Positions 1 through 64,000 of a stretch of DNA of 64,000 nt are shown here, in pieces; position 1 is the first letter of the stretch, and each line of letters starts with the position of its first letter. A model generated the notes under the pieces. That model was not told the origin of the DNA, ran no database searches, and saw only the letters and a program-made list of their open reading frames with translations. Source of the stretch: Pyrinomonadaceae bacterium (lineage in GTDB: Bacteria > Acidobacteriota > Blastocatellia > Pyrinomonadales > Pyrinomonadaceae); the NCBI GenBank assembly GCA_036277115.1, contig DASUNM010000011.1, forward strand, positions 1 to 64,000. The letters are read 5' to 3'. Made by a program: the position numbers and the translations under genes.

Positions 1-46
1 GGTTTTCGCTCCACTCTCACTGTACATTCAAGTTAGAGATGGACGT

Positions 47-75
47 CTATAAACATTCCGCTCCTATCGGAGCGG
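47..75. repeat. TATAAACAT-plus-hairpin repeat (end type)
   Basis: CTATAAACAT (47-56) is followed by a GC hairpin, CCGCTCC/GGAGCGG with loop TATC (58-75). The same arrangement, in either orientation, recurs near 39253-39384, at 63390-63414 and at 63794-63820. It is therefore a dispersed repeat end rather than a terminator of the neighbouring gene alone. It lies just downstream of the HhH lipoprotein gene. Confidence 0.6.
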
Positions 76-79
76 GACC

Positions 80-409
80 TCATTCTACCGTGACTAAGTC
101 GCGGAGCGCGTGAAAACGCGTCTCGCTGATGCCGCGCACCATCATCAGGTGCTCGGCGCGACGGAACGGCCCGTATTTCTCCCGATGCTCAACGATGCGC
201 CCGGCGAGGCCTTTACCGATTCCGGGTAGTGCTTCGAGATCTCTCGCCGGCGCCGTGTTGATGTTGATCTTCGGCGCAGTTAAAGAAGCTGACGAGTGTT
301 GCTCAAGCGGCGTCGGCGCGTTAGATACGGTCGCACGTGAACGTTTGGCGCACGAAGTGACGGCAAGTAAAGCCAACAGGAGAAGCGACAGCAGGATGAA
401 CCGGTACAT
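80..409 (-). CDS. Helix-hairpin-helix (ComEA-like) lipoprotein
   Basis: A 109-residue protein. It has a hydrophobic N-terminus ending in the lipobox LAVTSC, which gives a lipidated Cys20, then a short linker. Residues ~48-109 form a ComEA-type HhH domain with the sequence NINTAPARDLEALPGIGKG and a second hairpin, GISETRFHALRDL. This fold binds DNA without sequence specificity. In ComEA proteins it acts in DNA uptake, but many small HhH lipoproteins have no proven role. The first part of ComEA (the SLBB-like region) is absent. A competence role is therefore only a possibility, and no competence genes lie nearby. The start is supported by the signal peptide. Confidence 0.8.
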   Translation of the reverse strand: MYRFILLSLLLLALLAVTSCAKRSRATVSNAPTPLEQHSSASLTAPKININTAPARDLEALPGIGKGLAGRIVEHREKYGPFRRAEHLMMVRGISETRFHALRDLVTVE

Positions 410-584
410 TGGGAGTCATGCGAGTCAAGGTTTTTGACTCGTTGCACGGATTTATAATTGCGAGTTTTACCGACGTCAACACTAACGGAACGGTCGCGCC
501 TGGCAACGCCACCTGCGAGTGCAATTTGCTGGAAGTGTTACAACTCGGAAACTTGTGACGCCCGAGTGTGCGATCTTCACAAGG

Positions 585-593
585 TTATCCACA
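585..593 (+). promoter_or_regulatory. Isolated DnaA-box match
   Basis: TTATCCACA is an exact match to the consensus DnaA box. It lies in the 247-bp gap between the HhH lipoprotein and caspase genes. I saw no second box, no AT-rich unwinding element and no dnaA, dnaN or gidA neighbour, so this is not evidence for an origin. It could be chance or a DnaA titration or regulatory site. Confidence 0.3.
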
Positions 594-656
594 GAAAATG
601 TGGAAGCAGACCATGCTCAGACGTCGCGAAGCGAACGCCGCGATCGCGCCCCGACG

Positions 657-1709
657 TCACTGTCCCCACGAATTCGCGGAGGCAGTCGAATACTCGCGAC
701 CTAACCACCATTTCTCGGCAACGCCACTTTCTTCCCGGCGAGTATGTCCCCGAATCTGCCGCTGCGACACCCATTCATCGTATGAATCATCGTAGCCAAA
801 GTAACGAACCAGATACCGCGAACCGCGCACGCCGATGATTCGGCCTTTGTACAAATCGCCCTCTGAACGGACTACAACCCGACGGCCGATCGCCGGGTTA
901 GCGGACTCGTTCGCCTGCGCCAAAACCATGTCTGCCGGAAATCCGCGGCTGGCAAAGGAAGATTCCTGTTCTTCGGCAAACTTCATATCGCGCCGTTCGT
1001 TCTCAACAAGTTCGCCCAGCGAAATCTGCCGATCGCCGTTCAGGTCGGCGTAGGATGTTCCGCGGAGCGACGCCAACAACATCTCAGTGAATGTCCAGTT
1101 CTCGGTTGATGCTTCATCAGCCGTCGCCGACGTCACGCACGCATACGAAATATCCGAGTTCAAGCCGCGTGCATCCTGCGCCAGCGCGCCGGAATAGCAG
1201 CAGTCCGCGGTCAGCATGACGCGCGAGCCGTGGAACCCCCAGTTGATGTCCCGCACGATTGACCGCGTCGGCCAGCCCGGGACCCGTTCGCTCGCGTCGG
1301 ACGTCGCGAAGAGCGTCTCGCGCCCGTCGTCTGCTTTGTAGCCGTGACCAGTAAAGTACAGAAACAGGAAATCACCTTCGCGAGTTTGCGAAAGCATCTC
1401 AGAGAACTCAGTGCGGACGCGACGAATCGTCGCCTGCTCATCACGCAAAAAGACGAGCTGATTGGCCGGCACGCCTGCGCCCCGGAAAAACTCCGCCAGT
1501 TGCGCATCGCGCCGGTTCAGTTGCGGAAAGGGCTTAAACGTCTCGGAATCTTTCCATTTCAGGATGCCGACGATGAAAACCCAGGTTCGTTTCGGCTCCC
1601 AATCGCGTTGTTGGCCAAACGCAATCGACCAACAACCGAGCGAGCACGCCAGAAAAAGCGATGTGATCAAAACTCGCTTTAGAAGTTTTTGCCGAATTTC
1701 TGAACGCAT
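657..1709 (-). CDS. Exported caspase-like (C14) protein with EF-hand and Tudor-like tail
   Basis: A 350-residue protein with a signal peptide (residues 1 to ~33, ending at AFGQ). Residues ~42-215 form a caspase/metacaspase fold. The catalytic His is in YFTGHGY (His122) and the catalytic Cys in DCCYSG (Cys171). Residues 222-233 read DLNGDRQISLGE, a canonical EF-hand calcium loop. Residues ~275-318 (GRRVVVRSEGDLYKGRI..., then YDEWV) resemble a Tudor/agenet/chromo-like barrel that binds peptides. Substrate specificity is unknown; the family cleaves after Arg/Lys or Asp. Metacaspases are calcium activated, so the EF-hand loop suggests calcium control. The signal peptide predicts action outside the cytoplasm. 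It is monocistronic, with ftsK 130 bp downstream on the same strand. Confidence 0.85.
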   Translation of the reverse strand: MRSEIRQKLLKRVLITSLFLACSLGCWSIAFGQQRDWEPKRTWVFIVGILKWKDSETFKPFPQLNRRDAQLAEFFRGAGVPANQLVFLRDEQATIRRVRTEFSEMLSQTREGDFLFLYFTGHGYKADDGRETLFATSDASERVPGWPTRSIVRDINWGFHGSRVMLTADCCYSGALAQDARGLNSDISYACVTSATADEASTENWTFTEMLLASLRGTSYADLNGDRQISLGELVENERRDMKFAEEQESSFASRGFPADMVLAQANESANPAIGRRVVVRSEGDLYKGRIIGVRGSRYLVRYFGYDDSYDEWVSQRQIRGHTRREESGVAEKWWLGREYSTASANSWGQ

Positions 1710-1840
1710 GAGTGTCCCTGTGCCTTACTGAAGCTTTTTCGATCAGGTCGAGGTAATTGTGGTTCAGGAGAGCTCGGCCTGTGAGACGAGACGAACGATC
1801 AGCACTGTTTTGCGGAAGTGGAAGGTCGAGTGGTCGCGGC

Positions 1841-4288
1841 TTATTCGGGTTCCTGCTCGTCCCAATCAGCCACGATCTCAAACGCGCGACCGAGCACGGG
1901 ACGTGGACGCGCGCCGTCGGCCTGTCCAATAAGGCCCTCGCGTTCCATCTGATCAAGCACGGCGGCGGCGCGGCCGTAACCGATGCGCAGGCGGCGTTGC
2001 AGGACGGAAGTCGAGGCGCGCTTCATCTCAACGCAGATGCGCAGGGCGTCTTCGAAGAGTTCATCGCGCTCGCCGCCGGAGTCGTCGAGGCCCATCGCCT
2101 CTTCTTCGGATTGCGTGATGCTCTCGTCGTAATCCGGCTGCCATTGAGCCTTGATGTGCGTAACGATTTTGTTGATTTCCGATTCGTCAACGTACGCGCC
2201 ATGTACGCGCAGCAGTCGCGAGGATCCCGGCGGCAGAAACAGCATGTCGCCGCGGCCGAGCAGGTGCTCCGCCCCGTTCGTGTCGAGAATCGTTCGCGAA
2301 TCGACTTTGGAAGAAACGCGATACGAAATCCGGGAAGGGAAGTTGGCTTTAATCAGTCCGGTGATGACGTCCACCGATGGCCGCTGGGTTGCGAGCACGA
2401 GGTGAATACCGATGGCGCGCGCCATTTGCGCAAGCCGCGTGATCGATTCCTCAACCTCGTGACCTGACGCCATCATCAGATCGGCCAGCTCGTCGATGAT
2501 GATCACGATGTACGGCAGAGGCTTCCACGGCTCGCCGTTCTCATCAAAATCTTTGGCGGCGTTACGTTTGGCGATCTCAGCGTTGTAGCCGTCGATATTA
2601 CGCACGCCCCACCCGGCAAGCTGTTTGTAACGTCGCTCCATCTCAGCCACAGACCAGCGCAGCGCGCGCGCGGCTTGCTTGGGATCGACGATGATTGGTG
2701 TCGCGAGATGCGGGATGTCTTCATACAGCCCAAGCTCAAGCCGCTTCGGGTCGATGAGAATCAGCTTCACTTCATCCGGACGCGCTCGATAAAGAATGGA
2801 AACGAGCAGGGAATTGACGCCGACTGACTTACCCGCTCCGGTCGTACCGGCAATCAAAAGGTGCGGCATCCGAGCCAGGTCGCTGACGTAATTCAAACCG
2901 TCAATCGTTTTCCCGAGCGCAATCGTCAGCTTCGAAGTTGATTCGCGAAAGGCGCGCGACTCAATCACTTCGCGCAGAAAGATTGTTTCGCGGCGCGGAT
3001 TCGGGACCTCGATGCCGACGTGCGGCTTGCCCGGCATACGATCGATGCGGATCGATTCGGCTTTCAAAGCGAGACACAGATCGTCAACCAGGCCAGTCAC
3101 GCGGGAATACTTCACGCCGGGATCCGGTTTGAATTCGTAGGTCGTGACGACGGGGCCCGGGCAGATGAATTTGATTTGGCCGGTCACGTTGAACTCGCGG
3201 CATTTCTCAGCGAGCTTCGTGGCCATCCCGAGCAGTTCATCGTCGGCTTGTTCGCGACGCATCTGTGCCTCGTTGAGGAATTCGAGCGCCGGAAGTTGAT
3301 AATCCGTCTTGGCTTTGCTGCTGGCCTTACGGCCTTCAAACGGCAAACTGCCGCTGGCCGGCGATTCAGTTTTACGCTTCACCGCGGCCTCGCGCAGCAT
3401 TTCTGAGACGACTGCGGTTTCGGCGGCCGGTGTGGCTTTGCCGCGAAACATTCCGCGTTTGGCCGGCGCTGTGCCCGCGCCCGCCGCGGCGACCATGGCT
3501 TTTCCGCTCGTGGAGGCAGCGAACGACTCGAAGGCTGAAGCGATTTCGGCGCTTTCCGGTGCGCGCGTGATTGGTTGGCCTTCGCTGTTTACCACCTGCG
3601 GGCCGGTCGCGGTGCCGTTGCCGTTTGCACCTGCGGCATCCAGCTTCTGTTGGCGAAGCAATTCACGGTTCGCACGGCGCGCCAAGCGCCATCCTTTGAA
3701 TCTGATGGGAAGCGATCGCAGGGAACCGAATCTTTCGCTAAGCGACTGGCCGGCATTCGCAAAGGAAAAGTTCGTCGCCAGCAGGATGCCGGTGGCCGCA
3801 ATTGCCATCAGCAGAATGGCAGCGCCGACAGTGTTCAGCCCAGCGACCAGCGCGCGCGCGATTAAGACGCCGATTAGCCCGCCGGCATTGAAGCTGGCAT
3901 CGAAGAATGGATGAATGTTCGCGAGCGTCAGCAAAGCCGCCGCGGAAAGCACGACGATCGTCAATCCCAACAAGCGATAAATCGGCGCATTGATGCGCTG
4001 GGTGCGAAACCGGCGCCAAGCGGCCGCGAGAATAAGGAAGGGAATCAGATAGGCGGCGAGACCGATTGACTGAAACAACGCCGCGGCGACATTCGCCCCG
4101 ACAGTCCCAATCCAATTGCGGGCACTGGCTTCACCGGCGGCATTCCATGAAGGATCGTTGGGATGATACGAAGCGAGACACAGCCCGAGCAGCAGCGCCG
4201 CGGCCACGAGCGCGATCACGATGATCTCGTTCAGCCGCGACCGCTCAGGCACGGGTTCGATATCGATGTCAGTTGGAATGGCGGCCAT
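1841..4288 (-). CDS. ftsK: DNA translocase FtsK/SpoIIIE
   Basis: An 815-residue protein of usual family length. The N-terminus carries about four membrane helices (residues ~20-195). A low-complexity linker (~200-330) follows, then the alpha/beta motor with Walker A (AGTTGAGKS) and Walker B (IVIIIDELADLM), plus IDPKRLEL. The last ~70 residues form the winged-helix gamma domain (STSVLQRRLRIGYGRAAAVLDQME) that reads KOPS-type sequences. It pumps chromosome DNA through the division septum and helps dimer resolution at dif. The start MAAIPTD fits; the upstream gap to prfB contains only heptamer repeats. Confidence in the family is high. Confidence 0.96.
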   Translation of the reverse strand: MAAIPTDIDIEPVPERSRLNEIIVIALVAAALLLGLCLASYHPNDPSWNAAGEASARNWIGTVGANVAAALFQSIGLAAYLIPFLILAAAWRRFRTQRINAPIYRLLGLTIVVLSAAALLTLANIHPFFDASFNAGGLIGVLIARALVAGLNTVGAAILLMAIAATGILLATNFSFANAGQSLSERFGSLRSLPIRFKGWRLARRANRELLRQQKLDAAGANGNGTATGPQVVNSEGQPITRAPESAEIASAFESFAASTSGKAMVAAAGAGTAPAKRGMFRGKATPAAETAVVSEMLREAAVKRKTESPASGSLPFEGRKASSKAKTDYQLPALEFLNEAQMRREQADDELLGMATKLAEKCREFNVTGQIKFICPGPVVTTYEFKPDPGVKYSRVTGLVDDLCLALKAESIRIDRMPGKPHVGIEVPNPRRETIFLREVIESRAFRESTSKLTIALGKTIDGLNYVSDLARMPHLLIAGTTGAGKSVGVNSLLVSILYRARPDEVKLILIDPKRLELGLYEDIPHLATPIIVDPKQAARALRWSVAEMERRYKQLAGWGVRNIDGYNAEIAKRNAAKDFDENGEPWKPLPYIVIIIDELADLMMASGHEVEESITRLAQMARAIGIHLVLATQRPSVDVITGLIKANFPSRISYRVSSKVDSRTILDTNGAEHLLGRGDMLFLPPGSSRLLRVHGAYVDESEINKIVTHIKAQWQPDYDESITQSEEEAMGLDDSGGERDELFEDALRICVEMKRASTSVLQRRLRIGYGRAAAVLDQMEREGLIGQADGARPRPVLGRAFEIVADWDEQEPE

Positions 4289-4339
4289 ATAAATCAGTGG
4301 GCGTGGGCAGTGCGCAGTGAGCAGACAACGACTGCTTTA

Positions 4340-4381
4340 TCATTAATCATTACCCATCACTCATTACCCATCACTCATTAC
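4340..4381. repeat. Heptamer-period repeat, six units
   Basis: Six 7-bp units run without interruption: TCATTAA, TCATTAC, CCATCAC, TCATTAC, CCATCAC, TCATTAC. The last unit stops a few bases short of the prfB stop codon. It is one of about ten intergenic arrays in this window that keep a 7-bp period but differ in sequence. Confidence 0.8.
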
Positions 4382-4387
4382 TTCGCG

Positions 4388-5498
4388 TTAAGCTGCTCGC
4401 TTCGACAACAGATACTGCTTAATAAACTCGTCGATGTCGCCGTTGAGGACTGAATCGACGTCGCCTTTTTCCAGTTTAGTGCGCGCGTCTTTCACCAGCC
4501 GGTACGGCGCGAGCACATAGTTCCTAATCTGCGAGCCGAATGAGATGTCCTGCTTGTTCGCCTCAAGTTCGGCCGTTTCCGCCTTGCGCTTTTCAACTTC
4601 CAGTTCGTAAAGCCGGGAGCGCAGGACCTGCATCGCCACGGCGCGATTCTGATGCTGCGAACGCTGGTTCTGACACGACACCACAATGTTGGTCGGCAAA
4701 TGCGTGATGCGCACCGCCGAATCCGTCACGTTGATGTGCTGCCCGCCTGCGCCGCTCGAACGATACGTGTCCACGCGTAAATCCTTTTCGTTGATCTCGA
4801 CTTCGATGTCATCGTCGATTTCCGGATAGACAAACAACGAAGCAAAAGAAGTATGTCTGCGCGCCGCTTGATCGAACGGCGAGATGCGCACTAATCGATG
4901 CACGCCCGCCTCGGCAGATAACAGCCCGTACGCGTATTCGCCTTCGACTTTGAACGTCACACCCTTGATGCCAGCTTCTTCTCCCGGCTGGTAGTCGATG
5001 ACCTCAGTGCGAAATTCGCGTCGTTCAGCCCATTTCAAATACATGCGCAGCAGCATCTCAGCCCAATCCTGCGATTCGGTGCCGCCCGCGCCCGGATGAA
5101 TGGTGCAGATCGCGTTGCGCCCGTCATTCTCCCCGGACAGCAGCATCTCGGTTTCGGCTTCGGCGATCTCATGTTCGAGGCGTTTGACCAACTGACGCAG
5201 CTCAGTCAGAGAGCTTTCGTCTTCTTCCGCAAATTCAAAGAGCACTTGTGCGTCTGAAAGCTCGGTCTCGAATTTCTCTTGCCGCTGGATGACGCGCTCC
5301 AAACGGCTTCGTTGCTGCAAAAGCTTCTGTGCTTCTTCCTGATTCGACCAAAAGTCCTGGGCCGACGCCTGTGTTTCAATTTGGCTTAGCTCAGTTTGTT
5401 TCGCCGGGACATCAAAGAAACCTCCCGAGCTGATCGACGCGCTTCTTTAAGTCGTCGAACGAGTCTCTTAATTCCTGAATTGATTGTGGATCGATCAT
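4388..5498 (-). CDS. prfB: Peptide chain release factor 2 with programmed +1 frameshift
   Basis: RF2 recognises UGA and UAA and triggers peptide release. The reading frame is in two parts. A first frame starts at ATG 5498 (MIDPQSIQELRDSF...) and runs 28 codons to ...LGRFL, then TGA at 5412-5414. A +1 shift at CTT-T-GAT continues as DVPAKQTELSQIETQ... to the stop at 4388. The joined protein is about 369 residues, the normal RF2 length. The shift site has the classic parts: an internal Shine-Dalgarno-like GGGAGG, then TTT CTT TGA. This is the known autoregulatory frameshift, in which low RF2 favours shifting. GGQ is present (SSGAGGQHIN), and the SPF-type region reads SPFDQAARRHTSF. A simple ORF call would wrongly start at 5320. 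Confidence 0.97.
5412..5426 (-). promoter_or_regulatory. prfB: prfB +1 frameshift site
   Basis: Read on the minus strand, GGGAGGTTTCTTTGA contains an internal SD-like element (GGGAGG), a slippery CTT codon and an in-frame TGA at 5414-5412. Frame -1 before the TGA and frame +1 after it both read as RF2 sequence. This establishes the shift directly from the sequence. Confidence 0.95.
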
Positions 5499-5506
5499 TT
5501 GTAATG

Positions 5507-5569
5507 GGTACGCACGCCTCAGGCGTGCTCTTATCACTAGTTGCCGAGCACGCCAGAGGCGTGCGTACC
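5507..5569. repeat. Palindromic GTACGCACGCCTC element (copy 1)
   Basis: Two 22-nt arms, 5507-5528 (GGTACGCACGCCTCAGGCGT plus GC) and 5548-5569, are inverted complements with one mismatch, separated by 19 nt. Each arm is itself a small palindrome (GCACGCC/GGCGTGC). The same element lies at 29967-30028, and a degenerate form at 24550-24592. It provides the last codons and the stop codon (5537-5539) of lnt. Confidence 0.85.
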
Positions 5570-7171
5570 TTTTCTCCTTGTCATAAACGTCGCTGAAATG
5601 AATCCCAGAGTAATTAACGCGCAGCCGTAAGCGAACACATCGCCGTGGCGCGAATAAAAAGTTGATCCGATCGCCGTCTTGCTCACCGTCCAGGTTCGCA
5701 CTGCTTCCTGAAAACTCGGCGTAGCGTCGCGCACAGTGCCATTCGAGTCGATGTAGGCGCTGATGCCGCTGTTGGTCGCACGAACTAAATCGCGATCGTT
5801 TTCCACGGCGCGAAAGACGGCGGCCGCGAGGTGCTGACGCATCACGGCAGTTGGTCCCAGATAGCCATCATTCGAAATATTAATCAGCACATCGGCTCCG
5901 GTATTCGTGAAGGCGCGCGCTACATCGGCATGAGCGGCCTCTATACAAATAAAAACCCCGGCACGAAACGCGCCGAGGGGCATCAGCGTATGCGAACTGC
6001 CGGGCGTGAATTCGCCGACGATACTCCGTACCGAACCCGAACCCGGTAGCCAGCGGGGCAGCGGCACGTTCTCGCCAAACGGCATCAGGCGAATCTTATC
6101 ATACTGCGCGATTTTCTGACCCTGCTCATTTACGAGAATTGCAGAATTGTACGAGCCGCCATTCGGCGCCGGCTCGAGCGAATTAAGCAGCACGTACGTG
6201 CGATGTGTGCGCGCGAGCGAACCGATGGTTGCTTGCAGTTGAGGATCGCGCGAGTAGCTGAAGTTCATCGGTGATTCAGGCCAGATGAGAAGACGATGCT
6301 GCGCTTCTGTTACTCCTGCTCTCGAGAAGGCTTCGTCACTTAGTTGGACATGACGTTCAAGCAGCATCCTGAAACCGGCATCGTCCTGTTGAGTCATGGG
6401 CACATTTGGTTGCACCGCCACGACCGCATCAAAAGGTTGAGGCTCAGAAGAAACCGGACCGCGGTTCATTGCCGCCATAAAAGACATTCCTAAAACGCAA
6501 TAGACGCCCAGCAGAACTACTACCGCTACTACGATCCGCCGAGTCGTCCGGTGAATCGCGCCGAAGGTTATTGCTGCATTGGCGATCACAATGAGAAAAG
6601 TTACGGCGTAGACACCGCCTGCTCGCGCACTCTGAATGAAGAACGGCTGAAACGCCTGGGAGTATCCAAGCGCATTCCAGTCAAGTCCTGTGACCACGGC
6701 CCGCAGCCAATCGCATGCGACCCACACCAGCGGCGTCCCAACTAACGCCGAAGTTCCGAATCTTTTGACGACGTGCGAAATGCAGAGGCAAGCCATCGCC
6801 GGAAAAACTGAAACGAAAACAACTGGCAGCAGCAACAGCGGGTACGCGAGCCACGGCGCCACCCCGGCGAAATGAATCATTGGGTACGTTAGCCACCAGC
6901 AGGTTCCGTAAAAAAAGATCATTCCCCAAATCAAGCCGAGGACGAACGCCGTGCGTTTTCTGGAAGTCGTCGCGACGGCAAAGAGCAACGGCGCTAATCC
7001 GATCCAGGCCAGCCACCACAAATCGAAATTTGGAAATGAAAGGACAAGGAGAATGGCTGATGAAGAAGCCAATCCAAATTCACGAAGTGACGGCGCGCTT
7101 GCGCGGATCGCGGTGAGGAAAAGCGGTCGCCGCCTTTGAATTGGCGGTTCATCCGCCAGCACTTCGCTCAT
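5537..7171 (-). CDS. lnt: Apolipoprotein N-acyltransferase
   Basis: A 544-residue inner-membrane enzyme. It transfers an acyl chain from phospholipid to the N-terminal Cys of apolipoproteins, the last step of lipoprotein maturation. About six N-terminal membrane helices (residues ~30-230) precede a nitrilase-type domain with the expected catalytic residues: Glu in LLIWPESPMNF (~298), Lys in YDKIRLMPFGENVPL and Cys in VFICIEAAH. A C-terminal helix follows. The final residues (GTHASGVLGN) are encoded by the palindromic repeat element and are not part of the family core. prfB starts 38 bp downstream. Several lipoproteins in this window would be its substrates. The start MSEVLADEPP is the first in the frame. 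Confidence 0.95.
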   Translation of the reverse strand: MSEVLADEPPIQRRRPLFLTAIRASAPSLREFGLASSSAILLVLSFPNFDLWWLAWIGLAPLLFAVATTSRKRTAFVLGLIWGMIFFYGTCWWLTYPMIHFAGVAPWLAYPLLLLPVVFVSVFPAMACLCISHVVKRFGTSALVGTPLVWVACDWLRAVVTGLDWNALGYSQAFQPFFIQSARAGGVYAVTFLIVIANAAITFGAIHRTTRRIVVAVVVLLGVYCVLGMSFMAAMNRGPVSSEPQPFDAVVAVQPNVPMTQQDDAGFRMLLERHVQLSDEAFSRAGVTEAQHRLLIWPESPMNFSYSRDPQLQATIGSLARTHRTYVLLNSLEPAPNGGSYNSAILVNEQGQKIAQYDKIRLMPFGENVPLPRWLPGSGSVRSIVGEFTPGSSHTLMPLGAFRAGVFICIEAAHADVARAFTNTGADVLINISNDGYLGPTAVMRQHLAAAVFRAVENDRDLVRATNSGISAYIDSNGTVRDATPSFQEAVRTWTVSKTAIGSTFYSRHGDVFAYGCALITLGFISATFMTRRKGTHASGVLGN

Positions 7172-7435
7172 GCGACGGAGTTTAGCAGAGCACTCGCGCG
7201 GTACGCAGACTTCTTGCCTGCTTTAACGCACCCGTGTCGCGCGCAACAGCAAACCGCGGAGGATTCTGGAAGTCGTTTCGAGAAATCCGACAGGGTCGAA
7301 AAATATTTTTCAGAAAGGGGGAAAGTGAGGCTCCCCAGACCCGCTTTGAGGGCCTCTTTCACAAAAACCGTCACCGTCAAAGTGACAAATTCCGTCGTAA
7401 TGACCGAAGCAAGAAGACTGATTGTGGGCGCTGAC

Positions 7436-7468
7436 GAAAAAGGCGGTCAGGTTGCCGGAAGGGCCGCC
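7436..7468 (-). terminator. Terminator-like hairpin in the lnt leader
   Basis: On the minus strand GGCGG...CCGCC closes a loop containing TTCCGGCAACC and is followed by TTTTT (7442-7438). It overlaps the end of a 17-codon ORF at 7447-7500. It may end a short leader transcript or attenuate lnt. I could not match it to a known riboswitch. Confidence 0.5.
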
Positions 7469-7500
7469 TCAGTCGGGGTTTTACCTTGGGAAATAACCAT
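7447..7500 (-). CDS. Possible 17-residue leader ORF
   Basis: The ORF reads MVISQGKTPTEAALPAT, then TGA. Its stop lies inside the terminator-like hairpin at 7436-7468. No clear Shine-Dalgarno was seen. A short ORF in GC-rich DNA can arise by chance. It is listed because it sits between the duplicated units at 7522-7991 and lnt and has the same ORF-then-terminator layout. Confidence 0.25.
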   Translation of the reverse strand: MVISQGKTPTEAALPAT

Positions 7501-7521
7501 GTTGGTTTTTGGCGGCTCGTA

Positions 7522-7696
7522 AAAAGCAGGAAGCCCGGTCATTTCTGACCGGGCTCTTGATAGGGGGGATTGAACTGAAGGATCGCTCGGTAGGCGGCTG
7601 GCGCAGCGGCTTGCAGCGCTCAGAGAAGTGATGGCGGCGGGGGCACGTTTAACTTCATCGTGCTTGCCGACTTAGTCTTCAGCACTTGCCGTGCCA
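7522..7696 (-). ncRNA. Candidate small RNA/leader unit, copy A
   Basis: A 175-nt segment nearly identical to 7815-7991; differences are about six substitutions and a 2-nt indel. Read on the minus strand it holds a 12-codon ORF (7620-7658, MKLNVPPPPSLL), a GC-rich structured part, and a hairpin AGCCCGGTCA/TGACCGGGCT at 7555-7532 followed by TTCCTGCTTTTT, a plausible rho-independent terminator. A -10-like TATCGT lies at 7704-7699, but no good -35 was found. Function unknown. Confidence 0.5.
7620..7658 (-). CDS. 12-codon polyproline ORF, copy A
   Basis: MKLNVPPPPSLL then TGA; the peptide is identical in copy B. Four consecutive Pro codons would slow ribosomes that lack EF-P rescue (known biology), so this may be a stalling leader peptide. 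There is no obvious Shine-Dalgarno, and the preceding GCACG can pair with CGTGC inside the ORF, which would hide the start codon. Confidence 0.35.
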   Translation of the reverse strand: MKLNVPPPPSLL

Positions 7697-7705
7697 AGAC
7701 GATAG

Positions 7706-7801
7706 AGTCAGAGCCGCTGCGGTAGCGGGCGGTTGTTATTGCAGAGTTCTTCCCATTCATGTTTGAAGATCAACCACCCGCTACCGCAGGTGGCTCTGAC
7801 T
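7706..7801. repeat. Long inverted repeat between the twin units
   Basis: The arms at 7706-7734 and 7771-7801 are near-perfect inverted complements built around CTGCGGTAGCGGG / CCCGCTACCGCAG, with AGTCAGAGCC at the outer end. The loop is ~36 bp. It separates the two copies of the 175-nt unit and probably replaced the upstream promoter region of copy A. It looks like a non-coding palindromic (REP/MITE-like) element. Confidence 0.75.
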
Positions 7802-7814
7802 TTGTCGCAACGCT

Positions 7815-7991
7815 AAAAGCAGGAAGCCCGGTCATTTCTGACCGGGCTCTTGATAGGGGGGCTATTGAACTGAAGGATCGCTCGGCGGGCGGCTGGCGCA
7901 GCGGCTTGCAGCGCTCAGAGAAGTGATGGCGGCGGGGGCACGTTTAACTTCATCGTGCTTGCCGACTTAATCCTCAGCACCTGCCGTGCCA
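7815..7991 (-). ncRNA. Candidate small RNA/leader unit, copy B
   Basis: The second copy of the unit, 177 nt. On the minus strand a promoter-like pair, TTGGCG (8027-8022) and TACAAG (8004-7999) with a 17-bp spacer, would start transcription near 7992. That is where homology between the copies begins. The unit ends in the hairpin AGCCCGGTCA/TGACCGGGCT (7848-7825) and then a T-rich tail. The 5' GGCACG and the GCACG just before the ORF both complement CGTGCC inside the ORF, so two mutually exclusive stems are possible. No known RNA family was recognised. Confidence 0.5.
7915..7953 (-). CDS. 12-codon polyproline ORF, copy B
   Basis: Encodes the same peptide as copy A (MKLNVPPPPSLL, TGA stop) in an identical local context. 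The nucleotide sequence of the ORF is also unchanged between copies, so copy comparison does not distinguish protein from RNA selection. Confidence 0.35.
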   Translation of the reverse strand: MKLNVPPPPSLL

Positions 7992-7998
7992 CGACCGG

Positions 7999-8027
7999 CT
8001 TGTAAAGAGCAAAGTGCAACGCGCCAA
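7999..8027 (-). promoter_or_regulatory. Possible promoter for unit copy B
   Basis: TTGGCG, 17 bp, TACAAG on the minus strand; four of six bases match each sigma-70 consensus hexamer. The predicted start coincides with the upstream edge of the duplicated unit, which supports the call. Confidence 0.4.
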
Positions 8028-8040
8028 GCACAAAACGAAA

Positions 8041-8071
8041 GCGGCAAGAGTCATCGTAAGACTCTTGCCGC
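8041..8071 (-). terminator. Rho-independent terminator of the TPR gene
   Basis: A perfect 12-bp stem, GCGGCAAGAGTC/GACTCTTGCCGC, has a 7-nt loop and is followed on the minus strand by TTTCGTTTTG. It lies 33 bp after the stop codon of the 596-residue TPR gene. Confidence 0.85.
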
Positions 8072-8103
8072 CTTGCTCTTAACGCTTTGCTCTTTGCCGC
8101 CCG

Positions 8104-9894
8104 CTACGGTCTTCCCATCGTCACTTGCCTTTGCAGCGCGACGGCTTCCTGATTCGCGGAATCGAGAGTCATGGCGCTCGCCGCGTACTTGCGTGCTTCG
8201 CCGATGTCTCCGCGCTCAAGAAAGATTCGACCCAGCAGAATGTGCGCATCAATCGCTTTCGCCGACGGGTCCCAAAAGATGGCCGTCTTGAGGGACGCAA
8301 TGGCAGCCTCCTGATCGCCACGCCGTTGATTGATGCGACCGCTCAAAAGAAACGCTTCGGCATTCGTCGGTTCAATCACCAGCAGCTTTCGAATCTCGAC
8401 CATTGCTTCATCGTCGCGTCCCTGCTGATACAGTTCGCGAATTTTGTTTAGAGCTTCTTCAGTGTTATCGACTTTAGCCTGCTCAATCAGCTGTAGCCGC
8501 GTCAGGTTCGAAAGATCGACCTGGTTCAACACGTCGCGCGAGCGCGGCGAGACGTTGGGAATCGTTTGGGACTTTTGCCATTCGGTTTGCCACTTGGCAT
8601 AGCTGGCCTGCATGTAAACACGCGCCTGATTGTCCGCCGCATTCGCTGGTTCAGCGCGGCCCGCGCGCTCCTGTGTCTTTGCGAGCAGGAAGTACGCCTG
8701 GCCATCACGGGGATCTGCGGCGATTACTTTCTCGAGTTTCTCGGCGGCGTCGGCGTACTTTTCAGAAAGGAACAAAGCGTAGCCATAGTTGAAAAGAACC
8801 GTAGCGTCATCGGGTGACGAATCGGCGGCGCGCGAAAGCAAAGTTATCGCTTGCAGCAACAGCCGCGTCTTCTCCTCGGGTTTCTTTTCGGCCTTTGCGG
8901 CGGCGATCGAAACGGCGCCGGCGTTGTTGTAGACGGCAACGAGAGGCATCACCTTCTCGTCCGCCAATGGCACCAGAATCTCGAGCGCCTTCTTGTCCTC
9001 GCCGAGTTTCCAATATGCGAGCCCGGCGTAAAACTGCGCTTCGCCATAATGCGGCTCTCTCTTTTGCACCATCGTGAGGTACTCAGCGGCCTCTTTCAGT
9101 TGACCCTGACTCAAATGAAACTCGCCGAGCGCGAACGCCGCCTGCGAATAAACGGCGCCGCCGTTCTCTTTCTCAAACAGCTTCATCGCGTTCTTCAAGT
9201 AGATGGCGCGCGTCGGGTCCTTGGCCGCGGTCAGCAGGCCTTTCATGTAGGCTTCGAATGCCTGAGGCGGAACGCGCGTCGCTTCCTGGATGAGCTGGTT
9301 GCGTGAAAACGAAAGGGCCTTGTCGCGCTGCGAAAGAATCTGATAGGCGAGCTCGCCATTCATCTTTTGCAGGTCGGTCACGGTGCCGCCAAAGTCGTAA
9401 ACGCGGGGCGCCCACGCACCGTCGAACACGTCACCGGCCATGCGACCTTCGTTGATCCGGACGACGCGCGCTTCCCCTGCGATCGTTGCCAGGGCCTTTG
9501 CCGTTTCGGGTTTGTCGGGCGAGGCCGCCGGAACCGTCACGTTGAAATTACCGATGACGATGATCGTGGCTCTTAGTTCGCGAGCGATCTTGATCGCCGT
9601 GGCGCGCGACGGCAGCACGGTCAGCGGCAGATGCAAGCGTTGATACGCCACGGCTCGCTCGTCACCCGTGATCACGACCAGGCCGGGTTTAGTCAATAAA
9701 GTCGACATCGAGTCAGCGAAGCTCTCGCCGATCCAGTTAAATTCGGGATGATTTGAGCGGTTCTCGAACGGCAACACGACAACGGTTTCCGTCGCGCCTG
9801 ACTGCGCCAAAGTGGCTGGGGCAGACGCCGTCGAAACGACCAGCGAAACAACAACAGTCGAGAATATTGCGAATAATCGTCTAAACATCAGCAA
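8104..9894 (-). CDS. Exported TPR protein with FlgO/CsgG-like N-terminal domain
   Basis: A 596-residue protein with a signal peptide (residues ~1-30, TASAPATLAQS). Residues ~36-190 (VVVLPFENRSNHPEFNWIG then ESFADSMSTLL) resemble the FlgO/CsgG/TolB-N-like fold found in envelope proteins. The rest is mostly tetratricopeptide repeats in two blocks (~245-440 and ~490-590), with typical AxxxLxxAI spacing. The likely role is a periplasmic scaffold; no enzyme motif is visible. The gene is monocistronic with a strong terminator. Start choice between MLM and MFRR is uncertain by two residues. Confidence 0.75.
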   Translation of the reverse strand: MLMFRRLFAIFSTVVVSLVVSTASAPATLAQSGATETVVVLPFENRSNHPEFNWIGESFADSMSTLLTKPGLVVITGDERAVAYQRLHLPLTVLPSRATAIKIARELRATIIVIGNFNVTVPAASPDKPETAKALATIAGEARVVRINEGRMAGDVFDGAWAPRVYDFGGTVTDLQKMNGELAYQILSQRDKALSFSRNQLIQEATRVPPQAFEAYMKGLLTAAKDPTRAIYLKNAMKLFEKENGGAVYSQAAFALGEFHLSQGQLKEAAEYLTMVQKREPHYGEAQFYAGLAYWKLGEDKKALEILVPLADEKVMPLVAVYNNAGAVSIAAAKAEKKPEEKTRLLLQAITLLSRAADSSPDDATVLFNYGYALFLSEKYADAAEKLEKVIAADPRDGQAYFLLAKTQERAGRAEPANAADNQARVYMQASYAKWQTEWQKSQTIPNVSPRSRDVLNQVDLSNLTRLQLIEQAKVDNTEEALNKIRELYQQGRDDEAMVEIRKLLVIEPTNAEAFLLSGRINQRRGDQEAAIASLKTAIFWDPSAKAIDAHILLGRIFLERGDIGEARKYAASAMTLDSANQEAVALQRQVTMGRP

Positions 9895-9973
9895 AAACCT
9901 TTGGAAAACGGTCGGGAAAAATTCGATGCGTCTATCTTAACAGCGGTTGGACGACGTGGCGAAGGGTGCTCCA

Positions 9974-10029
9974 TGTCCAACGTCTAATGCCCAATGTCCA
10001 GCCCCAACATCGAACTTGGAACTTTAAAC
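9974..10029. repeat. Degenerate heptamer-period repeat
   Basis: Units TGTCCAA, CGTCTAA, TGCCCAA, TGTCCAG, then CCCCAAC, ATCGAAC, TTGGAAC, TTTAAAC. The 7-bp phase is kept throughout although the sequence drifts. It lies between the BON and TPR genes. Confidence 0.6.
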
Positions 10030-10069
10030 CATTAGACTTTGGACCCTACTCTGGAGTAGGACATTGTTC

Positions 10070-10648
10070 CTACGGCGTGGCCCCAATCACCACCAATTGA
10101 TTGTCGACGGCCACCACGCCTCGGATTGCGCGAATGGTGCGCTCGACCCGCTGTTTGGTTTCGGCTGATGGAACTGACCCGATGATGGTCACACGGCCGG
10201 CTTCGACGATGGTGCTGACGTCCAGGTTCTCCAACGCCGGATCAGATCGAGAAGCGCGCTCAATCTGGGCCTGGATAGTTGCATCATCGACGGTCGCTGC
10301 CGCAGTTTCGCCGGCCGGTTCAGGCGATTCGGAAGGTCGCGTCGATGTCGCTGTGGGCGTCGGTGTCGGCGTCGGTGATTGCGCCGCGAGCGGTCCGGAA
10401 GGCACGGTCTGTTGAGCGTCGAAGGTCGAATCCATCGGATCGTATGGCCGGCTGGTGACAAAGAGAGCGAGAAACGTGGCCAGCGCCGCGGCGCCGATGA
10501 CGCTAAGTGCGACAACCCCCTCGCGCGATCCGGTTCGGCGGCGCGGTGGCCCGGCACTGCGGGATGGCCGGGAAGTGGAAACGACGACTCGCTTTCTGTC
10601 TTGCCGATGCATGAGTTGCGACACGTAACCTACCAATTGGGATTGCAA
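10070..10648 (-). CDS. Membrane-anchored BON-domain protein
   Basis: A 192-residue protein. A basic N-terminus is followed by one membrane helix (residues ~45-66, VVALSVIGAAALATFLALFV). A Pro/Thr-rich linker (PTPTPTPTAT) leads to a C-terminal BON domain (~118-190, DDATIQAQIERASRSDPAL, then a VTIIGSVPSAETKQRV segment and GVVAVDNQLVV). BON domains bind phospholipid or act in envelope maintenance (OsmY, secretins). The start could instead be Met13 (10612). Divergent from the Cys-rich protein gene at 10746. Confidence 0.8.
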   Translation of the reverse strand: MQSQLVGYVSQLMHRQDRKRVVVSTSRPSRSAGPPRRRTGSREGVVALSVIGAAALATFLALFVTSRPYDPMDSTFDAQQTVPSGPLAAQSPTPTPTPTATSTRPSESPEPAGETAAATVDDATIQAQIERASRSDPALENLDVSTIVEAGRVTIIGSVPSAETKQRVERTIRAIRGVVAVDNQLVVIGATP

Positions 10649-10745
10649 ATCTGCAAGGCGTTTAAATCTCGCCGTTCAAACCCCAAGCGTACGGGAACAG
10701 AGACGTGCGTCGAGCGTCTAATCCTTTAATCGAAGGAGCCGAGTC

Positions 10746-11243
10746 ATGTCGCGCTTTTCAGATCCACTTTCACGTGTGAGAGTCGCCAGTCCATGTCCGG
10801 CGGATTGGGACAAAATGATTGGTAACGAACGGATTCGCTTCTGCGGTCAATGCGAGTTGAATGTTTACAACCTATCCGCCATGACCAGAACTCAGGCTGA
10901 AGATTTGATCGCCGGCACTGAGCGACGTCTCTGTATCAGATACTATCGACGAAAAGATGGCTCGATCCTGACGCGCGATTGTCCCGTCGGGCTGGCGCGA
11001 TTAAAGCAGCGCATGTCACGAATTCGACGCGCCGTGGCGGCGGGACTCCTGGGTTTCTTTGCCGGTGCATCGGGCAGCTATGCCGTCAACGGATTCAAAA
11101 CCGTAATGGGTGAACCGCAAGTGGTCGGCATAATGGTGACCGAACCTAAACCACCGGCAACCCTGCCCGAGGTTGGCACAGACCTCGACAGATACGAAGT
11201 GACAGGTACATTCGTCCCGGTAAAACGCCGCAAGCGTCGTTAA
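10746..11243 (+). CDS. Cys-rich DW/CxxC protein with one membrane helix
   Basis: A 165-residue protein with a good RBS (AAGGAG, 7 nt before ATG). The N-terminal ~85 residues carry Cys and aromatic positions typical of an Acidobacteriota-rich family of unknown function: CPADW, IRFCGQCELNVYNLS, a LCIRYYRRKDG segment and TRDCPVG. The CGQC pair plus the two later Cys could bind a metal (inference). Residues ~100-120 form one helix (GLLGFFAGASGSYAVNG), followed by a Pro-rich tail. No function is known to me. Confidence 0.7.
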   Translation: MSRFSDPLSRVRVASPCPADWDKMIGNERIRFCGQCELNVYNLSAMTRTQAEDLIAGTERRLCIRYYRRKDGSILTRDCPVGLARLKQRMSRIRRAVAAGLLGFFAGASGSYAVNGFKTVMGEPQVVGIMVTEPKPPATLPEVGTDLDRYEVTGTFVPVKRRKRR

Positions 11244-11366
11244 TCTCAATTCGCGTCCCAACTAACTACTCCGCTGAAATCCTGCGCAAGTCTCCACCAG
11301 TACCTCGTTCTAATCGTGAGCGCGGAAGTGCGCGTCCGGTAAGTTCATCCTGGAGGGTTAGTCATC

Positions 11367-12809
11367 ATGAAACGCCTGGTAAGCGGACTCTTTGCTGTAA
11401 CGCTGATTTTTACGAGCGTCGCGAGCACGTTCGCACAAACATCTGAACAAACTACGACGGCTGCCGATCGGCAGTCAGTGAACATCACGGTTTACAACTC
11501 AAACCTGGGCCTGGTGCGTGAGACGCGGCGATTGAACCTGCCGGCGGGTCGCATCGCTCTGCGTTTCGCGGACGTCACGGCACAGATTCGGCCTGAGACG
11601 GTGCATCTGGCTTCGCTTCTGTCACCGACCGCGTTGCGGATTCTCGAACAGAATTATCAGTACGACTTGCTGAATCCGGCAAAGCTGCTCGACAAGTTTG
11701 TCGGCAAACAGATCACGCTGGTCCTGCGTCGCTATCAGAACAACTCGGAAATTTTTGAGCCCGTACAGGCGACGTTGCTTTCAAACAATGCGGGCCAGGT
11801 GTGGCGCATCAACGGGCAGATCGTGATCAATCCTGCGAACATCGTCGAGATGCGCTTTCCCGATGTGCCGAAGAATCTCGTCGCCACCCCGACTTTGGTT
11901 TGGGACATCGAGAACCGCGAGTCAGGCCCGCAGACGATTGAGGCGAGCTATCTCACCAACGGGATGAATTGGCGCGCTGACTACGTGCTGGTCGTCAATG
12001 CGGATGACACGAAGGGCGATTTGCAGGGCTGGGTCACGTTGATGAATTCCAGCGGCGCGACGTTTGAGAATGCGCGACTGCAACTGGTCGCCGGCGACGT
12101 CAATCGTGTTTCTGAGGAACGTACCTATGACATGGCGGTGAGCATGGCGCGAGGACAATCCAAGAATGAAGCTCAATTCCAGGAGCAAGGCTTCTTTGAA
12201 TATCACCTTTACACGTTACAGCGGCCGGCGACGATTCGTGACAACGAAACCAAGCAGGTCTCGCTGCTCGAGGCCGCCGGATTCGAGGTAAAAAAGGAGT
12301 TCGTCGTCAACGGGCAGCGTCACTACTACCAGAGCTACAACAATCCCGGCCAGCCCATCAAAGAGAAGGTTGGCGTGTTCATGCAGTTTCGCAACGCGCA
12401 GCAGAACAAACTCGGCATGCCGCTGCCGGCCGGTACGATTCGGCTGTACAAAAAGGACACGACCGGCAATCAGCAGTTCATCGGTGAGGACAAGATCGAT
12501 CACACGCCGAAGGACGAGGATGTGCGCGTGAAAGTCGGCGACGCTTTTGACATCGTCGCGGAACGCAAGCAGACCGACTACAAAGTGATCGCGCGTAATG
12601 TGTACGAGTACGCTTACGAAATCAAAATTCGAAATCACAAAGAAACCGCCGTGAGCGTGATTGTGAACGAACCAATCGGCGGCGATTGGGAAATGATTTC
12701 GTCGAGCTTCGAAGCGAAGAAGACCGCAGCGTTTGCCGCGCAGTTCAATGTGCCCGTCGCTAAAGACGGCGAAGCGACGTTGAGCTATCGCGTGCGCGTG
12801 CGGTACTAA
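11367..12809 (+). CDS. Exported DUF4139 domain protein
   Basis: A 480-residue protein with signal peptide [19 protein letters not shown]...FAQ and a GGAGG RBS. The first half has the conserved opening [17 protein letters not shown], which matches the N-terminal part of this family. The C-terminal half is the DUF4139 beta-rich domain ending in [19 protein letters not shown]. Family members are exported, and some are annotated as mucoidy-inhibitor-like; no biochemical role is established. A terminator follows at 12833. Confidence 0.85.
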
Positions 12810-12832
12810 GCCGCAGTCACGGGCGGCTTTCT

Positions 12833-12865
12833 ATGGCGCAGGTTGTCAGCCTGCGCCATTTTTGT
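12833..12865 (+). terminator. Rho-independent terminator
   Basis: ATGGCGCAGG / CCTGCGCCAT stem with a 7-nt loop, followed by TTTTG, 24 bp after the DUF4139 stop codon. Confidence 0.9.
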
Positions 12866-12879
12866 TATACCCGCCGCCC

Positions 12880-13809
12880 ATGAAACGCAGTTATCGAATA
12901 GCCTCATTAGCCATCGTCTTATCGTTAGCGGTGGTAAGCGCTTCGTCGCAGGAAAAACAAGCCTCTCAATCTCTCGAATCGCGAATCCGCGCTGAAGTCG
13001 CTCCCTTCAAGGGAAAAGTCTTTCTCTACGCAAAGAACCTCGATACCGGCCAAACCTACTCATTCAATGGTGACGAGCGCGTGCGAACCGCGAGCACGAT
13101 CAAGATCGCCGTGATGATTGAAGCGTTCGCGCGGGTCGCCGAAGGCCGCGCGAAGTGGACTGACGAACTGGTTCTGACAAAGGCGGCACGATACGGTGGC
13201 TCGGGAATTCTCCCCGAACTAAGCGATGGGCTCCGCCTCACTCTGCAAGACGCCGTGCGCCTGATGATGGTGCTCAGCGACAACACGGCGACGAACCTGG
13301 TCCTTGATCATCTGACAACCGACGCGGTTAACGAACGCATGAACTCTCTCGGTTTCAAGGCTACGCGCATCATGCGTCGCGTCGGCGGCGGCGGAGAGAG
13401 CAAGGAAGGGAAGTTAGGCGATAACCTGAAGCGTTTCGGCCTGGGCGCAACCACCCCTCACGAAATGATACAGATCATGGAGAAGCTTGAGCGCGGCGAA
13501 ATCGTCAGCAAGGAAGCGTCAAAGCAGATGCTCGATCTGATGAAGCGCGAGCAAGGTCGCAACTCAATTGGCCGCGACCTGCCCGGCGTTCCGATGGCCA
13601 GCAAATACGGCGCTCTCGATTTGTTACGAAGCTGTGTCGCGATCCTCTACACGAAGCAGGGAACGATCGCGATCGCGATCACCGTCGACGAAATGCCAGA
13701 GGTAATTTGGTCCGTCGATAACCCGGCTTATCTGTTGATGATGCGTTTGTCGTCCATTCTCGCGACCGACAGCACGTTCTTAAGTAGACCCAAAATCTTG
13801 GATCGCTGA
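12880..13809 (+). CDS. Class A beta-lactamase-like serine hydrolase
   Basis: A 309-residue exported protein. The start is set at MKRSYRIASL (12880) because a signal peptide follows; the upstream TTG would lie inside the terminator. Active-site motifs of the penicillin-binding/beta-lactamase fold are present: STIK (Ser72-Lys75), SDN (133-135) and SKYG in place of KTG near residue 245. It could hydrolyse beta-lactams or act on peptidoglycan peptides; sequence alone does not decide. It lies directly upstream of a TonB receptor. A decayed copy of its 3' end lies before the second receptor, so hydrolase and receptor form a duplicated unit. Confidence 0.85.
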   Translation: MKRSYRIASLAIVLSLAVVSASSQEKQASQSLESRIRAEVAPFKGKVFLYAKNLDTGQTYSFNGDERVRTASTIKIAVMIEAFARVAEGRAKWTDELVLTKAARYGGSGILPELSDGLRLTLQDAVRLMMVLSDNTATNLVLDHLTTDAVNERMNSLGFKATRIMRRVGGGGESKEGKLGDNLKRFGLGATTPHEMIQIMEKLERGEIVSKEASKQMLDLMKREQGRNSIGRDLPGVPMASKYGALDLLRSCVAILYTKQGTIAIAITVDEMPEVIWSVDNPAYLLMMRLSSILATDSTFLSRPKILDR

Positions 13810-13944
13810 CTAAGGAAACGCATCCGAAATTATGAATTGCATCTCACCATATTTTTGAAAATAGTGTGGGGCTTTCTCTGGCAAAGCCCAATGAGAAACT
13901 TAAGATAGCGCGGAATTGTTGAACTCCCTCCACTGCCCACTTGG

Positions 13945-13965
13945 TGGAATACTAAGTGCCTGTCC
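13945..13965 (+). promoter_or_regulatory. Shared upstream motif of TonB receptor 1
   Basis: GGAATACTAAGTGCCTGTCC matches GGAATAAGAAGTGCCTGTCC at 18293-18312 upstream of receptor 2 (18 of 20 bases). The surrounding DNA is otherwise dissimilar. It could be a conserved operator or leader element, or simply a remnant of the duplication. Confidence 0.45.
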
Positions 13966-14077
13966 AGCTTTCGGAAGCCCTCTTACCTAAAGGAACTGAC
14001 TAGGCTTGCTCAAGGTCCGAGTCTCCCCGTCTAAAAATTAGGATGTTTTGAGGTCTGTAATTTTTCAAGGAGGAAGA

Positions 14078-17000
14078 ATGAAAACAACGAGGCTCTTCTC
14101 ACTTTTTTTCACAGTACTTGGTCTCTCCATAGTCATCTGTCTTAGTTCTTTGACTGGATTAGCGCAGTCGGGAACGGCTTCAATTCGCGGCACTGTCAAA
14201 GACCAGCAGGGTAATGTGGTCGCTGGCGCAAAAGTTACCGTTAGGAATGAAGCAAAAAATTTCAGTCGTGATCAGATCACGGGTTCGGACGGCGCATACG
14301 TATTTACCGCGCTCCCTCCGGACACCTACGTCGTCGATGTAGAAGCCGCAGGCTTCAAGAAAGTCAGGGCCGAGAACGTTGCGGCCCTGGTTGATACAGC
14401 AAAGGATCTGGATGTCACCCTGGAGGTTGGCGCGATCAGTGAAACGATCACGGTGACCGGGGGATTGGACGCACCGCTCAACACGTCGGATGCCTCAATT
14501 GGAAATGCAATCGAATCGCGGCGGATCCAAGAGCTTCCGCTAAACGCCCGCAATATAGTCGGATTGCTTTCGCTGCAACCTGGCGTCACTCGGCAAGGCG
14601 AAGTAAATGGCGGCCGTCGTGACCAGGCGAATATTACGCTCGATGGTGTTGACGTTAACGAGCAACAGACGGGTCTCGATCCGGTTAACGGAAGTACCAC
14701 CGTGACACCGGGTGACGCCTTTGCCAGCGTCCTGCGCGTGACCCCTGATTCCGTTCAGGAGTTTCGCGTCACCACGTCTTCGCCGAACGCTGACCAGGGC
14801 AGATCTTCCGGGGCCCAGGTTTCGCTGGTGACGAAGTCAGGCACTAACGACTTTCACGGATCTGCTTTTTGGTATCATCGGAACACTGTCACCACGGCCA
14901 ACGACTTTTTTAATAACGCCGCCGGCAATTTTGTGGCGACCGATGCCGCGGTTGTCGCGGGTAATGCGCAAGTTGGAGATCCCAGAGTTCCGCGGCCAAA
15001 GTTGCTTCGGAACATTTTTGGTGGCTCACTCGGCGGCCCCATTATTAAGGATCGTTTTTTCTTCTTCTACAGTTATGAAGGCCGCCGCGATGCCGCAGAA
15101 CAATCGGTTCTCCGTTTTGTTCCCACGGCTTCGCTCAGACAAGGGAACGTAATCTACCGGACCCCCTCCGGCGCGCTCGCCACGTGGACTCCCGCCAACA
15201 TCGCTGCGGCATATCCCGCATTGGGAGGGGTCAACCCAGCCGCACTGGCAGTGCTTACCACCGCACCGTTGCCGAACGACTTTAGTATCGGTGATGGACT
15301 TAACCGCGCCGGATTCCGCTTCAATGCGCCTATCAAGAACGAGTTTGAAGCCCATACAGCGCGACTTGATTTTAGTGTCACGGATCGTCAGACCCTCTTC
15401 TTCCGAGGAAACTATCAGGACGATTTGTACCAGCAGGCGCCGCAGTTTCCCACGACGCCTTCTCCGGCCCTCTGGTATCACCCGAAAGGTTTTGTCGGTG
15501 GGCATACCTGGGCTGTCACCAACAATCTGGTTAACAACTTCCGGATCGGCCTGACACGCCTCGCGCTTTCGCAGCAAGGCGATTCAGCGGACAATTCGCT
15601 TTCGTTCCGGGATGTTTACACTCCCTTCCTGTTTCAACGTACGTTCAACCGCACCACACCGGTATGGAACCTGAGTGACGATGTTTCCTGGATTAAAGGG
15701 ACGCATACTTTCCAGTTTGGTACTAACATGCGGTTCATCCGCAACAATCGCGATAGTTTCGCGAATGCCTTCGACTCGGTGCTGGTTAATCCGTTCTTCT
15801 ATTCCGGTGGAGGAGCGACGCTTCTGCCAACCGCTCCCGCAAACCTGGCAGCTGGCTTTACCAGCGATTATCAATTCGCGATAGCGGCAGTTCTGGGCCG
15901 TGGCACGCAAAACGCCGCCAACCAGATCTTCAACAAGGATGGTTCCGCAGCCACTCCAGGTACGCCGTCCAGCAGATCTTACGCCACGGACGAGTATGAC
16001 TTTTATATTCAGGATTCGTGGAAGGTGCGGTCTGACCTGACCCTCACTCTCGGCTTGCGTTACGGTTTGAACACGCCGGTGTATGAGACAGGTGGGTTCC
16101 AATTGGTGCCTAACGTGAATCTCGGAGAGTTTTTCGAGAACCGCGTAAACGGCATGCGGACTGGTGTGCCCTATAACCAGTTAATCAGTTTCAACCTCGG
16201 TGGCAAAGCTAATAACGGTCCGGATTACTATGAGATGGACAAAAACAACTTTGCTCCGCAAGTTGCGGTCGCCTGGTCTCCGGATTTTGGTGACAACTGG
16301 TTTGGCCGTGCGTTCGGACGAAACGGGCGCTCAGTGCTCCGCGGTGGTTTCCGAATGTTGTATGACCGCGTCGGTAGTCAGTTGGCGGTTTCCTCAGAGG
16401 CTGAGAACTCGTTTGGCTTCTCAAACGCCACGACCAACACGTCCAACACCTTCAACACGACCACGGCCCCTCCACCGCTGGTGAGCGGCTTCAACCCGAA
16501 TGTGCGGACGCCGGCCTACGGTTTGAATCCGCCCACTCAGCTTAACTTCCCGCTTCAGCGGCCGCCGGGCTTCGGGATTTTTGCGAGTTTCGATCAGTCC
16601 TTGAAGACTCCGGTGCAGTACACCTGGAACGCGTCCTACGGTAGGGAACTGCCAAAAGGATTAGCGGTCGAGTTCAGTTACGTCGGCCGAATGGCGCAAG
16701 ATCTGTTGCTGGTGCGCGACGTTGCTCAACCTAATAACATCGTCGATCCGATTTCGCAGACGGATTGGTATTCAGCAGCAGCCAGGCTTACCGATTTTCG
16801 GCTCGCAAATACGCCGATTGCAAGCGTGCCGAATATCCCGTTCTTTGAAAACTGGTACCCAGGGCTCGGCGCCGCGCTTGGCGATCCAACCCTGAGCGCG
16901 ACGCAGGTGTTTTACCTGTTCCACGCCCGTCCGGCAGTCGGTGGATTCAATGTCGTTGACTACACCTTATTGCAGGAGATCTTTGATCGGGATGCACGCG

Positions 17001-17878
17001 TCGATCGGTTGTTCTACCATCCGCAGTACGCGGCCTTGCAGGTACTCTCCTCGATCGGTAAGTCTAACTACCACGGGGGTAGCGTTTCCGTCCGGCAACG
17101 GCTTGGAAACGACTTCCTCTTCGACTTCAACTACACGTTGTCAAAAGCGATGGACAACGGATCCACTCTGGAAACGTTGCGTGTGTTGAGTAATGTAACT
17201 CGGAATGCTATCGATCCGGATTTGGATTACTCAGTCTCCAACTTTGACGTACGGCACAACATGAACATGAATTTCCTGGCCGGCCTTCCTTTTGGTCGCG
17301 GCAAGAGATTCCTGGGCAATTCAAACAGCATCGTCAACGGCATCATCGGTGGTTGGCAGTTGAGCGGAATTGTTCGCATGCATAGCGGACTCCCGTCCGG
17401 CAGTCCCGCCGATGTCGGTTTCTGGGCGACGAATTACCAACTAACCAGTCGGGGTGTGCGACTCCGGGATGTTGCTTCAGCGAACGTCGATGTGGTTGGG
17501 ACGGACGGTTCAGCCCGCCCCAATCTGTTTTCGAATGTCACAGAAGCATACCGTTCCTTCCGCAACGCGCGCGCGGGTGAAGCGGGCGATCGTAATATCG
17601 ATACGTTGCGGATCCCGAGTTACTTTGTGATGGACCTCGGCCTGAGCAAGTCCTTCGGTATGTGGTACGCGGAGGGACACAGGCTGCAATTCCGCTGGGA
17701 AGTCTTTAACGTGACCAACACTCAGCGCTTTGGCACCATTGCCAACCTGACTCTTAACCCTGAACCGTTCCTGGGTACGCCTCCCTCGAACTTTGGAACC
17801 TACATCGGATCGCAGACGCCGGTTGGCGAAACGCGGCCCGGACGCGTGATGCAGTTTGCGTTACGCTATACCTTCTAA
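14078..17878 (+). CDS. TonB-dependent receptor, Oar-like, with carboxypeptidase-like N-terminal domain (paralog 1)
   Basis: A 1266-residue outer-membrane protein. The start at 14078 has an ideal RBS (AAGGAGG, 6 nt). The signal peptide is followed by a carboxypeptidase regulatory-like domain (residues ~35-125, GTASIRGTVKDQQGNVVAGA). A plug domain comes next (PLNARNIVGLLSLQPGV; NITLDGVDVNEQQ), then a long beta-barrel ending in ...MQFALRYTF with terminal Phe, as required for BAM insertion. Oar-like receptors import large substrates or take part in export, using TonB energy. The substrate is unknown. A strong terminator follows at 17903. Confidence 0.92.
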   Translation: MKTTRLFSLFFTVLGLSIVICLSSLTGLAQSGTASIRGTVKDQQGNVVAGAKVTVRNEAKNFSRDQITGSDGAYVFTALPPDTYVVDVEAAGFKKVRAENVAALVDTAKDLDVTLEVGAISETITVTGGLDAPLNTSDASIGNAIESRRIQELPLNARNIVGLLSLQPGVTRQGEVNGGRRDQANITLDGVDVNEQQTGLDPVNGSTTVTPGDAFASVLRVTPDSVQEFRVTTSSPNADQGRSSGAQVSLVTKSGTNDFHGSAFWYHRNTVTTANDFFNNAAGNFVATDAAVVAGNAQVGDPRVPRPKLLRNIFGGSLGGPIIKDRFFFFYSYEGRRDAAEQSVLRFVPTASLRQGNVIYRTPSGALATWTPANIAAAYPALGGVNPAALAVLTTAPLPNDFSIGDGLNRAGFRFNAPIKNEFEAHTARLDFSVTDRQTLFFRGNYQDDLYQQAPQFPTTPSPALWYHPKGFVGGHTWAVTNNLVNNFRIGLTRLALSQQGDSADNSLSFRDVYTPFLFQRTFNRTTPVWNLSDDVSWIKGTHTFQFGTNMRFIRNNRDSFANAFDSVLVNPFFYSGGGATLLPTAPANLAAGFTSDYQFAIAAVLGRGTQNAANQIFNKDGSAATPGTPSSRSYATDEYDFYIQDSWKVRSDLTLTLGLRYGLNTPVYETGGFQLVPNVNLGEFFENRVNGMRTGVPYNQLISFNLGGKANNGPDYYEMDKNNFAPQVAVAWSPDFGDNWFGRAFGRNGRSVLRGGFRMLYDRVGSQLAVSSEAENSFGFSNATTNTSNTFNTTTAPPPLVSGFNPNVRTPAYGLNPPTQLNFPLQRPPGFGIFASFDQSLKTPVQYTWNASYGRELPKGLAVEFSYVGRMAQDLLLVRDVAQPNNIVDPISQTDWYSAAARLTDFRLANTPIASVPNIPFFENWYPGLGAALGDPTLSATQVFYLFHARPAVGGFNVVDYTLLQEIFDRDARVDRLFYHPQYAALQVLSSIGKSNYHGGSVSVRQRLGNDFLFDFNYTLSKAMDNGSTLETLRVLSNVTRNAIDPDLDYSVSNFDVRHNMNMNFLAGLPFGRGKRFLGNSNSIVNGIIGGWQLSGIVRMHSGLPSGSPADVGFWATNYQLTSRGVRLRDVASANVDVVGTDGSARPNLFSNVTEAYRSFRNARAGEAGDRNIDTLRIPSYFVMDLGLSKSFGMWYAEGHRLQFRWEVFNVTNTQRFGTIANLTLNPEPFLGTPPSNFGTYIGSQTPVGETRPGRVMQFALRYTF

Positions 17879-17902
17879 TCCGTTCCAGTAACGGTGATAC
17901 AA

Positions 17903-17933
17903 GGCGGGTCGGTACCACGGCCCGCCTTTTTTT
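17903..17933 (+). terminator. Terminator after TonB receptor 1
   Basis: GGCGGGTC/GGCCCGCC stem (one G-T pair) with loop GGTACCAC, then TTTTTTT, 24 bp after the stop codon. Confidence 0.9.
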
Positions 17934-18028
17934 GTCAGCGCTGCGGCGGATGATGAAGAGAATTCCGAAACCAGGCCGCTAAAGACTTGTCGGAAGAAAT
18001 GAGCTTGTAGTCATGGCTCAAAACTAGA

Positions 18029-18056
18029 AGGTCGGAGATTTTCTCCGGCCTTTTTC
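18029..18056 (+). terminator. Second terminator hairpin, no gene attached
   Basis: AAGGTCGGAGA / TCTCCGGCCTT, then TTTCTTTG. It is nearly the same hairpin as the terminator at 24513. It lies 150 bp beyond the receptor 1 stop and just before the hydrolase remnant, with no intact gene to terminate. It may be a relic of the rearrangement that formed this interval. Confidence 0.7.
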
Positions 18057-18063
18057 TTTGCCC

Positions 18064-18196
18064 GGATCGCGATGGCGATCACGGTCGATGAAATGCCCAA
18101 GGTTGTCTTGGCCGGTGGATAACCCGGGCGTACCTGTTTAGAATTCAGGCATCAGCGATTCTCGCAGAAGCGCCAAAATTCTGGATGCAATTTCCA
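18064..18196 (+). pseudogene. Remnant of a serine hydrolase 3' end
   Basis: The DNA here is homologous to the last ~45 codons of the hydrolase at 12880-13809. Frame one gives MAITVDEMPKVV; after a one-base shift the next frame gives SVDNPAYLFR...SAILAEAPKFW. The intact gene has IAITVDEMPEVIWSVDNPAY and ...SSILATDSTFLSRPKILD. A frameshift, a TAA in the first frame and loss of everything upstream show it is dead. It sits in the same place relative to TonB receptor 2 as the intact gene does to receptor 1. Confidence 0.8.
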
Positions 18197-18292
18197 AGGT
18201 TTTGTATATAATGCCGCGCGTCTTCGGTAATTTGATCGGCAAAACAAGCAAAAACCGTCAGTTTCATAACGTTTCACATTTCTGTTGCGGCT

Positions 18293-18312
18293 GGAATAAG
18301 AAGTGCCTGTCC
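18293..18312 (+). promoter_or_regulatory. Shared upstream motif of TonB receptor 2
   Basis: GGAATAAGAAGTGCCTGTCC; the partner lies at 13945-13965. A possible -10 (TATAAT, 18207-18212) lies about 85 bp upstream, without a convincing -35. The rest of the interval 17879-18475 holds the two terminators and the hydrolase remnant and no other gene that I can see. Confidence 0.45.
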
Positions 18313-18475
18313 GCGAACTGAAACTATGATTCTAGATCTTGAAACCAGACGTAATGCGTCCTTGGTTCGAGTTCCCAATCACCGGCAGTGGGCCGAGTCC
18401 CGTGACTCGCACCTCCCATTGCCTCAAGCCGTCTCAATTACCCAACAGTCCTACACAAGCTATCTGGAGGAAGCG

Positions 18476-21400
18476 ATGAGAATGAAGAAACTGTTCGCGA
18501 GTGGGCTTTCATTAATGATCGCGGTGTTGTTTGTGGCGACCCTCGGAACCAGTGCCTCGGCCCAAACCGGCACCGGCTCGATCAGGGGAATCGTAAAGGA
18601 TCCCCAGGGCAACGCCGTCTCCGGCGCCAAAATCACCCTTCGAAATGATGAGAAGAATTTTAGTCGTGATCAAGTTACGGATAGTGACGGAGGTTTCACG
18701 TTCACTAATGTTCCGCCTGACACCTATGTACTCGAAGCCGAAGCGGCCAACTTTAAGAAGGCCGTCATTTCAGGCGTAAAGGGTCTCGCCGACAGAGCCA
18801 ACTCAGTCGATGTGAATCTCGAAATCGGCGCCGTTACTGAGACGGTTAACGTCACGGCCGGCGGGGTTGAGAACCTGGTAAATACTCAGGATGCGAGCTT
18901 GGGCAACAACTTTGTGTCCCAGCAGATCCTGCAACTGCCGCTTAACGCGCGCAACGTGGGAAACTTGCTGAGCTTGCAGCCGGCGGTGACTCCTGACGGT
19001 TACGTGGCCGGCGGTCGCAGCGACCAGGCGAACCTGACGCTGGATGGCATCGACGTCAACGAACAGCAACTGGGCACGGCCTTCACACCGGTTTTGCGAG
19101 TCAGCCCTGACACGGTTGAGGAGTTCCGCGTAATCACCACGAATGCGGACGCGAGCTATGGACGCTCGTCCGGGGCGCAGGTCTCGTTCATTACCAAGAG
19201 CGGCCAGAACGACCTCCATGGAAACGTGTTCTGGTATCACCGCAACACGATCACGACGGCGAACGATTTCTTTAACAACCGTTCCGGGGTACCACGTCCG
19301 AAGCTGCTGCGTAACGTGTTTGGCGGCTCGCTCGAAGGTCCGATCGTGAAAGATCGCTTCTTCTTCTTCTACAACTACGAAGGTCGTCGCGACGCGCGCG
19401 AATCAAGCGTCGTACGCATCGTTCCCCTGCCAAGTCTGGGCCGCGGCGAATTAAGGTTTCGCACGAACACCGGTGTTCTCGTGACGCTCAGCCCGGCTCA
19501 GGTTAACGCTATCACGCTGGGCGGAGTCGCGGTCGTCGACGTCAATCCCGCCGCGACCGCTATTCTCGGGGCCGCTGCTGCTCGATACACCGCGAATGAC
19601 ACCACGAGCGGAGACGGTCTTAACACGGGCGGATTTCGCTTCAACGCGGGCCTGCCGGTTGAGTTGAACGCGCACACCGCGCGCTTCGACTGGAACGTGA
19701 CGAGTGATGCGCGGCACACGATTTTCTTTCGCGGCAACTATCAAAAAGACATCACCGCGAACACCCCTTACTTCCCTGACTTTCCATCGCCCGATACGTG
19801 GAGCCATCCGATTGGTCTCGTGGTCGGACACGCGTGGACTATCAACTCAAAGATGACGAACAGTTTCCGGTATGGGCTCACGCGTGAGGCTTTCAGCGAT
19901 CAAGGGGAGTCCACCACGGATGATGTCCGGTATCGCAGCGTGTTTCTGGCTGAACGACTGACGAATCGCACCTTCAGCCGCGTGACTCCGGTGACGAACA
20001 TCACCGACGACTTCAGTTGGTTGCATGGTAACCACTCGTTCCAGTTCGGCACGAACATTCGCGTCGTGCGTAACGAGCGCGAGAGTTTTGCCACGTCGTT
20101 CGACAACGGCATCACTAATCAGTCGTTCTATTTTGCGTCCGGAAATATTATCCAGAACGCGATCAATCAGTCGCTGCCTGGGCTTACCGGGCTGCCCGCG
20201 GGAACAACTATTTCGTCGGGTACAGCAGTGAATACGCGTCACGCGTTCGCGGCGCTGGTGGGCAGACTGTCACAGTATTCGGCCAACTTTAACTTTGGCA
20301 TTGACGGCAAGCCACTGGCGCAGGGAGCCGGAGTGGGACGCAATTTCGCCACTGAAGAGTACGACGTCTACGTCCAGGACATCTGGAAGCTAAAACCGAC
20401 GCTCACCTTGAATCTGGGATTGCGGTATGGCTTGAGCCGGCCGGTTTATGAGACGAACGGCTACCAAACCAGACCCAGTGTCGCCTTGTCAGATTACCTC
20501 GACCAGCGAATCGAAGCGGCCGCGCGCGGGGTCAATTTTACACCCCCCATCACCGTCGATCTGGCTGGACCTTTTCACGATAGGCCAGGCTTCTATCCCT
20601 GGGACAAAAACAATTTCCAGCCTCGAGTCTCACTGGCCTGGTCGCCGAATTTCCGATCCGGATTTCTCGGCAAGCTCTTCGGAGCCGATAACGACACAGT
20701 GTTGCGCGGCGGATTCGCCATCACCAACGACTACTTTGGACAAGCTCTGGCGGTGAACTTCAACGCGAACAACACGCTCGGGTTTGGCGCCAGCCAGACT
20801 ATTTCAGCCAACACTTACAACATCACCAATAATCCGGCACCGCCGATCACCGGTCCGAATATGACCATTCGCAGCCTGCCCGGAATTACGGTGCCGGCAA
20901 ACCTGGTATTCCCACAAACCCAACCGCAGGATTTCCAGCAGCGCATCGAAGGTTCGCTTGATACGAACCTCGTTTCGCCGATCAACTACAGCTGGAATTT
21001 CACCTTTACGCGCAAGCTGCCCAAGGGTTTGTTGGTTGAGGCGTCATACATCGGCCGGCTGGGCCGGAACCTGCTGGCCACGCGCGACGTGATGGCGCTC
21101 AATAACATCGTCGATCAGAAGTCGGGACAGGATTGGTATACTGCGGGTCAGCTGCTTGAGACTTTGCGACGTAACAACACGCCGCTTTCGCAGGTCCCGA
21201 ATATTCCGTGGTTCGAAAACGTTTATGCGCCGGGAACCATTGACGGAATCTTCTTTGGCGCCGGCCTAAGCAACACCCAAGCTGCGTACCTGGTCATGGC
21301 TGTGCCGCGCGCGGGAACGCAGCTCAACACTGACTGCAATTCTGTGGGCGGGTGTTATGAATTCGGAAACGACTGGACCTTCCTGCAACAACTGCTGGAT

Positions 21401-22255
21401 GACAATTCCGGTCGCCGGTTGTTCTTCCAAAGCCAATACGGCGCGCTTTCAGCGTTCGGCACCATTGGAAGTTCGGACTACCACGGCGGCACGTTGTCCA
21501 TCCGTCAGCGGACCAAGGGATTGATTTGGGACTTCAATTACACGCTGTCCCATTCCATGGATGATGCGTCCGGACTCCAGACCAGCGGCGTTTACGGTGC
21601 TGCTTTCATCCTGAATCCACTACGACAACGTGACAACCGTTCGGTGTCGGATTTCGACATTCGCCATATCGTCAACTTCAACTCGATCTACGAATTGCCG
21701 TTCGGTCGCGGACGTCAGTTCGCGAGTGGCTCGAATGGGTTGGTGAACGCGATTATCGGCGGCTGGCAAGTAACCAGCATTTTCCGCTGGAACTCCGGCT
21801 TACCGCTCGTCAATCTGGTGGACCTCGGCGGCTGGCCGACCAACTGGAACGTGCGCAGCAACGTGGTTAGGACCCGCAACATCCAGTCTTCGCCAACTCG
21901 CGGAGTCGGCAATGCGGCGCCGAATATCTTTTCGGATCCGGTGGCGGCCTATCAAAGCTTCCGCAGTCCGGCGCCTGGTGAAACGGGAGACCGAAGCATC
22001 ATCCGGTATCCTGGTTACGTGGCGCTCGACATGGGCTTGTACAAGTCGTTTGATATGCCCTGGAACGAGAAGCACAAACTTCAGATTCGCTGGGAGGTCT
22101 TCAACGTTACGAACACTCAGCGACTGACCGGAAACGCCGACAATACGTTTGGCCTGGATCCGCAGAACGGACAGCCGGGCCCGACGTTTGGCAACTTCAC
22201 CGCAATTCAAGGCACACCGAGAATTATGCAGTTCGCGATCCGGCTGGATTTCTAG
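18476..22255 (+). CDS. TonB-dependent receptor, Oar-like (paralog 2)
   Basis: A 1259-residue paralog of the receptor at 14078 with the same domain order: signal peptide (MRMKKLFASGLSLMIAV), carboxypeptidase-like domain (GTGSIRGIVKDPQGNAVSGA), plug (LPLNARNVGNLLSLQPAV; TLDGIDVNEQQ), and a beta-barrel ending in ...MQFAIRLDF. The start at 18476 follows CTGGAGG; a further 50 codons upstream are open but have no RBS or homology. Paralogs share near-identical barrel motifs such as YNYEGRRDA versus YSYEGRRDA but differ in loops, which fits divergence in substrate. Confidence 0.92.
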   Translation: MRMKKLFASGLSLMIAVLFVATLGTSASAQTGTGSIRGIVKDPQGNAVSGAKITLRNDEKNFSRDQVTDSDGGFTFTNVPPDTYVLEAEAANFKKAVISGVKGLADRANSVDVNLEIGAVTETVNVTAGGVENLVNTQDASLGNNFVSQQILQLPLNARNVGNLLSLQPAVTPDGYVAGGRSDQANLTLDGIDVNEQQLGTAFTPVLRVSPDTVEEFRVITTNADASYGRSSGAQVSFITKSGQNDLHGNVFWYHRNTITTANDFFNNRSGVPRPKLLRNVFGGSLEGPIVKDRFFFFYNYEGRRDARESSVVRIVPLPSLGRGELRFRTNTGVLVTLSPAQVNAITLGGVAVVDVNPAATAILGAAAARYTANDTTSGDGLNTGGFRFNAGLPVELNAHTARFDWNVTSDARHTIFFRGNYQKDITANTPYFPDFPSPDTWSHPIGLVVGHAWTINSKMTNSFRYGLTREAFSDQGESTTDDVRYRSVFLAERLTNRTFSRVTPVTNITDDFSWLHGNHSFQFGTNIRVVRNERESFATSFDNGITNQSFYFASGNIIQNAINQSLPGLTGLPAGTTISSGTAVNTRHAFAALVGRLSQYSANFNFGIDGKPLAQGAGVGRNFATEEYDVYVQDIWKLKPTLTLNLGLRYGLSRPVYETNGYQTRPSVALSDYLDQRIEAAARGVNFTPPITVDLAGPFHDRPGFYPWDKNNFQPRVSLAWSPNFRSGFLGKLFGADNDTVLRGGFAITNDYFGQALAVNFNANNTLGFGASQTISANTYNITNNPAPPITGPNMTIRSLPGITVPANLVFPQTQPQDFQQRIEGSLDTNLVSPINYSWNFTFTRKLPKGLLVEASYIGRLGRNLLATRDVMALNNIVDQKSGQDWYTAGQLLETLRRNNTPLSQVPNIPWFENVYAPGTIDGIFFGAGLSNTQAAYLVMAVPRAGTQLNTDCNSVGGCYEFGNDWTFLQQLLDDNSGRRLFFQSQYGALSAFGTIGSSDYHGGTLSIRQRTKGLIWDFNYTLSHSMDDASGLQTSGVYGAAFILNPLRQRDNRSVSDFDIRHIVNFNSIYELPFGRGRQFASGSNGLVNAIIGGWQVTSIFRWNSGLPLVNLVDLGGWPTNWNVRSNVVRTRNIQSSPTRGVGNAAPNIFSDPVAAYQSFRSPAPGETGDRSIIRYPGYVALDMGLYKSFDMPWNEKHKLQIRWEVFNVTNTQRLTGNADNTFGLDPQNGQPGPTFGNFTAIQGTPRIMQFAIRLDF

Positions 22256-22280
22256 CCAGCACCGGAACGTGCTTTCCCCG

Positions 22281-22320
22281 AAAAGGGCTTGGAGCGAAAG
22301 CTTCAAGCCCTTTTGGTTTT
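22281..22320. terminator. Bidirectional terminator between convergent genes
   Basis: AAAAGGGCTTGGAGC-GAAA-GCTTCAAGCCCTTTT is a 15-bp stem (one mismatch) with a GAAA tetraloop. It carries T-rich sequence on the plus side and T after A-rich flanks on the minus side. It serves TonB receptor 2 (+) and probably the TPR gene (-). Confidence 0.88.
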
Positions 22321-22327
22321 CCTGCGC

Positions 22328-23350
22328 TTACGGCTTCTGGTTTTGGTTGATGTATTCCTGCAGCTTGGCTTTGTCTGAATAGTCAGGCTTCTTCGTGAGG
22401 AATTGCTGGTACTCAGCAGCGGCCCGATCTTTCATGCCGGCTGCGTTGTAAAGCGCCGCGAGGCGCAAGTGAAGATCGGCTTTGCCGGCGGGATCCAATT
22501 TCAAAGCTTCATTGAGGTGGCCAACCGCTTTCGATCCCTTCTTCCCCAGCAGGTAAGCCTCGCCGAGATAGTGATGAGCGTCGGCTGACTTGGGATCGAT
22601 TTCGACGGCCTTGGTAAGCGTTTCGATAGCGCCGTCAGGGTTCTTCTGCGCAATTCGTACTTTCCCCAGGTTTACCAGGACCACCAGAAAGTCAGGCTTT
22701 TCTTCCAGCGCGCGTTGATAAGCTTTGTCAGCATCAGAATATTTTTCTTCGCGAAACAGGATGGAACCCATCTCTGCCCAGGCAACAAAGTCCTTTGGAT
22801 CGTTCGCGACGATCTGTTCAAGGAGCTTGCTGGCTTCTGAGAGCTTTTTATTCTCCGCGGCGGTTCGGGCCCGCTCAAGCAGCGCTTGATTGTTCGCAGA
22901 TCGATTATAGAGGCCGGTGGTTCGTGGCGGTGCGTTAGTGGGCGAGTGACGCATCTCCAAAGTAATGTCTTTGCGAATGTCCGTTTTTTGCCGCTCTGCA
23001 AGCCGGAAAGGATCGCGGTAAACCTCACGGCCGTCGTACTCGACAACCAGCGCGTATTCCCCGTTGGGAATGCCCATGAAGCGGAATCGGCCGTCTCTTG
23101 AAATAGGCTGACGCTGCACCACGTTCATTCCGGCATAGATCACGACGTGAAACGTGGTCGTCTCTTCGGCGCCGGCGCCGCCAATCTTTAGGTCGCCATA
23201 GATCATATGGCCGTCGCCGAACGGAATCGGGGAACTGGTGCTACTGCCCCCACGTTGGGCTGTTGCGTTTACGGAAAGGCAGGCAATTAGAAGTGCAAGC
23301 CAGAGTACGGCGAACATCGAGCGTCTTGCTCGGACTAAAAGCTGGGTCAT
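22328..23350 (-). CDS. Exported TPR protein with carboxypeptidase-like domain
   Basis: A 340-residue protein with a signal peptide (residues ~1-32, ending NATAQ). Residues ~45-135 form a carboxypeptidase regulatory-like beta domain (VVQRQPISRDGRFRFMGIP then NGEYALVVEY). Residues ~150-330 form about five TPR units (FVAWAEMGSILFREEKYSD; ADAHHYLGEAYLLGKKGSK). It is a scaffold or periplasmic adaptor type and no enzyme motif is seen. It is convergent with TonB receptor 2. Confidence 0.75.
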   Translation of the reverse strand: MTQLLVRARRSMFAVLWLALLIACLSVNATAQRGGSSTSSPIPFGDGHMIYGDLKIGGAGAEETTTFHVVIYAGMNVVQRQPISRDGRFRFMGIPNGEYALVVEYDGREVYRDPFRLAERQKTDIRKDITLEMRHSPTNAPPRTTGLYNRSANNQALLERARTAAENKKLSEASKLLEQIVANDPKDFVAWAEMGSILFREEKYSDADKAYQRALEEKPDFLVVLVNLGKVRIAQKNPDGAIETLTKAVEIDPKSADAHHYLGEAYLLGKKGSKAVGHLNEALKLDPAGKADLHLRLAALYNAAGMKDRAAAEYQQFLTKKPDYSDKAKLQEYINQNQKP

Positions 23351-23599
23351 ACGGCGGTTCCTTTCACGTAGGGAATCTAATACTTGTCCCGCTGGGGATT
23401 AAGAAGAGATACGGTCTTTTCTTATGCCAATTCCTGAGCTAAGTCAACAGATCGCCGGTTGTTCGCGCAGCACGGGTGGCTCGGTAAGATTTCCTTGTCT
23501 TCGACCGCAGATTCGAGGAACCTACGCACTAATCAATTCGTTGTTCAGCGTGTAGAAACACCAATGGTGGCCGCCGCCACCGATCATCAGGAGGCTTCA

Positions 23600-24484
23600 A
23601 TGAAACGTGTACTAATCGTCGTAGTGCTGGTCGTAGCCGCAGCAATTCTGGGCTTGTGGCGCACGAGCGGTGGCGTACGGCAGAGCCTGAGCCGGGTCGT
23701 CGGAGCTTCCGGAGAACAATCACAGGGAGATGCGCGCGAGGAGATTCGGAAGAGCTTCGAGCTGCAGCCAGGCGCGCGAATCGATGTCACGGGCATCAAC
23801 GGCAAGGTTGATATTCAAACGTCGGATACCAAGACCGCTGAAGTTTACGTGCTGCGGACCGCAGGTGGGCGCGAGGGATTGAATCGGCGGCAAGTGACTG
23901 TCGAGCAGACGCCCACGGGACTGGTGATAAAGGGCAAACAAGTCGGTCACGGCTTCTGGGAACACCTGTTCGGATCCAAAGCCACCGAAGATGTCACGAT
24001 CAAGGCTCCACGCCAGATTGCGCTGGGGCTGAGAGGGATTAACGGTCGCGTCAACGGCGGCGACATCGATGGTGCGCTCGAAGTGAAAGGGGTTAACGGG
24101 GGCGTCACCTTAGGTCAGGCAAATGATACGGCGACCATCAGCGGCGTGAACGGCAACATCTCGGTGGGTTTGACTAGCCTCTCTGATTCGGGTGCGCGTG
24201 TCAGCGGAGTCAACGGCAACATCGAGCTGAAATTAGCCAGCGGCCTGAACGCCCAACTTACAGCGAAAGGGATGAACGGCAGTGTACGTTCAGAGATTCC
24301 GGGCGTTACGATCGATAAGGACGATTACGGCTCGCGCTATTCAGCCAGAATTGGAAACGGCGGCCCGCCGCTCACGTTCAGCGGCGTCAACGGCAATGTG
24401 CGACTGACGCGTGTGAACTTAGTCGCCACTGAGAACGAAAAGAAGTCCGGGACGAAGGTCACTAAGACATCATCAGAAAAATGA
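23600..24484 (+). CDS. DUF4097-family beta-repeat membrane protein
   Basis: A 294-residue protein. The start at 23600 is set by GGAGG and an N-terminal membrane/signal segment (VLIVVVLVVAAAILGLW). The body is built of repeated short strands with G-V/I-N-G-N turns (GINGK, GINGR, GVNGG, GVNGN, GVNGN, GMNGS, GVNGN), typical of the DUF4097 putative adhesin fold, a right-handed beta structure. The role is unknown; family members are often found beside anti-sigma or PspC-type envelope genes, which is not seen here. A terminator follows. Confidence 0.8.
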   Translation: MKRVLIVVVLVVAAAILGLWRTSGGVRQSLSRVVGASGEQSQGDAREEIRKSFELQPGARIDVTGINGKVDIQTSDTKTAEVYVLRTAGGREGLNRRQVTVEQTPTGLVIKGKQVGHGFWEHLFGSKATEDVTIKAPRQIALGLRGINGRVNGGDIDGALEVKGVNGGVTLGQANDTATISGVNGNISVGLTSLSDSGARVSGVNGNIELKLASGLNAQLTAKGMNGSVRSEIPGVTIDKDDYGSRYSARIGNGGPPLTFSGVNGNVRLTRVNLVATENEKKSGTKVTKTSSEK

Positions 24485-24512
24485 GCGCGGTTTATCTTGG
24501 TTTCAAACGTGA

Positions 24513-24545
24513 AAGGCCGGAGATCGTCTCCGGCCTTTTGCTTTA
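24513..24545 (+). terminator. Terminator after the DUF4097 gene
   Basis: AAGGCCGGAGA-TCG-TCTCCGGCCTT followed by TTGCTTT; 29 bp after the stop. It has the same hairpin core as 18029-18056. Confidence 0.85.
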
Positions 24546-24549
24546 GCAC

Positions 24550-24592
24550 TGGCACGCCGCTGGCGTGCAAGCACTCCAGAGGAGTGCGCACC
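24550..24592. repeat. Degenerate GCACGCC palindromic element (copy 3)
   Basis: Two small hairpins, GGCACGCCGCTGGCGTGC and GCACTCCAGAGGAGTGC, resemble single arms of the element at 5507-5569 and 29967-30028. This copy is shorter and the two arms have diverged. Confidence 0.6.
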
Positions 24593-24599
24593 TTAAAAG

Positions 24600-24676
24600 T
24601 GGTGCACCCAGGAGGACTCGAACCTCCGGCCTTCTGATTCGAAGTCAGACGCTCTATCCAACTGAGCTATGGGTGC
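24600..24676 (-). tRNA. tRNA-Arg (anticodon TCG)
   Basis: The cloverleaf is complete: acceptor GCACCCA/TGGGTGC, D-arm GCTC-AGTTGGATA-GAGC, and anticodon stem TCTGA with loop CTTCGAA (anticodon at 24642-24640). The T-arm is GGAGG-TTCGAGT-CCTCC, and CCA is encoded. It reads CGA codons (and others by wobble). Confidence 0.97.
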
Positions 24677-24690
24677 GCATAAAAAAAGAA

Positions 24691-24791
24691 GGTCTTTGTA
24701 CTTTGGTCTTTGTTCTTTGATCTCTGTCCAACGTCACCCACTTAAGCCTAAGACTAAGACCTTAGTTCAAAGTTCAAAGTACAAAGCACAA
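24691..24791. repeat. Two heptamer-period repeats in opposite orientation
   Basis: The block at 24691-24725 reads GGTCTTT, GTACTTT, GGTCTTT, GTTCTTT, GATCTCT. The block at 24764-24791 reads AGTTCAA, AGTTCAA, AGTACAA, AGCACAA. The second block is roughly the inverted complement of the first, so the pair could form an imperfect hairpin. It lies between the cytochrome and tRNA genes. Confidence 0.65.
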
Positions 24792-24798
24792 GTTTACT

Positions 24799-25227
24799 TT
24801 ATTTCTTTTCAGCCGGCGGCGTGTGCCCCGGTTGAAATTCCTTACGAATCATCCGAATCAGTTCGTCGATCTGCTGCCCGGTCAATTGGACTTTGAACGA
24901 AGGCATGCCGTCGCCGCCTTCAATTATCTGACGGCGAAAATCTGAATCCGTATGACGCAACGCATGGCCCTTGCTGAAGCTCGGAACTTTCAGTGTCTTG
25001 CCGTCTTCAAGTTTTACCGTCCCGCCGACGCCATCGACGCCATGGCAGTTCTGGCAATCCTTTGCGTAGATGCCGCGCACCAGAGCAAACTCGTCGGGCG
25101 TCGGCGTCGGCGTCGCCGTTGCCATCGGAGCTTTCGGCTCGGTGTTAGTTGTCGTTGGCTGATTGCTGCATGCACACATTAGCAGTGTGCAGATGATTAT
25201 CACTAAGAAAGATCCGCGGAAAGTCAT
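24799..25227 (-). CDS. c-type cytochrome lipoprotein
   Basis: A 142-residue protein. The signal peptide ends in a lipobox-like LLMCAC (Cys20) and a Thr/Pro-rich linker (TATPTPTPDE) follows. One heme c site, CQNCH (Cys58, Cys61, His62), is present, with a Met ligand in GGDGMPSF. The fold fits class I cytochrome c (VRGIYAKDCQNCHGVDGVGG). It should carry electrons at the outer face of the inner membrane or in the periplasm. No oxidase gene lies nearby. The downstream neighbour on the other strand is a heme-binding Cld-family protein. Confidence 0.9.
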   Translation of the reverse strand: MTFRGSFLVIIICTLLMCACSNQPTTTNTEPKAPMATATPTPTPDEFALVRGIYAKDCQNCHGVDGVGGTVKLEDGKTLKVPSFSKGHALRHTDSDFRRQIIEGGDGMPSFKVQLTGQQIDELIRMIRKEFQPGHTPPAEKK

Positions 25228-25406
25228 TCTTTATCCCTCAGCAATTTGCTCCTGGAACGTGGGCAGTATACCACGCGCGTCACAGCGTGACGGATTGGTT
25301 CGCCTCGCATTGCAAAAGCGTTTAACTCGCCGCAGAATAGGTGCGCCCTTACTTAAGGATTTGGATTTCATTTTACGGCCGCCTCGAGTCGTTCACTTCA
25401 ACCCTG

Positions 25407-26180
25407 ATGAGCACCGAACGAGAATCTCCAACCAACGGTCCGCGCGGCGCTTTGCGGCTCGCGCCCAATGTTGAAGAGTTAGAGGAGCACAAACGAAAGT
25501 GTCCGCGGCAGTTCGTTAACTTCACTTTTTATCGAGCATTGCCAGAATGGCGCATGCTGGCGGATGCCGACAAAGCAGATTGCAAACAGCGTTTCATAAA
25601 CACGATCGATGATTTCCGTCGAGATCTTTTGATCCACACTTATTCGACGGTCGGGTGGCGCGCGAATGCCGACTTTATGATTTGGCGCATCGGCTACAAC
25701 CTCGAACCCTTTCAAGACATGACGAGCGTGCTGAACGGTACGCCGATGGCGAAGTACCTGGAAGCGACTGAGTCTTTCCTTTCGATGACCAAGCGATCGA
25801 TGTATATCGAAAAAGACTGCTCAGATCACGAAGAGGATCATACTCACGTCGTGCCGGGCCAGTCCGAATACCTGTTCGTTTGCCCGCTTCAGCGCACGCA
25901 TGAATGGTACGCGCGGCCGCAGGAGCAGCGGCACGAGATGATGGAGGAGTATCAACGCATCGGCTCGAAGTATCGTTCAGTAAAGCTGCACACGACGTAT
26001 TCGTTTGGTCTGGACGATCAGGAGTTTGTAGTGGCCTTCGAAACTGACAATCCTTCGGATTTTCTCGACATGTTTCAGGAGTTGCGCGAGACCAAAGCAA
26101 GCTGCTTCACGTTGAAGAGCACTCCGATGTTCACCTGCCGTCGGCGCAGTCTGGCTCAGTGCCTGGACGCACTCGGATAA
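25407..26180 (+). CDS. Chlorite dismutase-family heme protein (coproheme decarboxylase-like)
   Basis: A 257-residue protein from ATG 25407 (MSTERESPTN); the upstream 22 codons are open but unlike the family. The C-terminal heme site is clear: KLHTTYSFGLDDQEFVVAFE with proximal His195. The sequence FVNFTFYRALPEWRML lies in the N-terminal subdomain. No signal peptide is visible, so it should be cytoplasmic. This fits HemQ/ChdC-type enzymes, which remove two propionates from coproheme III in heme synthesis, better than secreted chlorite-degrading enzymes. An intact decarboxylase Tyr was not confirmed. The next gene overlaps it by 22 bp if GTG 26159 is used. Confidence 0.85.
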   Translation: MSTERESPTNGPRGALRLAPNVEELEEHKRKCPRQFVNFTFYRALPEWRMLADADKADCKQRFINTIDDFRRDLLIHTYSTVGWRANADFMIWRIGYNLEPFQDMTSVLNGTPMAKYLEATESFLSMTKRSMYIEKDCSDHEEDHTHVVPGQSEYLFVCPLQRTHEWYARPQEQRHEMMEEYQRIGSKYRSVKLHTTYSFGLDDQEFVVAFETDNPSDFLDMFQELRETKASCFTLKSTPMFTCRRRSLAQCLDALG

Positions 26181-26791
26181 TTCCGCCAGGAGCTTTTTTC
26201 CAATCCTGCTTGAACAAGCAACGACAGCTCAGAATGTGGCCGGCGCTGGTCGTTCTGATCTTCGTCGCGACGGCGGTTCAGCTGCGGTTTCAGGGCCGAT
26301 CGTGGTGGTGTGGATGCCGGTCCTTTTTCTGGACGTCGGACGCGTGGAGTTCGCTGACATCGCAAACGTTTCTGGATCCGTACAGCTTCACACATCTGTT
26401 GCACGGCTTCATGATCGCCGGCCTGCTCTTGCTCCTGTTTCGTTTCGTGGTGAAGAGAAATGTGCCCACGAGTTGGCGGTTGGTGATCACCCTGGTGCTC
26501 GAGGCGCTTTGGGAGATTCTGGAGAATACCAATGCGGTGATCGATCGTTATCGGGAAGCCACGGCGGCGCTTGGCTACCAGGGCGACACCGTTGTGAACT
26601 CGCTGGGCGATATGGTGTGTTGTGGTCTGGGCCTGCTGATAGCGCGCAAGCTGGGCTGGTTGCGATCGCTGCCGATCTTCATCGTCAGTGAGATCGTTTT
26701 GCTGTTCTGGATTCGCGATAGCTTGATTCTGGAAATCATCATGCTGATTCGTCCGATCGATGCGATTAAAGGTTGGCAACTGGGTCATTAA
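26159..26791 (+). CDS. DUF2585 membrane protein
   Basis: A 210-residue protein from GTG 26159; ATG 26234 is an alternative start that loses 25 residues. It has about five membrane helices (ALVVLIFVATAVQL, FMIAGLLLLLFRFV and others). Conserved DUF2585 motifs include LEALWEILENTNAVIDRYR and GDTVVNSLGDMVCC. Function unknown. It overlaps the end of the Cld-family gene, so the two are probably cotranscribed. Confidence 0.8.
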   Translation: MPGRTRIIPPGAFFQSCLNKQRQLRMWPALVVLIFVATAVQLRFQGRSWWCGCRSFFWTSDAWSSLTSQTFLDPYSFTHLLHGFMIAGLLLLLFRFVVKRNVPTSWRLVITLVLEALWEILENTNAVIDRYREATAALGYQGDTVVNSLGDMVCCGLGLLIARKLGWLRSLPIFIVSEIVLLFWIRDSLILEIIMLIRPIDAIKGWQLGH

Positions 26792-26800
26792 ACCGAACGC

Positions 26801-27116
26801 GGGTATCAGGCAGCCATTGAGGCAGCTATGCGAATATTTGAAAATTACGAAGCGTTTTCCATCCGAGGAACGCTGCTCAATGGTTGACCAGATGCGGCGA
26901 GCGTCACGTTCGGTCTGTTCGAATATCGGCGAGGCTTGGCGCAAGCGTCGCTATCCAGCACACTTCAAAAGCAAGTTGAGCGACTCGGAAGGCGAAGCGG
27001 AAGATACACGAGTCTGGTTAGATTTGGCGTTCCGGTGTAAATACATTTCCGAAGCGGAGGCAATGGAGCTTGATCAGGCTTACGACAGAATTCTTGGGCA
27101 GCTCTCGTACGAATGA
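26801..27116 (+). pseudogene. Four-helix-bundle (23S rRNA intervening-sequence) family gene with frameshift
   Basis: The C-terminal ~85 residues are a textbook match to the small four-helix-bundle family: ITKRFPSEERCSMVDQMRR, then ASRSVCSNIGEAWRKRRYP. The family's preceding helix is present but one frame away, as YQAAIEAAMRIFE (26804-26842). One extra A in the run AAAA at 26841-26844 separates the two. No start codon precedes the first part in its own frame, so the N-terminus is also lost. It lies in the 3' shadow of the DUF2585 gene. A 118-codon ORF from 26760 would give a non-family first helix. Confidence 0.65.
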
Positions 27117-27132
27117 TCGACCATCCCGAACA

Positions 27133-29961
27133 ATGGCGCATCAGAAAAGACGCAAGGACATCACGCCGCAATTAACAAAACTGGTTGCCATTATCGTCGG
27201 ATGCCTTCTCGTCTACGCTACGCCGACGAGCTTTGCGCAGGGCTTGATTCAAAGCTCCGCGTCTCCCCATCTCACTGTCGCCCGCTCCGGTTTCGAACAT
27301 ACCTCGTCTCCGCGTCTCCCGGTCGCCCCCTCTTCCGAATACCTCTGGTATGAAGCTGAAAACATGCGCGGCATCAGCGCCGACGCGCGCCATGAGCCTC
27401 TGCTGAACCCTTCGTGGATGCAACAGCCCGCGGCGAAGAAGCCGGGTTGGGGAATTAACGGACCCGGCGTTTCGGCCGAATGGTCGCAGGGCGGCGAGAG
27501 CGAATGGAACTCAGTTAACGCGAGCGCCGATGAGATACGCGGAACGATTTCGCAGGAGATCGAAGTGCCGCGCGCCGGTGAATACAAACTGTGGGTGCGC
27601 TACGCGGATTGGGCAAGCAAAACTGAGAGCTTCACGATAAAGATCACTCAATCCGGCCGCGATGTCTTTAGTCAGGAGTTCGGCGCGAAAGACGTTATCG
27701 ATCCTCACGACGAGATCAAAATGTACTGGCAGTGGGCGTTTGCCTGGGATGGCGCCAAAGCAACGCTCGCTAAGGGTCCGGCGCGTGTATCGATCGAAAT
27801 TCAAAAAGCAGCTCAAGCGTCGCGGCTGGTTGACTGTTTCGTGCTCACCAACGATAGCTCTTACGCTCCGCAAGGAAGAGAGAAGCCTGAATTCGCGGCG
27901 GCTCGTTACCTGCGGGACTACGCGAAAACGCGTCCCGCGCTGGCGCCGCTAATCGACCAACCAGCGGCGCCGAGTGTGCCTCAATCATGGAATCCGCCAA
28001 AAGTTGCCGGGCGCGATTTCGTGATGCCCTGGAACATCACCAAAGAGTTCTGGTCGATGTACGACAAGCCCGCCGATCAGCGTCCGCTCTATCCGTTCCA
28101 CGCTGAACCGATCGACGAATTCGTCAAAACATATTCGGGCAAGCGTGAGGTTCCGATCTTCGATTCAAAATTCGTTGTACCCGTCATTTACATCAACAAC
28201 GCGGCCGAGCTTCTGAAAGAAGGCAGCCCGTTTCGTCGCTACCTGCAAGAGACACGTTCGCCGTTTGCGATTCTCATCAATTACGGCGCAGCGAACTTCG
28301 CTTCTGACGCGGACGCGCAAGCGGCCTGGTCACTCTTGAACGGAGAGCTGCGCGATCAGTTTATCGGTTGGGTCTCGGGCGAGAGCATCGGCTACGTGTG
28401 GGAAGAAGCGCCGCAACACCTCAAGATCAAGCCCGACATGACACGGACGCAGATGCTCGAGGGTTTGCGCAGCTTCTATAGTGATGCGCTGGCGCGCAAG
28501 TGGGGCGCGACTTTCCGCGGACCGGCCGGCCCGATGTGGGACAAGCTGATTCCGGCGCAGTCCACGTCGAGCACTTCTTTCGCGCACGCGCTCAGCCATT
28601 GGGGCGTGCGACTTTTGGGAATGGAGACGGCGGCCGTGCAACCGATGTTCGCGATGCGCATCGCTTTCACGCGTGGCGCAACGCGACAGTTCGGTGGCGC
28701 ATTTCTCTACTATCATGCGCCGAACTTTGGCGACTCAGCCACCACCTTTACCAAGGTGCAGAATTTCGGCGGGCCCGACCACTTCTTCCATTCGCGCTAC
28801 GGTGCGACGATGGGGCCATCGCTGTCCTGGTATCGAAAGAGTTACTACCTGTATTACATGTCCGGCGCATCCGCGATCTATCTCGAGCAGGGCTTCGATC
28901 AATTTTTCAAGCCCGGTCCGGGCGAGCATCCTTTCCAACTGAATCCGCTTGGCCGCATTACGAACGAGTTCATTCGTTTTGCTGAGAAGCACCCCGATCG
29001 CGGTGCGCCTTACACGCCCATTGCGTTTCTGCTCGACCCGGCGCACGGCTGGGACATGATCGATTACCCGCAGTGGGCCTTCGGTGTTTCTCAAGTCAAT
29101 CGCAGCGATCGCGCGTTACGCCAATTGTTCGGCGCCGCGTACTACCCGGGACTCGTGCGCGAAGGCGAACCGGCCACCGGTGACCGGCAAGCGTTCGTGC
29201 CGGGTGCCTTCGGAAACATCTTCGACGTCCTGGTTGCATCCGACACGCAGAAAGAAGCGATCGACAACTACCGCGCAGTTGTCGTGGGCGGTGAAGTGAA
29301 CTGGTCAAAGGGGTGGCCTGAGCGGCTCGCTGATTACGTTCGGAAAGGTGGTGTCGTCGTTCTCAACGCGGCGCAGGTTAAGGGTTTACCCGAGAGCCTT
29401 CTGGGTGTACGCATGAGCAATGCGACGGCTGAAGCTGATAGCGCGAAGTGCGCCATCAACGCGCAGGAAAATCAGGATCTGAGTGGGCAGATGTTTCGTT
29501 ACGAACGGTTCAACCCCACAACGGCCCAGGTGCTAATGACGGCGCCTAGCGGCGATCCATTAGTGACGTCGAATAAGATTGGCCGCGGTCGTGTGATCTT
29601 TATTTCGGCGCCGGACTTGCTGGGCGCAGACGAACGAATGACACCGTTCGCGGCGCATCTTCTCGCACATCTCTTTGCCGAAGCGACGCCGGTGCGAGTT
29701 GAAGGCGACGTGGAATACCTGGTCAATCGAAATGCGAACGGCTGGGTCGTAACGCTTTTCAATGACAGCGGCGTTTTCAAACCGCAACAGGGTCTGGCGC
29801 AAGTCGATCGTTCAGCGGTTGTGAATGTGACTGTGGGTTTGAGGAATCAAAAGGTCACTACCGCGACTGAATGGCTGACGGATACCAGGCTTCCATTGAA
29901 CGGTGCCAATGTGCAGCTAACAATTCCGGCTGGAGGCATCGCGATCGTCGAACTGAAGTAG
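27133..29961 (+). CDS. Large secreted glycoside hydrolase-like protein
   Basis: A 942-residue protein from ATG 27133 (MAHQKRRKDITPQ) with a signal peptide ending SFAQG. Residues ~60-240 form a beta-sandwich resembling a carbohydrate-binding module (LWYEAENMRGIS ... GEYKLWVRYADWASKTESF). The middle (~290-640) looks like a TIM-barrel sugar hydrolase, with FIGWVSGESIGYVWEE and WGATFRGPAGP. Residues ~650-820 (VLVASDTQKEAIDNYRAVVV, then GGEVNWSKGWPERLADYVRKGGVVVLNA) resemble the GATase1/beta-galactosidase trimerisation fold. A beta-rich C-terminus follows. I cannot assign a GH family or catalytic residues, so polymer degradation is an inference. Confidence 0.55.
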   Translation: MAHQKRRKDITPQLTKLVAIIVGCLLVYATPTSFAQGLIQSSASPHLTVARSGFEHTSSPRLPVAPSSEYLWYEAENMRGISADARHEPLLNPSWMQQPAAKKPGWGINGPGVSAEWSQGGESEWNSVNASADEIRGTISQEIEVPRAGEYKLWVRYADWASKTESFTIKITQSGRDVFSQEFGAKDVIDPHDEIKMYWQWAFAWDGAKATLAKGPARVSIEIQKAAQASRLVDCFVLTNDSSYAPQGREKPEFAAARYLRDYAKTRPALAPLIDQPAAPSVPQSWNPPKVAGRDFVMPWNITKEFWSMYDKPADQRPLYPFHAEPIDEFVKTYSGKREVPIFDSKFVVPVIYINNAAELLKEGSPFRRYLQETRSPFAILINYGAANFASDADAQAAWSLLNGELRDQFIGWVSGESIGYVWEEAPQHLKIKPDMTRTQMLEGLRSFYSDALARKWGATFRGPAGPMWDKLIPAQSTSSTSFAHALSHWGVRLLGMETAAVQPMFAMRIAFTRGATRQFGGAFLYYHAPNFGDSATTFTKVQNFGGPDHFFHSRYGATMGPSLSWYRKSYYLYYMSGASAIYLEQGFDQFFKPGPGEHPFQLNPLGRITNEFIRFAEKHPDRGAPYTPIAFLLDPAHGWDMIDYPQWAFGVSQVNRSDRALRQLFGAAYYPGLVREGEPATGDRQAFVPGAFGNIFDVLVASDTQKEAIDNYRAVVVGGEVNWSKGWPERLADYVRKGGVVVLNAAQVKGLPESLLGVRMSNATAEADSAKCAINAQENQDLSGQMFRYERFNPTTAQVLMTAPSGDPLVTSNKIGRGRVIFISAPDLLGADERMTPFAAHLLAHLFAEATPVRVEGDVEYLVNRNANGWVVTLFNDSGVFKPQQGLAQVDRSAVVNVTVGLRNQKVTTATEWLTDTRLPLNGANVQLTIPAGGIAIVELK

Positions 29962-29966
29962 ACAGC

Positions 29967-30028
29967 GGTACGCACGCCTCTGGCGTGCCAGCCTTTTCAT
30001 CAATTAGCACGCCAGAGGCGTGCGTACC
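29967..30028. repeat. Palindromic GTACGCACGCCTC element (copy 2)
   Basis: The arms at 29967-29988 and 30007-30028 are perfect 22-nt inverted complements with an 18-nt loop. They are nearly identical to the arms at 5507-5569. The element starts 6 bp after the stop codon of the secreted protein gene. Confidence 0.88.
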
Positions 30029-30096
30029 TCGCGCCGCGCCGCTAGACTATCGCGTTCAATTTTGCAGTAATAGTGTGACCGACTCGGATTCACAAA

Positions 30097-30399
30097 ATGC
30101 AGTTTGATGCCGCAACAAATCCCCACAAGGTCGCCCGGCGCTTCTTGATCAGCGGCGAGGTGCAGGGCGTCGGCTATCGCTTCTTCGCGCAGCGCGCCGC
30201 CGCACGGCATCAAGTGGTCGGGTACGTGAAGAATCTCTCTGATGGGCGCGTGGAAGCTCTCGTCGAAGGTTCGCCGACACAGGTCGAAGCCTTCAAACAC
30301 GACCTCGCGGCCGGCCCGCGTTTTGGTCGCGTCGAGGACGTCGAAGAATTAACCCTCGATCCGACGGGCAGCTATTCGGCATTCCGCATCGAGCATTGA
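30097..30399 (+). CDS. acyP: Acylphosphatase
   Basis: A 100-residue protein of standard length. The active-site loop GEVQGVGYRFF provides the Arg that binds phosphate, and the catalytic Asn is in VVGYVKNLSDGRVEAL. It hydrolyses acyl phosphates in the cytoplasm. The stop codon lies 15 bp before the ABC ATPase start, so the three genes to 32665 may form one operon. Confidence 0.95.
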   Translation: MQFDAATNPHKVARRFLISGEVQGVGYRFFAQRAAARHQVVGYVKNLSDGRVEALVEGSPTQVEAFKHDLAAGPRFGRVEDVEELTLDPTGSYSAFRIEH

Positions 30400-30413
30400 T
30401 TTCGCGGTCCCAC

Positions 30414-31322
30414 ATGAGCGACGCACCTACCCTGATTGTTGACCACGTCACGAAAAGGTTCGGCGACTTCACGGCCGTAGACGACCTTAGTCTCCAGGTC
30501 CATCGCGGCCGCGTGTTCGGGTTGATCGGTCCGAATGGCGCGGGCAAAACGACGACCATTCGAATGATCGTCAACATCACCGTGCCGGATTCAGGAGGTA
30601 TCAAACTGTTCGGCCAGCCGATGAGTTCGCAACTTCAGGATCGCATCGGCTATCTGCCCGAAGAACGCGGCCTCTATCGCAAGATGAAGATCGGCGAGCA
30701 ACTGCGCTTCTTTGCCGAACTTAAGGACGTGCGGGGCAAGGATGCTGACGAACGGATCAACAAGTGGCTGGCGAAACTGCAACTGACTGACTGGAAAAAC
30801 AAAAAAGCGAAAGACCTGTCGAAGGGCATGCAGCAGAAGGTTCAGTTCATCACCGCCGTGATTCACGATCCCGACCTGCTAATTCTGGACGAGCCGTTCT
30901 CCGGACTCGACCCCGTCAACGTGGAACTGATGAAACAGACGATTCTGGAGAAGAAGGCTGAAGGAAAGACAATCATTCTCTCGACGCACCAGATGGAGAT
31001 TGCCGAAAAGCTCTGCGACGACGTCTGCATGATCAATCGCTCGCATAAAGTCCTGGATGGAAAGCTGCGTGAGATACGCCGCAGCTTCTCGCGTAATGCC
31101 GTTGAGCTTCAATTTACCGGCAGCGATGACGTGCTGCAAGACGCATCGCTGGTCGCGAACACTCGCGAGAGCGGCGACGATCTCGAGGTCTTGCTCGCGC
31201 CGGGCGCCGATGCGCAAACCCTGCTCAAACGTCTGGTCGCGAGTGGCGCAGTCATCAACAAATTCGAACTGGCTGAGCCCAGCTTGCACGACATTTTCAT
31301 CGCCAAGGTCCGCGAATCATGA
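30414..31322 (+). CDS. ABC transporter ATP-binding protein (ABC-2 exporter)
   Basis: A 302-residue protein. Walker A is GPNGAGKTT, the signature is DLSKGMQQKVQF, and Walker B with H-loop reads LLILDEPFSGLDP and STHQ. The C-terminal extension (~215-302) is typical of NatA/drug-exporter ATPases. ATG 30414 (MSDAPTLIV) is preferred over the upstream TTG, which lies in the acyP stop. The stop overlaps the permease start (ATGA), which implies translational coupling. Confidence 0.95.
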   Translation: MSDAPTLIVDHVTKRFGDFTAVDDLSLQVHRGRVFGLIGPNGAGKTTTIRMIVNITVPDSGGIKLFGQPMSSQLQDRIGYLPEERGLYRKMKIGEQLRFFAELKDVRGKDADERINKWLAKLQLTDWKNKKAKDLSKGMQQKVQFITAVIHDPDLLILDEPFSGLDPVNVELMKQTILEKKAEGKTIILSTHQMEIAEKLCDDVCMINRSHKVLDGKLREIRRSFSRNAVELQFTGSDDVLQDASLVANTRESGDDLEVLLAPGADAQTLLKRLVASGAVINKFELAEPSLHDIFIAKVRES

Positions 31323-32665
31323 GAAAGTTTTTTGCCGTCATAAAACGCGAATACCTGCAGCGGGTCCGCACCAAGTTCTTCATCGTCGCGACGGTGCTGG
31401 GGCCGGTGATGTTGGCACTTTTCACCGTGGTGCCGGTCTACATCGCCAGCATCAATGTCGGCAACGCGACGCGTCTGGCCGTCATCGACCAGACCGGCAA
31501 GATTTACGATCGGTTCCGCGAAGCTTTGGCCGACACCGAAGATGACGACGACGATGATGACTTGAATTCCAATTCGGGTGCGGCTGCGAACTCGAACCAG
31601 CAGGATCGCGCCCAGCGCACCGGAGAGCGCAGTGACGCACGCTTTGATATTGAACAAGTGACGCTCGACGGACGGGCGCTCGAGGAAGTTAAGCGGCAAT
31701 TGAACGAGCGCGTCCGCCGCAGCGAGCTCGATGGTTACGTGGTTATTCCTCCCGACATTCTCACCGCGGGAAAAGCTGAATTCTACGGGCGTAACACTGG
31801 CGACATTTTCACGCGCGGCACGGTGGCAGAGCGTTTGAGTCGCGCGGTGCGCGAAGAGCGTTTGGCGGAAAACAAGATCGATCAGCGCGTGTTGCGCGAA
31901 GCCAGCCGGCGCGTGACCTTAAACAGCACGAAAATCAGTGCCAGCGGGGAGGAGAAAGTTTCCGGCAGCAGCTTCATGGTGGTGTTTTCCTTCGGCATGC
32001 TCATTTACATCAGCGTGCTGATGTACGGCCAAATTGTTTTGGGCGCCGTCATCGAAGAAAAAGAAACTCGCATTGCAGAGATTCTGTTTTCGTCGATGAG
32101 ATCTTTTCCGCTGATGATGGGCAAGTTAGTGGGTGTGTCGCTGGTGGCGCTGACGCAGCTCAGTATTTGGGGGTTGGCGCTGTTGGCGTTCGCCGGGTTC
32201 GGTGGAACCATGATGGGCGGCAGCTCGATGAATGTGCCGCACGTGCCGCCGATCATGTTCGTCTATTTCGTTCTGTACTTCCTGCTTGGCTATTTCATCT
32301 ACGCTACCGTATACGCGTTAATCGGGTCGATGGTGACGACGACGCAGGAAGGTGGCCAACTCGCCATGCCGGTAGTGCTGATGCTGGTCGCCGGTTTTTA
32401 TTTTGTCTTTCCAATCATTCGCAGCCCGAATTCTTCGTTGGCTTTTTGGGCATCAATGTTTCCGTTCCTCGCGCCCATCACGATGATGGTGCGCATCACG
32501 ACTGAGACTCCGCCGGCGTGGCAGATCATGCTGTCGCTCGCGATCGGATTCGCTACCGTCGTCGGACTGATTTGGGTGGCGTCGCGGATTTATCGCGTCG
32601 GGATGTTGATGTACGGGAAGAAAGCAACCATTCCAGAAGTCTTGCGTTGGATCCGGCAGTCGTGA
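31319..32665 (+). CDS. ABC-2 type permease (NatB-like)
   Basis: A 448-residue inner-membrane protein. One helix at the N-terminus (VATVLGPVMLALFTVVPVYI) is followed by a large extracytoplasmic domain. That domain contains a run of acidic residues (EDDDDDDDL, near residue 78). The last ~200 residues carry about five helices with the conserved VIEEKETRIAEILFSS of this family. It pairs with the preceding ATPase as an exporter of unknown substrate; NatAB relatives move sodium or drugs. Confidence 0.92.
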   Translation: MRKFFAVIKREYLQRVRTKFFIVATVLGPVMLALFTVVPVYIASINVGNATRLAVIDQTGKIYDRFREALADTEDDDDDDDLNSNSGAAANSNQQDRAQRTGERSDARFDIEQVTLDGRALEEVKRQLNERVRRSELDGYVVIPPDILTAGKAEFYGRNTGDIFTRGTVAERLSRAVREERLAENKIDQRVLREASRRVTLNSTKISASGEEKVSGSSFMVVFSFGMLIYISVLMYGQIVLGAVIEEKETRIAEILFSSMRSFPLMMGKLVGVSLVALTQLSIWGLALLAFAGFGGTMMGGSSMNVPHVPPIMFVYFVLYFLLGYFIYATVYALIGSMVTTTQEGGQLAMPVVLMLVAGFYFVFPIIRSPNSSLAFWASMFPFLAPITMMVRITTETPPAWQIMLSLAIGFATVVGLIWVASRIYRVGMLMYGKKATIPEVLRWIRQS

Positions 32666-32673
32666 AAAGAACA

Positions 32674-33264
32674 ATGCCGATCGAAATCGAAAAGAAATAT
32701 CGTTTGACCCCCGGCGAGCGTCGCGCGATCGAAAAGCGACTTCGCGGTTTGGGTTATAAGCCCAAGAAGGTCGAGTTCGAAGAGAACACGATCTATCGCG
32801 GCGGCAATTTAGCATTCGGCAAGCGCGCCATGCGCATTCGCCGCGTGAATGGCGAAGCAATTCTTACTTTCAAGCAACGCATTCCCACGAACTCTCCCAT
32901 CAAGCATCAGCAGGAAAACGAGACGCGCGTCAGCGACGCGGAAGCCACGCACGAGATTTTGTTGGCGCTCGGCTTCGCGCCCGCGTTAGTTTATGAAAAG
33001 CGTCGGACGCGCTGGGATGTTGGCAAAGCGAAACTCGTGATTGATGAGTTACCGTTCGGATTGTTTATGGAGATCGAGGCGTCTGAACGTGACATCAAGC
33101 GAGTTGAAAAGCTCATCGACGGCGGCAAACTGGCGGCGGTGAATGAAACCTATCCGTCGCTAACCGCAAATGTGGGAAAGAAGAATCGGAAGGGAATTAT
33201 CGAAGCGAGATTTGGTAAGGCAAGAGGTCAGAAGTCAGACATCAGAAGTCAGACGTCAGATTAA
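32674..33264 (+). CDS. CYTH-domain phosphohydrolase
   Basis: A 196-residue protein with N-terminal EIEKKYRL, the CYTH signature, followed by charged strands (KRAMRIRRVNGEAILTFKQR; ENETRVSDAEATHEIL; LVIDELPFGLFMEIE) that line a triphosphate tunnel. Members are inorganic triphosphatases, thiamine triphosphatases or class IV adenylate cyclases, and sequence does not separate them. ATG 32674 is chosen; GTG 32662, overlapping the permease stop, is a possible coupled start. The last ~12 residues (QKSDIRSQTSD) are translated heptamer repeat. Confidence 0.88.
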   Translation: MPIEIEKKYRLTPGERRAIEKRLRGLGYKPKKVEFEENTIYRGGNLAFGKRAMRIRRVNGEAILTFKQRIPTNSPIKHQQENETRVSDAEATHEILLALGFAPALVYEKRRTRWDVGKAKLVIDELPFGLFMEIEASERDIKRVEKLIDGGKLAAVNETYPSLTANVGKKNRKGIIEARFGKARGQKSDIRSQTSD

Positions 33265-33301
33265 AGTCCCGAACTCTGATGTCTGATGTCTGATGTCTGG
33301 G
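33225..33301. repeat. Heptamer-period repeat reaching into a coding region
   Basis: Eleven 7-bp units in phase: AGGTCAG, AAGTCAG, ACATCAG, AAGTCAG, ACGTCAG, ATTAAAG, TCCCGAA, CTCTGAT, GTCTGAT, GTCTGAT, GTCTGGG. The two halves are inverted complements, giving hairpin potential. The first half encodes the tail of the CYTH protein, and the array reaches the stop codon of the convergent anti-sigma gene. Confidence 0.8.
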
Positions 33302-34102
33302 TTAGTAGTTCCGATCGCGTACTTCCACTGTCTGAATCGAAAACACGACCCGCATTGTTCCGGCCCGGCGGTCTAAAGAAGACGGCACGAACACGGCGTT
33401 GTTTCTCAGCGCCGCCTGAAAGTCATCAAGCATCCGGCGGTCGCGCGGCGCGTGCATCACATCCGCAACGGAAGCCGTTCCGTTGCTGAACACGTCCGCG
33501 ATCACGACCATGTCATCGGTACTCTCACTTTGATGCGAATGCGGGTTCGCAAGATTCAGAGTGGCGAGGCCGCCGTTCGGATTGAGACTAGGCGACTCAG
33601 AATTGAACGGCGTGCGCAGTGCGGCGTAATTGGTCGGGGTAATAGGCCGATTTATATCGTAGGGCCCGCTGCTGCTCACCGCATTGTATTGCTCAAATGC
33701 GGTCGCGGCTTCCTTCAGCGCCAGCATGTGTGGTCGCAGGGCGGCGAACACAGCCGCGAACAGGATAATTGACGCGACCGAGCTGAACGCGTAGCGCATG
33801 GCCCTTGGTTGGAGCCAAACGGAAATAAAATCGACGAAAGCCTCGCCGAAAGGCGCATTGCGGCGCGCTCGTTGGACTGAAACCTCCGCGCGAACCGCAT
33901 TTTGGATTACCGGGATTAGATCAGCAGGCACTGAAGGCCGCGACATTGTCCCGAGACTGACCCGCACGGCGCGAAACTGCGCGAGCTCGTCACGGCAAAC
34001 CGGACAGACTTCGAGGTGCCGATCGCAACGGATGCGTTCGGCATCCGCTAGCCCATCATCGCAATAGAGCGAAAGCGACTCCTGAATTTCTTCACAGTTC
34101 AT
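33302..34102 (-). CDS. Anti-sigma factor with zinc-binding N-terminus
   Basis: A 266-residue protein. The N-terminal ~40 residues form a ZAS-type domain (MNCEEIQESLSLYCDDGLAD ... RHLEVCPVC) with the H-x3-C-x2-C motif that binds zinc and clamps the sigma factor. A single membrane helix lies near residues 105-125 (SSVASIILFAAVFAAL). The outer domain is long and ends in a conserved-looking ~70-residue part (FSNGTASVADVMHAPRDRRM). It lies downstream of its sigma factor on the same strand, separated by a repeat-filled 327 bp. Confidence 0.88.
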   Translation of the reverse strand: MNCEEIQESLSLYCDDGLADAERIRCDRHLEVCPVCRDELAQFRAVRVSLGTMSRPSVPADLIPVIQNAVRAEVSVQRARRNAPFGEAFVDFISVWLQPRAMRYAFSSVASIILFAAVFAALRPHMLALKEAATAFEQYNAVSSSGPYDINRPITPTNYAALRTPFNSESPSLNPNGGLATLNLANPHSHQSESTDDMVVIADVFSNGTASVADVMHAPRDRRMLDDFQAALRNNAVFVPSSLDRRAGTMRVVFSIQTVEVRDRNY

Positions 34103-34108
34103 AACAAC

Positions 34109-34197
34109 TCAGACTTCAGATGTCAGGTATCAGACATCGAAATCAGTCTTGTTCACGCGTTGATCTGATATCTGACGTCTGACATCTGACCTCTGCC
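34109..34197. repeat. Heptamer-period repeat
   Basis: CTCAGAC, TTCAGAT, GTCAGGT, ATCAGAC at 34109-34136, then GATCTGA, TATCTGA, CGTCTGA, CATCTGA, CCTCTGC at 34163-34197. The two blocks are approximate inverted complements, like those at 33225-33301. Confidence 0.75.
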
Positions 34198-34201
34198 TTT
34201 C

Positions 34202-34423
34202 AGTGAACGGCTGGCCAGCCCCGGCTGCTCTTCCCTGGAGCAACGCCGGCTCTGCAAGGTTGGCGTTATCGATTCATCCATGGTCGAGTGAAGCTCACGT
34301 GTTGTTGCTGACCACGTTTCCAAACTCACTCTCACACTTCCGAATTGGCCACCCTGTCCAGCCGTCACTTCGACCCTTTTGGCACCGGTTCTCCGTGAAG
34401 CCGGGGCTGGCCAACCATTCACT
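34202..34423. repeat. 222-bp element with 25-bp terminal inverted repeats
   Basis: AGTGAACGGCTGGCCAGCCC (start of the left arm, 34202-34226) matches the inverted complement of 34399-34423 at 23 of 25 positions. The interior shows no ORF with homology. It lies between sigma and anti-sigma genes, directly after the sigma stop. The shape is that of a small non-autonomous (MITE-like) element, but no target-site duplication was verified. Confidence 0.65.
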
Positions 34424-34429
34424 TTCAAT

Positions 34430-35113
34430 TTACAAAGAGCCTTCTAACTTGCGTCGCAGCTCCAGGCGTCCCCGCGCCAGCCGCGATTTTACGGTCCCGA
34501 TGTTGATTTGCAGCGCCGCCGCAATCTCTTCGTACGTCAGGCCTTCAACATCTCTCAGCACGACGGCCTCACGATAAGCGCTACGCAAACTCTGCAAAGC
34601 CTCGCGCAACTGATTCTCGCGCTCATGTGCGAGCGCTTCCTGTTCAGGATTGGAGGCGTTGGCGTCTTCCAGGCGCGTGGCGATCGTCTGCTCGCGTTCT
34701 CCGATCGGCGCGTCCAGTGAAACCGTCGCATCCCGGCGTCTCCTGCGCCACCAGCGCCAGCGATTTCGCGCCTGGTTGATTGCGATCCGGTACAGCCAGG
34801 TTTTCAAATCCGCGTCACCGCGGAATTTCGCTATCGCCTGGAAAGCTCGTAAAAATGTTTCCTGCGTCAGGTCCCGAGCTTCTTCAGGGTCACTGGTCAG
34901 GCGATAAAGCAGCGCGTAAATATCGCCGGTTCTTTCCGCTACCAACTGTTCGAACGCTGCGGCCTCGCCGCGCTTCAATCTCTCCAGGAACAGGTCTTCC
35001 GGTTTTTCAAGGAACAGGTCTTCAGCAGTCGAACGGACACCGACTAAAGCTGCCGAAGCAACTTCGTTCAACTCCGCCTGGGTGCGAAGGGCGATTTGCT
35101 CTCCGTAGCTCAC
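34430..35113 (-). CDS. ECF RNA polymerase sigma factor
   Basis: A 227-residue protein. Region 2 is seen as DLTQETFLRAFQAIAKFRGD and LKTWLYRIAINQARNRW. Region 4 is seen as LRSAYREAVVLRDVEGLTYE, then EIAAALQINIGTVKSRLARG. A ~45-residue N-terminal extension contains a tandem LFLEKPEDLFLE. It is paired with the zinc anti-sigma factor at 33302. A GGAAC/GTCTAA-like site lies 77 bp upstream (35190-35218), which suggests self-regulation. Confidence 0.93.
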   Translation of the reverse strand: MSYGEQIALRTQAELNEVASAALVGVRSTAEDLFLEKPEDLFLERLKRGEAAAFEQLVAERTGDIYALLYRLTSDPEEARDLTQETFLRAFQAIAKFRGDADLKTWLYRIAINQARNRWRWWRRRRRDATVSLDAPIGEREQTIATRLEDANASNPEQEALAHERENQLREALQSLRSAYREAVVLRDVEGLTYEEIAAALQINIGTVKSRLARGRLELRRKLEGSL

Positions 35114-35189
35114 GCTAAACCCCCAACGGCTCCGTCTGGCGCGACAAGCTTAAAACCGTTCGACCGCGCTTGCTCGTGCCGACGTTCCC

Positions 35190-35218
35190 TTAGACTCCCT
35201 CGTCCGATGTTTTGTTCC
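35190..35218 (-). promoter_or_regulatory. Candidate ECF-type promoter
   Basis: On the minus strand GGAAC (35218-35214), 18 bp, GTCTAA (35195-35190). This resembles the E. coli sigma-E form (GGAACTT ... GTCTAA), with a spacer one base longer. It fits an autoregulated promoter of the sigma gene at 34430-35113. Confidence 0.45.
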
Positions 35219-35301
35219 CTGTCCGACATTCCCTAAATGACTAAGTTCAGCCGGTGACTTTGATGACGCGCACTGGGCGAAAGTTGCGGCCGGCGCCTGC
35301 T

Positions 35302-35330
35302 TGACATCCACCAGACCCGCCGTTAAATTC
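35302..35330 (+). promoter_or_regulatory. Sigma-70-type promoter for the TPR gene
   Basis: TTGACA (35302-35307), 17 bp, TAAATT (35325-35330). It is a perfect -35, the spacing is ideal and the -10 is near consensus. It lies 67 bp before the TTG start at 35397. Confidence 0.75.
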
Positions 35331-35396
35331 GCTGTTTCTGCGATCATACACATTTTTGAACGCGCGTCACCGTGCGAACTTGCAAGAGGAAATTGC

Positions 35397-36203
35397 TTGG
35401 CTAAATACAAAAAGAAGCGCGCCCGCGAGCTGAAGCACGATAAGTTTCGCGACACCACGATGTTGCTTGCCGATCGGGTGGCGACCCGTACTGCCGGACG
35501 GGGGCGACAGGTGCTCTATGTGTTGCTGGCGGTGGTGGTTCTGGCGGCGGCGGCATACGGAATCTATCGTTGGCGGCAGAAACGAGCGGACGAAGCTGAA
35601 GCCGCCATGGGTCGCGCCATCGCGATTGCGCGGGCGGAAATTAACCCGACCCCGCCACCAACCTCGAAAGATCCGGTTTTCAGTACTGAGCAGGAACGCG
35701 CTAAACGGGCGATCGAAGAATTTCAGAAAGTCGCCGCCAAGTATGGCGATCCGTACCGCAGCCAGGCGCAATTGTTCATTGCCCGTAACCTTTTGGTGAC
35801 AGAGCCCGAACGTGGCGTGACGGAGCTGCAGAATCTGAGTAACGGGAGCGGCGATGTGGCCGTGCTGGCAAAGTTCGCACTCGCGCAGAAGAAAGAATCG
35901 GACGGAAAGTTTGATGAAGCAGCCGCGATGTATGCCGACCTCGCGAGACAAAACGCGACGATTGTGACGCCGGAATCGGCGAACCTGCGGCTGGCGCTGG
36001 TTTACGATAAGCAGGGGAAGAAAAAGGAAGCTGCCGATTTGCTCTTCAACCTGGTATCCGCCGCGCGCAGCGCGAAAGACAAAGACGGCAAACCGATTCG
36101 CGAGTCAGCGGCCGCTCGTGCAGCAGTGCGCGAACTCCTCCGAATTGATGCCGACCGGCACAAACAATTACCGGCCCCTCCGCCGATGGACCTTACCCTC
36201 TGA
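35397..36203 (+). CDS. Single-pass membrane protein with TPR-like periplasmic domain
   Basis: A 268-residue protein from TTG 35397, preceded by AAGAGGA; the basic start (L/M)AKYKKKRARELKHDKFRD supports this over an upstream start that overlaps the promoter. One membrane helix (residues ~45-63, VLYVLLAVVVLAAAAYGIY) leads to helical repeats (AIEEFQKVAAKYGDPYRSQA; KFDEAAAMYADLARQN) resembling YfgM/BamD-like TPRs. YfgM-type proteins assist envelope protein folding; this assignment is by architecture only. Confidence 0.65.
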   Translation: MAKYKKKRARELKHDKFRDTTMLLADRVATRTAGRGRQVLYVLLAVVVLAAAAYGIYRWRQKRADEAEAAMGRAIAIARAEINPTPPPTSKDPVFSTEQERAKRAIEEFQKVAAKYGDPYRSQAQLFIARNLLVTEPERGVTELQNLSNGSGDVAVLAKFALAQKKESDGKFDEAAAMYADLARQNATIVTPESANLRLALVYDKQGKKKEAADLLFNLVSAARSAKDKDGKPIRESAAARAAVRELLRIDADRHKQLPAPPPMDLTL

Positions 36204-36232
36204 GATAGTTAGGCTTGTCGAATTGACATTCG

Positions 36233-36517
36233 ATGGATCAGACCGAAGCGCGGCAGGTTCTAACTGAAATACTGGCGCAGTATCGCCAGTTGTCTTATTC
36301 AGACCTCCTTGCGCGGAATGACCAACCCGTCACAGTCGAGCGTGTTGGGCCTTCCGGAACTAACTACCAAATTGAGATGCAGGTGTTCGTCGATGACTCG
36401 CACCGTCAAACCTTACGGGTTTTAGGAGCCATTGACGATTTCAGCGCACGCTGGACTAGCTCGCCTATGTGCGACGACTTCATCATTGCGCCTGACGGGA
36501 TATTGGTTGGCGAATAG
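36233..36517 (+). CDS. Small conserved-looking protein of unknown function
   Basis: A 94-residue protein, acidic, without signal peptide or membrane helix. It begins MDQTEARQVLTEILAQYRQL, a helix, followed by strands (TVERVGPSGTNYQIEMQVF; RVLGAIDDFSARWTSSPMCD; DFIIAPDGILVGE). The pattern suggests a small alpha-plus-beta fold. It sits between two envelope genes on the same strand, 29 bp after the TPR gene and 14 bp before the next, so cotranscription is likely. I do not recognise the family. Confidence 0.65.
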   Translation: MDQTEARQVLTEILAQYRQLSYSDLLARNDQPVTVERVGPSGTNYQIEMQVFVDDSHRQTLRVLGAIDDFSARWTSSPMCDDFIIAPDGILVGE

Positions 36518-36531
36518 TCTCGCGCGTCGGC

Positions 36532-37764
36532 ATGGATCCATTTACCCACACACTGGTTGGACTGACCGCAGCGAAAGCGGGACTTGAGCGGCTCTCGCCA
36601 CTGGCGACGACAGTTTGCATGCTTGCGGCGAACAGTCCGGACTCGGATGTCGTCGTCGGATTCGTCACTGACCGGTGGACCTACTTGCATCATCATCGCG
36701 GCATAACTCACTCGATTGTCGGGGTGATGGCGCTAGCATTCATTGTGCCGACGCTGATCTGGCTAGGAGAGCGCCTCTTCGCTCGCCTCCGTGGCACCGG
36801 ACCGCGGACGCGATTTCGCGGATTGTTGCTCGCTTCACTGATTATGACGGCTACCCATCCGTTGCTGGACTGGACGAACAACTACGGCGTGCGGCCGTTT
36901 CTGCCCTGGAGCGGTCGCTGGTTTTACGGCGATCTCGTGTTCATCGTCGATCCGTACATTCTGCTGCTGGTAGGCGGCGCCGCTTTTCTGGCCACGCGAC
37001 GCGGTTGGCCGAAGATGGTTGTGTGGGCACTGCTCGCGACAGCATTTGTGGGGCTGACTTTTCTGGTGGCTTCGCGTCCTGACCCGAGTCTCGCCGGGAT
37101 CAACATCGCGCGCGTCGTGCTATTGGTTGGGGTGCTCAGTTTAGTCGTTGTACGAGTGCTTAAACTCAGTCGCGGCCGCGAAAGGACAATTGCTGTAGCG
37201 GCGTTGGCCGGACTTGTCATCTACTGGGGGGCGCTCGGGTTAGCGCACCGTGCGGCACTTAATCATGCACGGGACCTGGCGGCCCGCTCTGCGGGCCCTA
37301 TCAACGAACGTGTTTTGAGAGTGGCCGCGATGCCCACGCTCGCGAATCCTTTGCGTTGGTCGTGCGTGGCAGAGACTGACCGCGCGATCTATCGCTACTT
37401 TGTCAGCCTCACCGACTCTTCCTCCAGCTCGCCAGCAATCGTAAGCGGCTATCAGCACAATTCACCAGACGCTTCACCCAGCCCACCACCAAGCCTGAAT
37501 GGCTATGAACACAATTCTCCGGAATCGGTGTTCAAGCGCTACGAAAAGCCAACCGGCCGCGCCGCCGAACTCTCTGCATTGGCCGCGGAGGATCGACGCG
37601 CGAGGATTCTGCTCAACTTTGCGCGCTTTCCTATCGCGCGGGTGCAGGACGAGAACTGCGTCAGCCAGACCATCGTTCAAATCGCCGACCTGCGTTACAC
37701 TGAACCCGGCGCAACTCGGGGCACTTTTTCTCTGAACGTGCCGGTCGAATGCGCGTCTAAGTAA
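36532..37764 (+). CDS. Membrane-bound metal-dependent hydrolase (YdjM/DUF457 family)
   Basis: A 410-residue protein. The N-terminus has the family signature MDPFTHTLVGLTAAKAG, the metal-binding-like YLHHHRGITHSIVGV and SPDSDVV. There are about six membrane helices to residue ~250. A C-terminal soluble region of ~150 residues includes Ser/Pro-rich sequence. The family is named for a predicted metal hydrolase; a DNA-damage-linked role (YdjM in E. coli is LexA regulated) does not carry over without evidence. Confidence 0.85.
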   Translation: MDPFTHTLVGLTAAKAGLERLSPLATTVCMLAANSPDSDVVVGFVTDRWTYLHHHRGITHSIVGVMALAFIVPTLIWLGERLFARLRGTGPRTRFRGLLLASLIMTATHPLLDWTNNYGVRPFLPWSGRWFYGDLVFIVDPYILLLVGGAAFLATRRGWPKMVVWALLATAFVGLTFLVASRPDPSLAGINIARVVLLVGVLSLVVVRVLKLSRGRERTIAVAALAGLVIYWGALGLAHRAALNHARDLAARSAGPINERVLRVAAMPTLANPLRWSCVAETDRAIYRYFVSLTDSSSSSPAIVSGYQHNSPDASPSPPPSLNGYEHNSPESVFKRYEKPTGRAAELSALAAEDRRARILLNFARFPIARVQDENCVSQTIVQIADLRYTEPGATRGTFSLNVPVECASK

Positions 37765-37774
37765 AGACAACTGA

Positions 37775-37802
37775 GGTCTGAGATTTTAGATCTGAGATTG
37801 AG
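37775..37802. repeat. Short heptamer-period repeat
   Basis: GGTCTGA, GATTTTA, GATCTGA, GATTGAG in phase, just before the GTG start of the next gene. Confidence 0.55.
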
Positions 37803-37811
37803 ATTTTTCTT

Positions 37812-39233
37812 GTGAACGAAGTAACCCAGAAACAACTTCTCGAAACGTTGCGCGATAATCCGTGCGCTCGCGGGGCGACGCTGAAGCGTGACTTGATGGC
37901 GAGTATTCGCGTGTCACCGGCGGGCTACTTCGCGTTTGCCGCGCTGCTGACATTTGTCTCCGTCATTCTGCTGCGCACTAACAGGGATTTAGCCGCGCTG
38001 GTAGTGTTGGCGTCTGCCTGGATTGTGATTCCCGTAATTATCGCGACTGACCGGCTCTATTTCGACGGCTTTACTCTGCTTCGTTCCGGGCTGCTGCCGC
38101 TGTTCGAGCGGCTTGTGCGCGGCCGGCGTCCAAGACTAACTGTTGATGAGATCGAGCGTGTCGAAGTCGCGGCCGTGCGTACCCTGCGTCGCGGGGGCAG
38201 AGTTCGCTATCGTTACCGAATTGAGATCAGCGGCAAAGGCAGGAACTTTGTTTTTGCGAGCGGCGGCCGAAAGTTCCGCGAAATGATTAGCGCACTCTTT
38301 CCCCGGGTTGCGGAGGAGAAGCTGGACGCTCGCGCGTGCGAGCTGCGCGACTACTTATGCGATCCGAAAGAACTTCTTGAGCAGGTGAATCGACTGGGGA
38401 TTGCCGCACCGTCCGTGCTTGAAAACGCTGACGAAAACGCGCGGCATCGAATTGAGAACCGGGTCGCAAACCCTTCTGGCGCAGTTGATGACGACGCCGA
38501 ACGCGGGCAGATGCTGCGCGCAATCGCTAACCGGCTGCGCGTCGCGGGACGTTTGCGTGAATCGGCTGAAGCGTTTCGGCGCGCCCTTCATCTGGCGCCG
38601 CATGATCCGCACCTGATTTACGAATTCGCGCGGCTGCTGCGGTCACAAGCTTCCGCCTTTAGCGATGCGCGTTTGCTGGCCCGCGCAGGCGCCGCCCTTA
38701 GGCTGTCGCTGCGGCGAGGCGACGCAGACGCACGTCTGGCCGAGCGCGTCGGCGAAAGCTTCTCCGAATTCGGACAGCCGGCACGTGCCGCCAAAGCATT
38801 TCGCTCAGCGATCGAAATCGATCCGGATGCGTTTCGCGCTAATGTTGGACTGGCTGAGATTGCCCTGGGTGACGGGAAGCTGGCCCATGTCATTCATCAT
38901 TACCGGGACGCGTCGCGCGTTGCGCCCGATGCCGCGACCAAGCGGATGGCGCGCACTGAAGCCGACTACTATTCGCGTCTCAACGACGATGATGACTATT
39001 TATCTGCTGAGTTGCGGCGGATGAATTGGCTTGAGAGCGCCGGCCGTGTTCAGCAGTTTTCCGCGCGAGTCAGCTTTGCTGCGTTGTTCGTGGCCCTGAC
39101 CGGGTCATTTCTCGATCAGATCGTCGCGGGCGCGGGCTGGGCCCTGGCGTCGTCATCGATCATTGGCTGGTCGGGCGCGTTGGTGGTGCGGAAGTTTTTG
39201 TCACGTCGCCGCGACATTAAAGTAAGCGCGTAA
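37812..39233 (+). CDS. Membrane protein with TPR domain
   Basis: A 473-residue protein, GTG start (VNEVTQKQLLETLRDN). Two helices near residues 35-80 (FAFAALLTFVSVILL; LAALVVLASAWIVIPVII) are followed by a cytoplasmic domain with a PH-like stretch (FDGFTLLRSGLLPLFERLV). Residues ~235-375 are TPR units (RVAGRLRESAEAFRRALHLAPHDP; ARAAKAFRSAIEIDPDAF). A final pair of helices lies at ~415-460. Function unknown. Confidence 0.7.
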   Translation: MNEVTQKQLLETLRDNPCARGATLKRDLMASIRVSPAGYFAFAALLTFVSVILLRTNRDLAALVVLASAWIVIPVIIATDRLYFDGFTLLRSGLLPLFERLVRGRRPRLTVDEIERVEVAAVRTLRRGGRVRYRYRIEISGKGRNFVFASGGRKFREMISALFPRVAEEKLDARACELRDYLCDPKELLEQVNRLGIAAPSVLENADENARHRIENRVANPSGAVDDDAERGQMLRAIANRLRVAGRLRESAEAFRRALHLAPHDPHLIYEFARLLRSQASAFSDARLLARAGAALRLSLRRGDADARLAERVGESFSEFGQPARAAKAFRSAIEIDPDAFRANVGLAEIALGDGKLAHVIHHYRDASRVAPDAATKRMARTEADYYSRLNDDDDYLSAELRRMNWLESAGRVQQFSARVSFAALFVALTGSFLDQIVAGAGWALASSSIIGWSGALVVRKFLSRRRDIKVSA

Positions 39234-39252
39234 CGTTCACCCGGACATGTGT

Positions 39253-39384
39253 GGCGCCGTAGCGCCGAATGTTTATAGGAGTGGCGGCTATCCAGGAGTG
39301 ATAAGGCCGGCAAAATGCACCCGCATTCCGGCCTCGTCGTAACCAAGCGAAAGGAAAGCTATAAACATCTCGCCGCTCCGCGGC
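39253..39384. repeat. Paired AATGTTTATAG repeat ends
   Basis: A GGCGC/GCGCC hairpin (39253-39266) plus AATGTTTATAG (39268-39278) faces its inverted partner CTATAAACAT (39359-39368), which is followed by the hairpin GCCGC/GCGGC. Between them is a stem GGCCGG...CCGGCC (39305-39333). The layout repeats at 63388-63820. It occupies almost the whole gap between two convergent genes. Confidence 0.65.
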
Positions 39385-39392
39385 TAACCGTT

Positions 39393-40433
39393 CTACTTTT
39401 GAGCTCCGCGAGCTTTCGTAGATTTCTTCTCAGATTTCGGTTTCACCGTGCGGCCCGCTTGTTCGGACGCTGACGCGACGGCATCCAATTTTCGCGGCGG
39501 CGGATTCAGCAACGCATCCCAGCGATACTCCGGCCGCTCAACCGTCTCACTCAGTCGCTTGAACGCCATCTTCGTCACTGCCTCAGTCACCCAGTTGTGA
39601 TAGAACTCGCCGACGGATGCCAGCTCCGCATCCGGCGCGGGATTCATGAAGTCGATGGCGTACGGAATGCCTCCCTGGATCGCAAACTCAACCGTGTTGA
39701 TGTCGTAGCCCAGCGCCGAGCACAGTGTCCGCACGTCATGATTAACGCGGGCCGACAATTCCGGCGAAAGGTAATTCGGATCATAGACGTACTGCTCGCC
39801 GGAAAGATAAGGCTTGCGCGGATCGTACGGCATGATCATCACCTCTTCCTGGCCGATGCAGTAGCAACGCACGAACTGATCGAAATCCACGGCAGCCTGC
39901 AGCGTCATGCACAGTGTTCCGGTCTGGTCGTATTCGTGAATCAGTTCCTCGAGCGAGTTCACCTTCGAAACATTTTTCCAGCCGCCGCCATCGAAAGGTT
40001 TCATGAACGCGGGAAAACCGACGTAATCAACAATGGCCTTCCAGTCGAGCGGGAATTCCAGGTTGCGCAGACTCTCGCTCACGATGCCCGGAATGTAATC
40101 CTTTTGCGGCAACAGGACCGTCTTCGGAACAGCGACACCAAGTTTCGTCGCCAGCGAATAATTGAAGAACTTGTCGTCGGCCGACCACCAAAACGGGTTG
40201 TTGACGATGATCGTTCCTTCGAGCGCCAGACGCTTCAGCGTGGCGCGATAGAACGGCACCTCGTGCGAGATGCGATCGATCACCAGATCATAAGGTGGCG
40301 GATCGTCGTGCTTGACGCCCCCGAGAACCAGGTACTCAGCCGTGACCTTGCCCTCGCCGCGCTCGTTGATATTACGGATCAATGCTTCGGGAAACGTCTT
40401 TTCCCGCCCCACTAAAATGCCTACACGTTTCAT
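39393..40433 (-). CDS. ATP-grasp ligase-like protein
   Basis: A 346-residue protein from ATG 40433 (MKRVGILVGREKTFP). ATP-grasp features are a conserved Lys strand (YVGFPAFMKPFDGGGW), a glycine-rich loop, and FAIQGGIPYAIDFMNPAPD near the metal site (residues ~265-285). It resembles glutathione-synthetase and D-Ala-D-Ala ligase-type enzymes that join a carboxylate to an amine. No ddl-type signature was confirmed. The C-terminal ~35 residues are a basic, low-complexity tail. The gap to the divergent LolA-like gene holds an 8-bp dyad, AAGTTACG/CGTAACTT (40480-40487, 40531-40538). Confidence 0.75.
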   Translation of the reverse strand: MKRVGILVGREKTFPEALIRNINERGEGKVTAEYLVLGGVKHDDPPPYDLVIDRISHEVPFYRATLKRLALEGTIIVNNPFWWSADDKFFNYSLATKLGVAVPKTVLLPQKDYIPGIVSESLRNLEFPLDWKAIVDYVGFPAFMKPFDGGGWKNVSKVNSLEELIHEYDQTGTLCMTLQAAVDFDQFVRCYCIGQEEVMIMPYDPRKPYLSGEQYVYDPNYLSPELSARVNHDVRTLCSALGYDINTVEFAIQGGIPYAIDFMNPAPDAELASVGEFYHNWVTEAVTKMAFKRLSETVERPEYRWDALLNPPPRKLDAVASASEQAGRTVKPKSEKKSTKARGAQK

Positions 40434-40694
40434 GAGATTTGCGACTCCAAACCGCTGACGGCGCACGCCCCTTTTCCCTAAGTTACGCTGCCGCCCACGT
40501 CTAATTTTGATTTTTCGGAAGCGAAAACAACGTAACTTCAGGCGTCCTTATTGTCAAACCTGAGACATCCACTCCGATTGTCCCGCGCATCTATCCGTTG
40601 GCTCGCATCCGTGTCCGGTGGTTCGCTGTGCTACAATCCGCCCCGCCCAAAGCTGAGCGGAGTTCGTCACCAGAGTTAGAGCCGAATCTAAGGT

Positions 40695-41504
40695 ATGAAT
40701 CGTAAGAAGTTGCCTCAATCAATTATTTCAAGCCTCTTTGCCGCGCTGGCACTGGGCGCGATTTTTTTTGCGCCCGCGACCGCCATGGCGCAGAAAGAAT
40801 TTACGGCTGAGCAAATCGCCGAAAGCGTCATCATCGTTCACGGCACGCGGCCGGGCCTGTCCCAGGTTCGCAAAACCGGCTTGGAGAATGGGCGCATGTC
40901 GCGGATGACGTCGGAAGGCCGGCCTGAAGAGGTCCGCTACCAGCGACGCTTCATCGCCGGTGATAAGTTTGAGAAGGACAGGATTCGGCTCGATCAGAAG
41001 ACGGCTCAGACTGAGTTCACACTGGTCAAAAACGGCGAGCGTATTTTTGGCATCATCAATGGATCGCCGTTTACCCCGCGCGCGGACACCATGGCCGAGT
41101 TCCTTTCGCAGCAAACGCACAGTATCGAGGCGCTGCTGCGTTACAAAGAGAACGATTCGAAGTTGACGTCAGCCGGTAAAGACAAGCAGCAGGGAATCGA
41201 TTTGTACGTCCTTGACCTCACCGATAAAGCGAACAACAAGACGCGTTACTTTATTAGCGTCAAATCGCTGCGCGTGCTCTGGCTGGAATACGAAGATCCG
41301 CTGCCCGCCCCATCCACACCGATCAAAATCATGAAGCGCTTCTACGATTACCGTTACGCGCAGAGCACCCTTGTGCCTTACCGTACGGTTGTGTACGTGG
41401 ACGGCAAACAAGCGACGGAAACGCGCGTGATGACCATCACCTACGGCGTAAAGACGGATGATTCAGTTTTCCAGCATCCGGACGCTGCCAGCGGAACCGA
41501 CTAG
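40695..41504 (+). CDS. Exported LolA/LppM-like lipoprotein-sorting fold protein
   Basis: A 269-residue protein with signal peptide (MNRKKLPQSIISSLFAALALG..ATAMAQ). The rest is beta-rich, with a half-barrel pattern (RRFIAGDKFEKDRIRLDQKT; DLYVLDLTDKANNKTRYFIS; LRVLWLEYE; TRVMTITYGVKTDDSVFQHP) like outer-membrane lipoprotein-sorting proteins. The assignment is by fold pattern only. It stands alone with a 380-bp gap to the next gene. Confidence 0.5.
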   Translation: MNRKKLPQSIISSLFAALALGAIFFAPATAMAQKEFTAEQIAESVIIVHGTRPGLSQVRKTGLENGRMSRMTSEGRPEEVRYQRRFIAGDKFEKDRIRLDQKTAQTEFTLVKNGERIFGIINGSPFTPRADTMAEFLSQQTHSIEALLRYKENDSKLTSAGKDKQQGIDLYVLDLTDKANNKTRYFISVKSLRVLWLEYEDPLPAPSTPIKIMKRFYDYRYAQSTLVPYRTVVYVDGKQATETRVMTITYGVKTDDSVFQHPDAASGTD

Positions 41505-41884
41505 GCTGTTTTCTTAGGGTCGCATAAAAACCATTTTTATTTGGCATTTGAGATTTGACTTGTCATTAGGGTTGCGGACTGCCCTTCGACGTCGAGTTGA
41601 GTGAGCCTTCGGCTTCGTCGGGAACTCCGTCAGTCGTTGCCTCGGACGTGCTATCGATTCTTACCCGTCGATGCTCCACGCAAAGCCAGTCAAAATGACA
41701 AAGGAAAAATGACAGATGATGACTGGAAAATGGCTTTCCACGCCTTTTTGGAACCTACCCCCCTGTTTAGCGTGTTCACCACTGAGCGTCGCAGGCAGCG
41801 GTGTATAATGTCTGCTTGCAAAACCCGCAGGAATTCCGAGGATTCGGCGTTGCGGGTGGAAGCACCCGAAGAGCCTGCCTGCCC
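41505..41884 (+). other. Leader region of the sigma factor operon
   Basis: No gene is supported here. It contains heptamer-phase sequence at 41543-41570 (GGCATTT, GAGATTT, GACTTGT, CATTAGG) and 41688-41729 (AGTCAAA, ATGACAA, AGGAAAA, ATGACAG, ATGATGA, CTGGAAA). It also holds a GGAACC/CGTGTTC site at 41750-41777 and a TATAAT at 41804-41809 without a good -35. Confidence 0.6.
41750..41777 (+). promoter_or_regulatory. Candidate ECF-type promoter
   Basis: GGAACC (41750-41755), 15 bp, CGTGTTC (41771-41777). This fits the GGAAC-N16-CGTnT form of many ECF sigma factors. It lies 108 bp before the sigma factor start and may be autoregulatory. Confidence 0.5.
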
Positions 41885-42538
41885 ATGAGAGCGTTAAGTT
41901 CAGTTAAGCATTTTGATTTTGCCGCTGCGGCCTCCGCGCCGGCGTTGGTTGTGCAGCCCGCTACCGATCACGCTTTGCTGGAAGGAACGCTGGCCGGCGA
42001 CGAAGATGCGTTCGCCGAGCTGGTTGGGCGTTATCGCAACCAGATTACGAGCTACATCTATCGGATGGTGAACGATTATGACACAGCGGTGGATCTGGCA
42101 CAGGAGACTTTCATAAGGGTCTATCGCGCCGCCGGCCGCTATCAAACGACGCATGCGTTCTCGACTTACATCTACCGCATCGCCACCAACGTGGCGATTA
42201 GCGAGTTACGCAAGCGCAAGCGACGGAGACTGGTTTCGCTCACCGGCCTCTTAACTTCGCCCGACGGCGAAGAGTTGATGGATTTTCAGCCTGTGGACGA
42301 ACAGCCTTTACAGGACATTGCCCTCATCGACGCGGAGAAGCGAGCCGTGATTAAGCGGGCCATCAGCACTCTCCCGGACAGGTATCGCGCGCCCCTGGTG
42401 CTGCGCGATGTGGAAGGCAAGAGCTACGACGAAATCGCCGCGATTTTGCAAACCAGCGAAGGCACGGTGAAATCGCGGATCAATCGCGCGCGGAATTTCC
42501 TGCGCGACAAAATGCGGAATTATGTTCAGGTGGTGTAA
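41885..42538 (+). CDS. ECF RNA polymerase sigma factor (RpoE-like)
   Basis: A 217-residue protein from ATG 41885 (MRALSSVKHFDF); an upstream ATG 41801 is inside the probable leader. Region 2 is DLAQETFIRVYRAAGRYQ and FSTYIYRIATNVAISELRK. Region 4 is LPDRYRAPLVLRDVEGKSYD, then EIAAILQTSEGTVKSRINRAR. It is followed at 2 bp by its anti-sigma factor and then a DegP-like PDZ protein, the same order as rpoE-rseA-...-degP/mucD envelope-stress operons. Confidence 0.94.
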   Translation: MRALSSVKHFDFAAAASAPALVVQPATDHALLEGTLAGDEDAFAELVGRYRNQITSYIYRMVNDYDTAVDLAQETFIRVYRAAGRYQTTHAFSTYIYRIATNVAISELRKRKRRRLVSLTGLLTSPDGEELMDFQPVDEQPLQDIALIDAEKRAVIKRAISTLPDRYRAPLVLRDVEGKSYDEIAAILQTSEGTVKSRINRARNFLRDKMRNYVQVV

Positions 42539-42540
42539 AC

Positions 42541-43263
42541 ATGAGAAGCCTTGAATGCCGCTTTACGCGGCAACAGATTGACGAACTGGAATTGGGAGAG
42601 CGACCGAGCGAAAGGGCGACTGCGCACTTGTCACTATGTGCCGGTTGTCGCGACTTTCGCGCCGAACGAAATGAGCTGCGCCAGCTAGTGGGCAGTCTCG
42701 ATCCGGTGGTCGCGCCCGCGGATTTCGAAATGCGTCTGCGCGCGCGGATTGCCCGCGAGCAGGCGCCCAGCCGAGAACCGTTCTTCGCGCGCCTGATTCG
42801 AACGCCTGCGCTGGCGGCAGCCGCGCTTTTTGTCATGGTAGGTGGGACTCTGGTCTGGGTCGCGCAGAGAGATATTGAGCCGTCCCCGCAAGTGGCGACC
42901 GTGCAGCAACCTTCGCCGGGAGCGACGGCGAGCCATTCCCCGGATACGGCGCCGGCCCCCAGCGATACGACCGACGTGAACACGCCTGACGAAGCCGCTC
43001 AAACTGCTTCAAGCGTCACGCCTCGTAAGCGGGGAGCTGGTTCGCGGGTGCGGTCAGAGGATCACAGCGTACTGCCCGCCCGGACTATCCATCAGGGCGA
43101 TCAGGCTTACGTGAATGCTCCTTCAAAACCGGTCGTGTTCGCGGTCGAAGACGAGCGCGGAACGAAAAAGAAAATTTCTTTGCCTCCGGTTAGTTTTGGC
43201 TCGCAAAGTTTGGTGGGGAACCGCGTCCCGGTAAGTTACACAGGCAATAGTAGGGTTTGGTAG
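42541..43263 (+). CDS. Anti-sigma factor with zinc-binding N-terminus
   Basis: A 240-residue protein, ATG 2 bp after the sigma stop, so translationally linked. HLSLCAGC supplies the H-x3-C-x2-C zinc motif at residues ~30-37. One membrane helix lies near 83-102 (ALAAAALFVMVGGTLVWVA). The periplasmic part is Pro/Ser/Thr-rich and ends in KKISLPPVSFGSQSLVGNR. It should hold the sigma factor inactive until stress-induced cleavage. Confidence 0.9.
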   Translation: MRSLECRFTRQQIDELELGERPSERATAHLSLCAGCRDFRAERNELRQLVGSLDPVVAPADFEMRLRARIAREQAPSREPFFARLIRTPALAAAALFVMVGGTLVWVAQRDIEPSPQVATVQQPSPGATASHSPDTAPAPSDTTDVNTPDEAAQTASSVTPRKRGAGSRVRSEDHSVLPARTIHQGDQAYVNAPSKPVVFAVEDERGTKKKISLPPVSFGSQSLVGNRVPVSYTGNSRVW

Positions 43264-43270
43264 TACTGAA

Positions 43271-44917
43271 ATGAGAAGTAGTCTGAAATCATTTGGCTTG
43301 TTCGTTCTGACGTGGGTCGCAACTTCGCTGTTGTGCGCGAGCGCGACGGCACAGACCGTGCAGACGCCCGCGCCGGTCGCACCAATCAAGCCGGCACAAA
43401 CTGCCGAGCCGACTCAGCCGCAATCGCCCAAAGCGCAGAAAAGTGTGCGCAAGCCAACGCCGCGGCCTTCGCGTGTCACGATGGTTAAGGATCAGGAACC
43501 GGTCGCGCCGCAGGTGGTGACGATCGTGCATCGCCTCACCGGTGTGAAGTTGCTTCGTTATCTGCTGCGAAATGAACCCGGCTCGATCGCGACTATCACT
43601 CCGCAAGACGTGAACGCGGACGCGCATGCCAGCATCATTGCGGGCGTGGCGCTCGAGGACGGAAAGACCATCGTCGCGCGCCTGCCGCAAGTTGCCGCCG
43701 AAATGGAAATCCAGCGTTCCAGTCTGCTGGCGCCGCCGGATGAACCTGATGAATCCAGAGATGCCGCGCACCGCCGTTTGCCGCGTGCTCCGCGAATGCA
43801 GCCCGATCTGACGGTGATGACGCAGGACGGCAGGACTTTCCGCGCACGCTACATCGGCGTGGATGGCCTAACCGGTTTGTCGGTACTGCAACTCACTCAG
43901 GCGGCAACGACGGGAGAGATCTCGGGCAGTGCACACAAGAAAGTTAGCGACGGCCAGAACGTGCAATTATTTGCTCCTGAGCGAGTCTCTACCGAGACGC
44001 CTTACACGATTCTCGTTCGCATCGGCAAGACGGAAGCAAAAATCGCCCAAGCCAAGGTAAAAGCGAAGACCGACCTGGAAGGTTTGCAGCTGCGTGGCAT
44101 TCAACTATCGCCAAATGTAATCGGCGGCGTCGCCTGCGATCAAGCGGGCAAGACACTCGGTATTGTTGATGCAATCGAAGGTAACAACGCGCGGCTATTG
44201 ACGGCTGCTGCGGTGCACGCGGCCACAAAACGCGTGCTCGAACGCCAGTCGAGCGTGCCCCGTCCTCTTTTGGGAATTCGTGGTGAAGAAGTTGATGAGT
44301 CGTCGCAGAAATCCCTGATGGCCTTCGGCTGGAGCGAGCAAGAGCTTGAGGATCTAATCGACAACGAAGTCGGCATCCTGTTGACTTCGGTGCTGCCCGG
44401 CACCCCGGCGGCCTTTGCCAAGCTGAAGGTTGGAGACGTGATCCTGCGCGTCAACGGAAACGACGTGAAGGGCGCTGAAGAGTTTTCCGAGATGCTCACC
44501 AAGGCCGGCAGTGGCGAGGACGTGAAGTTCACCGTCGAACGACCGAAGTTGAAGCAGTCGCTTTCTATCGTAGTAAAGCTGGGCGGCGCGTTTCAACCGG
44601 TCTTCGACTGGCAGTTTGAAATGCCGAAGGTTCGCTGGCGAGGAGGCTTGACCCTCGGGATTGAAGCGATAACGCTCTCGGGTAAATATTATGCGCAATG
44701 GGGTGGTTCAGGTGTTTTGGTTGTCGGCGTAGAACCGGAAAGTGCTGCCGCCCGTGCGGGATTAAAGGAAGGCGACGTGATCGAAATGATTAATGGCCGC
44801 CTCGTCGGCCGTGGCGGCTGGATTTTTACGCATCAGTTTAACAAGAAAGAGAAACAGGTCCTGTCGGTGCTGCGTCACAAAGAAAAGAAGCAGCTCGTGA
44901 TCGAACCGGTCGAATAA
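43271..44917 (+). CDS. DegP-like double-PDZ protein with degenerate protease site
   Basis: A 548-residue protein with signal peptide (SFGLFVLTWVATSLLCASATAQ). The first half (residues ~60-330) follows the HtrA trypsin-like pattern, but the active-site GNSGGP is replaced by LSPNVIGGVACDQAG, so the nucleophilic Ser is missing. Two PDZ domains follow (GILLTSVLPGTPAAFAKLKV; GVLVVGVEPESAAARAGLKE). It is the third gene of the sigma/anti-sigma unit and probably binds misfolded envelope proteins or regulates another protease instead of cutting (inference). A heptamer array begins right after its stop. Confidence 0.85.
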   Translation: MRSSLKSFGLFVLTWVATSLLCASATAQTVQTPAPVAPIKPAQTAEPTQPQSPKAQKSVRKPTPRPSRVTMVKDQEPVAPQVVTIVHRLTGVKLLRYLLRNEPGSIATITPQDVNADAHASIIAGVALEDGKTIVARLPQVAAEMEIQRSSLLAPPDEPDESRDAAHRRLPRAPRMQPDLTVMTQDGRTFRARYIGVDGLTGLSVLQLTQAATTGEISGSAHKKVSDGQNVQLFAPERVSTETPYTILVRIGKTEAKIAQAKVKAKTDLEGLQLRGIQLSPNVIGGVACDQAGKTLGIVDAIEGNNARLLTAAAVHAATKRVLERQSSVPRPLLGIRGEEVDESSQKSLMAFGWSEQELEDLIDNEVGILLTSVLPGTPAAFAKLKVGDVILRVNGNDVKGAEEFSEMLTKAGSGEDVKFTVERPKLKQSLSIVVKLGGAFQPVFDWQFEMPKVRWRGGLTLGIEAITLSGKYYAQWGGSGVLVVGVEPESAAARAGLKEGDVIEMINGRLVGRGGWIFTHQFNKKEKQVLSVLRHKEKKQLVIEPVE

Positions 44918-44919
44918 TT

Positions 44920-44982
44920 AGATCTCAGATCTCAGATCTCAGATCTCAGATCTCAGATCTCAGATCTCAGATCTCAGATCTC
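44920..44982. repeat. Perfect AGATCTC array, nine copies
   Basis: Nine identical 7-bp units in tandem plus a partial AGAT, starting 3 bp after the PDZ-gene stop. Beyond it (44989-45060) degenerate heptamers continue with TTCAGGT, TTCATGT and an inverted AACCTGA block. It is the longest perfect array in the window. Each unit contains the palindrome AGATCT. Confidence 0.95.
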
Positions 44983-45062
44983 AGATTAACTTTCAGGTTT
45001 CATGTCTAAGTTCAGGTCCGAAGCCGAACCTGAAACTTTGAACTTGAAACCTGAAACTGTTT

Positions 45063-46178
45063 TTAGTCCGCCGGTTTTCCCGGCAACAAACCATCAGACG
45101 GCAGCGTCTGCGGACCTTTGTCGTTGCAGATTGCGAACCGCGCATTCACACCCTGGTACATCGTGACGCCGGCGTACTCGCCTTTCGCATTCAGAATATA
45201 AAAGTTGATCCCGAAGTTCGGCAGCCCGCGACTGTTCAGCAGACGCTTCTCGATCGTATTTGCCTGGATCCGCTTCAAAGCCGTCATCCCCGCATCTTTC
45301 GGGTGCGCGCCGCGCCGCATCTCTTCGACAATCAGGTATGAACACAGGTTGTAGAGATTCGCTTCGCCCCGACCGGTCGAGCCTGCGGCGCCGACACCGC
45401 CATCAACATATAAACCAGCTCCGAGAATCGGCGAATCACCCACCCGGCCGGGAATCTTCCAGGCCAAACCGCTGGTCGTGGTGACGCCGCAAATCTCGCC
45501 CTTTGAGTTGATGCCGTCGCAATTGATCGTTCCGTGCAAATTCTCTGCGCGCAAGAGTCCCTCAGCTAACATCTGTTCAGTCGCGCGGCGTCCGGCCTCG
45601 GCCCGTTTTTTCGGATCGAGATAGTGCAGAGGGTCGATGCGACGCTTCCACTCAAGCCATCGGGCGCGCGAGTTCGCGGTGTTCAGATCGTCTTCAATCT
45701 TGAATCCCATGCCGCGCGCGAAGTCCTGCGCGCCCTTGCCGACAATCAAATGATGGTCAGTCTGTTCGCTGACGGCTTTCGCGACGAGCGAAGGCGTCCG
45801 TACTCCTTCCAAACAGGCGACTGCGCCCGCTTGTTTCCTGGGCCCGTGCATCACCGACGAGTCAAGCTGAACAACTCCATCAGCATTCGGCAGTCCGCCA
45901 TAACCGACGCTGTCGTCCAGTGGATCCAACTCAACGATGTTCACTCCGGCGACCAGGGCGTCGAGCACGTCGTCACCTTTGGTGATCATTGAGTACGCTT
46001 TCTGCACGCACGTCACGTCACCGCCATTCTTGAATCGGTTGCCGTTAGATGAAGCAACGACTAAGGGTTTGACCGCTGCCGGAATCAGCATGGTCGGCGC
46101 GTTAGCTTTCACCGCGCGTTCGGAAGCGAGAGCAACGCCGGCCACGGCGCTGCTGATCATGAAATCACGTCGTTTCAT
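45063..46178 (-). CDS. Tat-exported glycosylasparaginase-like Ntn hydrolase
   Basis: A 371-residue protein. The N-terminus MKRRDFMISSAVAGVALASE carries a twin-arginine motif, so it is exported folded. The autocleavage region fits N(4)-(beta-N-acetylglucosaminyl)-L-asparaginase: HGTINCDGINSKGEICGVTT, then a substrate pocket SGLAWKIPGRVGDSPILGAG. The Thr of HGTI would be the new N-terminal nucleophile; relatives usually have HDTI. It would release aspartate from glycoasparagine or cut beta-aspartyl peptides. It is downstream of the VWFA gene on the same strand. Confidence 0.88.
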   Translation of the reverse strand: MKRRDFMISSAVAGVALASERAVKANAPTMLIPAAVKPLVVASSNGNRFKNGGDVTCVQKAYSMITKGDDVLDALVAGVNIVELDPLDDSVGYGGLPNADGVVQLDSSVMHGPRKQAGAVACLEGVRTPSLVAKAVSEQTDHHLIVGKGAQDFARGMGFKIEDDLNTANSRARWLEWKRRIDPLHYLDPKKRAEAGRRATEQMLAEGLLRAENLHGTINCDGINSKGEICGVTTTSGLAWKIPGRVGDSPILGAGLYVDGGVGAAGSTGRGEANLYNLCSYLIVEEMRRGAHPKDAGMTALKRIQANTIEKRLLNSRGLPNFGINFYILNAKGEYAGVTMYQGVNARFAICNDKGPQTLPSDGLLPGKPAD

Positions 46179-46242
46179 CGCAGCTTATCCTCGGATTGTT
46201 TTATTGGGGCACGCGGGGGACAAGCTAAGACTAAACCCGTGT

Positions 46243-48438
46243 TCAGTCAACCCAGAATTTGAAACGTTGTGAGGCTGAGGCCTTGGCGATGCGATCAATG
46301 ATGGTGACTTGCAGCATGTAGCTGCCGGACGCAAGCCCCGCGAGTTTCAGCTCCGCGGCGTACTGAATTCTCGCCAGATCCGTCGCGCCCTCAGTGCTTA
46401 TCCGGTGTAGTGGGTCGGTTACCACCGGTTCGTCATCGCGAAACACCTGGATCTGCACCGCCAGGTCAGGTTTGGCCGGCGGCGTGAGGCCGGCGGGCGG
46501 CGGACTTCCATTACCGCCTGCTGTCCCCGGCCCGCTCGCGGCGTTATAGATGATCGTCACAAAGCGCAGATAGGAGGATGAAGCGAAACGGCGAGCGACA
46601 TTAAGACCAACCTGAGCTAACAGCGGATCGGCGTTGGCGTCGGGGAGGGTACTGTCATTAGTGGTGGACCTGCCTTTGCGCTCGCCAACGAGGAGCGAAC
46701 TCAGCGCGAGTTTCTTCGCGGAAAAATCCGATATTTCAATCCACTCCCAGGCGCTTCCCGCCGCCCCCCCATTTTCATCCGCAGCCACGACGCGGACCTG
46801 GTACAGACCGGGCTTCAAAACTGAATAGTTGGTGTAGAGAATGTCCGGCGGTCGTTCGGTGTCTGCGGCAGATTTCGCGCGCACGTTCAATCGCTTGTCG
46901 AACGAATCCAGCACCTTGCCTTCGTCATTCAGAACTAAGCCCGTCAGCAGAATGGCCGCGGTGGGAACTCCGGCTTTGTTCTCAAAATGAAGCGTGGCCG
47001 GCACCAGCCTGACTGAGCTGATCAGCACATCACCCTTCTCGACGCTGTTGATGAAGTTTAGGGTGAGGTTAACGGGAAAGCCTGACTTCGGCATTACGGC
47101 TTGCAGATCCTTGCGGACTTCGTTCGTTCTGCTGGTTCCACTCGGCGCCGCCGCCTTCTTCGGGGCGGCGTTGGGCGCCTCACCAACACTATTTCGTGAG
47201 CGCACGTGCAAATCAGGACGATCAATCACACTGAGCTCGAGCCGTCGTTGTTTCGGATTGAGCTCTTCGTTCGGGTCTGGCCGCCAAGCGAGCAGATAGT
47301 AAACCGAGGCGTCGTTCAGCCCCCTGGTGACGGCCACCGACAAAGCGTTGCTGTTGAAGAAAGCCCTTCCGCCCGTGTCGTTCGCCAGGGCATTCAGTAC
47401 GTCTTGCGACGCGCCGAGTTCACCCATGGTCCCGCGCGTCATCCGGCCGGAGGTATCAAAAAGTACCGGCGTGCTCGCATCGGGCTGCAAGTTGGCCAGC
47501 CCGCGCGCATCGATCGAATAGATTACGAACGCAGAAGACGCGGCCGAAGCAGTTACCTTCCGCAGACGCGCATACGAATCAGAGTTTCGGGAGTCGAGAA
47601 AAAAGCCGTCGGATAATAAGAACAGCACCTTGCGGCCCGGCGCCGAACGAAACTTTTCCATCACCCATTGGAGCGAAGCCAAAGTGTTGGTGGTTCCCAC
47701 CGCGGCCATTCGCAGCATAGCGGATGCGCGCGCCCGTACCTCTTCTTCGGCGCGCGCGCGACCGAGCAATGGGTTATCTCGCAAAACCTGATCGACGAAG
47801 GGATCGAGCACATCGCGGTCGCGCATATCGATGCGCAGCGCCTGAAACTCTGACATTGGTGGCGATTGATAGTCGCCCGATTTGAACGGTCGAGCGCGCA
47901 TCCGCTCAATAGCCTTCAAAAGCACCTGCTTGTTGTCGGTCAGTTGCTGCAGAAAGCCGATTTGACCGCTGGGGGAAATTAGCGCCACCTGATCGTTTTG
48001 TCTCATCTCGCGATCGACAAACTCTGCCAGCAGTTTTCGCGCGTGATGCATACTTCCTTCCGACAGGTGAAGATCGTCGATAAAGAAAAACACCAGGCGT
48101 CCCCGATCCAGTGGCGCCGGCGCCCCGGCGTTAGACGCTACGCCGCGCGCGGCCGCGAGCTGCGCCTCCTCGCTCGAGCTGCCGGCTTTGACGAGCTCAA
48201 AGAAAGAAATCTCGCGCGGCTTGCCGTCAACCTTGAGCACGAACTGATCGCGCTTTAGCCCGTCAACAAATTTTCCCTGCTTATCAAAGACCATCACGTC
48301 CGTCTGGACGAGGGATGTGTTGACTCTGATTACATCTGGATTTTGATTTTGCGGTTGTTGGGCGGCCGCGGAAATGGCAGACGCGCAGAATGCGGTGAAG
48401 AAGATTGCGAGCCGTTTGAGCAAGTTTGAAACTCGCAT
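46243..48438 (-). CDS. VWFA-related acidobacterial exported protein
   Basis: A 731-residue protein from ATG 48438 (MRVSNLLKRLAIFFTAFCA). The signal peptide is followed by a VWA-type domain of the acidobacterial kind (TIGR03436-like): VIRVNTSLVQTDVMVFDKQG, then FFFIDDLHLSEGSMHHARK, MRQNDQVALISPSGQIGFLQ and RKVLFLLSDGFF. The DxSxS metal site is altered (DDLHLS). The C-terminal ~300 residues are beta-rich. The role is unknown; the family is characteristic of Acidobacteriota, which supports the taxonomy. Confidence 0.85.
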   Translation of the reverse strand: MRVSNLLKRLAIFFTAFCASAISAAAQQPQNQNPDVIRVNTSLVQTDVMVFDKQGKFVDGLKRDQFVLKVDGKPREISFFELVKAGSSSEEAQLAAARGVASNAGAPAPLDRGRLVFFFIDDLHLSEGSMHHARKLLAEFVDREMRQNDQVALISPSGQIGFLQQLTDNKQVLLKAIERMRARPFKSGDYQSPPMSEFQALRIDMRDRDVLDPFVDQVLRDNPLLGRARAEEEVRARASAMLRMAAVGTTNTLASLQWVMEKFRSAPGRKVLFLLSDGFFLDSRNSDSYARLRKVTASAASSAFVIYSIDARGLANLQPDASTPVLFDTSGRMTRGTMGELGASQDVLNALANDTGGRAFFNSNALSVAVTRGLNDASVYYLLAWRPDPNEELNPKQRRLELSVIDRPDLHVRSRNSVGEAPNAAPKKAAAPSGTSRTNEVRKDLQAVMPKSGFPVNLTLNFINSVEKGDVLISSVRLVPATLHFENKAGVPTAAILLTGLVLNDEGKVLDSFDKRLNVRAKSAADTERPPDILYTNYSVLKPGLYQVRVVAADENGGAAGSAWEWIEISDFSAKKLALSSLLVGERKGRSTTNDSTLPDANADPLLAQVGLNVARRFASSSYLRFVTIIYNAASGPGTAGGNGSPPPAGLTPPAKPDLAVQIQVFRDDEPVVTDPLHRISTEGATDLARIQYAAELKLAGLASGSYMLQVTIIDRIAKASASQRFKFWVD

Positions 48439-48642
48439 GCTCCACAAGCCGAGGTTAGGTTTCCAGCGCTGGGGTTAGCAGGAAAAGATCGCGGGGATGA
48501 TATCATGTCGCGCTTTACTTTGCGTGGCCTTATACGGTCTCTTGCGCCTTTGGGTGAATGCTTTTGCAAATCTGACTTCATGTAGAAGGCGAGGGCACGT
48601 AGATCGAAGGTCACGACCACTTTGTTGGTTAATTTAACGTTC

Positions 48643-49164
48643 ATGGACGACCTGAAAAAACTAATTCGCGAAGTGCCTGACTTTCCCAAGCCGGGTATCA
48701 ACTTTTACGACATCACGACGCTTCTCAAGCATCCGGAAGGCTTGCGCAAAACCGTCGATGCGCTCGCGGCGGAATATGAAGGGACCAAGATCGATGCCGT
48801 GATTGGCATCGAGGCGCGCGGCTTTATCTTCGCGCCGGCGCTCGCCTATCACCTTGGCTCCGGTTTTGTGCCTGTGCGGAAACCGAAGAAACTGCCGGCT
48901 GAGCGCGCGTCGATCTCTTACGACCTCGAATACGGCCAGGACACTCTGGAAATCCATCGGGACGCGATCAGCAACGGGCACCGCGTCATCATCGCCGACG
49001 ACTTGCTCGCCACCGGCGGTACCGCGAAAGCGGTGTGCGACCTGGTGGAGGGACTCGGCGGTACAGTCGAAGGGCTCGTGTTCGTCGTTGAGCTCGAGTT
49101 CCTGCCCGGCCGAAAGAAGCTTGACGGTTACGACGTGAGGTCGCTAATCAAATATCAGTCGTGA
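48643..49164 (+). CDS. apt: Adenine phosphoribosyltransferase
   Basis: A 173-residue protein of normal length from ATG 48643 ([20 protein letters not shown]). The PRPP-binding loop is [14 protein letters not shown], and the nucleobase side has [17 protein letters not shown] and [11 protein letters not shown]. It converts adenine and PRPP to AMP (purine salvage) in the cytoplasm. Confidence 0.97.
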
Positions 49165-49238
49165 GCCGGTCAGTCGTCAGTGGTCCGTGGTCAAGCGCAT
49201 TTCAAACCGGAAAGCGCCAACTTACGGTTGGATGAATA

Positions 49239-49280
49239 ACAACTGACAACTGACAACTGACAACTGACCACTGACAGTTG
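49239..49280. repeat. ACAACTG heptamer array
   Basis: Four perfect ACAACTG units, then ACCACTG and ACAGTTG, all in phase. The array ends 17 bp before tRNA-Arg(CCT). Confidence 0.85.
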
Positions 49281-49297
49281 TACCATTCCTGGTTCGT

Positions 49298-49374
49298 GCT
49301 CCCGTAGCTCAGTTGCATAGAGCGCTCGCCTCCTAAGCGAGAGGTCGCGCGTTGGAATCGCGCCGGGGGCACCA
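49298..49374 (+). tRNA. tRNA-Arg (anticodon CCT)
   Basis: Acceptor GCTCCCG/CGGGGGC, D-arm GCTC-AGTTGCATA-GAGC, anticodon arm CTCGC-CTCCTAA-GCGAG (anticodon 49332-49334), T-arm GCGCG-TTGGAAT-CGCGC, encoded CCA. It reads AGG. Position 19 is C instead of G and position 56 is G instead of C, a paired swap of the usual tertiary G19-C56 contact; the other tRNA here has the normal bases. Confidence 0.96.
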
Positions 49375-49468
49375 TTTCAATAAGACATCCAATCAAACTC
49401 TTTCGCGACATCTCGCGTCCAAGTGAATACCTGAGTTAAGTTCGTATTCTGACTCGACGAGAATTTGT

Positions 49469-50524
49469 ATGGTTCGAAGTCTCATCGTTATTGCCGTTTT
49501 GCTTCTGACTTTGCCCGTGAGGTCGCAGCAGTTGCCGACTCCTCCAGCGCAGCCGGACACTGGGCCAGGCGGGAAACAAAAGCCACATGCAGCTGTGATC
49601 AAGAACCGGTATGGGCAGGGTGGCGAAGAATACTGGATCTACGAACCTGATCGGCCAAAGCCGAAGACCGCGCCGGTGGTTGTTTTCCTGCATGGATGGG
49701 GCGGTACCAATCCACTGTATTACGGCGCGTGGATCGATCATCTTGTGAAGCGCGGCAACATCGTGGTGTTCCCGCGCTATCAGTCCAGCATCCTGACCAG
49801 ACGCGAAGACTTTATTCCAAACACACTTGTTGCCGTCAGCGCCGCGTTCGCACGGTTGCAAAGCGAGCCCGGTCACGTGCGGCCTGACTTGAATAAAGTC
49901 GCCGCCGTCGGGCATTCACTTGGTGGCGTGCTGGCGGCCAGTTTGGCGGCGTTGGCCGGCGAGAATAAGCTCCCGCAGATCAGGGCCGTGATGGCCATTG
50001 AACCTGGTATGACACGCGCTCCGGTGAGCGTCCCAATCGCGGACTTGAGCAAAATTCCGAGTAGCACCTTGCTGCTTTCGATCGCCGGAGACCGCGACAG
50101 TCTGGTTGCCGATCACGATGCGAAGAGAATCTATTACGAAACGAAACAAATCTCGGCCGACAACAAAGATTTCGTATTGTTAGTCAGCGACGAACGAGGA
50201 CGACCCGGTCTGATCGCAGGGCACCGCGCGCCGACAGCGCCTAACGCAGAGTACGACAACGGTGAGGGCGACTTAACGGCAAGACGGTCTGGTCCCCCGG
50301 GTGGTTCGGCAAATGATGGCCCGGCACGCATTGATTCCCGAACTCCCATGACCGACGCCATGGATTACTATGGACTCTGGAAACTCTTCGACGGGTTGTG
50401 CGATGCCGCCTTCTCGGGAAAGAATCGTCAGTTCGCACTTGGCAACACACCGCAGCAACGCTTTATGGGGAAGTGGAGCGATGGGACGCCGGTGAAGGAA
50501 CTGGTCGTTACCGACAAGCCGTAA
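49469..50524 (+). CDS. Secreted alpha/beta hydrolase
   Basis: A 351-residue protein with a short signal peptide (MVRSLIVIAVLLLTLPVRSQ). The nucleophile elbow is GHSLGG, the oxyanion strand is VVVFLHGWGGTNPLYY, and an acidic residue follows in SIAGDRDSLV. The family includes lipases and dienelactone hydrolase-like esterases; the substrate is unknown. It is followed 15 bp later by another exported protein. Confidence 0.88.
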   Translation: MVRSLIVIAVLLLTLPVRSQQLPTPPAQPDTGPGGKQKPHAAVIKNRYGQGGEEYWIYEPDRPKPKTAPVVVFLHGWGGTNPLYYGAWIDHLVKRGNIVVFPRYQSSILTRREDFIPNTLVAVSAAFARLQSEPGHVRPDLNKVAAVGHSLGGVLAASLAALAGENKLPQIRAVMAIEPGMTRAPVSVPIADLSKIPSSTLLLSIAGDRDSLVADHDAKRIYYETKQISADNKDFVLLVSDERGRPGLIAGHRAPTAPNAEYDNGEGDLTARRSGPPGGSANDGPARIDSRTPMTDAMDYYGLWKLFDGLCDAAFSGKNRQFALGNTPQQRFMGKWSDGTPVKELVVTDKP

Positions 50525-50539
50525 GCTGCGAACCAGGAA

Positions 50540-51214
50540 ATGATTAAAATTCTCGTTTCGCTACTTCTGTTCTGCACGTGTGCTGCCGCGCAGGTCCAGT
50601 TCGAGGTGAAGAGTGCGTCAAAGCTTTACGACGTGCGGATCGAAGTTGCCGGATGCGAGGACAAGATCTGCGAGGGCCCCGCGACGTACACGCTCTTCAA
50701 AAAGAATCACCGGAGTCCATTTCAAGTCTTCAAGCTTCCTGACACCTCGTTCATGCTTGGCGAAAATGATCAGCCGAGCGCGAACATCACGCGCCTCTCC
50801 CAGCAAAGCGCGGTGAGCTTTCCTGATTACAACTTCGACGGCATTGAAGATCTCGCGTTGTGTGACGGACGGAACGGCGGTTACGGAGCGCCCTCGTATC
50901 AGATTTATCTGTTTCTGCCGCGCGCCGGACGATTCATCCTAAACGAGGAGTTTACCGAGCTTTCACAAACGGGGCGTCTCGGCGAGCTCGAACGCGATGC
51001 GCGGCGCAAGCGTCTGCGCACTTTCAGCAAATCCGGATGTTGCCTGCACATGACCGAGGAATTTGTTGTTCTTAACGACCGGCCGAAGAAGGTCCTGGAA
51101 ATCGTCGAGGATGCCACGATAGCCGACGAGAAGCGGGTGAAGATTACAACCAAACGACTGGTGGGCGGACGTTGGCGGACCACAACTAAGTACGTTCCGC
51201 GAGTCGCACAATAG
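50540..51214 (+). CDS. Exported XAC2610-like protein
   Basis: A 224-residue protein with signal peptide (MIKILVSLLLFCTCAAAQ). The middle contains a calcium-loop-like DYNFDGIEDLALCDGRNGGYG and then YQIYLFLPRAGRFILNEEFT. This order resembles VCBS/FG-GAP-like domains of XAC2610-family secreted proteins. Its end overlaps the convergent Smr gene by 29 bp. It is probably in one transcript with the alpha/beta hydrolase gene upstream. Confidence 0.6.
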   Translation: MIKILVSLLLFCTCAAAQVQFEVKSASKLYDVRIEVAGCEDKICEGPATYTLFKKNHRSPFQVFKLPDTSFMLGENDQPSANITRLSQQSAVSFPDYNFDGIEDLALCDGRNGGYGAPSYQIYLFLPRAGRFILNEEFTELSQTGRLGELERDARRKRLRTFSKSGCCLHMTEEFVVLNDRPKKVLEIVEDATIADEKRVKITTKRLVGGRWRTTTKYVPRVAQ

Positions 51215-51485
51215 TCGCACCCAATCCTCCCGCCTCCGGCGGCGCATCAGTCCAATCCAATACGAAGTCAGTTCGCTCCAGCACTGCGCGTACAATCTCG
51301 CGTTGCACGCCGATGCCTTTGCCGTGAATGATGCGCACTACGCGCAAACCCTTCGCGTGCGCTTCGAGCAGGTATTCTTCAACGACTGCCTTTACTTGTT
51401 TGGGCGGAATCGTGTGCAGATCGAAGACGTCAGTGATCTCGATCACGACGGGTTCGGGGAAAGGGTTGTAGTCGTCTTCGGTCAT
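51186..51485 (-). CDS. Smr-domain protein
   Basis: A 99-residue protein, a single Smr domain as in the C-terminus of MutS2: DVFDLHTIPPKQVKAVVEEY, then RVVRIIHGKGIGVQREIVR. The HGKG loop is present, and FDLHT fits the family LDLHG position. Smr domains nick or cut nucleic acids; a role here in ribosome rescue or DNA processing is not decided. Convergent overlap with the preceding gene. Confidence 0.9.
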   Translation of the reverse strand: MTEDDYNPFPEPVVIEITDVFDLHTIPPKQVKAVVEEYLLEAHAKGLRVVRIIHGKGIGVQREIVRAVLERTDFVLDWTDAPPEAGGLGATIVRLAERT

Positions 51486-51488
51486 CTA

Positions 51489-51523
51489 AAGTCCAAAGCA
51501 CGAAGTACAAAGCACGAAGTACA
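51489..51523. repeat. Heptamer-period repeat
   Basis: AAGTCCA, AAGCACG, AAGTACA, AAGCACG, AAGTACA: five units in phase, just upstream of the Smr start and before the sdh promoter. Confidence 0.75.
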
Positions 51524-51534
51524 ACTGCCGCGTT

Positions 51535-51562
51535 TTGCATTTGCGCGTCGCCGCTCTATAAT
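51535..51562 (+). promoter_or_regulatory. Probable sdhCAB promoter
   Basis: TTGCAT (51535-51540), 16 bp, TATAAT (51557-51562; perfect -10). The sdhC start is 80 bp downstream and is preceded by AAAGGAG. Confidence 0.65.
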
Positions 51563-51641
51563 TTTCCTTGCTATTGCAAGCTATCAAATTCCCGCTGAGT
51601 TCGCTGACCTTGATTGAGCAAATCCGAAAAGGAGATCTCCT

Positions 51642-52313
51642 TTGGCGATTCGTCTGAGCCGGACTTTCGTCTTGCGAAAGCTCCATCAGTTGAGCGGCAT
51701 CATGCCGCTGGGCTTCTTTCTGCTGGAGCACTTCTATACGAATTCCAAAGCCATCGCCGGCGCCGCCAGTTTCAATAAAGCGGTCGAAGATCTCCAGGCG
51801 ATTCCGTACATCCTTTTAGTCGAGATCTTCGGCATCTTCATCCCGTTGATCTATCACGCGGTTTACGGCCTGGTCATCACGGCCGAAGCGCGACCCAACA
51901 ATCTCGCTTATCCATATCCGCGCAACTGGTTCTACACGGTTCAGCGCGTTACCGGCGTCATTCTATTCTTCTTTATCTTGTTTCACGTTCTGAACTTTAG
52001 ATTTGGAATGATTCCGGGTCTGAACACAGTTTCGGTGGCGCATCATCCCGAGCAGTCGTTCGAGATTGTTTCGCGCGAGTTCCGCATGATTCCAATCTTC
52101 ATCGTCTACATGGTCGGAATCACGGCGACGGTCTGGCATTTCGCGAACGGTATTTGGCTGTTCCTCGTCGATTGGGGAATTACGATCGGCGAGCGCGCGC
52201 AGCGTCTGGCCGGTTACGCCTGTATCGGCTTTGGAGTTGTCCTGCTTTTCGTCGGCATTAACGCCGCAGTCGCATTCATCCGGCCGGGCGGATTGCTGCG
52301 CGGAATCTTGTAG
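51642..52313 (+). CDS. sdhC: Succinate dehydrogenase cytochrome b subunit
   Basis: A 223-residue protein, TTG start with AAAGGAG upstream. It is a five-helix type of the Bacillus/b558 class with conserved His: LHQLSGIMPLGFFLLEHF, LIYHAVYGLVITAEARP, FFFILFHVLNFRFG, TVWHFANGIWLFLVDW. It anchors SdhAB, passes electrons to quinone and binds heme. No sdhD gene is present, as expected for this class. Confidence 0.95.
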   Translation: MAIRLSRTFVLRKLHQLSGIMPLGFFLLEHFYTNSKAIAGAASFNKAVEDLQAIPYILLVEIFGIFIPLIYHAVYGLVITAEARPNNLAYPYPRNWFYTVQRVTGVILFFFILFHVLNFRFGMIPGLNTVSVAHHPEQSFEIVSREFRMIPIFIVYMVGITATVWHFANGIWLFLVDWGITIGERAQRLAGYACIGFGVVLLFVGINAAVAFIRPGGLLRGIL

Positions 52314-52328
52314 CGGTCAAAACGAAAG

Positions 52329-54227
52329 ATGGCTAGTCAAATCAATATTGCAGTTGTCGGGGGCGGCCTCGCCGGTTTGGCGGCGGCGATGAAGATTGCT
52401 GAAGCCGGGCACAACGTCGAGTTGTTTTCCGTCGTGCCTGTGAAGCGATCACATTCCGTGTGTGCCCAGGGTGGCATCAACGGCGCCGTCAACACGAAGG
52501 GCGAAGGCGATTCGACGTGGGAGCACTTCGACGACACGGTTTACGGCGGCGACTTTCTTGCCAACCAGCCACCGGCAAAAGCGATGTGTGAAATGGCGCC
52601 GGCGATCATTTACCTGTTCGATCGCATGGGCGTGCCGTTCTCGCGCACGAACGAAGGCTTATTGGATTTTCGCCGCTTTGGCGGCACGAAGCATCACCGC
52701 ACAGCCTTCGCGGGAGCTTCGACTGGTCAGCAACTACTCTACGCGCTCGATGAGCAGGTCCGTCGCTACGAAGTCACCGGCAAAGTTAAGAAGTACGAAG
52801 GCTGGGAAATGATGTCGCTGGTACTCGACGATCATCAGGTGTGTCGTGGCCTGGTCGCGATGAACCTGCGCTCGCTCGAGCTGAAAGCATTCCCCGCGGA
52901 CGCTGTCATCATCGCTACCGGCGGTCCCGGACTCATCTTCGGCAAATCAACCAATTCGATGGTTTGCACGGGCAGCGCAGTCGCGGCGTGCTACCAGCAG
53001 GGCGCGAAGTATGCGAACGGCGAATTCATCCAGGTGCATCCCACCTCGATCCCCGGCGAAGACAAGTTGCGTCTGATGAGCGAGTCCGCGCGCGGTGAAG
53101 GCGGCCGCGTCTGGGTGCCGCGGGGCAAAGGCGACAATCGATCGCCTTCGTCGATCCCTGAGAACGAGCGCTGGTATTTTCTGGAAGAGAAGTACCCGGC
53201 TTACGGCAACCTGGTGCCGCGCGACATCGCCACGCGCGAAATTTTCAAAATTTGTCTCGAGGGCTTCGGCGTTAGTGGCGAGAACCAGGTCTTTCTCGAT
53301 GTAACGCATATCCCGGCTGAAACATTGGATCGCAAGCTCGGCGCGATTCTCGAAATCTACGAGATGTTTGTCGGCGACGATCCGAAACATGTGCCGATGC
53401 GCATCTTCCCCGGCGTGCACTACTCGATGGGCGGGCTGTGGGTTGATTTCAAGCAGCACACAAATATTCCCGGATTGCTGGCGGCGGGCGAGTGCGACTA
53501 CTCGATTCATGGAGCAAACCGTCTCGGAGCGAACTCACTGGTCAGTTGCGTGTATGGCGGTTTCGTCGCGGCGCCGGCGGCGCTCGAATGGGCGAAGAAC
53601 GTCGAGCGGAACGGCGCAAACGGTTCGCGGATTTACGAACAGGAAACGAAGCGCCAGCAGGAAATTAACGAGGGACTGATAAAGCAGAGCGGAACCGAGA
53701 ACCAGTACAAGCTGCACGAAGAGATGGGCAAAGTGATGACCGACAACGTCACGGTTATTCGCTACAACGATCGTCTGAAAGCGACGGACGAGAAGTTGCT
53801 CGAACTGATGGATCGTTATCAGCGCATCTCGATCAACGACTCGAATCTTTGGGCGACCATGGCTTTGCCGCATGCACGACATTTGGACAATATGCTCGAG
53901 CTGGCGCGTGTGATTACGCTGGGCGCCCTCAATCGGAACGAATCGCGCGGCGCGCACTACAAACCTGACTTTCCGGAACGTGATGATGCAAACTGGCTAA
54001 AGACGACGATTGCCGAATACTCAGGTGAAGGCCCGGTGTTCTCGTACGATCCGGTGGACGTTTCCCTGATTCAGCCGCGCAAACGCGATTACTCGGCTGA
54101 TAAGAAAGAAACTGCGGCGGCTTCGGGCTCGCCGCAAAAAGGCGGCGCCCCACAGATTCCGAAGAGTGACATGGAGCAGAAGCCCGGGAACTTAAGCGGA
54201 CCAACGGGCGACGTCAGGGTTAGTTAG
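52329..54227 (+). CDS. sdhA: Succinate dehydrogenase flavoprotein subunit
   Basis: A 632-residue protein with N-terminal FAD fold (VVGGGLAGLAAAMKIAEAGH) and the covalent-flavin region RSHSVCAQGGINGAVNTKGE. Substrate-binding residues lie in QVHPTSIPGEDKLRLMSESA, and the C-terminal region starts at RIFPGVHYSMGGLWVDF. The last ~35 residues are a low-complexity tail (KKETAAASGSPQKGGAPQ). It oxidises succinate to fumarate. Confidence 0.97.
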   Translation: MASQINIAVVGGGLAGLAAAMKIAEAGHNVELFSVVPVKRSHSVCAQGGINGAVNTKGEGDSTWEHFDDTVYGGDFLANQPPAKAMCEMAPAIIYLFDRMGVPFSRTNEGLLDFRRFGGTKHHRTAFAGASTGQQLLYALDEQVRRYEVTGKVKKYEGWEMMSLVLDDHQVCRGLVAMNLRSLELKAFPADAVIIATGGPGLIFGKSTNSMVCTGSAVAACYQQGAKYANGEFIQVHPTSIPGEDKLRLMSESARGEGGRVWVPRGKGDNRSPSSIPENERWYFLEEKYPAYGNLVPRDIATREIFKICLEGFGVSGENQVFLDVTHIPAETLDRKLGAILEIYEMFVGDDPKHVPMRIFPGVHYSMGGLWVDFKQHTNIPGLLAAGECDYSIHGANRLGANSLVSCVYGGFVAAPAALEWAKNVERNGANGSRIYEQETKRQQEINEGLIKQSGTENQYKLHEEMGKVMTDNVTVIRYNDRLKATDEKLLELMDRYQRISINDSNLWATMALPHARHLDNMLELARVITLGALNRNESRGAHYKPDFPERDDANWLKTTIAEYSGEGPVFSYDPVDVSLIQPRKRDYSADKKETAAASGSPQKGGAPQIPKSDMEQKPGNLSGPTGDVRVS

Positions 54228-54233
54228 GAATCA

Positions 54234-54977
54234 ATGAGCAAAACAGTCGAGATTCATATCAAACGCCGCGACAATCCCGACGCGCCCGCGCGCTGGGAGG
54301 AGTTCGAGATTCCTTACCGCAAGAATCTCAACGTCATCTCGTGCCTGATGGAGATTCGCAAGAATCCGGTCACCAGACAGGGCAAGCAAACAACGCCGCC
54401 GTCGTGGGACATGAATTGTCTCGAACAGGTTTGCGGTATCTGCACAATGGTGATCAATGGCCGCGCGCGACAATCATGCTCGGCGCTCGTTGATAACCTC
54501 GATCAGCCGATTAAGCTCGAACCGATGTCGAAATTCCCGAACGTGCGCGACTTGGTCGTCGATCGCTCGCAGATGTTCGATCACTTGAAACGCGTGCATG
54601 CCTGGGTCGAACTCGACGGCAGTCACGACCTCGGCCCCGGCCCGCGCATGGATCAGGAAGACGTGATGGAGCGCTACGCGTATTCGCGCTGCATGACCTG
54701 TGGTTGCTGCCTCGAAGCCTGTCCGCAGTACGATGGCGACAACTACATCGGCCCGCAGGCGATCGCGCAGGTGCGCCTCTTCAATATGCATCCGAGCGGC
54801 GCGATGGATCGCGAAGAGCGTCTGGAAGCGTTGATGGGCGACGACGGCATCACGAACTGCGGCAACGCGCAGAATTGCGTGAAAGCCTGTCCGATGAATA
54901 TCCCGCTCACCCGAGCGATCTATGAAGAGAACCGCGAGACCGTCGTGCACGGTTTGTTCGGTTGGCTAAAGAAATAA
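54234..54977 (+). CDS. sdhB: Succinate dehydrogenase iron-sulfur subunit
   Basis: A 247-residue protein. The [2Fe-2S] ligands are in DMNCLEQVCGICTMVINGRA followed by a later Cys. The [4Fe-4S] and [3Fe-4S] ligands are in RCMTCGCCLEACPQY and CGNAQNCVKACPMNIPL. The stop of sdhA is 4 bp before its start, so sdhCAB is one operon in the order of Bacillus-type enzymes. Confidence 0.97.
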   Translation: MSKTVEIHIKRRDNPDAPARWEEFEIPYRKNLNVISCLMEIRKNPVTRQGKQTTPPSWDMNCLEQVCGICTMVINGRARQSCSALVDNLDQPIKLEPMSKFPNVRDLVVDRSQMFDHLKRVHAWVELDGSHDLGPGPRMDQEDVMERYAYSRCMTCGCCLEACPQYDGDNYIGPQAIAQVRLFNMHPSGAMDREERLEALMGDDGITNCGNAQNCVKACPMNIPLTRAIYEENRETVVHGLFGWLKK

Positions 54978-55187
54978 TCTCTCCAATTTACCGCTTGACG
55001 CTGCGCTGACGTTTCGCTATTAACGTCGAGCGCAACCTAAGAATCCGTCACCGGACGCGCATAAGCAGAAGTTGAAGATGAAAGAGGCTGGTAGTCTCTT
55101 TTCTTCTCTCTCGTGCTTCCGGTCAGCTCTTGGTTCCGTGTCTATCTTGCCGGTGAGGAAAGCCGCTTCGTGAATCATAGCCAGCGC

Positions 55188-55904
55188 ATGATAGAGCCGG
55201 TGCTGCTTGCGGCCTCCTGGGGATCGTTGCCTACCTGGTGCTGGCAATCGCCGACCCTTACATCGGTCCGGAGACAAAGACTACGCAGGAATTTCTAGCC
55301 GCGTGGGGCACGCCGAAATACATCGCCATAAACATGGCGCTGCACTTCGCCTTCGCGGGCGCCGCTGTGCTTTGGCTGGTGTCCTTCGTCGGACTTAGAC
55401 GTTTGCTGAGCTCCGAAAGCCCCAGTTTAATAGTAGATGGTGGGAACGCTTCTGGGGATCATCGCATGTGCGGTGATGGCGCAGATGATGATCATCCAGG
55501 GAAGCGTCATGAGCAAAATGGGTCAGGCGTTTATATCGGCGACCACCGAAAGCGCGCGCGAGTCAGCCGTCGCGTTGTATCGCGGCCTGCGGTTCATTGA
55601 TTACGGGATGGACTTAACGTTTGATCTGTTTTTCTTTACCGGATGGATTTTGCTCGCCATTCAAATGTTGCGTCACCGCAACTTCGGTAAGGTGTTCGGC
55701 GGGATAGGATTAATTCTCTTTGTGCTGGCCGGGGTCATGAACCTGCGGGCTGCACCTGATCCGCCGGCCTTTGATGTCGGACCGATCGCCGCGCTTTGGG
55801 TGCTTGCGGTATATGTGCAGATGTTAAGAGTGGCTAACTCCGTAACCGCGTCGGCAAAGTCCGAGCCTGGCGATGAAAGTAATCCGACACTCCTCGTCCA
55901 TTAG
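55188..55904 (+). pseudogene. Membrane-protein gene broken by two frameshifts
   Basis: Three frames carry a continuous hydrophobic protein: a start at 55188 (MIE...), then AGAACGLLGIVAYLVLAIAD...VLWLVSFVGLRRLLSSESP, then MVGTLLGIIACAVMAQMMII...GIGLILFVLAGVMNLRAAP to the stop at 55904. The breaks are near 55197 and 55425-55437, and stops TAA TAG TAG precede the last part. About six membrane helices total, resembling DUF4386-like proteins. Either it is a pseudogene or the assembly has errors. Product function unknown. Confidence 0.6.
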
Positions 55905-56956
55905 GTCGGATCAAAATTCCCATCCGAGAGCAGGGGCGAAAGGCGAAAGGCGTTCCGCCGGTTTCGCGTACTCTGAGCTTCCGGACTGTTAGCGCCGAAT
56001 TGCCCGGCAACCCGGCGCACCGATTCGTCGGCCAACGCGGCCAATAATTGAGCGCCCGTCAAATTCGGTTGCGCTTGAATCACTGCGCGGAAGATACTCC
56101 GCGCGCCGCCATCCCCATGCTGATTCGCCAGATCAAGCATGAAGGCAATCCCTCGTTCTGAGGTGATCTGAGGGGCGAACCCATGCAGGAACTGGAGCGA
56201 GTTGTTAAAAGCTGCGAGTGCAGTGCGCACCTGTACTTTTTCCAGGGCCGGCTCAAGCGCGGCTCGAGTGAAGCGACCTGTCCACGGCTGGCTTATTAGA
56301 TTGAACGCCGGATCGGTGGTGGTGCCGTTGGCTTTAACTCCGCCATTCGCTTTCTGAGTGTGCGCGACCATCCGCTGGGCCAGATTTGCATCGCCGTCTC
56401 CGAATACAGTTGCGAACAACTGCGGCTCATCGGTTTGAAAGGCTGACACGATGTCCCGCAGCCTTCCGGGTTTCTGCGCCCACTGAATCAACCCGTAAGA
56501 CAACCCGGCGCGATCAGTGTTCCGGTTCTGTGCGTTAAAACGTCCGGCGCCTTCAAACTCGGTCGTGATGCTCATCACTCTAAGCATTCCGGTGTACGGA
56601 AAATCCAGGGTCAGAGTCAGATATCCACGCGAAGCGGTCGGGTTAGCATTCGGTTCGGTCGGGGCAGCGGCCAGAGCTCTCAGCGTCGCAGCATCGACAG
56701 TTGCGACTTGTGGGTTGCCGGGAGGGAGCACCGGTAAGCCGTGAGCTTGTTGAAAGTTCCGAACCGCAGCAGTTGTGGTTGGACCAAAGCTGCCATGCGC
56801 TGCATCGCCCTGACGCGGCATTCCATTTACGCCGTGGGCGCGAAGCAAATCTTGAACGATCCCCACGGCGGGCCGGTCACCACCGCTGTTAACGATCGGA
56901 GGCGCATTTGGATCCTGCATGAGGGCGTCGATAGTTGGGACTCCGGACTGAGCCAT
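55901..56956 (-). CDS. Peptidoglycan-binding protein with lysozyme-like domain
   Basis: A 351-residue protein. Residues ~30-90 form a PG_binding_1-type helix bundle (AVGIVQDLLRAHGVNGMPRQ; FGPTTTAAVRNFQQAHGLPV). Residues ~110-345 form a lysozyme/transglycosylase-like helical domain starting ITTEFEGAGRFNAQNRNTDR, with a candidate catalytic Glu in TEFEG and GLSYGLIQWAQ. No signal peptide is seen. It may be a cell-wall hydrolase or endolysin-like enzyme, but phage neighbours are absent. Confidence 0.65.
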   Translation of the reverse strand: MAQSGVPTIDALMQDPNAPPIVNSGGDRPAVGIVQDLLRAHGVNGMPRQGDAAHGSFGPTTTAAVRNFQQAHGLPVLPPGNPQVATVDAATLRALAAAPTEPNANPTASRGYLTLTLDFPYTGMLRVMSITTEFEGAGRFNAQNRNTDRAGLSYGLIQWAQKPGRLRDIVSAFQTDEPQLFATVFGDGDANLAQRMVAHTQKANGGVKANGTTTDPAFNLISQPWTGRFTRAALEPALEKVQVRTALAAFNNSLQFLHGFAPQITSERGIAFMLDLANQHGDGGARSIFRAVIQAQPNLTGAQLLAALADESVRRVAGQFGANSPEAQSTRNRRNAFRLSPLLSDGNFDPT

Positions 56957-57277
56957 TCTCTTCTCCTTTAATGTTGAGCGCAGACGTTAGTGAGCAGGAA
57001 ACATTTTAGGGGAGTCGCAATTACAGCGAGCTTGGTGGGACTCCTGATGTTTCGAACCGGCCGGGTTATACGCCCGTGATTAGGCGTAGTCAAGAGCGCA
57101 ATCGACCCGGCCTTGACGCAAATCTTCGAGGAAGGATTGACGTCACCGTCGCCTTCCATGAAGCGATCTTATGAAGAGAATCGCAGACCTTAGTCATATC
57201 GCATTCCAGGCTGGTTGAAGCACTAGCACCTTTTCTCACTGCCCCTACAAAAGTTAATTGATTCATACAGATTTTCG
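56957..57277. other. Upstream gap before the large secreted protein
   Basis: No gene or repeat I can support. The region has a short inverted motif GGCCGGGTT...AACCCGGCC-like (57059-57115) of unknown meaning. The promoter at 57278 follows. Confidence 0.5.
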
Positions 57278-57306
57278 TTGACAGGTTGATTTGGCTGAGA
57301 TATTGT
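57278..57306 (+). promoter_or_regulatory. Strong sigma-70-type promoter
   Basis: TTGACA (57278-57283, perfect -35), 17-bp spacer, TATTGT (57301-57306). It leads a leader of about 210 nt to ATG 57523. Any start before ~57313 is therefore ruled out for the downstream gene. Confidence 0.85.
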
Positions 57307-57522
57307 CCGCCGCATTCGACCAGAGGATGTTCCCTGACATTCAACGAGAGGGCATTCCACGTCGTCGCATCCGTTAGTCAACCATCCCCCAAACCTGCCT
57401 CGCAGCGGCGACCGCCGACTGTGCACGAGCACGCTCCGGCGGCTGACACAGTTCACGTCTCGAGAGGTTCGACCTGTGCGATTCGCAATCTCTTAAACCC
57501 AACCCCCTGGAGGTGTTCGAGT

Positions 57523-60500
57523 ATGAGGAATCATGTGAGATGGATTGTCATGCTGACGGTTTCGTTTGCGCTCGTGACTTCAACGCTCTTTCGAGTGAGC
57601 GACGCGAAACGCAGTGATCATAAGACGCAGGCTAATGAGAGACCGCCAAGTCAGAAGGCGGCTCTTACGAAAAGTCACTTTCTACCGGCTGTCCCAAGTT
57701 CCGTCCAAGAGTCAGATTCGCTCACCCCGATAGTGTCGCGCGCGGTGGCCTTTGCCGTGTCCGAGCCGGTGAGCGAAATGGAAGAAAAGACCGAACTGTC
57801 GAACAGCATGAGACGCGGCAAGGCCGAGGCCAATCAAGAGAGGCCCGAGAAAAACACGAGTCCACCATTGAGCGGACACGAGGACTTTGACGCAACTGTT
57901 CCTTCGCAGGCGCCCAGCATTTCGCCGGCCATCCCTTCACCGGCCAGCAATTTTGAGGCTTTGAACAATAACGACAATGCAACGCATCCGGCCATCCTCG
58001 GGTTTGTTAATCCTCCGGACACGGTTGGCGACGTCGGCCCGACGCAGTACGTCCAGGCCGTTAATCTGCTGTTCCGTGTTTATGACAAGTCCGGTGTTCC
58101 ACAGACGGCGCCTCAACCTATCAGCGCGTTGTTCGCTGCTCTCGGTCCGCCCTGTTCAAACAACGACGATGGCGATCCGATTGTGCTCTATGACTCGTTG
58201 GCTGATCGCTGGATCATCACCCAGTTCATGGTTTCAGGAGCGACACCCCTCTCGCAGTGCGTAGCCATCTCGCAGACCGGCAACGCCGCGGGTGCTTACT
58301 TCACCTATCGTTTTGTCATGCCGAACGCCAAATTCAACGACTATCCGAAGTTTGGTGTCTGGCCTGACGGTTACTACTGGTCGAACAACCAGTTCAATCT
58401 GGCAGGCACGGCGTTCCTCGGCGTCGGAGTCTTTGCCATGGATCGCGGCAAGCTATTGGCCGGCGATCCGACTGCGAGTTATATCTTCTTCGATCTCGAG
58501 ACAACCGTTCCCAACGCCCGGAGTATGTTGCCTTCGGACGCTGATGGCCTGACGCCGCCGCCGGCCGGGGCGCCGAACGTGTTTTCCTATTTCAACGCTA
58601 ATGAGTTCGTAGGCGAGACAGACTCGCTGAGGCTCTATGAATTTAACGCGGACTTTGCCAATCCGATGAGTTCCACGTTCACTCAGCGTCCGGAAAGTCC
58701 GGTTGCCGTGGCGGCATTCAGTCCACTTAATCCGGCCGGACTGGACGATATTGAACAGCCGCCGCCATCCACCGCGACGAGCGCGCTCGATTCCATCAGC
58801 GACCGTCTCATGAACAGCCTGCAGTATCGAAACTTTGGCGCGTACGAGTCGCTGATCACCAACCACACCGTCAATGTAGGTACGGGAAATACGCTGGCAA
58901 CCCACCAGGCCGGAGTTCGGTACTACGAGTTGCGACGTACTTTGCCGGCCGGCTCGTGGACCGTCAACGAGCAGGCAACGCATTCCCCCGACACAAATAA
59001 TCGCTGGATGGGTAGTGCGGCGATGGATCACGAGGGCAATCTGGCAGTCGGCTACAGCGTTTCGAGCACGACTGTGTTTCCGTCGATCCGATACGCCGGG
59101 CGATTCGCCGGCGACGCGCCCGGCGGTCTTTTCCAGGGGGAAGCGTCGATCCAGGTCGGAGCCGGGGTGCAAACAAATACGGGCTCGCGCTGGGGTGACT
59201 ACAGCTCGATGAACGTCGATCCGACGGACGACTGCACCTTCTGGTACACGACAGAATATTACGCGACGACCGACACCACTCCGGGCAACGCGCCCTTCGG
59301 CGTCAACTGGCAGACGCGGGTAGCCAGTTTCAAAGTCAACCCGACGTGTGCCGCGCCCCAACAGGGAACCTTGCAGGTTAACGTCACGAATTGTGCGACG
59401 GGCCTGCCAGTGCCCGGGGCCCTCGTAAACATCAATGGCAACCTTTACGGCGCAACTGGAGCCGGAGGTTCGAATTCATCTCAGTTGAGCCCAGGCACCT
59501 ACAACGTCACCGCGAGTGCGACGAATTACCTGTCAGGCTCGGCCAGCGCGACAATTACCAACGGCAACACCACGGTCGTTAATGTTTGTGTCACGCCGGT
59601 ACCAATCATTCAGACGGCGGGCTCAACGATTACTGCTGAGAGTTGCGAAGCTCCCGACGGCGGCATTAGTCCGGGTGAAACTGTAACCATCGACTTCGGA
59701 TTGAAGAACGTCGGCACCGCGCCCACTTCAAACCTCGTAGCGACGCTGCTGGCAACTGGCGGCGTTACCAGCCCCAGCGGCCCACAAAGCTATGGAGTGC
59801 TCTCACCCGTTGGACCGTCCGTTTCGCGGCCCTTCACGTTCACCGCTGATAGTTCGCTGGCGTGCGGAGACAGCATCACGGCAACCTTCGCTTTGCAGGA
59901 TGGGGCGAGCAATCTTGGAACCGTGACTTTTACGTATCGACTCGGTGTTTTGGGATTCGGGTCAACGACGGCAACTTACAGCAGCGGCAACCTCACAACG
60001 CCGATTGCAGATTTAAGTACGGTCGATATTCCGATCAACATTACTGACACCGGCGCCGTGGCGGACGTCAACGTGAAAGTTCGTCTAAACCACACGTTCG
60101 ACGGTGACGTTGAGTTGAGCCTCGTCGCGCCTGACGGCACCACGGTAATGCTGTCAGACAATCGCGGTGGTACCGGTGATAACTTCGGCACCGGCGCTAA
60201 CGACTGCTCTGGCACGCCGACGGTGTTTGACGACTCGGCTTCAACATCGATTGTCTCAGGAAGCGCGCCATTCTCGGGTTCGTTCAAACCGGAGCAGCCT
60301 CTCGCAGGTCTCAATGGTAAAGACATCACCGGCACCTGGAAGCTGAGAGTTACCGACACGGCGAATCTGGATACGGGTACCGTGTTCTGTGTCCAACTCG
60401 AGATTAGCCGTCACGAATATCTCTGCTGTCCGTTTTCAGGCGGCGCGCCGGGAATTATTCCGAAGCCGCCGGCAACGCTGGTCAGCGAATGCGGAACAAA

Positions 60501-61695
60501 TGGCAAGCCCGACCCAGGCGAGGTCGTCACCATGAGTTTCCCGCTTGTGAATAACGGAACCGCGCCCACGACCGATCTGGTGGCGACGTTGCAGGCGTCC
60601 GGTGGAGTTACTCCGCTCAGCGGCCCGCAGAGTTACGGCGTACTGAGCCCAATTGGCGGAGTCGCTGTAGCGCGCGACTTCACGTTTGCAGTGAGCAGCG
60701 CGATCGCTTGCGGCGGTACCTTCGTCGCGACGTTCGACTTAACAGACGGCCCGATGTTCCTCGGCACCGCGAGCTTTACCATAACGGCAGGCGGTACGGT
60801 AACGAACGTCAGTACGTTCTCGAATACCGGCGCCATCACGATTCCCGGGACGGGCACGGGAGCCACTACTGGAGCACCCGCTAACCCGTATCCATCGAAC
60901 ATCTCAGTATCGGGAATTGTGGGAACTGTGACGAAGGTTGTTGTCAAACTCAATGGCTTGAATCACACTTTCCCGAGCGACGCCGATATGTTGCTCGTTG
61001 GACCTGCAGGTCAGAAGTTTACAATCCTGTCGGATATCATCGGCGGTACCGACGCGGTCAACATCAACTACACACTCGACGACTCTGCCGCGGGCTTGGT
61101 GCCATCAACCGGCACTCCCGTCTCAGGGACTTTCCGGCCGACGAACTACGGTACCGGCGATCTGTTCCCGGCGCCGGCCCCGGCTGCCCCCTATCAATTC
61201 CCAGCGACAGCGGGGAGTGCCACGTTTGCCTCGGTCTTTAACGGGCAGAATCCAAACGGAACGTGGAGCCTCTATGTGGTTGACGACGCTGGCCTCGATA
61301 CCGGCAGCCTCACCGGAGGGTGGACTCTGGAAATTACGACAGAGGACCCGGTCTGCGAGACCATTCCCGTGGTTGATATCACCGGTGTTTCGGTTGACAA
61401 GCCCTCGCTCTGGCCGCCGAACCACCGGATGGAAGAGGTGACGGTCAATTACAGTGTCGCCTCATGCTCGTTCTGCACTTTGAGCGTCACGAGCAACGAG
61501 CCCGTCAATGGAACGGGAGAGGGCGACACGGCGCCCGATTGGGAGATCATTGACAGCCACAAACTGCGTCTCAGAGCCGAACGCGCCGGCACAGGCACTG
61601 GTCGTGTTTACACGATAGGGATTACCTGCCAGAACGGCGTTAACACCGACGTTGAGACGGTGGTGGTCAAGGTGCCTTTCAGCCAGAAGAAGTGA
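57523..61695 (+). CDS. Large secreted protein with two P-domains and CARDB-like modules
   Basis: A 1390-residue protein. The start at 57523 is set by GGAGG and a signal peptide (MRNHVRWIVMLTVSFALVTS). Residues ~145-600 look like a beta-propeller/lectin-like part (TVGDVGPTQYVQAVNLLFRV). A carboxypeptidase-like domain lies at ~612-689. Then a module repeats twice: a CARDB-like domain (PGETVTIDFGLKNVGTAPTS; PGEVVTMSFPLVNNGTAPTT) followed by a proprotein-convertase P-domain (LNHTFDGDVELSLVAPDGTT; LNHTFPSDADMLLVGPAGQK). A C-terminal Ig-like domain (LWPPNHRMEEVTVNYS) closes it. No protease domain is present. It is probably a cell-surface or released adhesin or binding protein. Confidence 0.75.
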   Translation: MRNHVRWIVMLTVSFALVTSTLFRVSDAKRSDHKTQANERPPSQKAALTKSHFLPAVPSSVQESDSLTPIVSRAVAFAVSEPVSEMEEKTELSNSMRRGKAEANQERPEKNTSPPLSGHEDFDATVPSQAPSISPAIPSPASNFEALNNNDNATHPAILGFVNPPDTVGDVGPTQYVQAVNLLFRVYDKSGVPQTAPQPISALFAALGPPCSNNDDGDPIVLYDSLADRWIITQFMVSGATPLSQCVAISQTGNAAGAYFTYRFVMPNAKFNDYPKFGVWPDGYYWSNNQFNLAGTAFLGVGVFAMDRGKLLAGDPTASYIFFDLETTVPNARSMLPSDADGLTPPPAGAPNVFSYFNANEFVGETDSLRLYEFNADFANPMSSTFTQRPESPVAVAAFSPLNPAGLDDIEQPPPSTATSALDSISDRLMNSLQYRNFGAYESLITNHTVNVGTGNTLATHQAGVRYYELRRTLPAGSWTVNEQATHSPDTNNRWMGSAAMDHEGNLAVGYSVSSTTVFPSIRYAGRFAGDAPGGLFQGEASIQVGAGVQTNTGSRWGDYSSMNVDPTDDCTFWYTTEYYATTDTTPGNAPFGVNWQTRVASFKVNPTCAAPQQGTLQVNVTNCATGLPVPGALVNINGNLYGATGAGGSNSSQLSPGTYNVTASATNYLSGSASATITNGNTTVVNVCVTPVPIIQTAGSTITAESCEAPDGGISPGETVTIDFGLKNVGTAPTSNLVATLLATGGVTSPSGPQSYGVLSPVGPSVSRPFTFTADSSLACGDSITATFALQDGASNLGTVTFTYRLGVLGFGSTTATYSSGNLTTPIADLSTVDIPINITDTGAVADVNVKVRLNHTFDGDVELSLVAPDGTTVMLSDNRGGTGDNFGTGANDCSGTPTVFDDSASTSIVSGSAPFSGSFKPEQPLAGLNGKDITGTWKLRVTDTANLDTGTVFCVQLEISRHEYLCCPFSGGAPGIIPKPPATLVSECGTNGKPDPGEVVTMSFPLVNNGTAPTTDLVATLQASGGVTPLSGPQSYGVLSPIGGVAVARDFTFAVSSAIACGGTFVATFDLTDGPMFLGTASFTITAGGTVTNVSTFSNTGAITIPGTGTGATTGAPANPYPSNISVSGIVGTVTKVVVKLNGLNHTFPSDADMLLVGPAGQKFTILSDIIGGTDAVNINYTLDDSAAGLVPSTGTPVSGTFRPTNYGTGDLFPAPAPAAPYQFPATAGSATFASVFNGQNPNGTWSLYVVDDAGLDTGSLTGGWTLEITTEDPVCETIPVVDITGVSVDKPSLWPPNHRMEEVTVNYSVASCSFCTLSVTSNEPVNGTGEGDTAPDWEIIDSHKLRLRAERAGTGTGRVYTIGITCQNGVNTDVETVVVKVPFSQKK

Positions 61696-61734
61696 TTGCC
61701 CAATCCACACCGACTCTCGACGCCGGGTGTAAGC

Positions 61735-61771
61735 AAAAGAGGCACTGGTTAACAGCCAGTGCCTCTTTTTT
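61735..61771 (+). terminator. Terminator of the P-domain gene
   Basis: GAGGCACTGG/CCAGTGCCTC stem with A-rich 5' flank and TTTTTT 3' tail, 40 bp after the stop codon; an A-rich side also makes it usable from the minus strand for the next gene. Confidence 0.92.
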
Positions 61772-61790
61772 CCACGCCATTGAATTTACT

Positions 61791-62276
61791 TCAGAGACAT
61801 TTGTGAATGCGGCCTGAGTTACCCTGAGTTAGCTTAAAGGTGCCGATGTCTTCATTATTCCTTTTCAGCTGAATCGTTAGTGTCATGTCCCGATCTTTGA
61901 TCGAACCGCGATAAATGGCCGGCTGCTCGTTGTTCTCGCCCATACGCTGTGGGCCGCCGCGTTCGCGCGCAAAAACACCCTTCGTCTCGAATTTTCCGTC
62001 AGCGTCCGGAGCGATCTTCTCGGTAATACGGCCGTGCGCACAGTCGAATTCGATCTCCGCACCCTCATTGCTGACTTCCATCGCGATGCTTTGACCGCCC
62101 CACGTTCCGTGCAGGTCGCGTGACTGAATGGCCTTATTCGTGTTCGCATTCATGGAGGCGTTTCCGTTGGAATTGGCGTTGGACGAGCGGCACGATGAGC
62201 CCTGCCAAAAGAAGAGCATGAGCGGCATCGCGAAGAGAAGAGCAATCGAGTTGTACCGGTTCGGGCTCATCTTCAT
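61791..62276 (-). CDS. Small lipoprotein, function unknown
   Basis: A 161-residue protein. The signal segment ends near LFFWQGSSCRSSNANS, so lipidation at that Cys is likely. A Asn-rich linker (NANSNGNASMNANTN) follows. The C-terminal ~110 residues have a two-sheet pattern (LHGTWGGQSIAMEVSNEGAE; MTLTIQLKRNNEDIGTFKL). No known family was recognised. It is an Lnt substrate by type. Confidence 0.7.
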   Translation of the reverse strand: MKMSPNRYNSIALLFAMPLMLFFWQGSSCRSSNANSNGNASMNANTNKAIQSRDLHGTWGGQSIAMEVSNEGAEIEFDCAHGRITEKIAPDADGKFETKGVFARERGGPQRMGENNEQPAIYRGSIKDRDMTLTIQLKRNNEDIGTFKLTQGNSGRIHKCL

Positions 62277-62397
62277 TATCCGAAGGTCTTAGAAGCGGGC
62301 TACCGCCCTCCCTTCTTCGCTGCGAAACTGGCGGGCAATAGGCCGCCTCTAAACGTCGCGCGTTTTTCTCCTGGCGCGGGCTTCTGACACTCCCCCC

Positions 62398-63330
62398 TTA
62401 GATTCCGAGGACGTCGACAAGTTCCTGCACGGACGCGGCGCTCTTCTGCAAGGCGATGCGTTCCTCGGCGGTCAGCGTAATTTCGATCACCTGCTCGAGA
62501 CCTTTCGCGCCGAGCTTGCACGGCACGCCTACGTACAATCCGTTCACGCCATACTCGCCTTCGAGATAAGCCGCGCACGGCAGAATCTTTTTCTTGTCCT
62601 TCAGAATTGATTCCGTCATTTCAACCGCGGCCGCAGACGGCGCGTAATACGCCGACCCGGTTTTCAGCAGCGCGACGATTTCCGCGCCACCGCCCGCCGT
62701 GCGCTTCACGATCGCGTCGATTTGTTCCTTCGGCAAGAGTTCCGTGATGGGAATTCCCGCGCAGGTCGAGTAACGCGGCAGCGGCACCATCGTGTCACCG
62801 TGACCGCCAAGCACGAATGCCGTGACGTTCTCAACCGAGACATCCAGCGCCTCCGCGAGGAAGCAACGCATGCGTGCCGAGTCCAGAACGCCGGCCATTC
62901 CGATCACACGATGTTTGGGAAATCCTGAGCGCCGCAGTGCCACCTGACACATCGCATCCAGCGGATTCGAGACGATGATGAGAATGGTGTTGGGCGAACG
63001 CTTTACGATTTCATCGCAGACCTTGCCGACAATGTCCGCGTTCGTCTTTAAAAGATCGTCCCGGCTCATTCCCGGTTTACGGGCCAGACCGGCGGTAATG
63101 ATAACGACGTCTGAATCTTTCGTTTCGTCGTAGCCGTTGGTGCCGATGAGCCGCACATCGAAGCCTTCGATTGGCGCCGTCTCAGCCAAATCCAGGGCTT
63201 TGCCTTGCGGCACGCCTTCTACGATATCGACCAGCACCACGTCGCCGAGTTCTTTCGACGCCAGCCAATGCGCCGCCGTCGCGCCGACGTTTCCGGCGCC
63301 AACTACTGTAATTTTCTTTCGACTTCCCAC
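62398..63330 (-). CDS. mdh: Malate dehydrogenase (LDH-like type)
   Basis: A 310-residue protein of normal length. The NAD fold is [16 protein letters not shown], with Asp in [18 protein letters not shown] as expected for NAD preference. Substrate Arg residues lie in [12 protein letters not shown], and the catalytic His is in [12 protein letters not shown]. It interconverts malate and oxaloacetate in the TCA cycle, complementing sdhCAB. Confidence 0.96.
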
Positions 63331-63387
63331 GATTAGTCCTTTCGAGTCGCAGAGACTCAGTTGGATTGAAATTAGAGTGTTTGGAAA

Positions 63388-63822
63388 GCGCCGCTAGGCG
63401 CGCAATGTTTATAGTTCAAACGTTGCGACTTTTCAAAGCGCCATTCCTCTCCGTCTCCCAAAGGCAATAACATATCTGACTCACTTCTCAACGCTGACTA
63501 CAGGTTGATCAGCCCGCAGGGCTGAAAGAGAGTAGCCGGGGGTTGAGCGCGCAGCGCGATTACCCCGGGACAGAATGTTGATGATTTTGACCCTGAAAGG
63601 GTTACAGAACTCTGGCACCCCTTCAGGGTGCCGAATTCTGCGCTGACGTTTCCGGGGGGCTACGCTTCGCTGCGACGCCCGGCTACTCTCTAGCAACCCT
63701 TCGGGTTGCGAACCCAATGACTCAGGTAAATTAGTGCCTTCTTCCAACGGGTGAGAAGTGAAACGGTCTGATTACAAAATCCGGGACTGGCTGCTATAAA
63801 TATGCGGCTCCGACGGAGCTGT
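63388..63822. repeat. Composite repeat bounded by AATGTTTATAG ends
   Basis: The left end is AATGTTTATAG (63404-63414) with the hairpin AGCGCCGCTAGGCGCGC. The right end is CTATAAATAT (63794-63803) plus a GCTCCGACGGAGC hairpin. Inside are several hairpins: GCCCGCAGGGC, CCCCTTCAGGGTG and CAACCCTTCGGGTTG, each around a near-perfect stem. A spurious ORF runs at 63481-63747. It fills the gap between mdh and the amidase and has the layout of 39253-39384. Confidence 0.65.
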
Positions 63823-63850
63823 AGTGATTGCGCCCCTGGCGTTCTTCAAC

Positions 63851-64000
63851 TTGTCTAACGATCTAACAACCAAATCAGCAGCTGAACTCGTCGCGCTGAT
63901 CGGCTCGCGCGCTGTTTCACCCGTCGAAGTAGTTGAAGCTCACCTGCGCCGCATTGAGCAAGTGAATCCTGCGCTGAACGCGATTGTCACGATTGCCGAA
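63851..64000 (+). CDS. Amidase family protein (partial, N-terminus)
   Basis: Fifty codons are seen before the window ends: SNDLTTKSAAELVALIGSRA then VSPVEVVEAHLRRIEQVNPA and LNAIVTIAE. This is the conserved N-terminus of GatA-type amidases (AS family). TTG 63851 is chosen; GTG 63824 is an alternative start. Substrate specificity and the Ser-Ser-Lys catalytic triad lie beyond the window, so it could be GatA or a general amidase. Confidence 0.8.
   Translation, partial: MSNDLTTKSAAELVALIGSRAVSPVEVVEAHLRRIEQVNPALNAIVTIAE

Follow-up and report, generated by a model that had tools for sequence, protein, structure and literature searches.

Sequence comparison points to a tandemly duplicated small RNA gene with sigma-54 promoters upstream of lnt in Pyrinomonadaceae

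Comparison across related genomes supports the presence, upstream of lnt in the window (the whole 64,000-nucleotide stretch of DNA analysed here), of two tandem copies of a structured small non-coding RNA gene, each with a predicted sigma-54 promoter and each independent of lnt. Taken as a whole, each unit is probably a free-standing, sigma-54-driven gene whose RNA would act in trans by base pairing, with the likely assistance of Hfq. Judged by its sequence, the RNA is an undescribed family of small RNAs (sRNAs) of a known general type, and we claim no membership in a described family. Although Acidobacteriota belong to the most common bacteria in soil, annotated sRNA families in the phylum numbered just four in a 2022 survey (PMC9029176). 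A strongly supported new sRNA family with a defined promoter class, carried by almost every member of Pyrinomonadaceae, the cultured Pyrinomonas methylaliphatogenes K22 among them, offers a direct way to learn what sigma-54 governs in these bacteria and how the copies of an sRNA multiply and diverge.

The units occupy positions 7522-7696 (copy A) and 7815-7991 (copy B), both on the minus strand as originally predicted, and are 96% identical over 181/179 nt. The differences reported in that prediction were confirmed: one 2-nt indel and six substitutions, four of them in the promoter and start region and two in the RNA (Table 1). The 4.85 Mb genome contains these two copies of the unit and no third. 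Between them, at 7697-7810, lies an imperfect inverted repeat of the CCGCTACCGCAGGTGGCTCTGAC type, which is unrelated to the units; it is one member of a REP-like repeat family whose 58 matches are dispersed through the genome. A strong terminator-like inverted repeat at 8038-8074, 3' of the TPR gene and 5' of copy B, scores on both strands.

Table 1. Features of the two units and their conserved neighbours in the window.
Feature	Position	Strand	Basis
lnt (apolipoprotein N-acyltransferase), downstream neighbour, conserved, outside the RNA gene	5537..7171	-	Pfam LNT_N + CN_hydrolase; synteny
TPR-repeat protein gene, upstream neighbour, conserved	8104..9894	-	Pfam TPR; synteny
Copy B sigma-54 promoter TGGCACGGCAGGTGCT, GG at -25/-24, GC at -13/-12	7976..7991	-	exact motif match; conservation across copies
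Copy B small RNA, putative start 7965 to conserved tail end	7814..7965	-	covariance model match, 154 bits; conservation profile
Copy B stem-loop 1: CGGC/GCCG closing helix, AA/CCCCC internal loop, GCACG/CGTGC inner helix	7930..7964	-	covariation in helices 1 and 2
Copy B stem-loop 2, UGAGCGCUGC...GCUGCGCCA	7894..7917	-	helix 3, two-sided changes in 7/8 pairs
Copy B terminator-like hairpin, then CCUGCUUUUA	7825..7849	-	helix 4, two-sided changes in 10/10 pairs; scan
Copy B 12-codon ORF, judged incidental	7915..7953	-	not conserved
Copy A sigma-54 promoter TGGCACGGCAAGTGCT	7681..7696	-	exact motif match; conservation across copies
Copy A small RNA, putative start 7670	7521..7670	-	covariance model match, 155.5 bits
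Copy A stem-loop 1	7635..7669	-	consensus fold, covariation
Copy A stem-loop 2	7599..7622	-	consensus fold, covariation
Copy A terminator-like hairpin, then CCUGCUUUUUA	7532..7556	-	scan; covariation
Copy A 12-codon ORF, judged incidental	7620..7658	-	not conserved

When the aligned copies were folded with RNAalifold, the RNA, about 150 nt long, formed three hairpins, the last of them terminator-like. Among 86 distinct copies, 98.2% of 2119 cells were paired and 21 of the 25 base pairs had undergone two-sided compensatory changes, both figures coming from an alignment that had been guided by the model and so leans towards the structure; in a plain MAFFT alignment, not fitted to the model, two-sided changes were already seen in 16 of the 25 pairs. 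The covariation score was 0.458, as against 0.243 in shuffled alignments, and none of 500 shuffles reached any of the measures. Sliding the partner strand by 1-3 columns reduced the paired cells to 28-45%. Column identity climbs to 0.82 at the -24 box, against about 0.4 further upstream; within the RNA it stays at 0.5-0.9, with a core of 0.8-0.9, and about 10 nt past the U-run it has fallen to 0.39. The conserved block thus spans promoter to 3' hairpin, as expected of a transcription unit. Within the RNA, the conserved C/U-rich stretches are mostly unpaired by prediction, and two motifs, CUCYGAGCG and CCGAGCG, recur nearly invariant at irregular spacing. Of the three natures that the original prediction had offered for the unit, the small RNA thus proved the right one, given the covariation, promoter and spread: the units are, on this comparative evidence, tandem copies of a structured small non-coding RNA gene. 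We also weighed a mobile or REP-like repetitive element without function, a reading in keeping with the dispersed repeat of the spacer and with the recurrence of duplications. The unit itself, however, is limited to two copies in the genome, keeps a fixed position and combines compensatory changes with a conserved promoter; covariation and synteny refute this reading, leaving it virtually no probability.

The terminator described in the original prediction holds in part. Both window copies have the hairpin, scored at 11 bp in our scan, but the T-rich tail is displaced: the stem is followed by CUCCYGC and then 3-5 U, with the U-run starting 6-7 nt after the stem. Because of this offset the 3' end may form in another way, and its exact position is uncertain.

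The sigma-54 promoter provides a second line of evidence. In the window it takes the form TGGCACG-N4-GTGCT, and a family-wide version, TGGCAYR-N5-TGC(W), is found in all usable copies except one; at L018 the promoter position is occupied by Ns. Across 83 promoter-bearing copies GG, CA and TGC are invariant and their spacing is constant, and in 80 of these the first G lies 24-26 nt upstream of the model start, the other three being divergent copies whose model start is uncertain. As the covariance model was built without the promoter region, this fixed position constitutes an independent check. The sequence TGGCACRNNNNKTGCW has four exact matches in its own genome, two at the window units and two that look like chance. 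Promoters of the -24/-12 type require an ATP-driven enhancer-binding protein that responds to some signal; the genome encodes 14 strong sigma-54 activator domains, and a search of 20 relatives found rpoN in every one. The promoter form recurs in published sigma-54 sites, among them those that precede glmY and glmZ, two sRNA genes (PMC3844500). By contrast, the promoter-like pair previously proposed to precede copy B did not survive analysis, since a sigma-70 scan found no promoter at the units and the real promoter appears to lie inside the repeated unit. We conclude that the unit is very probably an RNA gene under sigma-54 control. Inspection by eye revealed no convincing enhancer-binding motif upstream across genera; a TTTCCAGAAAA stretch, frequently followed by a T-run, adjoins the -24 box in many genera, though not in all (L010, L016, L021). 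At one locus adjoining lnt (L112; G039:C11, 6043-6190) the RNA body is intact and the sigma-54 promoter has been lost, and the same genome holds a promoter-bearing second copy elsewhere (L093).

This promoter also bears on the switch suggested in the original prediction, in which a 5' GGCACG and the GCACG preceding the ATG would compete for CGTGCC. The GCACG/CGTGC helix is real (helix 2), but the 5' GGCACG forms the promoter's -24 box and would not be transcribed, and the competing-helix switch was rejected. When the promoter was read as a hairpin, the -21/-15 pair was broken in 15 of 83 promoters, and only 2 had changes at both of its positions.

The unit was found by BLAST in 94 of the 119 genomes of the same family, Pyrinomonadaceae. 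A covariance-model search of Acidobacteriota genomes, of the kind that the original prediction had proposed, used a model from 56 copies and recovered the RNA in 103 of the 119, usually as one copy and often as two. Such recurrence is not chance. Carriers include P. methylaliphatogenes K22, an Aridibacter famidurans MAG, strain OLB17 and many Pyrinomonadaceae MAGs. The model matched nothing in other families of the class, and in an even sample of the phylum it matched 28 of 396 genomes, every one Pyrinomonadaceae; these class-wide and phylum-wide searches used stricter filters, with which weak matches can be lost. With filters off, the regions that precede lnt in the class's other families yielded no homologue (best score 14.5 bits, in the wrong place and on the wrong strand). 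Pattern matches in Alphaproteobacteria, Caulobacteraceae, Myxococcales, Frankiales and Streptomyces gained no support from the covariance model and were dismissed as chance. Some absences within the family are assembly gaps, as in G117, whose contig starts just before lnt; in G107, G094, G079 and G032 neither the RNA nor lnt was found.

The RNA precedes lnt in 27 of the 29 loci with 8-12 kb of context, usually with prfB and ftsK next, and shorter loci agree with this order. Its location on the same strand directly upstream of lnt in nearly every genome with context, together with a terminator without a canonical U-run, is what might be expected if the RNA were a cis-acting leader, the 5' untranslated region of an lnt-prfB-ftsK operon that it attenuates. 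We nevertheless consider this very unlikely. The spacing between RNA and lnt is variable (about 140 to 670 nt), a single leader can hardly account for two tandem units that each have a promoter and a hairpin, and the consensus fold contains no alternative antiterminator structure. Moreover, seven copies lie away from lnt (L089, L090, L092, L093, L094, L098 and L101), and those at L092 and L093 have their downstream genes on the opposite strand. All seven carry the sigma-54 motif, in the standard position in six and slightly displaced in L098, which argues that the RNA is a gene independent of lnt. In light of this comparison, we take the RNA to be a transcription unit of its own, not a leader.

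The copies at L092, L093 and L101 form one clade, a second, off-locus paralog common to three genera. Several lineages have tandem pairs, which cluster by genome in some and by position in others. The genes neighbouring the off-locus copies offer no functional hint. The copy at L098 (2138-2257), degenerate and shorter, scores 41 bits, has a sigma-54-like TGGCATACCGCTTGC upstream and adjoins a bile-acid-symporter-family gene and a GH95 gene; it is possibly a distant member of the RNA family.

The original prediction noted a 12-codon ORF, MKLNVPPPPSLL, which is indeed present, identical and open in both window copies, and which could in principle make the unit a small peptide gene or encode a ribosome-stalling leader peptide. 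Across 80 copies the frame is not conserved: an in-frame ATG before the proline codons occurs in 17, and the MKLN start in 2, namely the two window copies (eight divergent copies, in which the exact core used for the search is missing, were scored as lacking both). The ATG is not preceded by a Shine-Dalgarno (SD) sequence, and the CCCCGCCGCC bases are kept even in copies whose frame has no start. The proline codons are conserved because they coincide with this segment of the RNA, which is part loop and part helix 1. Homologues therefore keep the stem covariation and not the ORF, a coding function for the unit is extremely unlikely, and the polyproline ORF was set aside as a stalling peptide or sensor of translation or EF-P state, as was the small peptide gene.

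We propose that RNA polymerase with sigma-54 would start at ~7965 (copy B) or ~7670 (copy A), once an enhancer-binding protein answering some signal has activated the -24/-12 promoter, and would stop at the third hairpin or shortly beyond it. The RNA would then act in trans, probably with Hfq, whose gene is present in 19 of 20 relatives; its unpaired CCCCC (internal loop), CNNCUC, CCNNCCGAGCG, UCCUUCA and CUCC tail may pair with purine-rich ribosome-binding regions and so lower translation of the target mRNAs, and tandem copies with their own promoters would raise the RNA dose. The RNAs contain 5.05 SD-complementary 5-mers each, compared with 2.15 in dinucleotide shuffles (2.3-fold). The window copies have three only, fewer than many relatives, which makes the anti-SD idea weaker there. 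The start regions of the neighbouring genes showed no strong pairing (mean z -0.03 for lnt, 0.08 for prfB, -0.6 for ftsK and -0.35 for the TPR gene). With Hfq present, C/U-rich stretches unpaired and SD-complementary 5-mers in the RNA, base pairing at ribosome-binding regions is the likeliest mode and, given a sigma-54-controlled RNA gene, we regard such action in trans as quite probable. A bolder version, in which the multi-site RNA is a broad translation governor of Pyrinomonadaceae that throttles many mRNAs under one starvation or envelope signal, its dose set by tandem duplication, we hold to be unlikely.

Alternatively, the repeated C/U-rich motifs might sequester an RNA-binding protein instead of pairing with mRNAs, just as the sigma-54-dependent CrcZ and CrcY sequester Crc-Hfq. 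The near invariance of the two repeated short motifs, the extreme conservation of unpaired bases, the dose added by tandem copies and a sigma-54 control like that of CrcZ would all suit such a decoy. CsrA decoys, however, present GGA in loops and CrcZ carries A-rich Hfq-distal motifs, both of which are absent from the RNA, and the motif spacing is irregular; we therefore consider a decoy rather unlikely.

No Rfam family matched the window or its relatives above the gathering threshold when all 4227 were searched, in agreement with the original prediction. Sub-threshold matches were weak, the best being of microRNA type and falling on the inter-copy spacer repeat. Our literature search, from which subscription journals were mostly absent, turned up no description of an RNA of this kind from Acidobacteriota. 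Among known systems, Pxr is the closest analogue. In Myxococcus and relatives this lineage-restricted sRNA has a sigma-54 promoter and three stem-loops and is usually single-copy; in some species tandem paralogs occur, all with separate sigma-54 promoters, and the gene neighbourhood is fixed (PMC5568312). The family of the window RNA shares the promoter type, three stem-loops, lineage restriction, usual single copy, tandem promoter-bearing copies and fixed neighbourhood. It differs in phylum, in neighbour (lnt rather than the nla19 response regulator) and in length (~150 rather than ~110 nt), and is unlike the Pxr stretch in PMC5568312, the short stretch by which alone homology was compared.

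Sibling copies and the same promoter type also characterize the enterobacterial GlmY and GlmZ, the latter an Hfq partner. They differ from the window RNA in sequence and structure, without an Rfam match, and we saw no sign of a RapZ-like partner or glmS target for the window RNA. The glmZ sigma-54 promoter is TGGCACGTTATGTGCAAT (PMC3844500). RsaE/RoxS and other C-rich sRNAs, with unpaired C/U-rich stretches complementary to ribosome-binding sites, resemble the window RNA in how they work only; they are not sigma-54-driven and have no sequence relation to it, and for the window RNA the pairing is a prediction. In Vibrio, multiple sigma-54-dependent copies of the Qrr sRNAs repress by Hfq-assisted base pairing. 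Their copy number and promoter dependence recall the window RNA, as their mode of repression recalls the one proposed for it, but they have no sequence relation to it (no Rfam match) and are mostly dispersed, whereas window-type copies are mostly tandem.

Separately, the minus-strand sequence at 5407-5420, which precedes the prfB ORF, is TTTCTTTGATGTCC. We take it to resemble the usual RF2 programmed +1 frameshift site (CUU UGA); such a site would account for a prfB ORF without its start.
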